NCBI GenBank assembly: GCA_900095095.1
Contig: FMBT01000373.1
Location: 124,001 to 188,000 of the forward strand
Length of the DNA: 64,000 bases
Source of the DNA: Fragilariopsis cylindrus CCMP1102
Lineage: Eukaryota > Bacillariophyta > Bacillariophyceae > Bacillariales > Bacillariaceae
Direction of reading: 5' to 3'
Shown here one piece after another: positions 1-64,000 of this stretch. Under the pieces are notes generated by a model, which was not told the DNA's origin, made no database searches, and saw only the letters and a list, made by a program, of their open reading frames with translations. A program made the position numbers and the translations under genes. Numbering within the stretch: position 1 is the first letter of the stretch; each line of letters starts with the position of its first letter.

Positions 1-457
1 CAATTGAAACCAACAAAGATGGATCAGATAAGGAAGGTACATAAAATCGTAATGCTGCATCATCGGCACTACCAAGCCAAACTCCAACAATGTCTTTGTT
101 ATTATTATCATTATTCTTCTTGTTGTTGTTGTTGTTGATGTTGGATGCTTCGTCGTTGTTGTTGCTTGGGCAATTATCACCACCATCACTATTTCTACTA
201 AGTGGTTCTTTTTTCCATCTTGCCACACAAGGACAGAGTGGACGAAAGTCTAACAAGGCAGAGGAATAATGATGATGTTCTTGCTGCTGCTGGTCGTTTT
301 CGTTTTTATCTTCCTCGCAATGATCATCATTTTCGTCTTTATCAGAACGACATGACAACAATCGGGAGGTAAATCGATCTGGTCGTCGTAAAATCAATCG
401 AGCCTTGGATTTTTGCTTTAAGTTTTTACTATTGTTCATTTTTTTCCTCTCCTCGTT

Positions 458-501
<44 letters not shown>

Positions 502-1318
502 TATTATTATTACTTGTGTCACTGTGAATAGTACTACTAAGACCCCCCCTGGTTAATTCTGATTGCGACTTTCGGTGATAACTACTACCAACAAGACCAC
601 TATTTGGCAACGAAGCGAGAGAAGCTGTAGATGGATTACGACGATGCTGCTGCTGCTGCTGCTGGCTGATGCCGCTTTGGCGACGACGATGTTGCTGTTG
701 TTGTGGTTGATTTGTTGATCCTTCGATAGTATTCATATTCGACATAACTGATATATTATCATCTTTATCATCGATGATAACTGGACCACCAGATGGCCGA
801 TGTAGATTCATATTATTTGGGGATGACAATAATAAGTCCTGACATTTAAATTGATTTTCTTCGATGAGTGCAGGATCGATAAAGGTCATAGCTTCGATAC
901 GGTGGTGAACGGTAGTGGTTGCCGTCGAGTCGGAAGATGCTGATAGTTGATTGGATTCTATTCTATCGGTATGTATGCATTCTTTTTCCTCTTCCATTTT
1001 ATTTTGTTCTTTCTCCTCCTCTTCCCCATCCCAATATGCGTATCCTACACATGTCAAGTGAGCAGAATCGCGTGGTACAGAACGGCAGGATATTTTGACA
1101 CCATCATTCTTATTATTCTTATTTGCCGTGCTGCTAGTAATACCAACACCTAAGATGTGATTTTCTGTAGCAAATTGTATTGTTTCAGTTGTGTCATTCC
1201 CCCCAGGTGATGCAACATCATCATCATCGATCGTCGTCGTGTTATTACTTCTTCCGCCACACGAATAACACGTCGTTGGCGTGGTGAAGGGCGATGTAAA
1301 TATCTCTTTAAATTCCAT
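1..1318 (-). CDS. Asn/Gln-rich hypothetical protein, partial (3' end beyond window)
   Basis: A minus-strand frame is open without a stop from an ATG at 1316-1318 to the left edge, at least 439 codons; the next in-frame stop upstream is at 1367-1369, so this ATG is the natural start. Composition is low-complexity: an Asn run of more than 10 residues encoded by AAT repeats (about 430-510), Gln runs and acidic patches. Between them are conserved-looking islands, for example a CysGly-rich start, RPLCPCVARWK (about 185-245) and VGVWLGSADDAALRFYVP (about 35-90). The last island looks like a beta-propeller blade, but I could not assign a family. The neighbour to the right diverges, leaving about 490-550 bp for a shared promoter. 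Confidence is high that it is coding and low for function. Confidence 0.75.
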
Positions 1319-1867
1319 GATTGTTTTGTTTGTTCGCAAGCCGTGTGCGGTACGTATATCATCAATCTATGTATTTGTTCCTTTCGTTCATTACTAGAGA
1401 TTATTTTGCTTCCAATACCATTTAATTATTCTCTACTCTAGCAGTCAGTAATAACTGGTACTTGCTGTAATGTATTCTTATGATCTCTCTCCTATTATTG
1501 ATTTCCTATCTAGCAAGTATTCCTTGGCGGGTTATGTCAAGATCTTCGAATCTATTATTTTAATATATGACGATGATGTGATGTGACTTGGTCTAGCCTA
1601 CTAAGTTGTGTTTTTTCGACACGGTGCTATTCTAGCGACTCGACTCACTCGACTCATGTCCCGCGCGCGAAAATCAAAATGAGATGGGTAGTCGTAATAA
1701 CGTGATTGCAACCTCTAACGTCTATTTACAGAGTTTCGAAGGTTCTTACCGAACAGTTATTTGTATCATCATCGCAATATACTGTACATCATTTACAACA
1801 TTGGATGCTCTTTGCCATTGGCGTAAAACGTAAAATACAACGTCAGCAAAAGAAAAAGAAAAGAAAA

Positions 1868-2161
1868 ATGGATACTACTAGTTTGAAAGATACAATATTG
1901 AATTATCGAAATAAATTTAAACGATTAGGTCGTACATATCATATTTTGATTGGAAGTCAATTATTTTTTGCTTTAGCAGCGTTTCGATATCATAGACATC
2001 AAAATAATTTAATTGAAAAAGAAAAAAATAATAATAATTCAAGCGTAGTGCCTATTAAAACAAATTTAATCATTACAGAATCAGGATCAGAATTGGTGTC
2101 GATATCGTCGGCACAACAACAGCAAAAGGAAGCAACAGCAACAGCAAAAATAAGAAAATAA
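1868..2161 (+). CDS. small hypothetical protein, possible single-pass membrane protein
   Basis: An ORF of 97 codons from an ATG with an A-rich, Kozak-like context. The same frame is open further upstream, with another ATG at 1805 that would give 118 residues. The N-terminus has a basic segment followed by a short hydrophobic stretch (HILIGSQLFFALAAF, about residues 24-38) that could be a membrane anchor. The C-terminus is Asn, Ser and Gln rich. It ends 87 bp before the next gene on the same strand. I recognise no family; it could also be an upstream leader or a chance ORF, although AT-rich third positions resemble neighbouring genes. Confidence 0.4.
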   Translation: MDTTSLKDTILNYRNKFKRLGRTYHILIGSQLFFALAAFRYHRHQNNLIEKEKNNNNSSVVPIKTNLIITESGSELVSISSAQQQQKEATATAKIRK

Positions 2162-2248
2162 AATCCAAGTAACAAACAAAGGTGGTGACGATAAAACAGT
2201 AGTATACCCAGAGAACTAGCTAGTAGGTGTAGGCAACGTACAAACATT

Positions 2249-3172
2249 ATGACTAGTACTCGACGTAGTACACTTTTTGTATTATCCCCATTTTTTTATG
2301 CCACTCTTATATTCGGTATTCTATATTGTTATGTTACGTTACAGCGGGTACCTATATGGATTACGGAACAACAACAAAAACAACAACAACAACAGCATAT
2401 TCTACTATTGACAACAACATCAACAAAGACAATTATACAATCTGACTCGATAGAGATATCCGAGCACGACAAATTAATATTCGACAACAGCAAAAACAAA
2501 AACAACAACCACAACAACAACAGCAATAATAAGAACAATACCATTAACGAAACACCCGTATGTCCAACACGTCCACCTATATGGCCAAATTCTTTAATTA
2601 TTACACAAAGACGTATCCCCGATATGGATTCAAAAGTTAGTCCAGCAATAACTATAACATATTATGATTATAAGTATGGTGGTAATTTAGTTCAAATTTA
2701 TTCTGAGGATAATGATAATGACGATATTATGGATATGAATAATGCGTTATGGGATTTAGAATTAAATACAGGTCAATCCTATTACTTTACACCCTCTAAA
2801 CAAATATGCACACCAATACAATTTTCTGTTGGTATCCTTCGACCAGATTTTTTACAAGATACTGCAACTATATCATTAGGACCATCATCTTCTTCCCGTA
2901 ATGATAATAATAATAATAAATTAGTATGTGGATATACGAAAGCTAATTTTATTGATTACTATATTGATCCAATAACAAATATACCAGATTCATGGTATTT
3001 TCATACAATGAAAGCTACATTTCAAGTATTAAATTATACAACAACAACAACAACTACTACTAATAATAATACATCCAATAGTAATAATAATAACCTCTTC
3101 AGCAACAACGACAGCCAATCAACGGCATTAATTGATCCATCATTGTTTATTCCACCTAAATATTGCTTCTAA
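2249..3172 (+). CDS. At4g14100-like / ependymin-related secretory protein
   Basis: A 307-residue protein with an N-terminal hydrophobic segment (about residues 10-30), probably a signal anchor, then a Gln/Asn/Thr-rich linker to about residue 100. The rest matches the eukaryotic family of Arabidopsis At4g14100. Landmarks in order are YYDYKYGGNLVQIY, LWDLELNTGQSYYFTP, CTPIQFSVGILRPDFL, CGYTKANFIDYY, WYFHTMKATFQV and a terminal PPKYCF. Plant members are loosely annotated as glycosyltransferase-like and the fold resembles ependymin; the biochemical role is unknown. Conserved cysteines and NxT/S sites fit a secretory-pathway lumenal domain. An Asn/Thr-run insertion lies near the C-terminus. The family assignment rests on motif order recalled from plant homologues. 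Confidence 0.75.
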   Translation: MTSTRRSTLFVLSPFFYATLIFGILYCYVTLQRVPIWITEQQQKQQQQQHILLLTTTSTKTIIQSDSIEISEHDKLIFDNSKNKNNNHNNNSNNKNNTINETPVCPTRPPIWPNSLIITQRRIPDMDSKVSPAITITYYDYKYGGNLVQIYSEDNDNDDIMDMNNALWDLELNTGQSYYFTPSKQICTPIQFSVGILRPDFLQDTATISLGPSSSSRNDNNNNKLVCGYTKANFIDYYIDPITNIPDSWYFHTMKATFQVLNYTTTTTTTTNNNTSNSNNNNLFSNNDSQSTALIDPSLFIPPKYCF

Positions 3173-3232
3173 AAAGACGAAAATCTAAAATTAAATCAAT
3201 CCTATAGAACAATATCATCTATATTTATTTAC

Positions 3233-4185
3233 TTACTTCTTGAGCATGAATACATGGTATCGTAATGGATGAATAATATTATCATCCATCATTTCAATAG
3301 AATTTGGATCGATATTCCAATTATATGAATTTTTCTTTGGCAGCTTTATACCAAAACTTCCTACTTACTTCACCCCAATTATCCTAGCGTAGCGCAATAT
3401 TCATTATGATCAACGATTGATGTTTGTATTATCAAGACGACAAATACAGCAACAGCAACGAGAGTACTTAGTTAGTTAGATGTTTCTTATGTTACAGTAG
3501 ACAAATGTAGTTAAAAAATTCATTTAATTTGTCTTTACTACTCACCTGGTCATCACAATATGGAACCGACACTTGTTCAATAATGACAGGAACTCTCGGC
3601 TTTGCAATACGTGCCATTTCTGCTACCCATTTTTCCATACCAATCGCGTTGTTTTTGGACTAGAAGTTTCCATAATTTTTGTCCCATCCAATCATTTTCT
3701 TCTTATCCTTTAGTTAGGCTTTTATATATATATCTGTCAATCGTTCCCAATCATCGGTATCTTCAATATCTAATGGACCCTGCCTGTTGTGGTGATATAT
3801 ATCCAGTATAGACCAAATCAAATGCATTATTTGATAGTACATGACTTATATCCGTAGAATCGCTAGTACAAAAAATTCCTTGTAGGAATAACACCGTCAC
3901 TTAATACCACTTCATTTGCCTTTTCTACTGATTCTATTACATATTCATCCCCATACACAACCAACTCACTTATATCATGATTATCTTTTTTTCTAATGTC
4001 ATATATAAATTTAATCCAATACCGCATGCAGATCCATATATTGCCATCCCTTATTTTAAATATTGTGGATTATTTTTTGATTTGAATGGAATTATTTTCT
4101 TTTTTGTTTGTGTATAACTTTGTCCCCATCCATCAAAATCTTGTTTACGGAATATTCTTAAAAATTCTTCTAATAATAATCATAT
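3233..4185 (-). pseudogene. decayed SAM-dependent methyltransferase-like gene
   Basis: Minus-strand translation gives ordered fragments of one protein in shifting frames: DFDGWGQSYTQTKKK (about 4140-4090), AIYGSACGIGLNLYMTLE (about 4050-3990), LVVYGDEYVIESVEKANE, DLVYTGYISP, DWMGQKLWKLL, WVAEMARIAKPRVPVIIEQVS (about 3620-3555) and NIDPNSIEMMDDNI to RYHVFMLKK with a stop at 3233-3235. The order matches a diatom class I methyltransferase-like family with a Gly-rich motif I. A GTGAGT donor near 3548 and an AG near 3390 suggest one surviving intron. At least four frame changes and an in-frame stop after the first fragment break it, several beside A or T runs. Either a pseudogene or a badly indel-affected locus; no intact ORF over 70 codons remains. 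Confidence 0.7.
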
Positions 4186-4594
4186 AATATTATATTATAA
4201 TACAATATAATATAATAATTGATGTTTAATTTATTTTCTGGTCCCCCCCTTTAATTTGACTAATAACCTTTAAAAGGGGGTGCGAGGATATTCAACATTG
4301 AGTCATTTAATTTTTACATTCCGTCCAACCTTACGACGAAGCGACAAAAGCAGTCATAGCATTTTGAATAAATTTAAAATTGTCTATCAATACCGGTAAT
4401 AGTACAAAGTAATACAAGCCATACTGTATTCGATAGTGGAGACAGTGTGACAACATATTGTATTCATTACGATACACTACTCATTTTACAGAAGAAGTAG
4501 ACAACATTATTAATAAAGGGGGCAAGAGTTATCAAGTTTTTCGTTGGAATAGTAGTAACTTAGTACACCGTGCGTAATAAGAATAATAAATAAG
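4186..4594. other. intergenic AT-rich stretch
   Basis: No gene seen. The left part is strongly AT-rich with ATA/TAT self-complementary tracts (about 4180-4240). The rest is the presumed promoter and 5' leader of the syntaxin gene. Confidence 0.5.
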
Positions 4595-6010
4595 ATGGCA
4601 AGTCGTGATTTAACAAATGCGTATTTCGATCGAAGGACGAATGCATTAAAACGAAGAATAGCAACCGGTAATGACAAGAATACTGATCAAAGCAATCGCT
4701 TAACAGCTGGTGGAAGTAGTAGAGACGATGATGGCGATGGACATTCCTTGATGCTGATGGAGGTGAGTAGTATATTTTTAGTTATTGTATATAGAGCGAA
4801 ACGAAGAAAAGAAAAAAAAGAAGCACTCATTTGTCAGGTTTATAACGAATAGAAAAAAAGAAAAACAATCAATCAAGAAGCGTAGGCAAAAATTGAATTA
4901 GCGTTCATTAAAAACTTTAAAAAGAAATTCATCTATGCAACTGCCTGCATTGCATATTCTCACTGTATTTTTATTTCGTTTCATTTTTTAATTCTTTGCA
5001 AATCCTAAAAATAAAATCTCGTTCGTTCGTTCGTTGATCCGATGATGCATTATTATTTTAATCAAACAAATCCAAATCGCAAAACAAACAACATGATAAT
5101 AAAATCACAACAACGATAATGTTATCAACATTAAAAATCATGTTATCAATAACAAACAATCAAACAAACAATCAAACAAACAATCAAACAGGAGGGTAGT
5201 GATGGTATTCAAATGACAAACCTTAACAACAACAATACAAAACAAAAACAACCAACGTGGGTGGTGGATGTCGATCAGGTGAAATTAATATTACAAGATA
5301 TACGACGACTGATGGAAGATTTACGTTCGTTACATGCATCTCGTGTTGGATCTGTGTTTGGTAAAGATTTAGATGATATGGAAATACGGATTGAAACTAT
5401 GACACGTGACGTGACTGATAAATTCCGTAGAGCGGAACGTATATTAAAGCAGGTCGGTACCGCCACACGTCGTGCGGGTGGGGAGGAGGCGGCGATTGGT
5501 GCCAATATTCAACGTAGTTTAGCAAAGCAATTACAAGAATTGAGTGTGGACTTTCGACAATCACAACGTAAATACTTAGCAGAAGTTCGTGCTCAAAAAA
5601 GTGGATTCGATATAACGGGTGCCACGTCGAATGATCACTTTGCAGGGATTGATTTATCCACAGAGGAGGGTGGATTCTTTACCACACAACAGGTACAGGT
5701 CGTCGATGACTTACAGGAAGCAATTGGATCGCGTGATCAGGAAATATCGAAAATTGCACAATCTATAGAAGAACTTGGTACAATATTTAAGGAATTAGCT
5801 GTCCTTGTTATTGATCAAGGTACGATATTAGATCGAATTGATTATAATATGGAAGCTGTAGTAGAAAGTACCAAAACGGGGGTTACACAATTAGAACGTG
5901 CAGAAAAGGCACAAAAGAATGCAAGACCGATGAAATGTATCTTTTGTTTAGTCATTACAATATTCATTTTATTAGTTATACTAGTCCTTAAACAAAAATA
6001 TTTGAAGTAA
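4595..6010 (+). CDS. STX16/TLG2-like: Qa-SNARE, syntaxin-16/Tlg2 type (spliced)
   Basis: Two exons: 4595-4762 and 5192-6010, joined in phase 0 across a 429-nt intron with a GTGAGT donor and an ACAG acceptor, giving 328 residues. The N-terminus (MASRDLTNAYFDRR) resembles the STX16/Tlg2 N-peptide that binds Vps45. The Habc region opens with PTWVVDVDQVKLILQDIR, as in syntaxin-16. The SNARE helix (about residues 235-295) ends in VIDQGTILDRIDYNMEAV, carrying the central Gln of a Qa-SNARE. A basic/Cys patch precedes a C-terminal membrane anchor (about residues 303-323). Expected role: trans-Golgi/endosome fusion. The intron contains a repeated CAAACAAT tract just before the acceptor. Confidence 0.92.
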
Positions 6011-6293
6011 AGAAGTTAATTGTTATATATACATCAATAATAATAGTAACAAATAATATAAGAAATACTAAAATATAATAGTTGGTAGCTCCATATAGAT
6101 AATTGTGTAATTTTGATCTATGACGAACGAAAACAATGTTAAAAACCGATTCGTGAGTTCACTTCTTTGACTTCTTTGAAGAATAGATCCATTCAACCTG
6201 TTCTTTCCTCCAATGCCATAACCCTTTCGCGTTTGTACTATTGGTTGATTTCAAAAGCTTCAGAATCTTTTAGATAATCTCTAGTGCAGTTGT

Positions 6294-8057
6294 CTATCTA
6301 ATCTTCACAACTTCATCAAACAGCAATGCATCGTCACTGCCAAAATGTTTCGCCATTCCGGCCCAAATAGGACGTCCCCATCCCGTGACAGGATCCCACC
6401 CATCCTCAGTCGATGGGAATCCAGTGTCGCATGAAGTCTTTGTATTTCCCGTCTTCACGCTTTCGTATGCTTCACCAGGAAACTGTTCGTTCACTTGCCA
6501 GAGACGTGGTGCAAGAAATCCCAATGGTGGAAGTCCTGCATTTAGACGATGATCCATGATCAAGCTCCATATCCCCGCAGTCGTTGGACACGATTGCGAG
6601 GTGCCCCAATTGGCAACTGCGGAGATATCTGGGTATGCTCTTCCTAACGAATCGAAGGCCGTGTTGGGGATTGGGAAGCCATTTTGTCCTTTATGTGCGT
6701 TCAAGTAGTCGGAGACGGTCCTTTGTTGATGATAAGGTCGTGCAAATTGCCAAGAAAATCCACCACCGCTTCCTGACCACGCCTCTGGTTTCTTGGGATT
6801 TCGTTGGTCTAAATTTTTATCCCAATCCGTGCCTCCAACTGAAATCACGTAGGGAGAAGCTGTTGGAAAGACTGGCATATTCAATCTACAGGATACCTCG
6901 TTCAATACTATGGCAATGTTGGTATTACCTTTAAAAGGTTGAAAAGAAAAGTGCGAACCACCATCACCACTGCTAGCAAATACGGACACACCTCGTGCAC
7001 CAAGAATTTTGAAACCGGCAGAGATACGATCCACTTGCTTTTCACTCAAATACATACAAACTTGACGTTGCTGCTGCAAAAAGTCGTTGCAGTCGGTATT
7101 TGTGATTCCTTGTTTTGCTGCTTCTTCGCACAACAAGTTACAAGAAAATGCACCAAGACTTCCTAAAGACATGGACAAGACTTGTGGCAGCTCGTCTCGT
7201 GTCGATAATTGCGTGACGAAATCTAAGAGAGCTTGTCCGAATCCCTTACCTTCCTCGGTAGAGGCTGATGTGTTGGTATTTGAAACAAGTGTACGTACGT
7301 TTAAACCGAACGAAGAAATCATCATTGTGTCGAGATTTCCTTCATTAAAGTTATCACCACCCTGCTCTCCATGATAAGTCGTGTCGTAGACCACACGGGA
7401 TAGATTTAAGAGTGGTACGTCAGAAGTCTTGAGATGTTCAAGCTGCGATGAATCGAACCCGAATGTACCGGGACCCCAAACCATTTGCAAGGTTGTGTCG
7501 TTGGTGGCAATCAAATCTGCAGGAATACCATACGTGCTTTTTTGTGCAGAAGGACAGTATGGTCCATTCAATAGTGCGGTCAGGTTCTTTTGGTGCCGAT
7601 ATTGGTGGTCAATATTGACTGTAGATTTTAGTAATTTTTCGTCTCTACGCAATAGAAAATCGATGTTCAAAGATGATGGGCATGTTGGAATAGTGGCGTT
7701 GTTGTTGGAGAAGGTGATCCGTTCATCAAACATGGCAGTGACAATATCACCCAGTGGACCGATGGTGGTGAACGTTGCTCCTAAACCTTTGAGCCAGGTG
7801 ATGACGGCGTCATGTGTTGCTTTGGGGGGAGATATAATGTCACGTACTTCGTTCAGCGACAAATGTTGCAGGTACAATTCGTCCTTTGGATCTGCAATCT
7901 GCCAAAATCTACGTTCTAGAAGCGCCTCGTTTTCATGTGGGAGACCCAAAACTAGTTCGAAGGAAGTCACTTTATGCTGTGCAAGTAGTAGTGCCGAGAA
8001 GGTAAATATGATGCAATACATGAAAAGTGACATATTCGGAGTTTTGAAACGATTCAT
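6294..8057 (-). CDS. sedolisin-type serine-carboxyl peptidase (S53, tripeptidyl-peptidase-like)
   Basis: A single-exon protein of 587 residues. I chose the ATG at 8055-8057; the frame continues upstream only to a TTG. A hydrophobic segment (SLFMYCIIFTFSALLLA) is a signal peptide. The pro-kumamolisin activation domain follows (LGLPHENEALLERRFW to GDIVTAMFDERI). The catalytic domain shows the acidic pair in NEGNLDTMM (Glu and Asp four residues apart), the oxyanion Asp region SSGDGGSHF, ISVGGTDWDK and the nucleophile segment NWGTSQSCPTTAG. A C-terminal Asp/Gly-rich segment (DGWDPVTGWGRP) matches the family's calcium site. Active-site residues look complete, so the enzyme is probably active in an acidic lysosome/vacuole or outside the cell. 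Length is typical of the family. Confidence 0.92.
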   Translation of the reverse strand: MNRFKTPNMSLFMYCIIFTFSALLLAQHKVTSFELVLGLPHENEALLERRFWQIADPKDELYLQHLSLNEVRDIISPPKATHDAVITWLKGLGATFTTIGPLGDIVTAMFDERITFSNNNATIPTCPSSLNIDFLLRRDEKLLKSTVNIDHQYRHQKNLTALLNGPYCPSAQKSTYGIPADLIATNDTTLQMVWGPGTFGFDSSQLEHLKTSDVPLLNLSRVVYDTTYHGEQGGDNFNEGNLDTMMISSFGLNVRTLVSNTNTSASTEEGKGFGQALLDFVTQLSTRDELPQVLSMSLGSLGAFSCNLLCEEAAKQGITNTDCNDFLQQQRQVCMYLSEKQVDRISAGFKILGARGVSVFASSGDGGSHFSFQPFKGNTNIAIVLNEVSCRLNMPVFPTASPYVISVGGTDWDKNLDQRNPKKPEAWSGSGGGFSWQFARPYHQQRTVSDYLNAHKGQNGFPIPNTAFDSLGRAYPDISAVANWGTSQSCPTTAGIWSLIMDHRLNAGLPPLGFLAPRLWQVNEQFPGEAYESVKTGNTKTSCDTGFPSTEDGWDPVTGWGRPIWAGMAKHFGSDDALLFDEVVKIR

Positions 8058-8775
8058 CGTCTCGAAATCAGTAATGCTGGCAGACGATTTCAATTTATGT
8101 ATGTGATGAAACTTCGTAGGAGATAAATTTCATGCTGGTACCGGGCCAGTAACGTTACATGTTGCTCTCAATCTGTAGAGGCAACAACAGTTTCGTGTCG
8201 AATGTTGTTCTTATATAATGCCGAAGAGAAGAAATACAGGTACGTACAATAATGTAGGAATTTTCCTCTACATAAAATATTGAATTTTAATCTCAAAAAT
8301 TATTTTGGTCGCGCATACCTAACTTACTACGGTATGGGAGGTCTTGTTAAGTAATATATATGATCACTCCTCTCGAATGTTTTCGAAGAAAATTCGAAAT
8401 TCAACTAAAAGCTGTTCCAACATCTGCTGTACAAAGTACAAAGGAGATGGTGTTCTGCTATCTTCTATCTAAATTGAGCTTAGTACAGCACACTGCATTG
8501 TATTACTAGTCTGATGTTGAGGTTAAAAGCTCAATTCTGAGCCTATCCCACATTGTAAGCACTTTAAATTGTTAGAAATAATAAATTCCACTTATAGCAG
8601 TAATACAGAAATACAACTAAGCTTAATTATTAAAGCTGTTAACTATCATCCAAATTTCATATATTTGCTTTCGCAATTATCCTACAATTGTACTATACTT
8701 TCGTTAGTGATTTCGGATAAATAAGATTAATTTAGTAGCGTTAGAAAAAATGCAAAGATCAAGTATAGTAGGTGT
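8058..8775. promoter_or_regulatory. intergenic region upstream of the sedolisin gene
   Basis: About 700 bp between the sedolisin start and the ArgC stop, both genes on the minus strand. It is AT-rich with no supported ORF. It should contain the sedolisin promoter and the ArgC 3' region; no specific element was recognised. Confidence 0.4.
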
Positions 8776-10272
8776 TTAAACCAAACCGATGGTTTCGTCC
8801 AAACCTAGTGCAATGTTCAGATTTTGTACAGCGGCGCCACTTGCACCCTTGCCAAGATTGTCAAGTCTGGCACACAAAACAACTTGCTCTGCTTCATCAT
8901 TGGGAAAGACGAATAATTCCATCTTGTTTGTATTGACAAGAGTATCAGGTCTCAAGAATGCTCCCCGTTCAAGTAATCCAGCCTCCTTTACATTTGCTTC
9001 TCCAAGAGGCATTACTGAGACAAAATTACTTCCCTCGTAGTGTTTAGAAAGAGTTTCATGGATTTTTTCACCATTACATCCCTTTGAAAGCCATTCGTAG
9101 TGGAGCGGTACCGAAACAACCATACCCTGGGCAAATGTAGAGATTTGGGGTTGGAAGATAGGTTTGCGATTTAACAGAGAATACTTACCCATTTCGGGTA
9201 AATGCTTGTGTTCGAGTGAATATCCGTAGCCAGCCCATGGTTCGTTGTCCTGTTCGTCGTCTTCGAATAATTCCATCATCGCCTTACCACCACCTGAGTA
9301 ACCTGATATAGCGTTGACTGTGAGTGGTGTGCCTTCCTTTAACATACCGGCGTCAACAAGCGGACGGGTCAATCCAATAAATCCGGTAGGATAACAACCT
9401 GGGTTAGAGATCCGCTTGCTTTTACTCAATTTTTCTCGTTGTTCCTTTGATAATTCTATTATAACAATACGCGAAAATTAATCAATGTGATCAAATAATG
9501 GAATACAGATAAAGAAATTCAAATTGCATTTAGAGTCGTAATCATGTGGTGTGTGGCCAAGTTTTGGAATAGTAACGCGAGAAATGAATCGAATTACACC
9601 AAGTGAAAATAATAAATATTTGTTTAGTTTCACGAAGATTATTTTTTTCATCAAGGCAAAGATATAGTAGCATTATTTGTGTTCTACTTACCAGGAAATC
9701 CGTATGCCCAATCATCGTCGACCCGATAGGCAGTAGATGCATCGATAATTACGGTTCTGTCGTTGTCGGATTCGACAAATCCAGCAGCTTCTATCGATGC
9801 AGCATCCGGAAGGCCTTTTGATTTATGATATTTTTTATATTATATTATAATCAGTACAAACAATTGGAATGGGAAACAAACAAACAAAAAAGCGGTCGTC
9901 AGCGAGCTATACATTATCCATCACATAACAGTGGCATCTGAGCCGTCATCTCCGACGACGTCGCCGCGTCATGTATATTGATTACGGTTACGTACATAAA
10001 ATAACAACATCAGCTTCATTGATATATTTTTTCCTCGTATCTTCATCTTTTCTTAACTCAGAAGGAGGAGAAATAATTTCAAGATCATCTCGTGCCTCGA
10101 TTCTTCCTCGTACTTGTAGTCCCGTCGTACCAGTCTCGCCGTCGATAAATACCTTGTACTTTGCAGCAAAAAGACTTGTCGTCGTCGAAGACGATCGTAG
10201 GTTTGATGAAGGAGCAAATCCCAATGTACTTGGGGCACAACATAGCAGGATTGCGGCAATAGAAAGTTTCAT
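8776..10272 (-). CDS. argC: N-acetyl-gamma-glutamyl-phosphate reductase, plastid-targeted (spliced)
   Basis: Three exons: 10272-9996, 9814-9692 and 9455-8776, giving 359 residues; both introns are phase 1 and GT-AG (181 and 236 nt). The junctions restore VVILC-LPDAAS and YGFPE-LSKEQR. The N-terminus is a signal peptide with a diatom-type cleavage motif, TLG|FAPSS, implying plastid import. The enzyme body starts with [18 protein letters not shown] (NADP-binding, short type-2 AGPR) and has the catalytic cysteine in [10 protein letters not shown] and the downstream GYSGGGK. It reduces N-acetylglutamyl phosphate to the semialdehyde in arginine/ornithine synthesis. The start is the ATG at 10270-10272; an upstream in-frame ATG at 10332 would hide the signal peptide. 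Confidence 0.95.
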
Positions 10273-10966
10273 TTTTTCGGGTATGGTATGCAATTGTAGA
10301 ATTTTCGTTTTGTTCTTTTTGTGTCGATGCAAGTTTTATGATTTGTGGATTTGTGTCGAAGCAAGTTTGTTTATGAGCGAACAATGATCTTATCGGGCGA
10401 GGTTTGTTTTAAAAAATCAGTGCCAGAATTTATGCAGGTAATAATGATGGCAGTACGTGAATGAGCATGTGACAGTATTTTCATAGGAGCGTGCGTAGGA
10501 AGCAAGAAGAAGATCGAGAGAGTGCGTGGGAAGTTTAGTAGGGTGCAATTTCACTGAAAATAAGATCTGAAATGACGTGTGTCATCAATCGTGAATACTG
10601 TAATGATCGTAAATATCTAGTACTAAATTAGCTCTTATCATGCCATATATTTTACTGTATTGTAGTACAGTACAAAACTATACCTAAAGTTGGTACTTGA
10701 ACAGCTCGAGATGTAAATCAGAGCTAAAATGCAGTAATGATTTCAAATTTGTTATAGATCCTTGTACTTGTGTTCGAACAGGTAAGGTGAAATGAAAATT
10801 GGTTGTGCGATGGCATCATCCGAGAAATATCCTTTTGAAAGTAATCAATGGGATTATTATTTTTTATTCTATTGTTGTATTGTATTGAATATTAATCAGT
10901 TTTTATTTTCCATTGATTCGACGCATTATGATCCTTTACATCAGCTCGCTAGTATTCTATAACACA
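10273..10966. promoter_or_regulatory. intergenic region upstream of argC
   Basis: About 690 bp between argC (minus) and the 3' end of the next minus-strand gene. No supported ORF; presumed argC promoter near 10273-10600. A T/A-rich tract at about 10850-10900 probably belongs to the 3' end of the next gene. Confidence 0.4.
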
Positions 10967-12268
10967 TCAGATTCTATCTTGCTCTTCGAGTTCATTATCT
11001 AAAATGGAAATTGCTCCTTCGTTATCCCAGGAAAATTGATGATATTCATCATCTTTTGGACCACGTTCGTCTGAAGGGAGAATAATATTCCGCAATAGAA
11101 GGTCTTCCATTTCGAGTCGACGACGACGACAAAGTTCTGGATCAGCTCTACGAATTACACCACTTGATGCAGGAACAAAACCCCTAACAACAGCATTATT
11201 AGTAATATCTTTAAGCCATCGTGAATTATTCAGAACCCAACCCCGATGGTTCTTTTTTTCCTGTCTTTTTAATCGAAATTTAGCTACATCCATTCGTCCC
11301 CATTCCTTACATGAATTACCGAGTGCACCTGGTCGGATACATCGTTTCGAAACATCAACGAATCCTACCAATACGATACGCCGTCCTGACGTAACGACAT
11401 CAGCCCCATGCAATATCTTTCCACAATGTAAAACGGCATCTCCAGCTCGGTTGGGTCGTATAGCACCACCGGGATGGAGGATTCCACCATCTTCAAAGGT
11501 TGGTCTAACATCACGAAGTGCATCGTAAAAAGTTCCACCACCTTCGAATTCGTTGGGTGGGTTCAACAATAAAGAAAAGGATAAGAGTGAACCATCTCTA
11601 TGTAATTCTAGTCGGTCCATGATGTTACTATTCGTATAATCAGCATCGTCTTCGTTGTCGTTGTCGCCGTTTTGTTGTTGATTTTCTTCTTTACCTTGAT
11701 AATATGCAACGAATAGATCATTGTAGGATAAATCATTGACATCGATATTGTATAGATCAGAAAATTGTTGAAATAATCGTTGTTCAAAATCTGATGATTC
11801 TAAAAATGTTTCAAGTTCGGTACATTCATCTACAGGAAAATCACATGTCGAATATGATTCATGTCGTTCAGAATCTGGTTGGTCCCATCGTCCATTCTCT
11901 TCTGCATAATCTTCTGCTAATCTACATGCCATACCAACTTCCTCATCTGATAAAAGTGGTCGTATGTAAATACTATGAAGTGACGACGATGACGACGATG
12001 ATGGATCAGAGTTGTCGTCGGTATTTTTGTTACTACTATCATGAAAAAATAATGGAAGTTTTACTGTCACGTTGATATATGAATCCAATTCTACAGTTGT
12101 GTGGTGTTCTTGCGTTGTGGACGACGTCGACAATGATGATGATGATGGTGTTGAAATTTGTATAGTTGGGCCAACACGGGGATCCATTGGACAGAAACAC
12201 TCTAGGACGTCTAGAAAGAGTGCAATCCACATCAAGACGACGAGCATTGTTCTTTTCGACTTTTGCAT
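10967..12268 (-). CDS. 2OG-Fe(II) dioxygenase, prolyl-4-hydroxylase-like
   Basis: A single-exon 433-residue protein starting at an ATG and opening with a hydrophobic signal or anchor sequence (TMLVVLMWIALFLDVLECF). After a Ser/Asp-rich linker the double-stranded beta-helix domain has the iron facial triad: HRD in LELHRDGSLLSFSLLLN (first His and Asp) and the distal His in LHCGKILHGADVV, followed by the 2-oxoglutarate-binding Arg in TSGRRIVLVGFVDV. The spacing (about 65 residues) suits the P4Hc/SM00702 group. A conserved-looking C-terminal tail of about 110 residues has no family I recognise. Substrate unknown; the secretory location suggests hydroxylation of lumenal proteins. Confidence 0.85.
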   Translation of the reverse strand: MQKSKRTMLVVLMWIALFLDVLECFCPMDPRVGPTIQISTPSSSSLSTSSTTQEHHTTVELDSYINVTVKLPLFFHDSSNKNTDDNSDPSSSSSSSLHSIYIRPLLSDEEVGMACRLAEDYAEENGRWDQPDSERHESYSTCDFPVDECTELETFLESSDFEQRLFQQFSDLYNIDVNDLSYNDLFVAYYQGKEENQQQNGDNDNEDDADYTNSNIMDRLELHRDGSLLSFSLLLNPPNEFEGGGTFYDALRDVRPTFEDGGILHPGGAIRPNRAGDAVLHCGKILHGADVVTSGRRIVLVGFVDVSKRCIRPGALGNSCKEWGRMDVAKFRLKRQEKKNHRGWVLNNSRWLKDITNNAVVRGFVPASSGVIRRADPELCRRRRLEMEDLLLRNIILPSDERGPKDDEYHQFSWDNEGAISILDNELEEQDRI

Positions 12269-12556
12269 TATATATCGTTCGTCTTCGTCTGTAATGTTGT
12301 ATCTTCTCGAAGATTGATCAGTGTAGTCGTACAGTAGTTACGATGTGCTTTGCGTAGTAACGAGTTGACCGATGAACCGACTTGATACTTGATTGATACT
12401 CTTTTATTATGAAAGAATATAAAGGATTTTATTTTTTAATTGTTAATTTATTTTCACACATCATCGAATGGTTTTGGCGCGATCACACATCAACGCGCGA
12501 ATTGCGTTCTTTCAATTCGATAAGCAAATCCAAGAAGCCGATTTTTTTCACGATCG

Positions 12557-12584
12557 GAATTCTAGAATTCGGAATTCGGAATTC
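12557..12584. repeat. cluster of four GAATTC hexamers
   Basis: GAATTC occurs at 12557-12562, 12565-12570, 12572-12577 and 12579-12584. The last three units are spaced seven bases apart (GGAATTC direct repeat). It lies 23 bp before the start codon of the HAD gene, in its 5' leader or promoter. Probably simple repeat expansion; a regulatory role is only a possibility. Confidence 0.6.
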
Positions 12585-12606
12585 AGATGTTTAAAAGTGC
12601 TTCACG

Positions 12607-13815
12607 ATGACAATAACAACACACACCCAATTAGTTACTGTAAGACAAAGAGTCACACATTACATGCCGATGAGGAAACCAACAGCAACAACGACAACGA
12701 CCGCCAATGCCATCGCCGTCAGTGACGATGACGACGACGACGACAACAACAACACCAAAAACAAATCCTTCGAGGTACATGATTGTTTCAATAAGGATCT
12801 CATTAATCGTTATGATGGATTTATTTTAGATCAATTTGGTGTTTTACATAATGGATTAAATGGATTGGATGGTGCACCTGAATTAGTGAAGGTTCTTGTT
12901 AATAAATATAATAAAAAACTTGTCGTACTATCCAATTCATCATCATCATCTAAATCTTGTAAATTGAAATTACCTGATCTTGGTTTCAATCCGAACTATT
13001 TTGTCAATGCTGTTACTAGTGGTGAAGAAGCGGGACGATATATCCGTAACGAATACGGTGGTGCGGCTGTGCACAGTAACGCAACAGCAACAGCGACGCT
13101 AACGACGACGACGACGACGACTACGAAAAAGAAGAAAGCACTTTGGTTTACATGGAAATCTCGTAAAACATCACCGTCGCCGTTACGTTTCCTTGAACTT
13201 TGTGGGGATGTTCTAGTTACAACCAATCCCGATGAGGCAGATTATATCATTCTGCAGGGAGTGGAGGTATTAAGAGGTCAAGAAGATAATGATGGAGCGG
13301 CTGAAGAAATTGCACTTGGAAATTTCCACACTACTGGCAAGATGGATGAAAACCATGATGATGACAATCACGCAACAATCGATTATGTGTTACGAACTTG
13401 TGTGGGTCGTAACATTCCTATGATATGTGCTAATCCTGATTATATTATGGTCAAACCAAATGGATCTATTGGATATATGCCTGGAACAATTTCAAAACGA
13501 TATGAAGAATTAGGTGGAGACTGTATTAGTTTTGGTAAACCCCACGTACCGCATTTTGAGGCATGTTTACAATATTTAAATTTATCAAAGGATAAGGTTG
13601 CACATGTCGGTGATTCTTTACATCATGACGTGAAGGGTGCAAATGATTCAGGTATTGATAGTATCTTTGTTGCTGGTGGCATTCATCGAACCGAATTATT
13701 AGGAGGATGCGTACTGGGTGATGTTCCAGATAAGAATGATCTAAATAAATTATTCAAGAAACATTCACAAATTCCTACACATGTAGTTCCCATGTTTCGG
13801 GGGGAACTCAGATGA
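12607..13815 (+). CDS. HAD-superfamily class IIA protein (TIGR01459-like)
   Basis: A 402-residue ORF; a Thr/Asp/Asn-rich N-terminal 50 residues precede the enzyme. Motif I is FILDQFGVLHNG (about residues 72-83), where the nucleophile Asp is present but the usual second Asp is Gln-Phe, as in relatives that read DxWGV. Motif II is VVLSNSS, and motifs III/IV are FGKPHVPHFEAC and HVGDSLHHDVKGANDSGID. The class IIA cap lies between them and carries a Thr/Lys-rich insertion encoded by ACG repeats (about 13090-13135). The TIGR01459 group is of uncertain substrate. The ATG at 12607 is first in frame; a later Met at about residue 20 is an alternative. The replaced acid/base residue may reduce phosphatase activity. 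Confidence 0.85.
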   Translation: MTITTHTQLVTVRQRVTHYMPMRKPTATTTTTANAIAVSDDDDDDDNNNTKNKSFEVHDCFNKDLINRYDGFILDQFGVLHNGLNGLDGAPELVKVLVNKYNKKLVVLSNSSSSSKSCKLKLPDLGFNPNYFVNAVTSGEEAGRYIRNEYGGAAVHSNATATATLTTTTTTTTKKKKALWFTWKSRKTSPSPLRFLELCGDVLVTTNPDEADYIILQGVEVLRGQEDNDGAAEEIALGNFHTTGKMDENHDDDNHATIDYVLRTCVGRNIPMICANPDYIMVKPNGSIGYMPGTISKRYEELGGDCISFGKPHVPHFEACLQYLNLSKDKVAHVGDSLHHDVKGANDSGIDSIFVAGGIHRTELLGGCVLGDVPDKNDLNKLFKKHSQIPTHVVPMFRGELR

Positions 13816-14160
13816 TGTGATGTGTATCATATTTAAAAATCATTCATTCATTCGTCATCTTCCGCCTGCTAGCTAGCTAACTGCTGTAGAGTGTCTACAC
13901 GGATTTAATATAAGTTGTACGGTAGTGACATGCTTTTCCCGAATATTCACTAAAGTCTCCAATGCAACACCTTAAATGTACAACTAAACTATTAACTTAC
14001 CTTGTCGTCATTCATTGGAAGGATCGATCGATAACTGACAAAACTAATTCTAATAATATTTTTTACTACTTCTAGATAGATAAAATTTGGATATACAATT
14101 TAATAAATATTAATTACTAAACAGTAATTATAATTGGGGAATAATAGGTAACAATAGAAT
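13816..14160. other. convergent intergenic region
   Basis: Between the 3' ends of the HAD gene and the uL3 gene. AT-rich, no ORF; it should carry both polyadenylation regions. Confidence 0.4.
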
Positions 14161-15572
14161 CTAATGTTGGGTAAGCTTGGAAGCAAGAGGACCCATAAAC
14201 TTGGCCTTTTCTTCCTTGGTTTGGAATCGTCCATGACCAAGTTTGGAGGATGTATCGATAAATTTGAGTTCGATCTTTTCCAAATGCTTTCTTGATGTAT
14301 GTTTCATCATTGACTTACGAAGGACAAGAGGTCTCTTCTTAACACCAACGACGGCACCCTTAAGCATAAGCCAATCTTCATTGACTTCACCGTAATGGAC
14401 GAATCCACCCATTGGTGTGATCCCCTTTTCGGTTAAATCAGCATCAGTTTGACATGAAGCCTTATCGTCCTTCTTACCGATACGGTATACCTTCTTGTTC
14501 AATTCGGTACGATGGAAGTAACCGTTTTGACCAGCACGTGCAACAGTGGTTGAAACACGGGCAGGATGCCATGATCCAATACAGGCAACCTTACGAAGAC
14601 CTCTGTGTGTCTTACGTGGAAGACGAGTTACACCCCAACGAGTGGTAACACCTTCATAACCACGACCCTTGGTTACACCAAGAACATCAATATTTTCATC
14701 TTTACTGAAAACGGAATCGACAGTGACTTCCTTTTCGAATAGAGCTTTAGCGAAATCAACCTTAGCAGCAACATCACCACCATTGATTTGGATTTCCATA
14801 ATATGTGCCTTCTTTAATCGAAGGTTAAGTTTCTTAACTTGTGTATGTGCGATGACACGAACAATAGTACAGAATTTCTTAATACGTTCAAGTTCGGCTT
14901 CAATATCTTTTCCACCATCTTCAGTATGTTTCTTGGCGTATTTGGTAAAGGCCTTTTTCTTAGCACGGTACCAGTTCTTGTACATACGACGTCTGAATTC
15001 TTCATTCAAATGCTCAGCGAAGACGGTTGTCAATGTACGAAGACCAAGAGGTGTTTCAACGTATCCAACAACACCAACAACAACCATAGGTGGGGTTTCA
15101 ACGACGGTAACAGCATCAACGACTTCACGCTTGTGCATAAGTGCACCAGGTCGGTCAACTCCACGTACAACGTGTGTCATACCAGCCTTGTATCCACGGA
15201 ATGCAGTTAGATGTGGTGCATCCTTACTGTTGTCCTTTGGGAATGATCGGACTTTACCAGAATGTTTCTTGGTACGTTTCTTGGGTAAGAAACCAAGGGA
15301 ACCGGAACGAGGGGCTTCGAATTTTCTATGAGACCTATTAATTCAAAAAAGGAAGGAGATATATAGTAATATATGTGAGTAAACTTGCTGCGGTAATAGA
15401 GCTACAAATTTGAAACTGATCGAGATGAACAGCTAACTACGTCAATTCCGATCCACCGAATATGCAACTAAACCGATTGATTACTTTATCGATAGGATAT
15501 ATTTCCTGCTGCTATTCTACTCTAGACTGCATCAAGATCACAAACAATTCCCACTAAAGTCGATACTTACAT
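14161..15572 (-). CDS. RPL3: large-subunit ribosomal protein uL3 (RPL3), start codon split by an intron
   Basis: The main exon 15334-14161 encodes the whole of uL3 after the initiator. Landmarks: [34 protein letters not shown], the central [15 protein letters not shown] loop that reaches the peptidyl-transferase centre, [28 protein letters not shown] and a C-terminal [15 protein letters not shown]. Total 391 residues, normal for eukaryotes. No ATG precedes SHRK in this exon. Upstream, CCACCAT|GTAAGT at 15571-15570 and the acceptor AATAG|G at 15335-15334 join to ATG-TCT-CAT. The 236-nt intron therefore interrupts the initiator codon (AT in exon 1, G in exon 2). Function: core of the cytosolic 60S subunit. 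Confidence 0.96.
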
Positions 15573-15976
15573 GGTGGAGGTTTTTCTAATTAAAATATAA
15601 GTTAGGATGTGCTTGGCAAAACGGAGGGAAAGCCTCTACTTGAAGCATTAACGAGTATTTTCGTGGTGGTTGGACGTGCGTGATTTTTTAACCCTCTAAA
15701 ATTTCGTGTTAATGAATTACTCTTTACTGAATACTAAAAAAGATAACTTTTCTAAATTAGGGTTTTGGTTATGTTTTGTCTTTCACCGCGCGCATAGTTT
15801 TCAGTTTGCTTTCGCGCAAAAATAATCTGAGACGTGGATATCTATGATGCCCTTTCATTTCTTTCTTCGTTCAAAAAAATCTCAAATTTCGTCTAGATTG
15901 TTGTCATCAAACATCAAACATCAAATATCAAAAATTCGCCATTCATACAACACTCACATCATCCATCATCATCACC
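15573..15976. promoter_or_regulatory. divergent promoter region between RPL3 and Obg
   Basis: About 400 bp between divergently transcribed genes, so one short region must serve both. It contains polypyrimidine/A-rich stretches but no motif I can name with confidence. ATCAAACATCAAACATCAAATATCAAA at 15905-15932 is a short direct repeat next to the Obg start. Confidence 0.45.
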
Positions 15977-17749
15977 ATGAAATCCAATTTGATTCACTTC
16001 GTACAATGGTTATTTTTAGCCGTCGTTACTAGTGACTATGCATTGGCCTTTGTTTCTCCGTCTACGAGGATAAGAACCGTAGTATATTTATCATCAACGG
16101 CAGCAGCAGCAGAAGAAGAAGAAACTACAACGACAGCAGTAAAAACAACAGTATCAACCAAAGATGATGGAGATTTCTCCTTCTTTGATGAGGCTTCTAT
16201 TTATGTGCGTGCTGGATCAGGAGGACAGGGATCATCGACGTGGAAAAAGGCGAAGAAGGGTGCGAATGGTATACCAGATGGTGGTACGGGGGGAAGGGGT
16301 GGTAATATCGTACTAGTACTCGATCCAAGTCTTAATACACTTGCTGGTTTAAGTCGTCGTGCACTTCGGCCCAATGCATTCGGTGGTGGAGGTGCTGCTG
16401 CATCAAGTAAACGTATGAGTCGTCATTTAAATAAGCTTGTCGACGATGACGATGAATCTGCTATTAATGAGAATAACTTGTCGTCCGTGAACGTTTATTA
16501 AGTTTCCGTGCTGATGATGGTAGGGCCGGTGGAAGAATGTACGATAATGGACGTTGTGGGGAGGATTGTGAGGTTCGTGTTCCACCTGGAACGGTGGTAA
16601 AATTGGAATTTTCGAGTGACGACGGAGATAGTATTGATGAGGAAAATAATACTAATGATAATGATGATGATGATGATGAAAGTAAAAATAGCAGTACTTC
16701 GAACGATGACGAAGGGCCGCAAGAGGAGTATGATCATATAGTAGAGCTTGGGACTGTATCATATGAAAGCCCTTCGCTAACAGTTGCAAGAGGAGGCAAG
16801 GGTGGTGAAGGTACTGGTGTTCTCAAGGGAAAGAAGAATGGTGCGACACGTCGTGGTCCAGTGGGTGGTGAACGTTTCCGAGTTCGACTTACACTCAAGA
16901 TTGTAGCTGACATAGCTCTCGTGGGGGTTCCAAATGCTGGAAAGGTGAGTCTTTTTTATACTGGTATTATAGTATCATACATTCAGGGTAAAGTGTGTGT
17001 GTGTGTGTGTGTGTGTGTTTGTGTTGTGATACGCCTTTCATTTTTATCGTTGAACTTCTAGTAGTTTGCGTTTTTATTTATTTATTACTAACACCATACA
17101 CTATCGTGAATCAATCGATTTCTTCCTCGAATCTATAAAGTCGACGTTCCTCGCTGCAGTCACACGTGCAAAGCCTCGCATTGCAGACTATCCCTTCACA
17201 ACTGTTGTACCCAATCTCGGAACATGGATTCCGGGTGGTATGAGCGATACCAATACCAATAGGAACAAAGATGGAGAGAGAGGAAGAGAGAAGGAGAGAG
17301 CTGCTGGTTCCAATGGATTAGTCTTATGTGATGTCCCTGGTCTTATCGCCGGAGCATCTGAGGGAGTTGGTCTTGGTCATGCCTTTTTACGGCACATTGA
17401 ACGATGCCGAGTCATCTTACATCTTATTGATGCCACAGGGGATGATCCAGTGGGAGATCTAGCAATGGTCAATGATGAGCTTAGGCGATATGGGAGTGGA
17501 AGTCTAGCAAAGAAACCTCAAGTGGTCATTGTCAATAAGATTGATGCCGCGTGGGAAGGACTAGAAGACGAAGAGGAAATCAAGAAGAAGAGAGAAGAGC
17601 TCGCAGATAAGATAAAAGAAGAAATGGGACATACCCGACTTATGTGGATATCTGCAAAGGAAAAGGATGGCGTTGATGGTTTGATGACGCGGATGGCATC
17701 GTATGTTGGAACAATAAAGGAAGAGCAGGGAAATGAGGTAACGCAGTAG
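15977..17749 (+). CDS. obg: Obg-family GTPase, plastid-targeted (spliced, one frame break)
   Basis: Starts at an ATG in good context (CACCATG). A signal peptide ends in ALA|FVSPS, a plastid-import motif. The Obg N-terminal domain spans FFDEASIYVRAGSGGQGS to GGRGGNIVLVLD and then LLSFRADDGRAGG to CEVRVPPGTVV. The G domain has GVPNAGKST (G1, joined across the intron), DVPGLIAGASEGVGLGHAFLRHIERC (G3), NKID (G4) and ISAKE (G5). The intron is 16945-17140 (GTGAGT...AAAG, phase 0). Within exon 1 the frame changes once between about 16455 and 16500, in the segment joining the Asp-rich insertion to VRERLLSFRA; no GT-AG pair explains it. Function: ribosome assembly/stress GTPase of the plastid. Product confident; integrity uncertain. 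Confidence 0.88.
16993..17018 (+). repeat. (GT)13 microsatellite in the Obg intron
   Basis: An uninterrupted GT dinucleotide run inside the 196-nt intron of the Obg gene. Confidence 0.95.
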
Positions 17750-18296
17750 AATTATTCACTCCCTATTGTTTTGGTACTGTTGTATTGTTAACGAAAGGGT
17801 GGATTGACACGTATCTGTGTATGCTACTGAGGAATATTTAGCTTCCCGGAGAATTCAGATGTTGTTATTCATCCCCTGCTTGAATTAGATAAGATGTTCC
17901 TTTAACCAGATTCGATTACTCCTAGAGAACGGTACAACAAATAACTTTCCTTTGATTGCGAAACAAACTGGAATCATGCGCTTCCGCGTCTTGTCGATGG
18001 ATGAGGACGGAAGATTCTTCTTCTTGGAATTATGTCTCAGTTGCGGTGTAACAACAATTAAATAATGTTCCGCGTCGTGCGATGGAAAAAAGAAGAGCAG
18101 TGATACTTGAGACTTTTACGGTAACGCTAGGGGCGTGAGGTCGGTCCGATATCTCTAGTAGTGGACCTCATACCACTCTAACTAAAATCATAATAATTAT
18201 AATATACTTGTATAACCCAAAAATGATCAGTTTTTGTACGGATAACTAGCGAGCGATGTTTTATTATGTTGATGTCTAATTTTCTTTCTAAATAAT
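17750..18296. other. convergent intergenic region
   Basis: About 550 bp between the 3' ends of Obg and the MYND gene. No ORF supported and no structural RNA recognised. Confidence 0.4.
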
Positions 18297-20099
18297 TTAC
18301 CATTTCCGTACCGTTGAAGTATGCGGATAGACTATGCATTTACCTTTCTTGTTGAATTTGGCTTTGAAGAAACTCTTTGTCCCCGTATAAATCTTTTGAC
18401 TGGAAACCCTATCGACCAATTCACGATGACCTGGTTGTCCAGGAGGCACAAAAAAACTGCAGCTACGGCTCCTATCGTATACCATAATTTGCGCGTCTTT
18501 GCCGTTACTTTGAACTTTGATCCAGAATTTTTCATTAGCCTTCATCCCAGAAGGGGGTGCATAATTGCACACAACCTTGCCCACTCCCTCTCTAAACCAG
18601 GAAATATCCTCGCCACGTGTCGAGGGTTGACCAAGTTCTACCTCCCCTTCTTTTTCCAGGCGTGCACAGTCATGTTTATGCTGATCTTTCCAATGACTAA
18701 CTTGACATTCTTTACTGCAGTAATCGACGGCTAAGCACTTGGAACATTGCATGAATACGGCGGGTGCTACATCTTTCGCACGTCTGTTGCAGTTTTCGCA
18801 GCTGCCATTTCGAAGATATTCAATATCTTTTTCTTTATCAGCCTGCTTCCACGCATGTCTCTTCAAAACTTCGTATACCTTGTTTTTTGAAAATGATGGA
18901 AGTACCATCATCTGCCGAATAGACATACCCCCTCCCTCCGCAACGTCTAAACAAGTAGAAGAATGTTTACATAGAAACGTAGCAACATCGTCTCGTTGGC
19001 TCATTGCAACCTCGTGCATGCTAATCGATCCAATTCGGTCTGGCACGTCTACAAGATTAGTAGCGGTGTCTACGCAATGATCAAGAATACAGATTTGTTT
19101 TTCTTTCTTGTCGTCCGTTATCTCGATAAAAATATTCTCAGGCCTTAACGAAAGTTCGTGTTCGACTATAGAGCCGGCCACAGGATACATGATTCTTCTT
19201 TCTGTTTCGGCAACATATCCTCCTAGTGCACCCTTCATTCCGTTGTATTCCTTTTTGGATAATCCGTTCAGTATAACTTTGTGACCGAATAGTGCGCACG
19301 TACGTGTTGCCTTGATTGCCATTTTTGCCATCTCTAATGTCTCTTCCGTTGCCCAGCTCCCTGCACCGTAATGACACACTGTCTTTCCAGTGACGTCCTT
19401 CGAGTTAGGACTGGCTCCGTACTTGATCAATGTCCGAAAAACTCCAACGTGATCCATATCTGCTATATTACGTGTAGTATATGTATTTACTAACTGTTTG
19501 TGTTTTGACAAAGCCATAGTTAAAATCAATGGTGGTAATCTCATCGAAGTTTCACGGTATTCCATCAATTCATTTAGAGATTTTTGTTTTTGTTGTCGTT
19601 GTCCTTTACTACGAAGAAGTAGTGTCGTCTTCAGTGTCTGTTCGACAGCCTTTGTATCACCCATGATACAATTCCACGCAAAGGACGTCAATCCTGAGGC
19701 TGGTCTCATATGATGTTCAATGTCACCTCCACTTGCAAACAATTCACGTAATACTTGTCTTTGAGGCTCAAGGTCGGCACCCAGTAGTGTAGATTGATCT
19801 CCGTCACCAAATGGATCATTGCCATTCTGTTTCACGTTGGTGCCAGCCTTGATTAATAATTTTCGTATCAATTCTATAGTTTGCTCTTTCGTTACTGCCG
19901 CTTTCAACATTTTCTGTAGTCGGTATGTTTCTGGATCCGATACACTCAGTGTACTTAATTTTTCGTTCAAGAATTGATGATCTAACAATTGTGATCCCGT
20001 ACAGCCTCGAATGAATTCCTTTTGCCGATCATTCAATTTGAGATGATCCGGGCTGTTGCTGTTTCCCAGTATTTCTTTAATCATCATTTCTCTACTCAT
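18297..20099 (-). CDS. MYND-type zinc-finger protein with ankyrin-like segment
   Basis: A single-exon 600-residue protein from an ATG. The MYND finger is near residues 430-475: CENCNRRAKD then CSKCLAVDYCSKECQ, HWKDQHKHDC, with the full set of Cys/His ligands. Upstream, VGVFRTLIKYGASPNSKDVTGKTVCHYGA (about residues 225-255) reads like one or two ankyrin repeats, and the residues around 110-170 are weakly similar. The C-terminal 120 residues show a beta-rich segment (FWIKVQSNGKDAQIMVYDRSR) of unknown type. MYND domains bind proline-rich peptides; many diatoms and other algae have expanded MYND/ankyrin families of unknown role. No signal peptide. It shares a divergent promoter region with the sulfotransferase-like gene. 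Confidence 0.85.
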   Translation of the reverse strand: MSREMMIKEILGNSNSPDHLKLNDRQKEFIRGCTGSQLLDHQFLNEKLSTLSVSDPETYRLQKMLKAAVTKEQTIELIRKLLIKAGTNVKQNGNDPFGDGDQSTLLGADLEPQRQVLRELFASGGDIEHHMRPASGLTSFAWNCIMGDTKAVEQTLKTTLLLRSKGQRQQKQKSLNELMEYRETSMRLPPLILTMALSKHKQLVNTYTTRNIADMDHVGVFRTLIKYGASPNSKDVTGKTVCHYGAGSWATEETLEMAKMAIKATRTCALFGHKVILNGLSKKEYNGMKGALGGYVAETERRIMYPVAGSIVEHELSLRPENIFIEITDDKKEKQICILDHCVDTATNLVDVPDRIGSISMHEVAMSQRDDVATFLCKHSSTCLDVAEGGGMSIRQMMVLPSFSKNKVYEVLKRHAWKQADKEKDIEYLRNGSCENCNRRAKDVAPAVFMQCSKCLAVDYCSKECQVSHWKDQHKHDCARLEKEGEVELGQPSTRGEDISWFREGVGKVVCNYAPPSGMKANEKFWIKVQSNGKDAQIMVYDRSRSCSFFVPPGQPGHRELVDRVSSQKIYTGTKSFFKAKFNKKGKCIVYPHTSTVRKW

Positions 20100-20273
20100 T
20101 GTATTTTATTTTTTATCTATGTGTATTCTTCTTCTTCTTCAGTTCTGGAATTTCTGTCATCGAAGATGTGTCTGCAGTGAAGTCGACTCTCTTGTGCTAC
20201 CACCCTGTATCAACATTGTATCTTGCAAATTACAAATACTGTAGAGATTTATGTTGAAAAATACAGTGTGTAT

Positions 20274-20297
20274 CAGGGGTAATAATTATTACCCCTG
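20274..20297. promoter_or_regulatory. perfect 24-bp palindrome flanked by GTGTGTAT direct repeats
   Basis: Half-site CAGGGGTAATAA followed immediately by its reverse complement. An octamer GTGTGTAT lies on each side (about 20266-20273 and 20298-20305). It could form a cruciform or serve as a dimeric factor site. The direct repeats are also compatible with a target-site duplication around a tiny palindromic insertion. Confidence 0.75.
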
Positions 20298-20347
20298 GTG
20301 TGTATGTTTTATGAGTTTCCTACACTAGCTTGATGTTTACATTATGA

Positions 20348-20355
20348 TGACGTCA
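20348..20355. promoter_or_regulatory. CRE/bZIP-type octamer TGACGTCA
   Basis: A full palindromic cAMP-response-element-type site in the divergent promoter. Known from the family: diatom CO2/cAMP-responsive elements are TGACGT-type sites bound by bZIP factors. Binding here is inference. Confidence 0.5.
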
Positions 20356-20607
20356 CGCCTAGTCGCGCCATTTTGTTAGAATAATTAATTAAAGACAAGA
20401 TCTTTTACCATCTTCAAATCTCGTCGTGAATCATCAATTCATCATCATAAAAGCAATAAATCGCCATCATCATATTCATTTTTTGTTGTACAACTGTATT
20501 TAAATTTACCGAGAGTTGGAAGTACAAGTAGAAGATTTGTCAGCATTCGTCGGAAACTTGGAAACAATCTAAAAATCTAGTAACCAACAACAAATAGATA
20601 GCTAACT

Positions 20608-22323
20608 ATGAGAATTAAAACAAAGAGAAAGGCTCTATATGAGCTGCTTAAAGGGATTTTCGCTGCGGCTAGAAACGGTCAGAAACTTCCGATGTGTACA
20701 ATTCTCTTACTTCTTCACTCGACTTTGCACGTACTGCTTTCACTCGAAACTATGCACACTACTTTCTCGCCTATCGGTAATGTGTTGAGGAATATCTCCA
20801 ACCACTCATCTTCGACGACGATATTAACTATACGTCAACTCAGTTACGCAATAATCATGTTGAACTTTTTCATTAACGTTGTTGGATATATTTTCTTAAT
20901 CAGACTATATAAACATTCTATACGTTACATATTCAATCGAGAAATTCCACCAACGATTATGGAATGTATACCATCCTTTTGTGCACATATATCGCTGTTG
21001 CGTCCACTTGAAATTATATTTAGATATTTGACATATCGATGGAGAGTATTGCCGGATGTTATCGTATTAGGGGAAGTGCGATGTGGTACTACATCACTTT
21101 GCCAACATTTTGCTTCACTACGACAACGACGACGACGACAAGATAAAAATGATACTAATGATAATAGTCAGCAAGCAGAAATACCAATTATTGATTGTCG
21201 TACACCGTTTTGTTTATGGGCTCATCCAGAACTCGATCACAAGGAAACGTTCTTTTTTGTCGGTCATTATCTTGGATATGTCACACCAGAAGCATACAGG
21301 ATGTGCTTCCCTCTCAAAAGTACCAAATGGTTTAATGAAATGAAATGGAAATTGATGAATTATTATTATGAAAGAATGGGGAAACAAACATCAACGACAA
21401 TACAACAGCAACCATTATTTATGACGTTTGATGGATGCGCTCAATACTTGACAAGTCCAACTGCAGCAGCATTAATCGCAGAAGCTTATCGAGCTGCGAA
21501 TCAGCCTCCACCGATTTTAATCGCATGTGTTAGAGAACCGATTGATCAAGCAAGGAGTTGGTGGAGATATGAAAACAATGCAATGGTATGGGGTGATTCT
21601 ATGTCATTAACAAAATACAATAAAGATTTACGAGGTGATCATTATCCACCTGTAACTTCTGACGATGCTCTTAGATTTAGTTTGAATAGTACTACCACTA
21701 CCAAACTATACAAACGTGCTGAATATTTGTTTTCACAAGACAATAATAGTAATAAATTGGAGCAAGCTACTAAAAGATGTGTTTCTGTTACAATCCCATA
21801 CTGGGCTATGACTTGGCCAGGTGGTCAATTATCTGGAATCGGAAGAAACGCTTTATTTGTTGAAAATATCATGAGGTACGAAAAGACGTTCCAACTTGTC
21901 TTTTCTTCTTCTCGGAATAATAATAATAATGTAACACAACAACAGCAACAGCAACAACAACAACAACAAGAGCAGCAGCAGCAGAAAGAAAATAATGAGA
22001 ATGAGAAAAAGTTAGTTTATGTCAACATAATGCCCATGAAGTATCTTTCTAATGACACTTTGCTAAGAAGTTTTCTATTTGACATTCTAAAGAAATTGTC
22101 GAATCGACGAGCAAGACACAAAAAGAAAAATGTTGATCCTGAATTTGATTCTGATCTTTATAGATTTATAAAGAATACGATCACAACAGGTGTACATCGA
22201 AATGCCGCCGCCGCCACCTATTCCAAGGAAGAACTTTTTTCCAAACAAAGCGAAGATTTCTTTCAGGTAGAGAAACAAAAATTACTATCACTCTGTAAAG
22301 TAAACAATATAACCTGGATATAA
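20608..22323 (+). CDS. sulfotransferase-family membrane protein
   Basis: A 571-residue ORF from an ATG. Hydrophobic segments lie at about residues 28-48 and 80-97, suggesting a Golgi-type anchor. The catalytic domain begins with PDVIVLGEVRCGTTSLCQHF (about residues 149-168), the 5'-phosphosulfate-binding loop of PAPS sulfotransferases. CVREPIDQARSWWRYE (about residues 309-324) is the 3'-phosphate loop. A poly-Gln run encoded by CAA/CAG (about 21938-21985) interrupts the C-terminal half, and a small Arg/Asp-rich insertion lies after the P-loop. The substrate is probably a polysaccharide or glycan; the sequence does not say which. The C-terminus is unusually rich in charged residues. Confidence 0.82.
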   Translation: MRIKTKRKALYELLKGIFAAARNGQKLPMCTILLLLHSTLHVLLSLETMHTTFSPIGNVLRNISNHSSSTTILTIRQLSYAIIMLNFFINVVGYIFLIRLYKHSIRYIFNREIPPTIMECIPSFCAHISLLRPLEIIFRYLTYRWRVLPDVIVLGEVRCGTTSLCQHFASLRQRRRRQDKNDTNDNSQQAEIPIIDCRTPFCLWAHPELDHKETFFFVGHYLGYVTPEAYRMCFPLKSTKWFNEMKWKLMNYYYERMGKQTSTTIQQQPLFMTFDGCAQYLTSPTAAALIAEAYRAANQPPPILIACVREPIDQARSWWRYENNAMVWGDSMSLTKYNKDLRGDHYPPVTSDDALRFSLNSTTTTKLYKRAEYLFSQDNNSNKLEQATKRCVSVTIPYWAMTWPGGQLSGIGRNALFVENIMRYEKTFQLVFSSSRNNNNNVTQQQQQQQQQQQEQQQQKENNENEKKLVYVNIMPMKYLSNDTLLRSFLFDILKKLSNRRARHKKKNVDPEFDSDLYRFIKNTITTGVHRNAAAATYSKEELFSKQSEDFFQVEKQKLLSLCKVNNITWI

Positions 22324-22399
22324 AGTTCCACCTATAGAATTTAGTTTTCATTACTCGAGGACTGAACCCCAAGTTATAGCTTTATGATTGTTGTACTAT

Positions 22400-24900
22400 T
22401 GACTTGAATACGAAGGTCCGTGTGACTTGGGCTTTTATCTGGTTCCATTTGGACATGTTTTATTTTCTTCCAGGATGCTTCTTAATTGGTTTGTTGATCT
22501 ACTTGGCTTCCTTGGAGTTGTTATACCATTCTGCACCCTTGGAGTTAGTATATTGGTCTCTAACACCCTTCAAGATGGTACATCTATCCCTATGTGGTGG
22601 TAGATATATTGCTCTTAATTTTGCGATTGCATCATTAATTGAGGTTCCTTGTTCAAGGAATGGTGTTGCCTATCCTGTAGTGCTGCTACTAAATCTTCAG
22701 TTGCTACTGCTGCTAGTCTATCTGCTGAAGATGTAGAGGGTGTCTCTACTTTGTCCAGGAAGAATTCGGTTGTACTGGTTTTGCGGACACCTATTGTTTC
22801 AGGTATGTAGGCTTTGTAATTTTGATAGTGGTATATTGCTGGTCCTGGTGGTGCCATTGGGGTTCTGTTGAAGTCAAAGTTACACCATATATGTTGCTAT
22901 TCTGATAGTTTTGGATTGATCCTGGATCTCCTGAACATTTAAAACGTCATTAAGGCCTGTCTAATTAGTTGCCACTTGGTTTGCCAGGAAGAATTTGTCT
23001 GTGTGCCATACAATATCACAGTGAAGTAGTTTTTGAATGTTTGAATAGCTCTTTTGTCATGGTTCAGTTGATTATCTCCTGGGGATCCAATTTGGTAATC
23101 AATATTTCTTTCCTCAATTGCTTTGATAATGAGATCTTTCAAGGTTTCATTATCTAATTAATGTATGTATACCCTGTTTGATTCCCACATTTTGAAGTTC
23201 TTCTGTCAATTCTGTGTACATATCCTCTTACTAATTCCTCCTTGTTTCTGCTCTTTATTGGTACTTACTACAGCTTGTATCTCATTATTTGAATCTATAT
23301 CATACAGTATCATCACATTGGCATTGCTGGGTTGGTTCTAATTCTGGTTCTGGTTTCATTTCCTCTTCCTTTATTTCTTCTATGGTAGATTTGGTTGTTT
23401 GTTGAATACCTTTTCTAATCATGTGGAGATGTCACATTGTTGTTGCTTCTAATTTTTGGTAGGTGCTTCCTGTCTACCCAACTGGTTGGTCCTGGCTATG
23501 TTAAGAAGAAGTTGTTATCGATTGCTTTACTACATTATTGTTTTCCCAGTGGAGATCCTGCCATTGCATGGAGAAACTGTATAAATTTTGGTATTGTTCT
23601 TTGGTGGTATGCTCTATTTGCTGCATGTGTTTGGTGGTATATACGTCAGAGGCAGGTATTTTGATCCTGTACTGTTGTTATAGTTTTATTTGCCGGATCT
23701 CTTCTACCTTTTAATATTCCTAGTTTCACATCATTATCAATCACTACCACAACATCTCTTCTGTTGAAGTTTACATTGCAATCTGCATCCACCAATTATG
23801 GTGCCAATAGTAGTGCTTCATCCATTTCTTTATCGTCATGTGCTTTCTTCACTTTTGCCAATAGCGATGATATGTCTGAATTTGTTGGTACTATTGAATG
23901 CAGCATTGTGGGTCCATTTACACATCTTACTTCTTCTATTTCTTCTGTTGTGAAGTGTCTTGCCTTCACATCCTATTGGTAGAAAGTGCTGTCCCGTTGC
24001 TGCTGTATCTTGGTGTGCTTCAACTGGTAGTGTTTCTCTAGGGATGCTATTTCATCTAGTAATATTTTGTACAACCGGGATGTGTTGCTATTAGTTACAG
24101 ACATTGCATACAATTTGGTTGGTGTCACTATCATTGTTGTTTGCTTGAGGATGTGCTTGAGGATGTTAAACTAGTAGTATAACTGTTAATTATTTCTATG
24201 TTCTTTTTAGTTTGATCTAGAATACCTAATAGTATATAATTCCTCCCACGCCATCAAGTGGTTCTCAAGTGCATGCTTCTTTGTTTGCCACCCATTGTAT
24301 TGGAGTTGCTGTTGCCTTGGGTCTGTGGTTTTCTGTATCTTGTACCCATTGGCACATTGTTGTTGTTGTTGTTGTTGTTGTAGCATTTTCCTGTGCCTGT
24401 GCCGGGGATGGTGGTGGTTCTGATACTGCTGTTAGTGCTGCTACTTGTGCACCTTAAGAATTTCAACTACATTGTTTTGTTCATTGGAGTTTGCTGTTAG
24501 GATTTGTTGGTTCTATCGATTGGTTCCGACTTGTTCTTGTGTTGCAGCATTAGCCAATCCAATTCCTTTGAATGCCCAATTGAACCATGTTTTTCTGTCT
24601 GTTTCTGTTTCTTTTTCTTTCCACCTAACTACTTATACTGCATCATAGAGGTTGTCCATTTATTTTTGGAACTGGCTCATTGCTGTTTGGATCATGGATT
24701 TATCATCACACTCCACTTTGAGTTATAGTAACATTATCCTTCCAGTTTGCAGCTTTTTGTAATACGCCTGTCATTTTTTATTCGATGCCTGTGTTTTCAT
24801 TGTCATAATCTTCCAGATCCACACTTGATCTTATCTAGCTCAAATTTGAATCTGCATCACACGGAAGATTCCCCAACAGACCAAATTAAGCAGTAAATTT
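22400..24900 (-). mobile_element. fossil LTR retrotransposon (copia-like, diatom type), broken
   Basis: Read on the minus strand, this T-rich stretch holds remnants in retroelement order. There is a Gln/Asn/Pro-rich gag-like part (about 24700-24250), a protease-like part (about 24000-23680, with an NVNFNRR...GILKGRRDP signature) and an integrase C-terminal part (about 23140-22615, with PPGPAIYHYQNYKAYIPE). The order and signatures match gag-protease-integrase polyproteins common in diatoms, probably Ty1/copia superfamily. No reverse transcriptase or RNase H part and no LTRs were recognised. It is a fossil with many breaks, so not recent, although the protein signatures are still readable. Limits are approximate. 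Confidence 0.7.
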
Positions 24901-25363
24901 TCCCATTCCCTTGTCTTTAGAGAGCTATATTTTGACTACTCTATTGTGTATAACCTTCCAAGTGGTGGGCCGAGATTATGGGGATATTAGCCCCCTGTTA
25001 TATCATGGGAATTGCCAGCGTGTGCCACTGATAAAAAGAAAATACACTCAAAGTGAATGGATAGAGGGGAATCTTCTCTCTTTCGCTCGGCGATTTTTGA
25101 TGATCTTGGCAAGATCCATCGCGATACACGCCATCAACAAAAATCAATCCGACATCCGCCTTTCTTACATAAAACACCAGTTGAGGAAATGGCTTAGTTA
25201 CTCCGTCATTTTTACAACGAAAAGTTAACACGCACTCGATCGGAACATATCGCCGACAAGTGAAAGAATCAATACTCCTCTACCGGTTCAAAGTAGTAGC
25301 GAAAGAATCAATCGCGCCAAGAGAAGAGAGAAAGGAATATTCAGATTCTGTAATAGATAGTTT
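24901..25363. promoter_or_regulatory. intergenic region upstream of the LRR membrane protein gene
   Basis: About 460 bp between the retroelement fossil and the next gene. AAAGAATCAAT occurs twice (about 25263 and 25301) as a short repeat close to the start. No supported ORF. Confidence 0.4.
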
Positions 25364-27436
25364 ATGATAATTTTTCTTAAAAGATCTACAATTGTAATGT
25401 ATACCTCTTATCAACGACAAAAAAGGAAAACAATTATGTTAAAACAGAAGGAGGAGAAGGAGGGAAAGGAGGGACTCGTCACAGAGAGGGCATCTATCAC
25501 TGGTCTCAGGCATCGCCGCTCGATGCGATCGACCATTGATGACACATCTCGCTCTAACGTCATCGATGACGGCTCACCATCAAGTAGTGCACAAAAATCG
25601 AAATACACACTCATTGGAATTGGATTAGACTATGATATTGCAAATGGAATTGACATGGAATTACTCGACGACGTCAAGGGACGACTGATTTATGGTGCAT
25701 CTGCTGTTACGGTTGTACCTTGCGAGGGTGTTTTGTTGGTAGACAATGAACCTGGTTGTGATCGATTCTTTTATCCACAGGGTGGTATAAAATCGCGACA
25801 ATTTACTCGCGTTCTTACAGGGAAGGGAAACGCTGCTGAATGCAATACAATATGGACTATTGGTGATATATGTACTGGTTGGGTCGAAGTGGGAACCGAG
25901 GTCAGCTTCTATTTTGCTCCTGATGAAAAATCATTCTTTTGGAAAGTTGGTAGAATGGAAAATAATATCGATATGCCTCACTCAAAGACGAAAGGTCTTA
26001 CAACGGATGATGCATGGGCAACAACACAATTCAATATGGACAATGATTTTCTGTCCAATATTCTTCTTATGGCTGCAGATCCTACGGCAAGATTTTTCAT
26101 GGGTATCTTCTATTGTGTACCGTATTGTATAATGCTAACGCTCGCTCTGTGGGTTACACGCACGGCTCCAAAGTTTATGACTGTGAAGATGTATGCACAC
26201 GATTCGGTATTGGAGTGGTTATGTGTCATCTCCATCTATTCTTCGATCTTCATGAAGAACGGATATGATTTGGGAAAGCAATTTATGGCGGTTTGGGAGG
26301 TATATAAATTAGCAGACAAAATGCGTGATGACGAAGAAGCTCGTGGTCTACGAATAGCAGCGATATTTGGATTCGTCAATATTCTTCAGATTCCGCTTGC
26401 TTTTTCCCTATCAATGTTTATTGCTATATTCTTATCTGAGGACTTGTTCTTGAATGTTCTTCTTAATGTTGTTGCACTGGAATTCGTAACAGAGATTGAT
26501 GATGCAATGGTATCTTCTTTCATAAGCCAGCGGTATAGTGATCATGCAGAGATTTCGTTTACAATTTTGGATATAACCTATGCTTCTGATGTCAGTGAGG
26601 ATATAGATCTATGGCATTATAGTGATTCTAGCAAGAATCGTGTGCTACACCAACTCTCTAAAGGTGATTTATCTAACGACGTGCGATGGGGGCTACTTAC
26701 CTCTAGCGATAAAGGACTGGGTTTGCTCGGGTTCACAAAAAAGCACAACAGAAAATGTGTTTCATCTTTTAAGCTTCACCTAGGTGTTGTCGATTGGGTC
26801 ACACTGTCATCTGACCAGATACTAGATGTAGGTAGCCTCTACCTTGCTGGGACAACCACTTTAACATGGGAACATTGTATTGGTTTCGAGAAACGTGCCC
26901 TACTATTTAAACACTATCCAGAACAGACAGTACATTTCCCTTGGTTTACTCTGAACTTGGACGGTGTCGGTCTAAGTGCTCAACACGTACCCTTTATGAC
27001 ACAGATCGCGAACAAGCATACAGAGGTAATAACTTTGGCATGCGGAAAAAGCAAAATCGGAGACTCTAGCGCGGTGAGAGTGCTATGCGATGGTTTGGTC
27101 GAAAACAAAACTTTGAAAAATATCTCATTGACTGAATGCGATCTTACAGACTCATGTGCAATGATTGTTGGATCTTTTCTGCGTGGAAATACTTCCTTGG
27201 AAACAGTCTGGCTATCTGGCAACAAGAATATTGGTGATACTGGTGCTCTCGCTCTTTTAGCTGCACTATCCGAAGGTGACGACGTAAACAAAACATTACA
27301 TTATATTATCATGGGCTGGAACGGTGTGAGCCCTGAGTGTCAGGAAAAATGCGCTCGTCTAGCACATGGACGAATGGTTTTCCTTTCAGACGAATGTCCT
27401 AGCATTAATGCGTGGATTCTTCGAGAAATAGAGTAA
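25364..27436 (+). CDS. four-pass membrane protein with C-terminal RNI-like leucine-rich repeats
   Basis: A 690-residue ORF; the ATG at 25436 (residue 25, MLKQKEE) is a plausible alternative start. The N-terminal 70 residues are charged. A globular part of about 170 residues follows, then about four hydrophobic segments (near residues 240-262, 285-300, 330-355 and 360-380). The C-terminal 130 residues contain ribonuclease-inhibitor-type repeats: LKNISLTECDLTDSCAMIVGSFL and LETVWLSGNKNIGDTGALALLAAL. I recognise no named family; similar TM-LRR proteins are frequent in diatoms. A sensory or scaffolding role is speculation. No frame breaks across 2 kb, in contrast with its right-hand neighbour. 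Confidence 0.75.
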   Translation: MIIFLKRSTIVMYTSYQRQKRKTIMLKQKEEKEGKEGLVTERASITGLRHRRSMRSTIDDTSRSNVIDDGSPSSSAQKSKYTLIGIGLDYDIANGIDMELLDDVKGRLIYGASAVTVVPCEGVLLVDNEPGCDRFFYPQGGIKSRQFTRVLTGKGNAAECNTIWTIGDICTGWVEVGTEVSFYFAPDEKSFFWKVGRMENNIDMPHSKTKGLTTDDAWATTQFNMDNDFLSNILLMAADPTARFFMGIFYCVPYCIMLTLALWVTRTAPKFMTVKMYAHDSVLEWLCVISIYSSIFMKNGYDLGKQFMAVWEVYKLADKMRDDEEARGLRIAAIFGFVNILQIPLAFSLSMFIAIFLSEDLFLNVLLNVVALEFVTEIDDAMVSSFISQRYSDHAEISFTILDITYASDVSEDIDLWHYSDSSKNRVLHQLSKGDLSNDVRWGLLTSSDKGLGLLGFTKKHNRKCVSSFKLHLGVVDWVTLSSDQILDVGSLYLAGTTTLTWEHCIGFEKRALLFKHYPEQTVHFPWFTLNLDGVGLSAQHVPFMTQIANKHTEVITLACGKSKIGDSSAVRVLCDGLVENKTLKNISLTECDLTDSCAMIVGSFLRGNTSLETVWLSGNKNIGDTGALALLAALSEGDDVNKTLHYIIMGWNGVSPECQEKCARLAHGRMVFLSDECPSINAWILREIE

Positions 27437-27662
27437 AATGCTAATGCAGGAACGAGGGCGTCGATATTAAACTATAGAAATTTTAATTTGATATTCGAAT
27501 GACAAATTATATTCCTAAAACAGGATTAATCCGTAGTCGGGCGTTTATTTGTTCGCTTCCGATGTTATGTCTCTCCTCTATTATTATAGCTACATGTAAT
27601 GATAGTGACCGCTGAGTTTGATTTAAATTTCAACTGTGACACTCAATAGTTTATCGGATCGC

Positions 27663-30600
27663 CTATGGGACTGCTGACATTTGGACCAAATGAGCTAAAG
27701 ATCTCCTGCCGATCGTTGGAAATCTTTCACAAACATCGTTATCAAAGAAATCTTCCAAACCCGAAGAAGACTGGTGGATAAAGTGATCCGAAGAATCATC
27801 CGTGTCACCTGATGACGGGACCCAAGGTGCAGGCATAGTTTGCTTGCGCAATTTTCGAAGATCCAAAGATATAAACCATGGTGCATCAAAAATATCTCTC
27901 CATCCATTCGCACGAGAACCAAGTCTTTTAGATGGATCTGGATATAGCATAGCGATCATGAGCATTCGAAATTCTATCGACATCGACCCCGTAATCTCAA
28001 AGATTCCCTTGCAAATAACTTTGTATAGGGCCAACTCATCCATTCCAATACGGTAGAAAGGATATTTCCCTGTTATCATTTTATAACATACTACCGCAAA
28101 CGACCAATGGTCAACTCCTTTACTTTGCCCTTTGTGCAGAATAGTTTCTGGTGCCATAAACATCGGCGAGCCACAGAAGGTGTATGTCTTGTCAGGAACA
28201 TATTTTGCTGTATGATTAAAAGATACCGGAAAAAAGAAAAGAAAAAAAACAGTTTGAATATATTGTCACTCTAGACAGGAGAAAAGTAGTAATTAACTGT
28301 TCGTGAGGTGAATCTTACCGAATCCCATGTCGATGAGAACAGGGTAACCTTTGTCGTTAAGCAAGACATTATCCGTTTTAACATCTCTATGAATTATATG
28401 TTTCCGATGCAAATATGTTATAGCTTCAAGAATCCCAGCCGCATAGAACTTTGCAGAATTTTCTGACATCCACGCTCTGGTAGAATGGATTCAAGTTCTC
28501 CTCCTGGGAGTAACGAAGTTACCATATAGAGGCGGTAATCATCTTGAAAGGATTGAATAGTCTAATGATAAATGGTGAATTGAGAGATGCCATGATATTT
28601 CGTTCCGCAACTAACCGTTCAGCAGCACCTGCTTGAACCAGTGGATATTTGCCTGTACTTTCAGTGCAACGGCACGCCCTTTCGTTCTATTGGTTGTATC
28701 CTCCCCATCAATTCCAGTTTCAGTTGATTTCTGATGCTGGCTAGCCAAACCTGTCCGAAGCTTCCTTGCCCTATAGCTTGTGACGTTTCAGACTAGACCA
28801 TTGGACTATATCATCAATCGTATTGACGGCCGCATTTCTTCCTAAACCTAAAATAGTAGTATTGACTACTCTTCGACATTCTTCTAGAAGCAACACATCA
28901 ATTTTAGTCGAAGCAGAGGAAGAAATGCTGTCATGGTGGACGGTATGTAGTGATTTTTATGACCACTAGTGTTTTGATCCAACAACATATTTTTTTCTCC
29001 AAAGTAACCACCATTTTCAATAATTTGAATGCCTCCACCCTTGTTGAGTTTCCAATCTAACACTTCCCTCCCGAACAAAGTACATTGCTGCTTCAACCTT
29101 TCACCCGCTTTCAATATGGTTCATCTTTCGTATATTCACAATGATGCATGATATCGAGCAACCCATCAATTTGAGTACTATCTAATCTGCTATCCTTGAA
29201 GACCATAATTTGTTGCATTTGTGTCCTTTTCCAACGCAAATGGGAAAGTTGTTGTACATCCAGTAGTAGGGACTGTCCACCGCGATGATTATGTTGATGG
29301 TCGTCATGATTACTATAGTATAGGTTACAAAAAATGCTTTCAAATAGTTGTTTGGAAAAAATAAATGCCTGACCATCGGTCTCGGCACGAATGGTACCAG
29401 TCATGGTCCTTTCCGTCGTATTCAAGGTATTTGTCATTTTCAACACAGATTGCCAACCGAAACTAGTTCGAGCTTCGCCTTGACCGATTCTAAGTTCTTC
29501 GTAGGATACTCCACCAGCCGTGTTGCTACTCGATACAACGAGTCCATCTGTAACCATTACCAATGCATGTAACGGTTTGGTTTTGTGTATAAGAATATCT
29601 CCTTTTCGAAAGTTACGAACTTTTCGCTCGGACAGTAAACGTTTCCACAATTGTATATGGTAATCGTTATCTTCGTCATCGTCTGGAAAGAAGTAGGAGG
29701 ATAATTCAGCCGGTAATGTGTTCCGTAGTAACCCCATAAGACGTTCTTCTTCCAGTTGTTCTTGCACTTCTAGTGTTTGTTGATGTGATGGTGATAGTAG
29801 TTGTTGATGTTGTGGTAGAAAGTAACTTCGAAAATCATTCGCGCTCAAGCGAAAAAGTGTACATGATTGCGAAGTGGCCTTAGTAGTTTTCTTATAGTAT
29901 TTGAGATTTGTTAACAGCTCCAATTCTCCTAAAATCGTATATTTGTCGTCACCACCTTCCTCTTTCTCATTTTCATCTTCTTTGTTGTCGTCGTCGTCAC
30001 CGTTGTCTTTGCTATCAGGTGATACGGCAGTATCAGTGCATTCATTTCTGGTACGAGTCAGAACGTCTCCTTGATAAAGAACGTACAAATAATTGGCCGG
30101 GTCTCCCTCTTCAAAGACGATTTCGTTCCTTCTAAAGTTGACTCTTTCAAATCGATTTACAAGCGTTTCAACCATAACTAATGATCCACCATCGGCGTCG
30201 CAATCTTTCTCCTCCTTCTCGCCAGGAGTAACAGTATAAATATAAGAAGATCGACGATTCGTAGAATCGGATCGTCCCGTCAATAAAAAATGGTTGGACA
30301 GACAATCCGATAGAACTTTCTTTTCAAGTTCCGTTTTCGGTTGTTGAGTTACAACAACATCATCATCATTCGATTGTTGAATAAGGGGGGACGATGCGGT
30401 CGGATAAAGCCTCTTCCCGATGAGGTTATAACTATCATCAGTGGTGATATTGCTCAGTTTGAGTTTTTTAATACTGCCTATGGATGGTAGCGTTATGGTA
30501 TTTCTTCCTCCATATGAGTCACGTCTTTTTTGTTGGGTGCGCACGGATTGTCTTCTAGGTGGTCTGTCGTCAGTAGAGTTTCCGCCATTATTATTGCCGA

Positions 30601-30670
30601 GAACATCATCAAGAATACCGTTCTCATCGTCCACCGACGACGATTTCGACGATGATTCCGATGAGGACAT
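27663..30670 (-). CDS. cyclic-nucleotide-dependent protein kinase (PKG-like), with several frame breaks
   Basis: From an ATG at 30668-30670 (MSSSESSSK) an acidic N-terminus leads to two cyclic-nucleotide-binding domains: RNEIVFEEGDPANYLYVLYQGDV (about 30120-30060) and KGDILIHKTKPLHALVMVTDG (about 29600). A possible third ends near 28900. The kinase domain follows: IGQGSFGQVWLA (about 28780), ERNIMASLNSPFIIRLFN (about 28600), LEAITYLHRKHIIHRDVKTDNVLL with DMGFAK in place of DFG, FCGSPMFMAPE and a C-terminal tail to a stop at 27663. One intron is clear (28318-28208). Between about 29115 and 28480 the reading frame changes some five to six times although codons stay conserved. The domain order matches PKG-like kinases of diatoms and ciliates. 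Confidence 0.82.
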
Positions 30671-31168
30671 TGTTATCGTTTCGATCAAGGCCGTGTGGAG
30701 GATAGACAAATTGCCGACAAAGGTACGACGAGAGTATATATTATGAATGTCGAGTTGAACAGTATAGGACCTAGTACGCAAAGTGTGCTGTGTAAAGTCG
30801 TTGTGGAAAAGATATGAAGATACAGTGTGTACAGCAGGAGTGTTACAGTTGAGAATATCGTATTTTTTATTCAGATTTCATGATTCCTCAGAGGACATAA
30901 AAAAGACCTTCGCGTTATTGTGTCACGAGTTTGAATCACGTTTCAAAATACAAATTTCTGAAATGATGCACATTCGACTATTCTTATCATCATTCATTGA
31001 CATGCATCATGCATCCATTGCGGTCGTCTCTAAGTTACTCTGTCACTATCATAAATATATTGATCAATCGTTTCTATTAGACAGATCGACAATTCAGGAT
31101 TAGATACGGTAGAATACGATCGACGAGACGAGACTTTTTCTACGACGCATTATTTTTTTTAAATCACA
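30671..31168. promoter_or_regulatory. divergent promoter region (PKG-like / glycosyltransferase)
   Basis: About 500 bp between divergent start codons. ORFs here are short and unsupported. No named element recognised. Confidence 0.45.
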
Positions 31169-33048
31169 ATGGCAACACGACGGAATAATGTAGGCAATAT
31201 CATTCCCAACGACGACGTGCTGCTGTCCAATAATAAGCTCTCGAAAGCGACAATCACCAACTTTTCTTCTTCTTCTTCAAATAAGCAAGACGTTGATGGT
31301 CCATATAGCAATAGTAAACAAAAAAATCGTCATCAGCAGCATCAACTTATTTCTCATCGACTTATGACGATTGTGTTAATAATTTTTGTCATGATAACAG
31401 CTGTGACTACAGTTTCATTCATTGTTAAAATCGAATCTAATATTGCTTCTACGAAAGAAAACACTATTTTAAGTCTTAGTAGTAGAACGAAACAAAGTCT
31501 ACTAAACGATACTGTTCCAGAGATTATTGTAGCATTAAAAGTAGAAGGAGGAATAGGAATAGGTGGAGCAGGTAGTATAACAGGAGGCAACGACGATAAT
31601 AAGAATAATAAGGATAATAATGACAAGAATCAATCAAATAGAAATATAAATTCAGCGAAAACGAAAGAAAAACCGATGGAAATTTACATGACATTTGATG
31701 ATCCACCAATATATGAAGCTCCTATTATTGACCAGACGATTCTTGATTTCGATTATCCTAGTACTACTAATAGCATAAATAATGATGCAGCAGTTATTGT
31801 TACAAAAATCCAAGGTCCGCCACATCTACGTGCATTGAGACAAATGTTATGTTTACTAACAAAAGCATATAATAATCGTGTGCAACATGATATCATTATC
31901 TTTACATCAGAATTAATTGAACAAAGTGATATTGATGAATTACAAATGATTGTCTCGCCAGCAAGATTAATGGTTGAAATTGATAATCCTGGTTTACAAA
32001 ATATGGTCGATAATTTATCTGACAGTCAAAAGAAACATTTATTAGAACGTTGTGGTACTAATATAACATCATCATCAGAATTATCATGGTATACAGAATG
32101 TACCGAAGTTCGTTCCTATAGAACACTTAAAGGTGAACGTATCGCATATAATTGGCAAGCTGAATTCAGAGCATTATGGTTATGGATTCATCCATTATTA
32201 AAACCCTACAAGTATATGATGTAAGTTTTGTTTTGTTATTTTATTATATAGTATTTACTTATTTCTTCAACGACGACAACAACAACAACGTCACTTTTTG
32301 GACAAATAATATTGATCTCATAGTGTATAATTTTTCTTCTTTTTCATCATAGGTGGATGGACAGTGACGTATTTTGCACTAGAGTTTGGAAACAAGATCC
32401 TATCGCTACTATGAAGCGACATGACTTAGTATTGGTACGTAGACATATTGTATATAGTTTGATGTTTATGATCTTGACAAAGGATCTAATATTTCCGTGC
32501 ATCATAATTTGTTTTTGTTCCTCACTATCGATGTACACTCTTTTATTTTACCTGTATAACAGTTGTTTGATCATTTTCCACAAGGTGCTGCTCAAGGGAG
32601 TGAATTTCCAGCAATTACAAGAGAAGCCTTTAACAGAACAATATGTGGTGTTGATATGGTAAATGGGACCTTAGTTGCGAAAGATGGTAGGTGCTTTGGT
32701 AAGAAAAAGTCTAGAATAAAACAAGTTCATGGATTTTTCCATATTAGTAATCTTGATTTTTATAGAAGTGATGCTGTTATGAAATGGAATCGAGCATTGA
32801 TTGGTGAATCAAAATTCAGTCGACAATTTGATGATCAAATTGGTATTACGATACCGGCAGCTGTCTTGGCTGGTAACCGGTCACGAGATATGAGAAGTCT
32901 TGGCGTATATACCAGAGTATTTCACAATTATGTTATCGATGGTCATATGAAGGATTGGAGAGGATATTTTGTGCCGTGGTGGGAAAAAAATGCTAACACA
33001 ACATTCCCTGAGGCAAGTCAACAATGCTTTGTCGACATAAGTGGATAA
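31169..33048 (+). CDS. type II membrane glycosyltransferase with WMDSD (DxD) motif (spliced)
   Basis: Three exons: 31169-32220, 32353-32434 and 32563-33048, giving 539 residues. Introns are GT-AG, 132 and 128 nt. A signal anchor (about residues 62-84) is followed by a Gly/Asn-rich stem. The catalytic domain includes PPHLRALRQMLCLLTKAYN, WQAEFRALWLWIHPLLKPYK and, across the first intron, YKYMMWMDSDVFC, where DSD is the metal/nucleotide-sugar DxD. HGFFHISNLDFYRSDAVMKWN and DDQIG lie downstream. The arrangement resembles GT15 (Kre2/Mnt1 mannosyltransferase-like) or a related GT-A family; I cannot separate these by eye. Expected in the Golgi lumen. The N-terminal third has Asn and Ser runs; the catalytic part does not. 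Confidence 0.8.
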
Positions 33049-33437
33049 TTATGCATAGCAAAAATCAATATCTGGGGGGGGGGGGGATACTAATTAATCA
33101 TTCTTTTCATACCGAATACTAGTAGACTGATCAATAGCTAGATAAAAGACTGTGAGGTAGAGATTCTACTAGCATTTCTTGCCAAAAAATAATCAATACG
33201 AGTTGGTGTAAGTAAGATTACCACGATTGCTAATGTTTGCAATCAGCTTCATAATTCGATTAACTCATATTCAACAGAAGATGACAAATATACGGTAGAT
33301 CATTTGAAGCACATGACATATACGATTTGACATAGCTATGTATATACTACTACTAAATCTGATTGCAATGTACAAATATTGAAAATAAGGTCTTTCTCAT
33401 AATACTGCTACTACTGAAATGAGCTAGCTATATTGCG
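33049..33437. other. convergent intergenic region with G13 run
   Basis: Between the 3' ends of the glycosyltransferase and the gamma-CA-like gene. It contains 13 consecutive G at 33074-33086, just past the stop codon. No ORF supported. Confidence 0.5.
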
Positions 33438-34642
33438 TCAGCTGCTTTTCGTCGTTGTCGGTTCGTCTTCTATACCTTGTTTCTCAACATTTATTCTCTC
33501 TTCGGATGTATCATTATCTTCGATTTGTCTGATATCCTCGTCATCTTCGAATTCTTCGATATCCTCATAGCTGATGTCAAGATATTGCGACAGCGAGTCC
33601 GGTAAGTTTCCACCTAGTAACATCACTTCTTTTTGCATAGAAGCCACTCCGACGTACTAAAATTGAAAATAACACACAAACAAACAAATATGACAATCTT
33701 GTGAGAATATGGATATTTCACACAATAATGGGGCGCAAAAGAAGTTTCTAAATTATGTATTGTATTACTTACAGCATCGGCCTGATAATGCAGTCTCTCT
33801 CGTTCTTTAGATGTTAAGTCACGAATTTTTCTCGCAGGACTTCCAACCCATAATTCTCCCGACCCTACCACAGTATTTTTTGATACATTCGCTCCGGCAG
33901 CGATGAATGACTCCTCCTGAACAACCACACCTTCTTGTAGCAATGATCCCATCCCGATCAAGCAATGATCATGAATAGTTGCGGAATGAATAGATGCTAA
34001 ATGTCCGACCGTAACACCATTACCTATTCGGGTGTGATCCTTTGTAGAATCAATTATGCATCCATCTTGTATGTTCGTCGCTTCGCCGATAAAAATACCT
34101 CCACCCGTGGCATTTGACATGTTCCGTACAAATCGATCCGGATCGAGATCCCATTCTTCCGGATGAGGAGAGGCAGCAGGTTGGTCATCGAATTCTTCTA
34201 CGCTTACAACAGCGTCGCTGGTAATACTATTACTGCCGCTTTGTTTGCTGAGAACTGTACTTTCGGATTGTTCACTGCCGCTACCGATAGCATCATTATT
34301 TCGATGAAATGCTTCGGCACGATCGCAATTATCAGCTCGTAATATAGATTTGTAAAATACAGACGAACCAGCTCCGATATGAACAGATCCGATCAATGTC
34401 GCACAGGGTGCCAAAAAAGCAACATCCGGAGATACGACAGGCTTTCCTCTCCTCAACAGTGGCATTTGTTGTCGATGTCGAGATAAATGGTCCTGATATA
34501 TTACTGGATCGTCTCCGATCACTCGTCGTGTTACAGCCATTTGTTGACCCTTTATACCGGCTCTATCCAAAGCTTGACCAGTTTCTCGAAATGCTCGGCC
34601 AAGAGTTTGTCTAGCTTTCTGGTATATGGAAGGTTTTCCCAT
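33438..34642 (-). CDS. gamma-carbonic-anhydrase-like protein (complex I type, spliced)
   Basis: Two exons: 34642-33773 and 33656-33438, joined in phase 0 over a 116-nt intron, giving 362 residues. The N-terminus (TLGRAFRETGQALDRAG) matches the mitochondrial gamma-CA presequence and first helix of plants. The left-handed beta-helix follows: VAFLAPCATLIGSVHIGAGSSVFY, FIGEATNIQDGC, IGNGVTVGHLASIHSATIHDHCLIGMG and ELWVGSPARKIRDLT. The later His pair (GHLASIH) is present. The first zinc-ligand His, normally just after TNIQD (VIH/LVH), is Asp (CIIDS). A Ser-rich insertion of about 60 residues splits the helix after YKSILRAD. It is likely a structural subunit of mitochondrial complex I; anhydrase activity is doubtful. 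Confidence 0.88.
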
Positions 34643-35425
34643 TACAAAATATTATGATTGTAGTAGTTGCGTCAAAAAAACGGTACAAGTACGTCGTTCT
34701 GTATGCACTTCAGTATGTACAGTACTTGCAAAGAAAAATATTATCTCGACGATCTACAAAATCCTAGATTAGCTACCACGCCTTCCTGACACCGTCCTTC
34801 AGACTGCTACCAAATTTTGTATCTGGTTGATTTTCTGGTGGTTGGATGTGATTGATCTGTGTACTCGTAGGGCAACAGTAGATTGGAAGACGATGTTTTA
34901 TTGAATGTCATGTGGTAAGAAGTACTTGTAATACATCGGAAAAAAGAATTGTTTTCTTCGTTTTGTAGCAAACGTAATGAAAAAAATCGTGCTTTCTCTT
35001 CGATCCTGATTCGGGGGATATTTTGATTAAACAAAGGGGTAATCTTATATCCCCAAACTTCTCTCCCCAAACTCGTATTTTCCGAATCAAGGGGTGGTGC
35101 GATATTAGGGTGTATAATAGAGGACTTTTGTCTCGAAAAGGGGGCGAGCCAGCATAAATTCAAATAGTAACGGTCGAAATTTTACAACACAAAACACAAA
35201 ACATAATTCATACTAGTACTAGTATACAAAATACAAGCAATGGCGTAGTGTAGAAGTATTTGCCATTACAGAACCTATTCATACAGAACGCATAACACTG
35301 AAAAGTGAGTAGCTTCTCTCATCGAGCTAACTTAAACGAGCCACTCAAATTGATCCATTTTTTGTCAGCCCTTTCTTCGGTTGATTGCCCTTGCAAGTTG
35401 AAAAAAATACAAACAAGAAAGCAAA
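34643..35425. promoter_or_regulatory. divergent intergenic region
   Basis: About 780 bp between divergent start codons. A 118-codon minus ORF (34807-35163) has no recognisable features and I do not support it. ACTAGTACTAGTA at about 35211-35223 is a short repeat. Confidence 0.4.
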
Positions 35426-38400
35426 ATGTCAGACTTCAACCACACGACCCAGATCCGCAATCCCTACGGTAACAGTAGTAGCAGATCGTCGTCATCGACG
35501 GCACCTAGACCATCAATTTCTCCATCGAATACCGAAACAATGTTAAGAAATCTGGTTCGGTCTACTACGGATGGTGCGATGACGATGACGGATATTCCGT
35601 CGCTGTCTTCGATACAATCTGTTAAGGATCAGCTGTGTCTAAGACGCGATATCCGATGGTCCTTAGACCTGGCTCAAGGACTAGGTGAATTGGTCCTGAA
35701 TTATATGAGATTATACATGAGTGGGAGTAGAAGTAATACGGATACTAGTGCGGAAGCGGTAGGTGTCGCAATGCTAGGATTATTAGCCACCGCCATTGAA
35801 GATTGGGAGGACAACGTACTGTACGCGGTACTTATACAAGATGGAAAGAAAAATATCAACAGGGTCAAGAACGATAATCCTGGTAGTTGTAAGCACTTGC
35901 TAGACATTTTGACACAGTTGTCCGTCCTATCATCGATGGATAGTGATAATAATAACAATGATGGTGATAATGGACCATGTTCAAACTTGAGTCAAAATGC
36001 AATCATATGTCTAGCAACGGCCTGGCGCTGTCTTGATCGATTAGAACAATTTACTACTTTGAATGGAAACAATGGCGGTTATAGAAGAGAAAATTCGGGA
36101 GTTCCCTGGTGGATTACCGACGAATGTCCAATTATGAATCGTCTTGCAGTACTTTCTCTGCAGTCTCTCTGTCAAACATTTTGCTCCGACCCACAGGACG
36201 AATTCAACGTACGACGACAGCAATTTTCCATACCGGACACAGAACAGCGAAAAATGTCTGCGTTAACAATCGTTGCCATTATATTACGATATGAACTTGT
36301 GGATTTGTCGTCGTCGTCGATGTCGAATGTAATAACTACTACTAGCGGTGGTTGCGTACTACCAGAGACTAAACTCTCTGAGCTTATATCGAAGCTAATT
36401 AAGTGCATCCAGATTTTAAACCATTCCGTTTTACCCCCTTCTTCCTCAGAATATACATTGCCTATTGCTATGCTATCTATGTCGGTTTTGTCGTTATTAC
36501 AAGGATCGCTGGCCTCTTCGGAGAACAACTCATTGTTTCATGGCTTGAATCAGACAATTCAATCGACTGGACTGGTGGAAAATCTAGTCCAATTTACCTT
36601 CTTGTCCGTATTTGCTGGTGATGATGGATCTTCGTCCATGCAGGCTCCAAGATGGATAGCATCCTCGTCGAAACGTTTCAAAAAAGGGTACCTTCAATCC
36701 TTTGGATTACAATTATTTTCTTATTGGAGTTATTGTGACAATGTGGCATGGAAGGTAGTGATTGCTAACTTAGAGCCAAAGCTCAGGTATATTATTGATC
36801 CCTTCTGGTCTAATTTATTGCTAAGAATGGACCATCGACAACCATCGATGGATGGTAATATGGAAGCACAACTTCCCGGTATTCTTTGGCTGTACCTATA
36901 TAACCGTGGGCATGCACGATTGAGGTTGAGTTTGGTTTTAGAAAAGTCGCTTGAACCAGGTGGTAACAGTTCGTTTACAGCACAAAATGGAGTTGCCGAT
37001 AATGTTATCTGTAGGAACAGAGGATCGGAACAAATACTATATTGTCTCTTTGGTATCCTTCGGTTGTCATCAAATGTATCTTATTCTACTCGATTGACAT
37101 CCTCGAGATTGCTTCGTCTATTGCTTGCCGATAGACGAATCATATCGAGCAACGACGAATTGTCGCGATCAATATGGACTGCCGTCAATCAGTCTGTTGT
37201 CGAGTTATATCTAGAGACTGTGTTGGAACACACCTCAACCGATGATGTAAATCAGCCCCTACTCTTGACGCTTGTGGATACAATGGAGACTTTACTGGAA
37301 GACGGGGAATGTTGCACAAACTTTATCGACAAACTAGGTGGCGCAAATAACATCGAAACTTTAATTCACATAAGTAAGCCAAGTGATATTCGTTATGATT
37401 TCAATCTAGGTACAGAAGAGGCAGATACCGATACAGAAACGCCACCACTTCACAACCTATCAAGAATGGACGACGCAGTATTTGTATCGAGCACGAGGAA
37501 ATGAAGGACCCTAGGGGCTTGGATCACTCAGTTCGACTTTCTGTGATGACCGTCCTTGCCCGTATGGCATATCATTCATCCATAGCAGCACCCGACGAAA
37601 GCACTGGTCTCTTAATATCAAGGATATCTACGGCTGTCAATGATTCCTTGGTTGAATATCACACCTTAGTGGAAGGGGATAATGATGATATAAATAGCAA
37701 TAATTGTAGTTCAATAACGCCATCAATGGACCAGAAAAAACGGTTCTTTCGACTTCAGCATGTGATTGCCAATCCCGAGAACGAAGAGTTCTTATTTTCA
37801 ATGATGCTTACAGGTGGCTCCCTTCGCAAGAAAAAAATACTGCGGTTGGTCGATACGCAGAAAGAGACCGAGTACAAACTACAGATGACCCTGCAGCGAG
37901 AAAAGAAGGCACAGGAGGAAAAGATGAGACTACTGCAACAACTTCGCACACAATCAATTATGTTTCAGCGGGAAGTGAGTCGAACAAAATTGAATATGAC
38001 ACAGGATACAAGGCAATTGGTGGCGATGCATGCTTCAGAGCGCTGTAATGCCGAAGAACGTTCTCGAAACCTTATGCAACATACAGAACAAGCAAAATTG
38101 GAACTGGAAAGAGCGAAGATGGATATGCAGACAGCACAAGACGAACTTCATATGGCAACGACCAAGGTATCAGAGCTCAACGGCAACATTGAAACGATAA
38201 AGCAAGAAGTTCAAGACGAGAGAGCCAAGGCTGACGAAATATTAAACGAGATCGAAGCAAATCGAGAACAAAAACGTTCCTATGAGGAGAAATGTCGTGA
38301 TATGCAAAGGGGCATTGATGAGAGGGAGAATGTAATTTCTCAAGCAGATGATACCAATAGTAAATTGCAAGATAATCTCGAAGATCTCTTTGCAGATATG

Positions 38401-38901
38401 GTTAGTCTTACGCAGATATTCAAACATAATGAGGATCAAGAGGAATCGAACAAGCAAAAGAATAACGACGCAATTGAATCTGCGAATCAAAAACTTGTAC
38501 TGGAGAGCCAAAGAAACAAAGATCTCAAGGAAGAAAATGAAAAGCTTTATCGCAAGCTCGCAAAGTATAAGGAGAGGTTAGAACAAGAGCGCAAGGGGCG
38601 ACAGGAAGAGCATAAACAAAAAAAGGAAGAGGACAATCGGAAGAAGCGCAGTGGACCAGTTTCGTACCTGAATTCACTCCATACGTCTACAACATCAGAG
38701 ATGAGCTCTCGAAATAAATCCTCCCGATCTTCTCGAGATGTAAGTGCCTCTCAGCGCCCGCCATCTTCGCGACCAAGGGAGTCCCAGCGTCAATCTCAAC
38801 GCCCCTCTAACACTCAGCGCCAATCGCGTGACAAGGAGAATAGTTCTTCTTCTAACCAACACAGTACATGTACCATATCTCAGAGAAGGAAGGAAAATTA
38901 A
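35426..38901 (+). CDS. ARM/HEAT-like plus coiled-coil protein (CIP2A-like architecture), one frame break
   Basis: Two abutting frames form one protein of about 1,157 residues. The first (35426-37504, 692 residues) is a Leu-rich helical, ARM/HEAT-like solenoid after a Ser-rich N-terminus. The second (37501-38901, 466 residues) continues the solenoid (HSVRLSVMTVLARMAYHS), then has a long coiled coil (about 37800-38640: QKETEYKLQMTLQREKKAQEE onward) and a Ser/Arg-rich tail. The frames overlap by ATGA at 37501-37504; the helical sequence runs through the joint, so a single-base frame break is more likely than two genes. The architecture resembles the CIP2A family, but I did not identify diagnostic residues. 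Function unassigned. Confidence 0.7.
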
Positions 38902-39049
38902 ACTAAAACTATTAATATTCCCAGTGAAAAATTCAGCAGAGAATACCTGTCCAATATATTGTAGTTCAATTTCACTGGATTGAACTTAGTCAGTAATTAA
39001 TATTTTTTGTTAATTGTTAGCTTAGCTTATTAAGAGGAATGACGAAAGA

Positions 39050-40413
39050 CTAATTACTAGCGTATGCTTGTTCAATTTTTCGCCATGACAATGGGCCATT
39101 AATCCGTTGATGAATGTAAACCCCTACAAGTCGAAGCATATTAAAGACACCGAATCCAAGCCATACTCCTGTTAGACCAATCCTCGGTGGGAAAAACCAC
39201 AAAGCCCACAAACACCCAGCTGTTGCAACCACTGTGCTTACAGAAAGTTGAAGAAATGATCCCGTTCCTACCATGATCCCTTCGCCTATGAAAACTAGTC
39301 CATTAATAATCTGCAAGATACTTGCAATGATGGCAGGAAGCTTGGCTGCATCGCGAACTTCTTGTAACGGAGTTGTCTTAAATATAACCGGTAAGAGCAA
39401 TATTTGAAGTGATCCCAAGGCGCACCCTAACACGAAACCCCAACTCATCAGTCGATTCGAAGTGGCTTTTGCGGATCTAAGTCCACCAACAGTTTGTTTG
39501 CTTGTTTCATCGTAACGTTCGACCATCGCATTGGGTACCATTATTTGTGCCACCGTTGATACTGCCAACAACACAATGCCACCAATCTGGAAGGTTTGGA
39601 TTGCCATTGCGTGAGCCGCCGCTGCCACCCCACTTTGATCGATCGATTGTGTAACACGAGCCACTGCTAGAAAGGTTAAATTAAGTGACAAGTTTCGCAA
39701 TTGTAGCGCTAGACCTCCCTGTAGTAGCGGTTTCAGACTAGCCCACGTCGGTGGTCGAAATAGTTTCACCCATGAAATCAACTGACGTTTTCTAAGAAGT
39801 ACTAGATAAACGACAGCCGAGATAACTTCAGCGGCAAGCGTCGCCAACGCGGCCCCAGGCACACCCATTGCGAGAGAGAAAATCAAAAGAGGATCCAATA
39901 CAGCATTGAATATATTGGCAAAGGCACTGATTTTCACTGGGGTTTTGGTATCTAAAATACCACGAAAGGCACTAAATCCTACAAGGGATATCAATGATGG
40001 TAAAAAGGCAAAGGCCCGTATCAGTAGATATGGTTTGGCATATTTCATAGCTGGAGCTCCTTTTTGTAGCACGGATGATAAGAGTCCTTCTGAAAAGAAA
40101 AACATAGCAGGCGTACCAATCATTGCGATGAAAAATCCCACAAATAGAGCTTGACAAATTGCATCTTGTGTCGCTTCCTTGTCCCCCTTCGCGTGTTGCT
40201 TTGCAACCAATGTGGCAGTCACGCTAGGCAAGAACGAAACAAACCAAAAAGCGGATGAAAAACTTGATTCGCAGCTGATTGACCAGCCACCGCCAAGGCA
40301 TCGCCCATACGATTGACCCAAAACAAATCCACGGCACCAATTAATGGACCGATGGCAAAATTCCCGATCACAGGTAATGAAATTTTAATAAGTTCTCGGT
40401 CCAATTTGTCCAT
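39050..40413 (-). CDS. MATE-family multidrug/metabolite efflux transporter (one frame break)
   Basis: The start region (ATG at 40411-40413, LDRELIKISLPVIGNFAIGPLIGAVDLFWVNRMG) gives TM1-2 of a MATE transporter. The frame changes at about 40243 beside a T5 run. The remainder (SAFWFVSFLPSVTATLVAKQHAKGD to a stop at 39050) supplies about ten further TM segments, including PLLIFSLAMGVPGAALATLAAEV and GGLALQLRNLSLN. Together about 450 residues, normal for the DinF/eukaryotic MATE branch. The same frame extends upstream of the ATG (SEDAQKDQRQLKESLWPC), so the true N-terminus probably lies in the Asn/Ser-rich region up to about 40810, where a 26-bp tandem repeat disturbs it. An H+ or Na+ antiporter of organic compounds is expected. 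Confidence 0.85.
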
Positions 40414-40460
40414 ACACGGCCAAAGACTTTCTTTTAGTTGTCGTTGATCTTTTTGTGCGT

Positions 40461-40512
40461 CCTCGGAAACAGCAGTAACATTGTGTCCTCGGAAACAGCA
40501 GTTACATTCTTC
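40461..40512. repeat. 26-bp tandem duplication at the MATE 5' end
   Basis: The unit starting CCTCGGAAACAGCAGT at 40461 is repeated at 40487 with two or three differences. The minus-strand reading is VTAVSED twice, but the 26-bp period is not a multiple of three, so one copy shifts the frame of any upstream N-terminal extension. Confidence 0.85.
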
Positions 40513-40519
40513 CTATATC

Positions 40520-41438
40520 TGCAATCTGATCTATGTGATTGTCGTCGTCTGACTGCGTCGCTTGTAGTCTACCATTCGTATTGCAATAAGAATGTTTGAC
40601 AATATGAGATTCGCTGTTGCCATTTTGTTTCGCAATACTATTGAGATTGGCCAATGATTGGGAACGATATAGATTGTTGTTTTTGTTGTTGTTGTTGTCT
40701 TGTCGTATCCTTTTGGATGATGTAGGATTTAAATGATGTTGGGGCTGTTGGCTGTTGTCGTTCCTGCCGATTGCAAAACATCTAACTCCAGATGTCGTCA
40801 AATTCAAAAAGCCAAATCCTAGAGTTACAAAAAATTTGGCAGTCCGTCTGCGTTTCTGTTTCGAACGACGGAATCTTTATCCATCTTTCTCATTGTTGCT
40901 TCTAATATTGATATTGATATAAGACAATCGACACCGGTATTAACAGTATTTTTTTTTTTCTTAATGCTTTCGGTCCCAGTACTATCCGATAACAGTGATA
41001 AACCAAACACCGGCAGAATGAATTTATTTATATAATCCGACAATTATGCGTTCCTTCACAGCCACAAGAAGAGTGTTTGATGACATGATTGTACCGACTT
41101 CATTGATCGGTTGCTCTGTGACTAGAATTAAAAAAACGCCGATGTGGTGTATTTTTTCATTTTTACTTTTATCTTATTATGTGTCAGAGGACAAAAAATG
41201 CGTCACTACTTTTTCCATTCGAAACCAGTCGTGCACGCACAGTACTCTATCAAAAAGAACTAAAGTATTCAATATTGTTTGTAAAAAATAGAAAATAGTT
41301 ACTACAGTAGTAGTAACTAACTTATTGCTACTGAAGAAGATCTAATCTCCAACGTAGTAGTAAACTAACTTGATTCCTGGGTACTACTGCATATCCTCTG
41401 TATATGTTGCCTTAACAAGAGTGCACAGAAATGACTAG
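40520..41438. other. probable MATE N-terminal extension/promoter and intergenic region
   Basis: Minus-strand reading at about 40807-40502 is a Ser/Asn/Gln-rich segment (SLANLNSIAKQNGNSESH) that may encode the unresolved N-terminus of the MATE protein. From about 41045 to 41438 I see nothing supportable; the small plus ORF at 41046-41291 is not convincing. Confidence 0.35.
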
Positions 41439-42426
41439 CTATGATGATAATGATGATGATGATTGATTCTGCAATTCTAGTATGCGTTGATATAAATCTT
41501 CATTGTGCGGACAACCTATCCCCATTTCTTTCCCTTTCCGGACCACATATCCATTCAAATGTTGTATCTCAGTATGTTGTCCTTTCATAATATCTTGATA
41601 CATTGAGGACTTATTATCTCGTGTATCTAAAATACATTGTGTCACAAATTTTCGCATTTCATCTACTAATTTATTGAAGATTTAATATTAATATTAATAT
41701 TGTCATTATTATCAATCGTTGTTGTTGTGGTGTTTGTTCTTCCTTTTTCTGTTTCTGTTTCTGTTTCTTTCTCTTTTTCCATTATTATTAATACACCAGC
41801 TGCAACATTGGCAACTTCCAGTAAAACATTTTCTTGCAGTTCCAGAAAGGATGGTTCTAATAATAATTCACCATTCGTACAACGAAAGATTGATGTTAAT
41901 GGATTAATGACACAATTGGCGGCTAATTTATTCCATAACATTCCAATCATTTGTTCGGATGGTAATGCTGTACAATTTAATCCACATCATTCCATAAATT
42001 ACAAATTTCGGATGATGATGATGTTGATGTTGCTGATATACCATTGCCATCGTCATTACTATTACTATTATTACTAGTATTATTATCAGGATCTTCAATG
42101 AATGTCTTTCCAAATCCAGCATGAATAACTTTCCGTCTTTCAATAACGTGCATATTTTTGTTGTCGTCGTCGTCGTCGTCGTCATTCTCATCGAATGTGT
42201 TGGCTGTTGTTTCATTATTATTCTGTTTTTCTCGATAAGCTCCATGGGTAGTGGTAGCTAATAAAAGGTTCGGCCTTATTTGTCTTTGGTCTTTGTTGTG
42301 TCCAGGAACTATTTCGTTCGTCTGTTCTTCTACTCTTTCTTTTCTATAGCATCCCACAAATCTTGCAGTTCATCTCGTACGGACAACGCACCATTACACA
42401 ATAGTATAATTGTGCTATTGCTATTT

Positions 42427-42459
<33 letters not shown>

Positions 42460-42983
42460 TATTATATTTACTATCGTTTCCTTTGTTTCCTTCTTACTGA
42501 TACTATTGATGTCGATGTTGAAGTCTTCTATATTATTATTATTATTCGTCATCATCATTCTTCCCATCACACTTTGAACAGCGTTCACTGCCTGATACGA
42601 TTTCGTAGTAACGATTAAATTTTGAATTTTGTTATATCAGGGTATTGTCGATAGTTATCATTCTTGCTGCTATTCTGCTGTTCATATAGCATGTCTCTTG
42701 TTGTTGTTGTTGTCGTAGTAGTAGTAGTAGTAAATTGTATCGGAACCGAAACCACTAATTGTTCTTGTTCTTGTATGATCTTTGTGTGTGCTTGTTCCAA
42801 TGAGATTTCCATCATTGGTTGCAATTTTTGCAGCTTATTATTTTGTCTCTTATATTTTTTATTTTCACTTCGTAACAACAATGTGATTGGATAAGTAGGA
42901 ATTTTGGATCGAATTGATGCAGCAAATAACATCCCGATCGATCCTGCTCCCAAAATATGGATAGATGATTCCTTGAACAACAT
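41439..42983 (-). CDS. 2-dehydropantoate 2-reductase-like (ketopantoate reductase), several frame breaks
   Basis: The start ATG at 42981-42983 is followed by IHILGAGSIGMLFAASI, the Rossmann NADPH loop of PanE/ApbA. In order come LIVTTKSYQAVNAVQSVM (catalytic Lys region, about 42610), LLCNGALSVRDELQDLWDAI (about 42400), IHAGFGKT (about 42110), LWNKLAANCVINPLTSIFRCTNGEL (about 41940-41860) and a C-terminal helical domain to a stop at 41439. The reading frame changes about five times, several beside simple repeats including the TTA/ATT run at 42425-42470. Poly-Thr, Asn and Asp insertions are large for this family. Role: NADPH-dependent reduction in pantothenate/CoA synthesis or a related reaction. 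It may be a pseudogene or carry assembly indels. Confidence 0.75.
42425..42470. repeat. ATT/TTA trinucleotide repeat inside the panE-like gene
   Basis: About 15 near-perfect ATT units, read on the minus strand as an Asn run. The frame changes next to it. Confidence 0.9.
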
Positions 42984-43624
42984 TTCTTTGATCTATCTAT
43001 CTATCTGACTAGTTCTCGTAGAACAAAGCCTTTTTTGCTTCTTGTTCTTGTTTTGTCTCGTCTCGTCTTCTGTGATGCTAAGTACGGTAGAAGGATCTCA
43101 AGACCATTGTCGACTGTCGATCTCTATTTGTTTGAATTTGATAGTATGATGTTTTATTATTAGATCATTTGTGGGTCGAAGATTTTTCGATTTTATTTTA
43201 ATAATGTTGCCTGGTTTAGTACATACTATAGTAGCTAGCTAGCATACGTATCATACCTACAATCAATGATGTTGTCTTCGCCAAAGAATACGACCCTTTA
43301 TTTTTGAAATGATAAAAGGAAAAAGAGTTCAAAAACTAAACCGTCGTCCAATCAATCAATGAACTAACGGGCGAACTCTCGAGGATGTATTTTCGTCCAA
43401 AGAAAAAACGCTCGTCTCCATTCCATTTCCATAAAAAAAATTGACAGCATTGTTGACATTGACAGCGATTGACATTGATCAATATTGACCAACTCCTGCC
43501 TTTTACGTTCTTCATTTAAACCAGCAGTAGCAGCAGCAGTAGCAGTAGTGTTCCAAATCTCAACAACGACGAGCGTTTCTCGTGCTAAAAAACAATACTA
43601 CTGTAAAAATAGCTAACATCAATA
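42984..43624. promoter_or_regulatory. divergent intergenic region
   Basis: About 640 bp between divergent starts. It contains TTGACAGCATTGTTGACATTGACAGCGATTGAC-like TTGACA repeats at 43440-43490 and AGCAGCAGTAGCAGT just before the plus gene. No supported ORF. Confidence 0.4.
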
Positions 43625-44371
43625 ATGACGTCCTCGATATCAATAATATTGTTATTATTCCTATTGATAATAATGTTAATGCTTCCACATTCAGGAAGTG
43701 CTGCACAACAATTACAAGTAATACCACCACAACAATGGCAACGACAAGACCAGCAGCAACATCAACATCAAAAACAGCAACATAAACAACCGCAGCAACA
43801 GCAACAACAACAACAACAACAGCAAGTCGTATCAACAATTACACCCGGTGCTACTACTACTACTACCACCACCACAAGTACCACTACCACATTTCTTTCA
43901 AACGAAGACTATGACTATAGGGACGAAGAAAATACTTACTATGAGAGTTCCACCAATAGCAGTACTAGTGGTGGTGGTAGTAGCGCTACAAGTAGTAGCA
44001 CACAGAATAATAATAATAAGAATAATACAGCAACTACAGCAACAACAACATCAACGTCAAGTATGCTTGTTCGATTAATTCCTGTGAAATTATTACTATT
44101 TCTATTAGTGATGGGATTTATTATTGCAGTACGACAAATGGCTGTATCAGCAGAGAATGACGATCAATACTTTCTTCTTCGTTGTTGCAAAATCAGTCGA
44201 TATGCACCCTATGATGGTATTGATCCATTATCAGTTGTTGCCGATGATCATCATCAAAAAAGTATTGAATTTGAATTGTTACAATTAGCAGCATCAAAAG
44301 ACGACGATGATGATGATGATGATGGTAGTAATTATGATGATCCCGAACAACAGCCACCACAAATATCATGA
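43625..44371 (+). CDS. secreted/membrane protein with Gln, Thr and Ser runs, unknown
   Basis: A 248-residue ORF from an ATG. It has a clear signal peptide (SIILLLFLLIIMLMLPHSGSA). The middle is Gln/His-rich (CAA/CAG repeats near 43790-43825), then Thr-, Ser- and Asn-rich runs. A second hydrophobic segment lies near residues 153-170 (LIPVKLLLFLLVMGFIIAV), making a type I membrane protein. The C-terminal 70 residues (YFLLRCCKISRYAPYDGID and an Asp run) would be cytosolic. The Thr/Ser-rich ectodomain suggests heavy O-glycosylation. No family recognised. The C-terminal part is the only non-repetitive region and is the best query for homology. Confidence 0.6.
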   Translation: MTSSISIILLLFLLIIMLMLPHSGSAAQQLQVIPPQQWQRQDQQQHQHQKQQHKQPQQQQQQQQQQQVVSTITPGATTTTTTTTSTTTTFLSNEDYDYRDEENTYYESSTNSSTSGGGSSATSSSTQNNNNKNNTATTATTTSTSSMLVRLIPVKLLLFLLVMGFIIAVRQMAVSAENDDQYFLLRCCKISRYAPYDGIDPLSVVADDHHQKSIEFELLQLAASKDDDDDDDDGSNYDDPEQQPPQIS

Positions 44372-44391
44372 TAATAATAATAATGCGTATC

Positions 44392-44416
44392 CTCAACTCA
44401 ACTCAACTCAACTCAA
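44392..44416. repeat. (ACTCA)n pentanucleotide repeat
   Basis: About five tandem copies directly after the stop codon of the preceding gene. Confidence 0.9.
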
Positions 44417-44451
44417 AACGAATGAAAAAATGAACTATAGTAATAACAAAG

Positions 44452-44452
<1 letters not shown>

Positions 44453-44485
<33 letters not shown>
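44453..44485. repeat. (TG)16 microsatellite
   Basis: Uninterrupted TG run. An ORF running through it (44458-44928) is treated as spurious. Confidence 0.95.
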
Positions 44486-44486
<1 letters not shown>

Positions 44487-44510
44487 GAAAAACAAACATA
44501 AAAATGGAAT

Positions 44511-44533
44511 GGGAGGGGGGGGGGGAGGAGGGG
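44511..44533 (+). repeat. G-rich tract, potential G-quadruplex
   Basis: GGGA followed by 11 G, AGGAGGGG: four or more G-runs within 23 bases, in an otherwise AT-rich sequence. Confidence 0.7.
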
Positions 44534-45982
44534 CAGCTTTGATTCCATTCCATACCATCAGATCGCCGATGACCACCGACAGATCATATCATATATATAT
44601 TTTTGGTATGATGCACAAAACAAAATATCAATATTTACGTTCGATATATGATCATGATTCAATAACAATATTATTCAGTTATGCTGTACAAGTATCGGCA
44701 TGGTATCAAAAAGTTCGTCAAAGAATAAAAAAATTAACCTTTAAATACGGTAGTCCACCAACGAAAAGGAAAAGGATTCCCTTTCCCCACCCGTTTCGAT
44801 GGAGGGATCTACAAATTATTCAAAACTGCCCAGTTTACATTAATCAAAAACTGCCCAGTTTCCACTATAATTCTTCCTCAATTTATCCATATGGGGGAGT
44901 GGTAAAGTTACATAACGCATCATTATAAAACGAAACAAAGACGGCTGTACTATAGAAAAATATTCAAATAGAATGGAGTATAATGCAGACCAGATTCATT
45001 AAGAGATGCATGTTATAATAATAATATTAAAAACGAATAAATAAAATACTTGACACTATCTGTTGGGTTGCAAACCATTATTCCCAATTTCTTATCTACA
45101 CACAAACACAACCATAGGACGCCTTTCTGCTGATTGATTTCTTCAATGTTCTCTACTTCGTTCTAGATACAGTATATAGTATGAAGGGTAGGTAGGGTGC
45201 ATTGAAATAGCTCTCAATTAACTCCGTGTTTATTATACAGTAATACAGACTGCCTAGCTATCCTACTGCAGTACTTTGACATTCGGTGTACAGACAGCTC
45301 GGCGGTCGGAGTGGCACATGACGTCATCAAAAAACATCTTGTTTATGTAAAACAAAACAAAAAAGTCTACCGGTAATCTTTTTCCGTGCTACAGTAGCTC
45401 CGTGATCGTAAATGTGGAATGGCTGTGTGGATGTATCCCGGTTTACTACTGTACGCACTGTACTGTATTTACTATTGCAATTGCATACAACAAGAAGGAT
45501 GAATGAATGAATGAATAAATGACAGTGTGAGAGAGAGAAGTGATGAAGAGCATAATGTAACTTGTGTTGGTTCGATGATTGTGTTAGTAAGATGTATCGG
45601 TAGAGTCAACAGTAATGTTTGTTAATTTTAGGTTTTCTTATTAATTTGAAACTATATTTATTTAAATAATCATTATTATGGTAGAGTAGATTATGTGGAC
45701 ACGTACAGTAGTTTTGTTACGCAAGCACGTTACGACTCCATCACTTGACAAGAATCAATCGTCTTGCTCCCTACTTGTCTGATTTTTTTCTGTTTACCTT
45801 TGTGAATAGTATATGAAGCAGTATTACAACATACTGTATACTACTCCTTCCTCTTAAAATTATACGAATTTTTGCACCGCTTGAAGACAGTAATTTCCAA
45901 GCCGTTCCGTATTATGTACCGTAATATAATATATATAAAACCGATATTTCCCACCCCGATGAAAATAAAGCGTTGTTATTGT
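44534..45982. other. gene-poor region with a CRE-type site
   Basis: About 1.45 kb with no convincing ORF. TGACGTCA is at 45319-45326. ATGAATGAATGAATAAATG at about 45501-45519 is a tetranucleotide repeat. The right end is the 3' region of the Nuf2 gene. Confidence 0.45.
45319..45326. promoter_or_regulatory. CRE/bZIP-type octamer TGACGTCA
   Basis: Second full TGACGTCA in the window, in the gene-poor interval. No adjacent start codon supports it as a promoter element, so function is uncertain. Confidence 0.35.
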
Positions 45983-47398
45983 TTACAATGCCGTTTCGAT
46001 AGCCACCATTCTTTGTTCATTACGTTTCAGGAAGTTTTGTTCAAGAATCTTGTACTCAGACACAATGGCCTCGATTTCTTCCTCTGTCTTTTCCTGTTCA
46101 GACTTCATTTGTGCCTTCAAGGAAAGAACCTCCGATTCACCCGCTTCCACCCGTGCTAAACCTTCACGTCGATCACGTTCTACCATGAGTAATTGCTCCT
46201 TAGCAATATCAAGGCGGTCTTGAACGGCATCCATTTTCATCTTTGACTGCTTATAAGTATGCGCTACTTTTTCTTCTAGACGACTAAGACTTCGTTCGGA
46301 TTCTACAGTTTTATCTTCAATTTCTGTAGCCTTTTCTTGATTCCCCTCGACCTCCTTATCGGCTACCTCAAGTTTCTCTGCAGCTTCTTCGTATTTGGAT
46401 GCCTCGGCTAAAACATTACGCTGTGACGTTATAGCTTCCTGTAGGTCCTTAATAGCCTGTTGTAAACGGACCGTCTTTGCCTTACCATCTGTAATCTCCT
46501 GTTGAAGGCGACGGTTTTCTGCCTTCTCGTTTTCCAGAGTATCCTTTTTTGTTTCTAATTCTTGCTTACGACGATTAGGCGATGATACGACCTGTCCTCT
46601 TAAACGTTCTTCTTCAGCTTGAGTTTCTTGAAGAGACCATGTTGCAGCCGCCAATTCATCTTTTAATTTCGTCATTTCTTTTTTCAATTGAGATGCCTCT
46701 TCTCTCTTACTAGCTTGTAGTTTGTTACTTCTAGCAATCTCCGATTCAAGTTCTTGACATTCCTTAGCGACCATATCGAATTCATCCATTTTCTTATCCG
46801 ATTCAGCTAATGTTGCATTAAGATGATCTTGAAGTTGTGCATTTTCTGCCTGTATCTCTTCTATTGAAACCAAGAGCTGACCACGAGGTTCATTTAATTC
46901 TGCATATACCTTCAGTTGTTCCTCACGGAACTTCGCCATATTGATCGTTGCTGATAGTTGACAACGAAGACGTTTTGATGTTGGTACATGTAAGTCCTTC
47001 CATGAAAAATCTACGATGCCACACGCGTCCATAAATTTACGCATTTCTCTATAGAATAACATATCGATGATGTTCTCGTGTAACACTGCTTCGGCTGGTG
47101 GGACAAATTCATCCATATTTTTTGGACATCGCTTTTCAAGATCTTCTTCGGTAATACCACAACAATGATCAAGAAGTTGCCAAAAGATCTTACGAACCTT
47201 TTCCTTGTGACGGTGTGGTTCAGCAAGTTCGGATTTACATACATCAATACCAAGTTCTTCCAAACATTGTAGAACTTCAGAATTCTTTAAAACAGGAAAG
47301 ATAAAATGAGTATGAGAGACGGTCTCGACACCTCCTCCACCTCTTTGGCTCTTTCCAGGAGTTGAATAATCTGATGACATATGGATTGAATTCGACAT
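45983..47398 (-). CDS. NUF2: kinetochore protein Nuf2
   Basis: A single-exon 471-residue protein from an ATG. The N-terminal calponin-homology domain (about residues 30-150) opens with FIFPVLKNSEVLQCLEELGI and ends with TSKRLRCQLSATINMAKFREEQL, matching the Nuf2 signature that closes the CH domain (cf. TSRFLSGIINFIHFRE in human). The rest to residue 460 is coiled coil with heptads, including VVSSPNRRKQELETKKDTLE, where Nuf2 orthologues read VDSPEKLK. Length matches NUF2 (about 460). It pairs with Ndc80 in the Ndc80 complex that attaches microtubules. The assignment rests on those two motifs plus architecture; I found no Ndc80 partner in the window. Confidence 0.88.
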   Translation of the reverse strand: MSNSIHMSSDYSTPGKSQRGGGGVETVSHTHFIFPVLKNSEVLQCLEELGIDVCKSELAEPHRHKEKVRKIFWQLLDHCCGITEEDLEKRCPKNMDEFVPPAEAVLHENIIDMLFYREMRKFMDACGIVDFSWKDLHVPTSKRLRCQLSATINMAKFREEQLKVYAELNEPRGQLLVSIEEIQAENAQLQDHLNATLAESDKKMDEFDMVAKECQELESEIARSNKLQASKREEASQLKKEMTKLKDELAAATWSLQETQAEEERLRGQVVSSPNRRKQELETKKDTLENEKAENRRLQQEITDGKAKTVRLQQAIKDLQEAITSQRNVLAEASKYEEAAEKLEVADKEVEGNQEKATEIEDKTVESERSLSRLEEKVAHTYKQSKMKMDAVQDRLDIAKEQLLMVERDRREGLARVEAGESEVLSLKAQMKSEQEKTEEEIEAIVSEYKILEQNFLKRNEQRMVAIETAL

Positions 47399-47909
47399 CG
47401 TGGGTTCTTTCTTTTTTGAGGATCGTTCCTTACTTATGCGAATGTCTCTCTGTTTACAGCGCTTGTTTGGTGTTCAGTTTCAAGTAATTTCTTTGTTGTT
47501 ACTTTTATTGCTCGTAATACAGAAAATCTCTTCGGACGTTACTAGCTACCGTAGTAGATGTGTGTGTGCTGTGTGTGTGTGCTTTTTTTTTGGTCGTGCC
47601 GACTCGCGTCAAACGAAATTTGAATTTTGTGCATGAAATAATATCGGATCTGTCGACTAGTTCGACTCGATGTCTTTCCTTCGTCCGCAACTAATTGAAA
47701 TGCGCGCTAGTAACCGCCAATCAATCATTCCTCGTTGAAAATCATGAAATCGCAAAGTGAAGAGGAAGGACTGAACAACGACAAAACAAAACAAAACAAA
47801 AGAATCAACAAAAAACATTGTCGCTCTGAATTGTTTACAAGCAAATAGATCGTCCAAACAAGAATATTAATAATTATAGTGCTACGTATTACTGAAAACC
47901 TACTTAAGG
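47399..47909. promoter_or_regulatory. divergent promoter region (NUF2 / REX4-like)
   Basis: About 510 bp between divergent starts, with a GTGTGTGTGC run at about 47558-47581. No supported ORF or named element. Confidence 0.45.
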
Positions 47910-49040
47910 ATGGCATTCTTTACCAAGAAGCAAAAGGCTTCAATGAGAGAACGGAAAAAGAAACAGAAATTACTTCAGAAAAACAAACCACCCGCCGATC
48001 CAACGTCTGCTGAAAATAGTGAGAAAATCAACTCGACAAGGAAAAGACCACGAGTCGATGATGATGATGCCGGTATAGACTTCTCATCAAGTAATAGCAC
48101 CCCGCTACTGCTCCAGATGCTGCTACTTCTATTCCGAATACTGATGCAAATCCAGAAGAAAGAAAGACCGAATTAATAACAAAAAGGATGGCCGGAACAT
48201 TGTATGTTTTGATTCCTTCTGATCTTTCTACCAAAGATTCCAAAAAGTTTAGAAAAGATGCTAGACGGCAATTACGACAAGCACCAAAAAAGAATAATAA
48301 AAACGATGATGATGGCGATAATATGAAAATGAAATTGAATTTGTTACTAAGGAAGATATGCCATCACTAAAACCTTCCAAGAAGAAACAAAAGAAAAAAG
48401 AATTTGCCTGCATCAATGACTTATTGAAACAACAGAAGCAAGACAAAGTAATAAAAAAGGAAGAATCGAGAATACAAGGAAAATTGGATTCAATTCCAGA
48501 GTCTGTCCGAGCAAAGTATGTTGCACTGGATTGTGAGATGGTGGGAATTGGAACAGGTGGTGTAAAATCAGCATTGGCACGTGTTTCATTAGTGATTGGA
48601 ATATGAATGTATTACTTGATACATTTGTTCAAGTACCGATTCGTGTTACTGATTTCCGTACACATGTTAGTGGAGTGGAAGCTAAGCACCTTAAAAGTAG
48701 TACTGCTATGCCTGTGAAGCAATGTCGTGATCAAGTTGCGAAGTTACTTAAGGGTAAGATTTTATGTGGACATGGCCTAACGAATGATTTCAAGGCATTG
48801 ATGATGTCCCATCCGAAAGAATCGATTCGTGATACAGCAAAATACCGACCATTTCAACGGTATGGTAATGGTAAATGGCGTCCTAGAAAATTACGTGATT
48901 TAGTCAAAGAGAATTTAAAAGGTAAAGATGGATTCCAAGAAGGAGAGCACGATTCTGTACAGGATGCTAAGGCTAGTATGGAACTTTTCCAAGTTGTATT
49001 TTCTCAATGGGAAAAGGAACTTGAAAATAAGACTAGATAA
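47910..49040 (+). CDS. REXO4/REX4-like: REX4-type 3'-5' RNA exonuclease, three frame breaks
   Basis: Starts at ATG 47910 with a Lys-rich N-terminus (KKQKASMRERKKKQKLL). Conserved blocks follow in shifting frames: MAGTLYVLIPSDLSTKDSKKF (48188 on), MPSLKPSKKKQKKKEF, KYVALDCEMVGIG (Exo I, the DEDD Asp-Glu pair), SALARVSLV, VTDFRTHVSGVEAKHL, LLKGKILCGHGLTNDFKAL (Exo II) and GEHDSVQDAKASMELF (Exo III, DEDDh His) to a stop at 49038-49040. Frame changes lie near 48100 (beside CCCC), 48335 and 48595. All catalytic residues are present, so decay, if real, is very recent. REX4 trims pre-rRNA in the nucleolus. Confidence 0.88.
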
Positions 49041-49247
49041 TCAATAATAAAATGATATGATGATATAGTAAGTTTGCATCCTTTTTATTTTCTTTGAGAT
49101 CACACACACTAACTAGTAATAGGCAACTGGAATTAAATGATCAATCAATTTAATTTAGACTTAGTTTTCAGAAATGTTAATTGAATATTAATTATGGTAT
49201 CTTATAATTTATCTGTCCGTAATGCACAGAATGTATAACAATATTAA

Positions 49248-50358
49248 CTAGTAGCTGCCCGTCCCTTGTTGTTGATCTTGTTTCACAAGTTTGCGATGAC
49301 TAAAACCCGACGAGTTATGGTCAAACTTTTCGATATCCTGTGAGGATGGTTTACTGATCCATTTTGGCTTTCTTCTATTAGCACGCCGACGTTCGGAGTT
49401 CAATGGACGTTTATGACCTGGTGCAATTGCTTCTCCACGAGCTCTTCGTTCTGCTGCCTCCTGTTGTTTCTTTCGTTGTTCCTCACGTCGAAAACGTTCT
49501 TCTACTGTTAATTTACTCCATTCAATATCCTTCTTTCGTTTCTTCTTCTTTTGTTCTAGATTTTCAGTACTGTTTCTGTTTCATTAGTGGCACCTTTATT
49601 ATCTGTACTTGCAGCTTCTGTTAGATCACGTTTTAAATTCTCAGCTATTATCATTTCATCAAGGATCTTGTTAACTTCTTTCTCAACTTCGTCGAGAACT
49701 GACCGGCCTAGGCGTTTCAGTTGTCGAGAATATGTACGCTTTTGTTTTGAATTTAACTTATCCAATAGAGCCCAAATTTCATGATCTTTATCTACCATTT
49801 CATTGTTATCGTTATCGTTATTGTCGTCGTCACCTTTTTCTTTAGATACGTCCACTACGATTTCATCAGTAGATGTCTCTTGTTTTTTTAACGCAGGTGG
49901 ATCTTTTTTCTTGGGAAGCTCTTTTGTGATATCGTTATTTTTTGGTTCAGTTTTTCTGTTTCAGATATCTTTTCTTCCTTAGAGACTTTGGAATCGTCTT
50001 CATCACTACTACTATCACTGCTACTATCACTGCTACTATCTTTGTCGTCGTCGTCGTTGTTGTTGTCATCATCACTATCATCGTCACTACCGTCCCCACT
50101 ATTATTGTCGTCGTCATTATCTTCAGTTTTCTCCTTCCCTTCTCCTACTATTATCGATGATGTAGCATTCCCTACCTCGTCGTCGTCGTCAATATATTCT
50201 TTTGCCTTTCGATCACGGTATCGTTTGACCATTCTTTTTTCCTTTGCATTCCATTCACTGGAATCTTTTTTAAGCAATTCTTCGACGATGGGATCAGATT
50301 TGTGGACCGTTCTTGGTCCAACACTCTTTTTCTTTTTTCTTGTGGCAAAGATCTTCAT
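49248..50358 (-). CDS. nucleolar-looking acidic/basic protein, two frame breaks
   Basis: Three minus-strand frames make one protein of about 370 residues. 50358-49955 has a basic start (FATRKKKKSVGPRTVHKSDPIVEELL), then Asp/Ser-rich acidic runs. About 49955-49575 reads KELPKKKDPPALKKQETS to WALLDKLNSKQKRTYSRQLKRLG. 49575-49248 reads DIEWSKLTVEERFRREEQRKKQ to a stop. The frame changes near 49955 (beside an A5 run) and 49575. Alternating acidic and Lys/Arg-rich blocks are typical of nucleolar ribosome-biogenesis factors, which fits the convergent REX4-like neighbour, but I recognise no named family. Confidence 0.6.
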
Positions 50359-52493
50359 GATGGCTTCTTTATGTTATCTTATTTTGATTTATTTGTTTTC
50401 TATATGAAAGTCGTTACTACTGTACTTTCGAATTGATTTTTGGCTATCGTGTTCAATACATTCAACCTCTTGGACTTGTGTTCAATGCAATAAGAATAAT
50501 GAAATGGATTCGACAATGGCAACAACAACAAAATAACAAAATTCAATCTGCACGACAAAAGCGCGCAAACGGGTGGCGGTGAAAAAATAGGCAAAAATCG
50601 GTCGATGACGTACACCTGCAAGACCTCATTCAATAATGTACTTTAATATCCACCTCCTACAGTATTGCTAATGCCAATGATGATTTCTTTTACAGTTGTT
50701 GAACACATTACATATTGCGCCAAGATTGAGGTGAAAAGAGAATGGATCAGGAGAGGCAGATGATGCTATTAGTTGCACCTTCATGTATATAAATGATGGG
50801 ACCAGGTATAATAGGTAACATTGGGATATGACCCGCAGCAGTTGACCCTAAATTTCCAACATACTGCTAATATAATGTGCATATGGTACTAACATGCCTG
50901 TGCACCATTAACCAGCTTTCAAGAATTGGGGATGGAATATGCATCATTAGAAAGGTAACACCAACACTCATATTCTTACCACAGTTCTTGCATTTGCTTG
51001 CTATCTAAATATGGTGTACTTATGATATTCTTTATTTTATCACAACGTGCACATGTGTAAGTACCAATCGACAGCGGTATTTTAGTAGATAGTCGATTCA
51101 ATTCATTGCTATAAAATGAGAGACAAAGCCCCTATCAAGTGATAAATGTTTCCTCTGAAAATGAGGAAGAATATCTAGAACAGTTGACAGTGCAGATGAT
51201 AGCAACATGGGTAAGCGGTCATAGAGACGAGTAATCCTGAATAGCTTAGTAAAGAAGTGGACTTTGACAACAATAATTTTACAATGGGTACGAGCAAGCA
51301 ACAATTCAGCAATTTTAGAAAGATTACACTCCAGACAAAGAAGCAGGCTGATTAATATTATGCAATGTACCAGTATCTCAACAACTAGGCAGTCATCGAT
51401 AGCCAAATACTTCACACTGGCAAATCATTAAAACATTAATATATAACATATAACAACAGTCCAGCCTCTTTTGAGGTGCCACAACTTTGTGCACTTGCAT
51501 GCAGTAGTCTTATCTTAGCAGTCACTCATAGTTAGGAGGCATATATTAGGTATTTACATCATCATTATAAAAGTGTGATAACTAAATTGAATTATACACA
51601 TTACATACACCATTGATTGATTCAGTACTATTCTGACATGCATGTGCGTTCTGTCGTGTACTAGTAGTCAAATAGGTTACTGTAGGCTAGGTGACCATAG
51701 TCCAACTTGTAACCTGTAATTACTCACTCTAGGCACAAAGAACCTATATATACTGCGTACTCTATAAGTAAATGTGTACTATTGAATACGATATATTAAG
51801 AGTAGGCCCTTCTGTCATCTACTGTATCCAATGCAGTATCGTTATTCACTTTCTTCTACTCCGAAGTAAATGGTTACGGTATATCTGACACAACATATCA
51901 AAGTGATGTCCATTTGGTGGCACCGATTGTTCTTTCGTTTTCTAACCCTATGTGAGATGACACCCTTCGTTGCAGCTCCTGACATCATTATGAAAAGAAA
52001 TGAGATGCAAATTTCAATCGTGGAAATGATCTCATTCAACGGGATGCAAACCACTGTTCCTAAAGGAATAATTCTTCAAATTGAACTTATTTTCACATCC
52101 CTTCAATTAAATTTGACGAAAAAAGATCCAGAACAGCGCGACGGGAAAGGAATTAGTAGAACTATCTACGTGAATTCCCTTCTTGTGGAACCAGAATTTT
52201 TACTTAGATCCATTCTTTCAGTCGAAGCAAGATATTATCCATCCATCCATCGCGCTAATATGTACTGAGTATGGAGAGGATCTCATTTCGAACTTTTGAT
52301 TTGATTGAAAAACTTCATAAGAATATTTTTTACGTGCAAGTATCCGTGCACACTGTCTCACTTTTTTTCATCACTCATTGATTACCTTCTCGCATAACCC
52401 ATCATTCTTGCTTTAGTTTTGCTCCATACTTTCCATCATCTTCATTATTTCTTTATCTATACACACCAAAGTCAAGCTTTCACCATATAAGAA
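50359..52493. other. gene-poor region
   Basis: About 2.1 kb. ORFs of 105 (51098-51415, minus) and 132 codons (51870-52268, plus) occur, but neither has recognisable motifs or composition like the neighbouring genes. I see no RNA gene or repeat family here. Confidence 0.35.
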
Positions 52494-52826
52494 ATGTCGA
52501 TAGAAACGCAACGCCCATCCAGCCAAAGAAGTATGACGCCTTTCAAGACACACACCATCGAGATCCAAGATGATATTACGAATCTCGCAAGAAATCTTCG
52601 CCGTATCAAGCGTAGACTTCTATTGGAACAATGCGGAGTACCTTTACCATACGCTCTGCAAAGTGTACCACAAGCAATCGTTCGAACCTCTTCCACTGAC
52701 TCTTCCTGTTCTACCATAGGAATTGGAGTCAGTAAGACTGGTAGTCCTTCTTTTTCAAAACAACTACGAAGACTTTCAACGACATCAGAATCTGAAATTT
52801 CCACAGCATTGCCTTCTGTGGAATAA
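52494..52826 (+). CDS. small hypothetical protein (110 aa)
   Basis: ATG in A-rich context (AAGAAATGT). The predicted protein is Ser/Thr-rich with a central amphipathic basic segment (ITNLARNLRRIKRRLLLEQCG) and no signal peptide. A minus-strand ORF (52472-52885) overlaps it almost completely and is about as long; I prefer the plus strand because of the start context and composition. No family recognised. Confidence 0.35.
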   Translation: MSIETQRPSSQRSMTPFKTHTIEIQDDITNLARNLRRIKRRLLLEQCGVPLPYALQSVPQAIVRTSSTDSSCSTIGIGVSKTGSPSFSKQLRRLSTTSESEISTALPSVE

Positions 52827-54024
52827 GCAAAGTGTGTACACTGGAAATACATCTCAACTTCTTTTGAAGCCTTCGCACTATTCATAACTCACAGGAGCCC
52901 TCCCCCCTACTACCCTGAAAACTATACACGTGAACATTTTTCGTTACATATTATGTTACAAGGGCCGAGCAAATGCAACTCAAGCTTGCATACCTTATAG
53001 GAAAAACTCGGATCGATTTCCATCTCTCTATCCTTCCTTCCTTCCAAGAAATCTTTCCTTTTTTTCTGTCCCTACATACATTGTTCTACTCATACCTACT
53101 GAATGTGTCAGGATGAGAACGAAATAAACAAACTTCGTCTCTATTATTCCCGACACATGTTCGCTTGGAAACTCCCCCCCTTGGTGGGAAATCCCACACA
53201 TACATTCACAATGATGCTATTATCGATCTTTTGTGTCTGAATGTTGTTTTATTACTATATAGAGAAAACATGCATTTATTATTTTTTGTACACGCTGTAC
53301 ATATTATATCTTGCTTTTGATTTGATTTGATTTGATTTGATTTGAATTGAATTGACTGAACTTAACTTAACTTAACTTAAAACATCCTATATCCATCTAT
53401 ATATATATATATATATGAATAAAATAGATATTATTTTTATATTATTAACAGTACATCATCTTTTTTACATTTCATCCTTAGATATTCGTAACATCGTGTT
53501 CCTTTTTATGCAGTGTCGCTATGATTTTTATTCTTCTTTCCATCTTGTTCCTCAGCGTGATTCATTCGACTCGTTATGCTTTCGAATTCAAAGAGTTCTA
53601 TCCAGTTTATAGCATGTACAGCGAAGGCATCAATAGAGCACAGCATTAATTTGTCATACTACTTGAATAGCTAGTGTAGCTGAAGAGAAATGTTTTTGTT
53701 CTATGATCGAAAACTGTCCGTAGGTTATTGTTCATGTCATATATATTATGGTACAGTACACGTATAAATCACTAATTAAGCTCTACTATATTTATATCCA
53801 GTACTAAACTAAGTATTGAAATCGTTTTTTATTATATTATTAGCTGCCGCATCGCATCGCCCCTAACCGCATTAGAAAGGCTAACAAGTCGACGGTCGAC
53901 CCATCAAGGCTAAAGTAAGTAGCTACTACGTAGTATAGTATCCCATACACAACTTATTGATATTTGTGCATATGCATTTCTTACATTCCATCCAAGACGC
54001 AAGTTATTGTGGAGTACATTTCCT
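52827..54024. other. gene-poor region with simple repeats
   Basis: About 1.2 kb with (GATTT)n at 53315-53356, (CTTAA)n at 53358-53382 and (TA)n at 53398-53416. No convincing ORF. Confidence 0.5.
53315..53416. repeat. adjacent (GATTT)n, (CTTAA)n and (TA)n repeats
   Basis: Three different short tandem repeats within 100 bp. The two pentanucleotide arrays directly abut. Confidence 0.9.
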
Positions 54025-55098
54025 TTACATACCATCCATAGTAAACATGATTTTACCATTCTTTTCACCAAGCTGATATGTTGCCATAGGTCCTGAATCT
54101 TTAGAACCAAGTACAGCTTTTGCCACACCACCAAATAAACCTGCCGATTCTGTTGCTTCAACTTTTTCACCAGTTTTCATATTGTATGTACTCTTACAGA
54201 GATCACATGAAACTCTTGGTGCCTTATTATCTGTTTCATCATTAGGTGGGAACACTTTTGCCTTCGTCATCGGGACCTGAAATATAAAAACGAAAAAATT
54301 TAAATTATTAGAGAAACACATGAGAAGATTCCCCCCATAATAGTACAAGTATAGTCGTAGGTTGACGTTGATGTAGACGTTGACGTTGACGTGCTATTGT
54401 GACTAGAACTGAATATTATACCGGTGTACTTGTACATAAACGTACCTTGCATTGAGGACAATTTGCTTCAAAACAATATGTCTCTCCTCCGTATTTCATT
54501 GCAGATACTGCACCTTTTGGATTCGTTCCTTTATCCTTTAGTAAGAAAGCTCCAGTTTCAATTAATACATTCTGAAACAATACAAATACAATTTAAAATG
54601 AATAAACCGGAATGCAATGAATGGAACCCAAAAATAAAAAGGGTGAAAGAGAGAGAGAGAAAAAGAGAAATGTGAGTACCGAAAATTTCAAATAGACAAA
54701 ATTTAAGATAAACTGTTCATTTCTGCTGGGACGAAAAATTCAATTCAATTCAATTCAATTCAATTCATTCCAATTCAATTCATTCATTCATTTGATTTGT
54801 ATCCTTTTTCTATTTATGAATTACATTTCCGTACCTTGCCTTCGTCTGCGGGTAATTCTTTGATAGACTTATTTGTGTTTAACCAGCTCGATGACGACGA
54901 CGATGATGATGATGACGACGATGTTGATCGTCCTACACTACCATCATCGTCTAATTCTCTTTGAAGACCACCTCCTCGGCGGGCCATAGACATAGGACTA
55001 GTCGATCGTTTTGTTGTTGAAATTGTTGACAATGGCGTTGTAAACGCAGTTGCAACGTACGCAATCATTAAGACTATTAGGATCGTACTGTGTATCAT
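54025..55098 (-). CDS. Rieske-like plastid protein with CPxC...CxxC cysteines (spliced)
   Basis: Three exons: 55098-54835, 54571-54446 and 54276-54025, all phase 0 and GT-AG, giving 213 residues. The signal peptide ends in VATA|FTTPLS, a plastid-import motif, followed by a Ser run encoded by TCA/TCG repeats. The mature part reads NVLIETGAFLLKDKGTNPKG, YCFEANCPQCK and, after the second intron, RVSCDLCKSTYNMKTGEKVE. The spacing and the xYNMKTG turn resemble the Rieske [2Fe-2S] fold, but the usual CxH...CxxH ligands are replaced by CPxC...CxxC. Four cysteines could bind zinc or a rubredoxin-type iron. The target is probably the plastid; function unknown. Confidence 0.75.
54737..54789. repeat. 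(AATTC)n pentanucleotide repeat in intron 1 of the Rieske-like gene
   Basis: About nine AATTC units with a few ATTC variants, inside the intron 54834-54572. Confidence 0.9.
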
Positions 55099-57210
55099 AT
55101 TTTGTTACTCATGATGATTGTCGTTTAAGTTAAGGTGTTGATGCGATGTTACAATGTGGCAAGGAAAGCGATGATGGCGGTATGGAAAATGGTCTGAATT
55201 GTGTGTGTAATGGTGTGTTCTATGATATGGGAAACGTAGTAGCTGATCTAGATCCTGTTGTTCGAGTATTTGTATTATCAATTATGTACTTCTAATAGAT
55301 ACACATTGGAGTTCATGATATTACTGCGGTAGGTTGACTCATCACAACAGCAGCAACTCTAAAAATGCATGACATCATCAGAAAATAATCATCAGCAAAA
55401 ACAACATTTCCCAGTCACAGTTTTTCGAACACGTACATACGCACGTAAACGTATTTACAGTACCGAAGTCTCAGTGAGCCAACTTACTTCTCAGTCACGA
55501 GCGAGAGGATGGCCCTGCCTTTTCATCAAGAAATCTTATTAAGGTGGTATCATCACGAATCCTTCGATATGGTGCGCGATGAGTCCAAAAATCACGGAAT
55601 TTGGAATTTCACCCCCATCGATTATCACCGTCTTTGATATCCTTTTTTTTTAAATCAAATCCTGTATATTCGTGTTTTTTTTTTGCGATTCCCTTTCTGT
55701 AGGTGTTCTCTTGTAACAGTAAAATAACGCCCACCCAATTTTTCGTACTAAGTACCATACAAAAACGTCGACCGAACCCCGAATAAAGTCCGACGAGCAT
55801 CTCTTCCCAAGAGTTAATATGCAATATCACACCACGGTGTATTCACCCGATCCTAGTGTTTTTTATTTTACCCTAACTAACAACACTGGAACGGAAGATG
55901 ATTCTGGTATCACTACCGGTTTCAAACCAGACAAATTCAGTTCTGTTCACTGTTACATCGACAACCATATGGACTATAGTTGTAATCCACCAATGGCAGA
56001 TATCACCCGGGTTTTTCCCAAAAAGGTCCAGAATAATCGTTCGTGATTGTAACTAAATAAGACACTAGTATACATTTTAAGAAACATTTCATTTATTACT
56101 ATACTATGGCTATTCGTATTAGTTGGATTTTATTTTATTAAAACTATTACCTATCATTTATATTGCATCGACTAAATTACGGTGTATGTTGCGACTATCT
56201 CGTTTCGTGCTTCATCAGGCAACTCGCTCAATGGAATCTGTACTTTGTCAGGCCATGTCATTGTGCTGGTACAACCAATGGTGTTCATGCAGTCATCGTA
56301 ACCATCACGAATATCGAATGGCACACGATGAGGACTCCATTCGTTGGCAAAATGAAGCACGTTGCTACACCATTTTGCCACGTTTTTGTAGTATACTTTC
56401 TTTCCAACATTTCCATCTTCAAATTCTTTGTTCAATGCGGCGATTTCTCTTTTCAAAGTAATGCAATTATCGTTGTACCGAAAAGATTCATTCGGGGAGG
56501 TGAACATCATGATACCCATTTCACCCTGTTGCATCGTCACCATGGTCAGTCCACCCGATTTTAAATCGTTGATGGTGGACTGGTCTAAGCAGTAATAAGA
56601 CGTATTCATGATGAGATTACTGTCTGTTTTTATGTTTTGTCCTAAATATCCAGTCAAAACACCTTTGGTATGGATTGTTACATGTGGGATTTGACCAGGG
56701 TGAAGAACACAAGACCAGGTTGAAGTACACAGGATCTACGCTTACCACCATAGGTCTGACGTCGACGCAGTACTGTACACAATGTTAGTAGTGTGTGGAT
56801 CGTTACTCCTCCAGTTATTATTATAACATCTTTCAACGGTTTTTCACCGTGTGAACAAAAATAACCGACTGGCGCGCCATATTATCGTTTGTGACACAAC
56901 CTCCACGATATATATTGTAACCATTCATTCATCCCGTACTGAAAAATAAAAAACGGTTGACATCATAAACCCATCACTCCGTTTCTTTTTGAAAACCAAA
57001 TTCGTAAACCACTCCGATACTGGCTGTTACGACAACTCATGGGTATTTTCCATGGACTGTTTCCTACTTCCTTCATCGTAGTTCTCCTCCTAATTCCTTT
57101 TTCTCACAATCTCAAAAAGAACAACATTCGAAAGCCTCCTTTCGATTGTCTCATATTCCACTAATCATATAATTCATTTGAGTTTTCAACTACTGCGTTT
57201 TTCAATAACC
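55099..57210. other. poorly resolved region with two possible small ORFs
   Basis: About 2.1 kb. A plus ORF at 55819-56046 (75 codons) and a minus ORF ending at 56172 (ATG at 56607-56609, 145 codons) are possible. The second reads like protein (NEFEDGN-type charged helices, three Cys) but has no family I know. No introns, TIRs or RNA genes were recognised. Confidence 0.35.
56172..56609 (-). CDS. possible hypothetical protein (145 aa)
   Basis: The frame extends a further 16 codons upstream to a TTG, but the first ATG is at 56607-56609. The predicted protein has balanced composition (ITLKREIAALNKEFEDGNVGKK, WCSNVLHFANEWSPHRVPFDI) with several cysteines and no low-complexity runs, unlike random AT-rich ORFs. 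No family recognised. It may belong to the accessory region to its right. Confidence 0.4.
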   Translation of the reverse strand: MNTSYYCLDQSTINDLKSGGLTMVTMQQGEMGIMMFTSPNESFRYNDNCITLKREIAALNKEFEDGNVGKKVYYKNVAKWCSNVLHFANEWSPHRVPFDIRDGYDDCMNTIGCTSTMTWPDKVQIPLSELPDEARNEIVATYTVI

Positions 57211-59694
57211 ATGTCCATCCTTCACGATGCTGCAGCATCAGCATCATATCCACCTCCCGATCTTCATGATTTGGTAAAGGCTATGAATGATGAAGAGCGA
57301 ACTACCGAATTGGCGACATTCGATACCGATTTCAAATTATTTTGGAAGAGTGACAATCATCTTCCTTTATCACAACGGTTGGATAAATATAGTCAGCAAC
57401 AGTTCTTGGACATTTTAATAGAAAAATTTCCAACATTGGCTAGTATGGAAGGAATTGTACTAGAAGCGGGTGTGGAGCAAATCAACGAACTTCAACCGGG
57501 GGACATCTCACCCTTAGCCAGCGACAACGACGATTATTTTTTGAAATTCGTGGCTGTTATAGGAGATTTCACCGTCAAATTCAGCAAAGAGTTGGACGAG
57601 ACAATATCACATCTAGAAGAAGAAGAGGTGTTGTCGAACGAGATACTTGCATCGAGAGATGTACTAACAATCTTGGTTGACAGTTTTCCTTACCTATCTG
57701 TAGCCCCAGCGGCACACCTTGAACTGCAACGGTTATTCCTTGTTCAAATTCGACATCACTTTGGAACCAACATCCTCGAGTCTCGCGGCGGTTTGATCTT
57801 TCACCTGGTTGAAATTTTTACCGGGTGTCATTGTCACCATGCATATAACAACTCCGACGAAATGTTTGACAAAGGCATGACCCTTTTGAAAAACAATTTA
57901 TCGATTGGAATGACATTTGTTGCTTGTGGTTCATTTGTCGATATGTTCGTTGAAAAAGGATTTTTAGAATTAAACAAGTCGGCAGTGGATGGAGTCGAAT
58001 GGATTAAGGTTCCCGAGGGAATGCTTGGAGAAGATTCATCCCTTATTTTACCGCCTGTACCTGCTGTACCCGCTGTACCTGCTGTACCCGCTGTACCAAA
58101 GCGAAAGAAGGTTGCTTTTGCTGCGTTAAATCAAGGTGATAATCAACTAGGTCCGAATTTTGCCCTATCACAATCTGATCATACTCAAATTCAACCAGGT
58201 CAGAATTTGGGACCGAGACGAAGTGAAAGAATTCTGATATCTCAACAGAAGAAACCTCAAACCCAATCAGTGGAGGTAGCACATCACTCATCAGATGAAG
58301 ATGATTCGGTAAGTAAATCGGACAGTGTTTCGATTTACGACCCGGGTGATGATACACTTGATCCGGATGAACCAATGGTACAGAATGATGGTGATGATAA
58401 CATTGAGGCTGCAGGCATACCAGACAACGGAGAATGGAGTGAACAGAATTATACGGATGACGGTTTGTGGACTGAGAAAGGATTCAGTGCGTCACTGCGT
58501 GAATATAGGCCAAAGAGAACCTGGACTACACCCGCCGCATGTATGGCTGGCCAACAACGAAAAAAACTGAAAGCAAATGTGGAAACTATGACGAACGTCT
58601 TCGACAGATACAGTCAGCGTCCTGGTATGGAGTTTCCATCACAAGAATTTATACTTCTACAAATTACCGACATCAATGGGGTTGGACACAAATACGAACC
58701 ATTATGCCGAAGAAAAAAAACAGCTGCGATGGCATATGGTCGACCCAAGGCCTTAGATGAGTTTAAAAGGTATTTGGAAAGTGAAACCAACGGAGAAAAT
58801 AATTATGTCAATCACACGGCAACCGACATAGATGAACTCACCCATTTTTGGAGAACAAACGAAGCAGGAAAAACTGTTAATGAAAATGCGGACGATCCGG
58901 ACGATCTGGAAGATGCGGAGGATCTGGTCGATTTAAATGCCACGACGAACGCACCAACTGCTAACAGTGAGGAAACAGTCATTGAACTACAACATCCGAC
59001 GGGGTTGGATGTCGCTGGGGTTGAATCCGACGGGCAACTAAATTTAAATGACAAAACGAACGAACCACCTGCTCACGGTGAGAAAACAGGTCAGGCCAAC
59101 GCAGAGGATGCTGCTAATGATGCGGGGTTGAATGTCGCACAGGGCACAAACAATACATCTGCCGAAACAGGTATCAGCAACTCAGGAAATTTGACCGCCG
59201 CGACGAACGGATCAACTGTTGACGATGCGGAAACAGCAACTAGCGGACAACAATATTCGACGGGGTTGAAAGTCGGTGAGGGTGACAACAACACCTCCGC
59301 CGAATCGTCCGCGGTAGTAGTGACGACGGGTACCCGCAAGAGCAACAGCGACGAAATCAAAGAAATATTACAACTATTTAATTTAAATGCCACAACGAAC
59401 GGATCAACTGTTGACGATGCGGAAACAGCAACTAGCGAACAACAACATTCGACGGGGTCGAATGTCGCAAGGGGCGGAAACATTCAACATTTGACGGTGA
59501 AAGCGCTATTGAGCGCACGTAATAGTGCTCGCACCACCGGTTCTGTAAATGGTAGCGCTAGTGGTAATAGTAGTGATAATAGAATAGGTGCTGATAACAA
59601 CAACAATAATGAAAAGAAGAAGAGAAAGAAGAAAAAGAAGAAAAAGGAGGAAAAGGAGGAAAAGGAGAAAAAGGAGAAAAAGAATAGAAAATAA
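57211..59694 (+). CDS. 827-residue repeat-bearing protein of unknown function, possibly mobile-element encoded
   Basis: I place the start at the ATG at 57211 (MSILHDAAASASYPPPD); the frame extends upstream only to a TTG at 57178. Residues 1-280 are helical and globular (LVDSFPYLSVAPAAHLELQRLFLVQIRHHFG, a CHCHH cluster). Then comes a VPA tripeptide repeat, a basic patch PKRKKVAFAA (possible NLS) and an acidic region. A second conserved-looking block follows (PKRTWTTPAACMAGQQRKK to GRPKALDEFKRYLESETNG). The C-terminal 220 residues carry degenerate repeats around ATTNGSTVDDAETATS and end in a Lys/Glu tail. No domain recognised. The nuclear-looking composition and position beside a transposase suggest an accessory protein of a mobile element; this is inference. 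Confidence 0.7.
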   Translation: MSILHDAAASASYPPPDLHDLVKAMNDEERTTELATFDTDFKLFWKSDNHLPLSQRLDKYSQQQFLDILIEKFPTLASMEGIVLEAGVEQINELQPGDISPLASDNDDYFLKFVAVIGDFTVKFSKELDETISHLEEEEVLSNEILASRDVLTILVDSFPYLSVAPAAHLELQRLFLVQIRHHFGTNILESRGGLIFHLVEIFTGCHCHHAYNNSDEMFDKGMTLLKNNLSIGMTFVACGSFVDMFVEKGFLELNKSAVDGVEWIKVPEGMLGEDSSLILPPVPAVPAVPAVPAVPKRKKVAFAALNQGDNQLGPNFALSQSDHTQIQPGQNLGPRRSERILISQQKKPQTQSVEVAHHSSDEDDSVSKSDSVSIYDPGDDTLDPDEPMVQNDGDDNIEAAGIPDNGEWSEQNYTDDGLWTEKGFSASLREYRPKRTWTTPAACMAGQQRKKLKANVETMTNVFDRYSQRPGMEFPSQEFILLQITDINGVGHKYEPLCRRKKTAAMAYGRPKALDEFKRYLESETNGENNYVNHTATDIDELTHFWRTNEAGKTVNENADDPDDLEDAEDLVDLNATTNAPTANSEETVIELQHPTGLDVAGVESDGQLNLNDKTNEPPAHGEKTGQANAEDAANDAGLNVAQGTNNTSAETGISNSGNLTAATNGSTVDDAETATSGQQYSTGLKVGEGDNNTSAESSAVVVTTGTRKSNSDEIKEILQLFNLNATTNGSTVDDAETATSEQQHSTGSNVARGGNIQHLTVKALLSARNSARTTGSVNGSASGNSSDNRIGADNNNNNEKKKRKKKKKKKEEKEEKEKKEKKNRK
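58051..58098 (+). repeat. GTACCTGCT/GTACCCGCT tandem repeat (VPA)
   Basis: Five nine-base units differing only at a synonymous T/C, encoding Val-Pro-Ala repeats. Conservation of the peptide with alternating codons is visible. Confidence 0.9.
59190..59480 (+). repeat. direct repeat of about 95 bp, two strong copies
   Basis: Copies at about 59195-59290 and 59388-59483 share long identical runs (for example GATGCGGAAACAGCAACTAG). They encode ATTNGSTVDDAETATS followed by QQ(Y/H)STG. More degenerate protein-level copies lie upstream from about 58935. Confidence 0.85.
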
Positions 59695-60109
59695 AATCAA
59701 TCAACGCCTATGTTGACATGAGTACACTGAAACATCGTTTACGGATAGGATTGGAACAGTAATTATTGGAACATAGCAATTGAGTTTTATACAACCTGGT
59801 GGATGTCATCACCACCAAGCTCGCTACCTATACAATCAACACGGTCAGAATTCACATAGGTTAAAAGTTACTTGGTTTATGCACAAACCAACCAAGTATG
59901 CCTATTATACAACTAACTAATAAAGAAAGTAGAACTAGATTTCATTACAAATATAGTTCTCTTTTATTATCTTTCTTCTGTGTTGCTTTTTTGCTTAATC
60001 TTTTTTTCTTTTTTACCAGTGGTTTATTCATCGTCGTTCATTACATTTACTCATCAATCTCAATCGGTTACTGTTATCACATTTCAATCATCCTCAATTT
60101 CTCTTTTGT
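59695..60109. other. convergent intergenic region with hairpin
   Basis: About 415 bp between convergent ORFs. ACTTGGTT at 59870-59877 and AACCAAGT at 59890-59897 form an 8-bp stem with a 12-base loop. The ORFs here are T-rich shadows of the adjacent minus-strand gene. Confidence 0.45.
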
Positions 60110-60868
60110 TTACTCGTCGTCGTCATCGTCTTCAATTTCAATTACCTCCTTTACTCCTTTTTCAATCTTGATCTGAACTTCGTCGTGAATCTCGATTACC
60201 TCGTTTGGTTTTTTTTTGGGATCGATGTAGTATTTGATTTGACGGGGACGGCAGATCGATTGCCTGGTGGAAACATCCGCGGGTAATCTAGCTTGTGGAG
60301 AAGAAACAGCACGCACGGTATTGGTTCGACGACGGTGGAGCTTGAACCCGGTGAAACCGACACCGGGTGGATTTGGCCATTCCTTTTTAATTGCCTCTGT
60401 TCCACAACGAGGGAGAGGAACGCGCTTGTTTATAGGTCCATATCCGTCGTGAAGAATGAAGTAAAAAAAACGATATCCAAGGAAGCGACGTTCATTGGCC
60501 GAGTACCTGCTTTCACCTCGCATAGAGTTAACATTACGAATTATCTCTACTCTATTGATTTCCCAAGCACAAGGATGACAATTGCAATGGGTGCAATTTT
60601 GCCTGGATGAATTTCCACCGGGGCTGTAATAGCACAGCATTCGTGTTGGTTCCTTGAAGTTGGTAATACGGAATCGTTTGCACTGTTCGTTAATACGAGC
60701 GTGTGTTTCTTTCCATGTTTCTTGTCTCGAGTAACAGAGCGACCAGGAATCAACCTTCTCAAATTCGACCTGTGGAACATCCCCCTGTGTAGGGACTGTT
60801 GGTACCCATTTGTGCAGCCTGTTGCAGATGGCATCAAATTCTCGATCTAAACTCATATACGATTCCAT
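60110..60868 (-). CDS. P2X7 C-terminal 'ballast'-like domain protein
   Basis: A 252-residue ORF from an ATG. A cysteine cluster, CTHCNCHPCAW (about residues 95-105), is followed at about residues 128-178 by NERRFLGYRFFYF, HDGYGPINKRVPLPRC, EAIKKEWP and GFTGFK. This matches the order of the human P2X7 tail (RHCAYRCYATW, a Gly-rich turn, LPSCCRWRIRKEFP, GQYSGFK). The ballast domain binds zinc through cysteines and, outside vertebrates, occurs in many proteins without a channel. There is no P2X channel part here. The tail is Lys/Glu-rich and ends in an Asp/Glu run. It overlaps the preceding ORF by 16 bp and sits beside a Mutator-like transposase. Confidence 0.65.
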   Translation of the reverse strand: MESYMSLDREFDAICNRLHKWVPTVPTQGDVPQVEFEKVDSWSLCYSRQETWKETHARINEQCKRFRITNFKEPTRMLCYYSPGGNSSRQNCTHCNCHPCAWEINRVEIIRNVNSMRGESRYSANERRFLGYRFFYFILHDGYGPINKRVPLPRCGTEAIKKEWPNPPGVGFTGFKLHRRRTNTVRAVSSPQARLPADVSTRQSICRPRQIKYYIDPKKKPNEVIEIHDEVQIKIEKGVKEVIEIEDDDDDE

Positions 60869-61374
60869 TTCGTATATACCAGACCTGTTCTGTGAACCAG
60901 CGTGGATTTCAGGGTAGTCTTCAATTTGGAAAACGATTTGAGGTTGTTAATATTGTACACAAACTCGTGGAGGATAGCAATGCCTCCAATAACCATTCGA
61001 CGCTCAGTGAATAAATCACTTTCCCTCTCTTTGTAAATGGGGTTGCCTCCGCCCATGAGAGTGTGGATTACTTTTACGCAATCTGTGTAACTTGTCCAAA
61101 ACGGTAGATGTACTCGAACTATCTTCTTGAGCACCTGGATGGTATTCTGTTCACCATCTACCTCCTGCAAATGATATTCAGCAGTGAAAGTTACCGAACG
61201 GTCCTCATACAGCAAATACGACATGGGTGGAACTTGAAGAGGTTTGTATTGAGAGACTATCCAGATCGGGTGTTCCAATTTATCGTCGTAAGGCAGGTAT
61301 ATAGTTTCATCCGAGAAATGAGAGGAGACTGACAATAAAAATTGCTCAAAGCCATTAACAACAGAAAACAACAT
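60853..61374 (-). CDS. hypothetical protein overlapping the ballast-like gene
   Basis: A 173-residue ORF from an ATG with balanced composition, no repeats and no signal peptide apart from a mildly hydrophobic start. Features include DEHPIWIVSQYKPLQVPPMSY-like beta-rich sequence and a central VRVHLPFWTSYTDCVKVIH. No family recognised. Its stop lies 16 bp inside the start of the ballast-like ORF in another frame. The pair may be two genes, a spliced or read-through unit, or one gene split by a frame change. Confidence 0.55.
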   Translation of the reverse strand: MLFSVVNGFEQFLLSVSSHFSDETIYLPYDDKLEHPIWIVSQYKPLQVPPMSYLLYEDRSVTFTAEYHLQEVDGEQNTIQVLKKIVRVHLPFWTSYTDCVKVIHTLMGGGNPIYKERESDLFTERRMVIGGIAILHEFVYNINNLKSFSKLKTTLKSTLVHRTGLVYTKWNRI

Positions 61375-62178
61375 GATACGTGTTGTAATTGGATACTACT
61401 GTTTTGTCGAACGAAGTTGCAAATTATGATCATATTGTTCGACTTCCACAATATTTAGGTCAAGTATAGTGCTTTTTGTTACTTAGTACGCTAAAATAAT
61501 AAAGGATAGAAGTAGGTCGTGTTCAAAATGGAGGGAACTATAGCATTGTTGTATACAACCGGGGGTGCTAACGCTTTGATTTGTCAAACGGAAGATCCAG
61601 CCCTGCTCTTGATGCTTACGAATGATGGCCGGTGAAAGTCCCTCTCTTTCTGGAAAGCAACCGTGTTAGATATTGAGTTGAAAACGGAGGGAAACATGTG
61701 ATTTGTTGCCGGTTGTATGGGCGTTTTTGAATCGACCTGGAAGACTATCAACAGGTTTGTATAGCCGGCGTGTATTAGATCTTTCAACTATTCTTATTAC
61801 AATTTCATAGGAGATAAATACCAAGCACCTGCACCTGCACGTATTCAGAAAAGGCGCGCAATTTTTCGGATTTTGGGGGGTAAGTCAGTACTACCTACCG
61901 ATGGGCTCGTCGTAACCGTTAACGACAAAAAGGCTGCATTACAGCAACAGACAATTTGAAAGAATGACAATACTGATTTGAATCTTGTCCGTCCAGTTTG
62001 ATTTGACACGAGTGTGGTTTGTATAGATACGTGGTTCGAATAGATGCTTTGCACAACCTGGTCGTTGGTTGTCGAATCAAATGGTTCACCGCGCTCGTTA
62101 TGGATTCCGCTACTGACAGAGAACAGAGCACAAGGAAACAATACTATTACGTGAACCAGGAATGTTGTTTTAGTTGAA
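61375..62178. other. region between accessory genes
   Basis: About 800 bp upstream of the divergent accessory ORFs. Short minus ORFs (61584-61787, 61845-62141) lack features. It should hold the promoters of both the minus-strand pair and the transposase. I could not see a terminal inverted repeat. Confidence 0.4.
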
Positions 62179-62258
62179 GCAATTTATTTGATCCATGGTG
62201 TTTTTACAAATAGGTTAAAGCAATTATTTGATCCATGGTGTTTTACAAATAGGTTGAA
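62179..62258. repeat. 40-bp tandem duplication
   Basis: GCAATTTATTTGATCCATGG... at 62179-62219 is followed at once by a near-identical copy at 62220-62258 (about two indels and two substitutions). It lies just before the recognisable part of the transposase and is read there as FDPWCFTNRLN-type repeats. Confidence 0.9.
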
Positions 62259-62381
62259 CTTGGCACATTGGGTGAATGATGGGGGGGGTCGAATTTTTGT
62301 AAACAAGTGTGACGATCGGAATGTAATAATTGCATGGAAGAGCATAACTGCTCTTCTTGTCGAAAACACAGTGTGTTGTAA

Positions 62382-64000
62382 ATGCAGGAAAATGAACACA
62401 ATGGATTTTGTGCCGAAACTATCGGAATAGCTACAAAGGTCAGTCTAGCATGTAAGAATGTGATTTGTGAAAAATATAACGAATGGTCCGTCAAGGAACC
62501 AGCCATGGTTGATTTGGATAAGTTGGTTGACGACAAGTGCGATCCATATGATATAAAAAAATGTGGTAACCGTGCTACTCGACAGTATCAACTCAATCTA
62601 GACTTGACTTTAGGTATAATGATGATTGGAGGTGGCGGACACGATTACGCATTGGTTGCCTCTCAGCTTAATCTATGTTGCAGCCAGCGACAATTGCTAG
62701 ACTCGTTTACATCCAATGAAGAAACTATGGCTCTGCACATAATAAAAATGGCGGAAGAAGTAGTTGAAAGAAACTTGAACGACGAAAAAAAGGAATCACA
62801 ATTGGTCAACGATCCAATCACTGATGAGGTGCACCTCGTTGCAGATACGATTAGAAAAAGAAAGGCGGGTGAAAATACCCCTATGTCAAATACACCCGCG
62901 TTGGAAGTAGATGCAGTTTCGTTGGACGAAAACCAAGAAGCGAGACCAAGACCAAAGAAAAAACGAAACATAGGCGTATCTATGGATGCTGGATGGAGAA
63001 AGCGTAGCTCCGGAAGAACTTACGACGCACAACAAGCCCAATTTTTTGCTTTTGGAGTAGAGACGAATAAAATTCTCTACTTTGAGCAGATGTCCACGCG
63101 TTGTCGAAAATGTGAACACAAGTTGGAACACGATCCGAAATTGTGCTCGCATAACTATACAGGTTCTGCAAAGGGAATGGAACCTCATGCTGCTTTGAAA
63201 TGCATCCAATCGATTTTTTCCAAGGGTGATGCGTTTGTAGGCACTATTGTTACTGATGACGATTCCAGTATGAGAGCCCGACTAAAACAGAATGGAAGAG
63301 AAAAGATAGAAGCAGGATTATGTCGAAAGGAGGACCTAACGCCAACCATCCAATTGAGCAACAAAAACGACCACGGTGCACTTGAACTGAACATACCTGA
63401 ACCTATCTGTAAAGCGGATGCTAATCACAGAGTGCGTGGATTCGGTAATGCAGTTCAGAAGTTAGTTAACATGAGGAAGGGGGAAAGTGGGGGAGTAACT
63501 GGTGTTGACCGTGATCGATTGAAAGTCAATTTTGCGTACGCTCGGGCTAAGAATGTGGATAAGGATTTCAATTTATTCTGTGCTGCATTCGCACCAGTTA
63601 TAGAGCATCATTTTAATAATCACGAACTGTGCGGTGAGTGGTGCGCTGCTAAAAAGCTAACTGATACAAAAAAATCGGCGGATCATTTACATTATCGTTG
63701 CAAAGTCAAAAACAAATTAATGTATGATAACTTGAAGGAGATACACAAACGTTATACCACCGAGCAACAACTACGAGAAATACACCATAAGGTAAATACA
63801 AATTTGAGTGAATCAGCAAACTTTGTTGTAACAAAGTTTTTGCCCAAACACAAGAATTTCGGAACGACAATAGCGGATAAAGGTAGGGTCCATTTCTCGG
63901 TATGTATTATTACAGACGGGTACAAATCCACCATGGTTGAATTGTATAAGAGAATGGGATTTGAAAATAATCTGCTACGAGTAAAGGGATGGACGGATAT
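62382..64000 (+). CDS. Mutator-like transposase (PF20700-type), partial, runs off the right edge
   Basis: From 62382 a plus frame is open to the window end (539 codons). Residues match the Mutator-like domain family: LTLGIMMIGGGGHDYALVASQLNL, then IGVSMDAGWRKRSSGRTYDA (first catalytic Asp), RCRKCEHKL...CSHNYTGSAKGMEP (zinc-type cysteines), TIVTDDDSSMRAR (second Asp) and NLSESANFVVTKFLPKHKNFG (the Glu-Asn region). The upstream part continues in another frame, 62260-62440: RNVIIAWKSITALLVENTVCCKC, which normally precedes AETIGIATKVSLACKN in this family. One frame break therefore lies between about 62380 and 62440 (no normal-length intron fits). The true start is unresolved. It is a plain DNA transposon enzyme; the cysteine pairs look complete. 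Confidence 0.85.
   Translation, partial: MQENEHNGFCAETIGIATKVSLACKNVICEKYNEWSVKEPAMVDLDKLVDDKCDPYDIKKCGNRATRQYQLNLDLTLGIMMIGGGGHDYALVASQLNLCCSQRQLLDSFTSNEETMALHIIKMAEEVVERNLNDEKKESQLVNDPITDEVHLVADTIRKRKAGENTPMSNTPALEVDAVSLDENQEARPRPKKKRNIGVSMDAGWRKRSSGRTYDAQQAQFFAFGVETNKILYFEQMSTRCRKCEHKLEHDPKLCSHNYTGSAKGMEPHAALKCIQSIFSKGDAFVGTIVTDDDSSMRARLKQNGREKIEAGLCRKEDLTPTIQLSNKNDHGALELNIPEPICKADANHRVRGFGNAVQKLVNMRKGESGGVTGVDRDRLKVNFAYARAKNVDKDFNLFCAAFAPVIEHHFNNHELCGEWCAAKKLTDTKKSADHLHYRCKVKNKLMYDNLKEIHKRYTTEQQLREIHHKVNTNLSESANFVVTKFLPKHKNFGTTIADKGRVHFSVCIITDGYKSTMVELYKRMGFENNLLRVKGWTD

What the first reader, a model, noticed from the sequence alone, without database searches (positions are those of the whole stretch)
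60110..64000. P2X7 'ballast'-like protein encoded head-to-head with a Mutator-like transposase
Seen: a 252-residue ORF with the Cys cluster and LPxC / GFxGFK order of the P2X7 C-terminal domain lies about 1 kb from a PF20700-type transposase on the other strand, with a third unknown ORF overlapping it. Known: the vertebrate P2X7 tail is thought to derive from an older, mobile ballast domain. Inference: the domain may travel as an accessory gene of Mutator-like elements, giving a route for its spread.
Basis: partly seen in the sequence, partly recalled or inferred. Interest (0 to 1): 0.85.

Follow-up and report, generated by a model that had tools for sequence, protein, structure and literature searches.

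The report
Divergent ballast-like gene in Kolobok-type transposon
A jumping gene in what looks like a single-celled alga seems to carry a distant cousin of the protein module that became the tail of the vertebrate immune receptor P2X7, a pairing already described in animals but, in the two key papers checked here, not outside them.

Summary
The ORFs are real. The 252-aa ORF (60110-60868, -) lies divergently from a PF20700 transposase ORF (62382 to the window end, +), with a 173-aa ORF overlapping its start. The transposase match is solid (5.6e-31). Its DDE order, DxxH motif and extra zinc finger are, by my reading, those that Kojima & Bao 2022 give for Kolobok rather than MuDR.

The ballast claim is only partly right. 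The protein misses Pfam PF20478, and two AlphaFold models are useless (pLDDT 34 and 41). Two of three cysteine clusters do not fit the published consensus. Its C-terminal half does resemble the ballast/KolX C-terminal half: a profile of one mussel exon plus three P2X7 chains ranks it first of 1195 window segments (15.1 bits, E 0.0014). No shuffle (0 of 5000) and no simulated segment (0 of 134,855) reached that level. P2X7 chains alone do not find it (E about 2).

The proposed route is not new: Kojima & Bao (PMC9587614) report that animal Kolobok (Kol0) transposons encode KolX, a ballast-fold protein, and derive the P2X7 tail from it. What would be new is a KolX-like gene outside Metazoa. Host identity and termini could not be tested.

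The parts
60110..60868 (-). 252-aa KolX/ballast-like ORF; ballast-like stretch is residues 128-177 (about 60338-60487)
   Evidence: no PF20478 hit
60853..61374 (-). 173-aa ORF overlapping the start of the 252-aa ORF; no family found; may be a chance frame or an upstream exon
   Evidence: no Pfam hit, no PHROGs or NCBIfam hit at E 0.1; a frame this long in 20 of 300 simulated 24-kb stretches; codon use not host-like
62382..63998 (+). PF20700 DDE transposase, Kolobok-type signature by my reading (D201, D292, D346xxH349, zinc finger around C417/C421, E477), cut by the window end
61375..62381 (.). divergent intergenic region between the two outward-reading ORF sets, possible shared promoter region
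   Evidence: coordinates; no ORF of 100 aa or more inside; inference
62173..62255 (.). 40-bp tandem repeat, 2.1 copies, inside the divergent intergenic region
59861..59896 (+). candidate, unproven left end: TTAA followed by AAGTT (5'-RR) and a short ACTTGG...CCAAGT inverted repeat
   Evidence: sequence; TTAA list; no second copy in the window

Best explanation
The region is part of a Kolobok-type cut-and-paste DNA transposon in a microbial eukaryote. It carries two divergent genes: a DDE transposase and a diverged KolX-like accessory protein whose C-terminal half is homologous to the ballast domain of P2X7. Inferred mechanism: the transposase excises the element and inserts it at TTAA. The KolX-like protein is not catalytic. 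It is a small zinc-stabilised adaptor that assists the transposase or tethers it to host factors; its basic patch and acidic VIEI-EDDDDDE tail would fit such tethering. Shown: the ORFs, the transposase family and signature, and significant but weak C-terminal similarity. Inferred: that both genes lie in one element, the zinc binding, the accessory role, TTAA targeting, and the algal host.
For: PF20700 5.6e-31. The signature D201, D292, D346xxH349, HFNNHELCGEWC, E477 (residues assigned by eye) fits the Kolobok description in PMC9587614: C/DxxH plus a zinc finger before the last E, which MuDR, P and hAT lack. Ballast similarity: Smith-Waterman 57 against a mussel ZCD exon, best of 1195 window segments, 4 of 20,000 shuffles. 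The mussel exon alone ranks the ORF first (phmmer E 0.011) and the 4-sequence profile ranks it first at 15.1 bits, E 0.0014. For the profile: 0 of 5000 shuffles; 0 of 134,855 segments from 100 simulated windows, top 12.9; top 9.1 in 3640 segments from 16 prokaryote stretches. The mussel exon is a true family member (PF20478, 66.3 bits). Of the residues that Rump et al. list as conserved, these recur in order: R546=R128, Y550=Y132, Y/F553=F135, P570=P153, C572=C155, P582=P165, with G for A549, K for R578 and W for F/Y581 (my mapping). Ballast proteins are already known as partners of Kolobok transposases.
Against: No PF20478 match at any reported E-value. Profiles from P2X7 chains alone rank the ORF only third, fourth or fifth in three searches, E 1.9 to 2.6, each time below an unrelated segment. 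The W and the I/V568 that Rump et al. list are not kept. Cysteine clusters 1 and 2 do not fit. Both AlphaFold models failed (pLDDT 34.4 and 40.9) and the Foldseek PDB search of the second gave nothing at E 0.001 or better. The transposase seems to carry the second CCHC finger (C241, C244, H250, C255), which the paper lists for KolobokP, E, D, 5 and a few solitary families and not for Kol0, the KolX-bearing lineage. No second copy, terminal inverted repeats or target duplication could be shown.
Confidence: 0.62

Rival explanations
1. The likeness is chance: an unrelated cysteine-rich small protein of the transposon or host that happens to contain an LPxC...IKKEWP...GFTGFK stretch.
For: No PF20478 hit; P2X7-only profiles give E about 2; cysteine spacing wrong; the finding was picked by a reader from a long scan, so some multiple testing is hidden.
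Against: Adding one independent animal relative raises the score to first of 1195 with clean nulls. It sits beside the very kind of transposase that carries ballast proteins in animals.
Confidence: 0.2
2. A genuine KolX-like gene, but a host (domesticated, nanor-like) gene that only neighbours the transposase; the two are not one mobile unit.
For: Rump et al. describe ZCD genes of animals as mostly short proteins without other domains, one to a few per species; the mussel example is matched in two separate pieces, as if in two exons, with no PF20700 match in the assembly it lies in. No termini are shown here.
Against: Tight divergent arrangement with no ORF of 100 aa or more between the two ORF sets. 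Codon preference of the ORF is only weakly host-like (0.047 per codon against 0.289 for uL3 and 0.067 for the MatE gene, both of the training set), so it does not decide.
Confidence: 0.12
3. The window is animal DNA, so this is an ordinary, already described Kol0 element.
For: The host was not identified; Kol0 elements are reported from many animals.
Against: Of the 60 uL3 chains shown (of 70 matched), the best three (fungal, by recall) align without length difference, while human, Xenopus and fly chains (by recall) need 8 more residues for the same stretch. 25 ORFs of 200 aa or more in 64 kb, a few of them antisense to others, is microbial gene density. The protein is far more diverged from P2X7 than the mussel one.
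Confidence: 0.04

Closest known systems
Kolobok superfamily, Kol0 lineage with KolX (Kojima & Bao 2022, PMC9587614)
   Same: DDE transposase with C/DxxH and an extra zinc finger before the last E; second gene related to the P2X7 ballast domain
   Different: Kol0 is reported there from animals; this copy lies in an apparently non-animal eukaryote, its KolX-like protein has lost or reshaped the first two cysteine clusters, and its transposase seems to have the second CCHC finger not listed for Kol0
ZCD / P2RX7_C (PF20478, PTHR36981): P2X7 tail, nanor, animal ZCD proteins (Rump et al. 2020, PMC7016195)
   Same: R...(A/G)YRx(F/Y) and LPxC-x4-I(R/K)-x2-(F/Y/W)P...GF in the same order and nearly the same spacing
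   Different: Below the Pfam cut-off; cysteine cluster 2 absent; no P2X domain; that paper did not find the domain in fungi, plants, bacteria or Monosiga and suggested a metazoan invention
KolX-like C-terminal proteins of a few piggyBac families (mentioned in PMC9587614)
   Same: Similarity limited to the C-terminal part, most of the 7 cysteines not kept
   Different: Different transposase superfamily; sequences not available here for comparison

Membership tests
ZCD / ballast (PF20478) | Score above Pfam's curated cut-off (23.5 bits) | tested here: not met
   the mussel relative passes with 66.3 bits
ZCD / ballast (PF20478) | Cluster 1 PxWCxCx2C | tested here: not met
   CxCx2C present at C95, C97, C100 but no PxW before it
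ZCD / ballast (PF20478) | Cluster 2 LCCRx3GxCITTS/T | tested here: not met
   absent after C100; an LCYYSPGG...C stretch lies upstream instead
ZCD / ballast (PF20478) | Cluster 3 (L/I/V)PSC(C/S)x3IRx2(F/Y)Px5Y(S/T)G | tested here: inconclusive
   7 of 12 defined positions with one extra residue; the mussel exon has 11 of 12 (my count on sequences); profile E 0.0014
ZCD / ballast (PF20478) | Ballast fold | tested here: inconclusive
   AlphaFold pLDDT 34.4 and 40.9; Foldseek of the second model against PDB, no match at E 0.001 or better
Kolobok superfamily | DDE transposase with C/DxxH between second D and E | tested here: met
   D201, D292, DANH 346-349, E477 in order (assigned by eye, no Kolobok reference aligned); PF20700 5.6e-31
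Kolobok superfamily | Zinc finger between C/DxxH and the last E (absent in MuDR, P, hAT) | tested here: met
   HFNNHELCGEWC 410-421 between DANH and E477 (by eye); criterion
Kolobok superfamily | TTAA target duplication, 5'-RR...YY-3' termini, terminal inverted repeats | not testable with these tools
   right end lies beyond base 64000; no genome held; one candidate left TTAA only
Kol0 lineage | Transposase in the Kol0 clade, partner KolX | tested here: inconclusive
   no Kolobok reference sequences on hand; a CCHC-like finger after the first D is listed for other lineages

The most novel reading that the evidence does not exclude
Kolobok-type transposons of protists carry a KolX/ballast gene. 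The module that became the P2X7 tail would then be a transposon accessory protein older and wider than animals (or spread by horizontal transfer), contrary to the view that it is a metazoan invention. In this branch its zinc cluster is rebuilt, and it partners a transposase that is not of the classical Kol0 type.
Probability: 0.45. Interest if true: 0.62.

Novelty: new variant of a known kind. Interest (0 to 1): 0.45.

Why it matters
Rump et al. 2020 suggested that the ballast domain is an invention of Metazoa. Kojima & Bao 2022 traced it to KolX of animal Kolobok elements. A KolX-like gene next to a Kolobok-type transposase in a non-animal eukaryote would push the module's origin outside animals. 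It would also give a minimal, diverged version in which to ask what KolX does for transposition, which neither paper answers in the parts I read.

Tried and rejected
Pfam at E up to 10 on the whole protein and on two trimmed and one extended form: only unrelated weak names (DUF7932, Interferon). PHROGs and NCBIfam: nothing for the 252-aa and 173-aa ORFs, no useful hit for the other two. PDB by sequence: no P2X7 hit for the 252-aa protein and nothing useful for the transposase.

Only one real relative came, a mussel-type ZCD gene in a contig filed under a Bathymodiolus gill symbiont. The same pattern, and one written from the window protein, found nothing in viral contigs. The search for related loci gave none. 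PF20478 over prokaryote genomes gave, besides that contig, two weak hits in 369 genomes of the class (24.1 bits, just over the cut-off, with three stops inside; 20.4 bits). I did not examine those two and treat them as probable chance; they show how noisy this profile is near its cut-off. Family and order searches gave only the mussel contig in 83 genomes each. PF20700 was found in 0 of 398 prokaryote genomes of the phylum and 0 of 1 for the symbiont, with no positive control.

Rejected: filing the element under MuDR/Mutator on the strength of the Pfam name, because of the extra zinc finger. Rejected: reading the 173-aa ORF as part of the 252-aa gene; 129 GT-AG pairings could join the frames, too many to choose from. 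Rejected: claiming a left end at 59861, since no partner repeat can be seen. The mapping of PF20700 to Kolobok rests on the signature and on my recall; the Kolobok paper does not mention PF20700 (0 occurrences in the main text).
Full report
What is there. The last 4 kb of the window hold a 252-aa ORF (60110-60868, -), a 173-aa ORF overlapping its start by 16 bases (60853-61374, -), and a transposase ORF reading the other way (62382 to the window end). The start codons of the 252-aa ORF and the transposase are 1.5 kb apart. The 252-aa frame is beyond chance length: a frame of 278 open codons appeared in 0 of 300 simulated 24-kb stretches. One of 180 codons, as for the 173-aa ORF, appeared in 20 of 300. 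Codon preference, trained on 14 ORFs of the window, supports the reading frame of the transposase (0.126 per codon) and weakly that of the 252-aa ORF (0.047), not that of the 173-aa ORF (-0.062). So the third ORF is the weak one.

The transposase. Pfam calls it PF20700 Mutator (5.6e-31). Its landmarks are D201, a CCHC-like group C241/C244/H250/C255, D292, D346xxH349, HFNNHELCGEWC (410-421) and E477 (I chose them by eye, without a Kolobok reference to align). Kojima & Bao 2022 (PMC9587614; [quoted passage not shown] They give a zinc finger between it and the last E as present in almost all Kolobok transposases and absent in MuDR, P and hAT. By that test this is Kolobok-type. The defining TTAA duplications and RR...YY ends cannot be tested, since the element runs off the window and no genome is held.

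Prior art. The same paper states that KolX, the second protein of the Kol0 Kolobok lineage, is clearly similar to residues 476-595 of human P2X7 and adopts the cytoplasmic ballast fold. It concludes that P2X7 arose by fusion of a P2X4-like gene with KolX and that nanor is likely a domesticated KolX. The paper lists a diatom (Fragilariopsis cylindrus) among Kolobok hosts, but in the passages seen names the Kol0 lineage only from animals. Rump et al. 2020 (PMC7016195; passages and section 11) did not find the domain in fungi, plants, bacteria or Monosiga and proposed a metazoan invention. Searches for P2X7+ballast domain, KolX+Kolobok, Kolobok+diatom+transposon, nanor+P2X7+transposon, PF20700, PF20478, PTHR36981, P2X purinoceptor 7+transposable element and Kolobok+stramenopile showed, by titles and starts of abstracts, no report of a KolX or ballast gene outside animals; of the listed papers I opened only these two, and preprints and most subscription papers are not in the library.

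Is the 252-aa protein ballast-like? Results against: no PF20478 match. With P2X7 chains alone the ORF ranks third by phmmer (E 1.9) and fourth and fifth by two hmmsearch profiles (E 2.3 and 2.6), below an unrelated segment at 31103-31276 in all three. AlphaFold without relatives gave pLDDT 34.4; residues 60-185 with the mussel exon as a second row gave 40.9. Cysteine clusters 1 and 2 of the published consensus do not fit, and the W and I/V568 that Rump et al. list as conserved are not kept.

Results for: Smith-Waterman against the rat P2X7 fragment scores 47, best of 762 window segments of 40 aa or more, reached by 12 of 5000 shuffles. A DNA pattern written from the P2X7 chain and my recall of the family, not from this protein, found one match in genome contigs (one genome for each of 84,980 prokaryote species): a ZCD gene in a contig filed under a Bathymodiolus symbiont, presumably mussel DNA, which PF20478 recognises at 66.3 bits. 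Against that exon the window protein scores 57, best of 1195 segments of 30 aa or more, reached by 4 of 20,000 shuffles. The exon alone as a phmmer query puts it first with E 0.011. A profile of that exon and three P2X7 chains puts it first of 1195 at 15.1 bits, E 0.0014, the next at 10.3. Shuffles reach the score of the 252-aa form 0 of 5000 times (top 10.6), segments of 100 simulated windows 0 of 134,855 times with a top of 12.9, and 3640 segments from 16 prokaryote stretches top out at 9.1. The alignment covers about residues 128-177: ERRFLGYRFFYF...HDGYGPINKRVPLPRCGTEAIKKEWPNPPGVGFTGFK against NRYAAYRQYTIW...[34 protein letters not shown]. I take this as probable homology of the C-terminal half only.

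Mechanism, committed. Most likely a two-gene Kolobok-type cut-and-paste element: transposase for cutting and joining at TTAA, and a KolX-like zinc protein as accessory. The tail of the protein has two VIEI stretches (224-227 and 242-245), the last followed by EDDDDDE. That resembles SUMO-interacting motifs (recalled, not tested) and would suit tethering to host repair or chromatin proteins. The match to the Kol0 arrangement is imperfect, because the transposase seems to have the second finger that the paper lists for other lineages.

Host. The window's uL3 is nearest to chains that I recall as fungal (best 520 bits), then plant (about 506), then animal (about 493). Human, Xenopus and fly chains need 8 more residues to align the same stretch while the three best need none (60 of 70 matched chains shown; the table names molecules only, so the organisms are recalled). 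With 25 ORFs of at least 200 aa in 64 kb, a few of them antisense to others, an animal is unlikely. No tRNA or Rfam match helped.

Verdict. Real ORFs, real Kolobok-type transposase, probable but diverged KolX-like partner; a known kind of pairing in an unexpected host. The finding's headline inference is anticipated in print. The residual novelty is its occurrence outside animals and the altered zinc cluster.

Noticed in passing
57178-59694 (+): 838-aa ORF of no known family ending convergently with the 252-aa ORF; it holds three diverged copies of an about 88-bp coding repeat (73-90% identical) and a Lys/Glu-rich tail. Whether it belongs to the element is open.
   Followed up: partly
62188-62430 (+): A frame just upstream of the transposase start, overlapping it, ends with a CCKC stretch like a zinc knuckle; it may be the transposase's missing N-terminus behind a frame change or intron. 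Pfam finds nothing in it.
   Followed up: partly
60110-60200 (-): The C-terminus of the 252-aa protein has two VIEI motifs, the last before EDDDDDE, resembling SUMO-interacting motifs (recalled).
   Followed up: no
59861-59896: TTAA followed by AAGTT and a short hairpin-like inverted repeat: a candidate transposon end without a visible partner.
   Followed up: partly
59784, 61548, 62046: Three direct copies of a GTTTTATACAACCTGG-like 16-mer (81-100% identical) spaced across the region; possible binding sites, possibly chance.
   Followed up: no
L001:2255-3328: A ZCD/KolX-type gene, seemingly in two exons, in a contig filed under a Bathymodiolus brooksi thiotrophic gill symbiont: probable mussel contamination of a bacterial assembly.
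   Followed up: yes
L004, L005: Two weak PF20478 matches in bacterial genomes (24.1 bits with three stops inside; 20.4 bits), covering profile positions 53-118 and 76-142; probably chance, not examined further.
   Followed up: no
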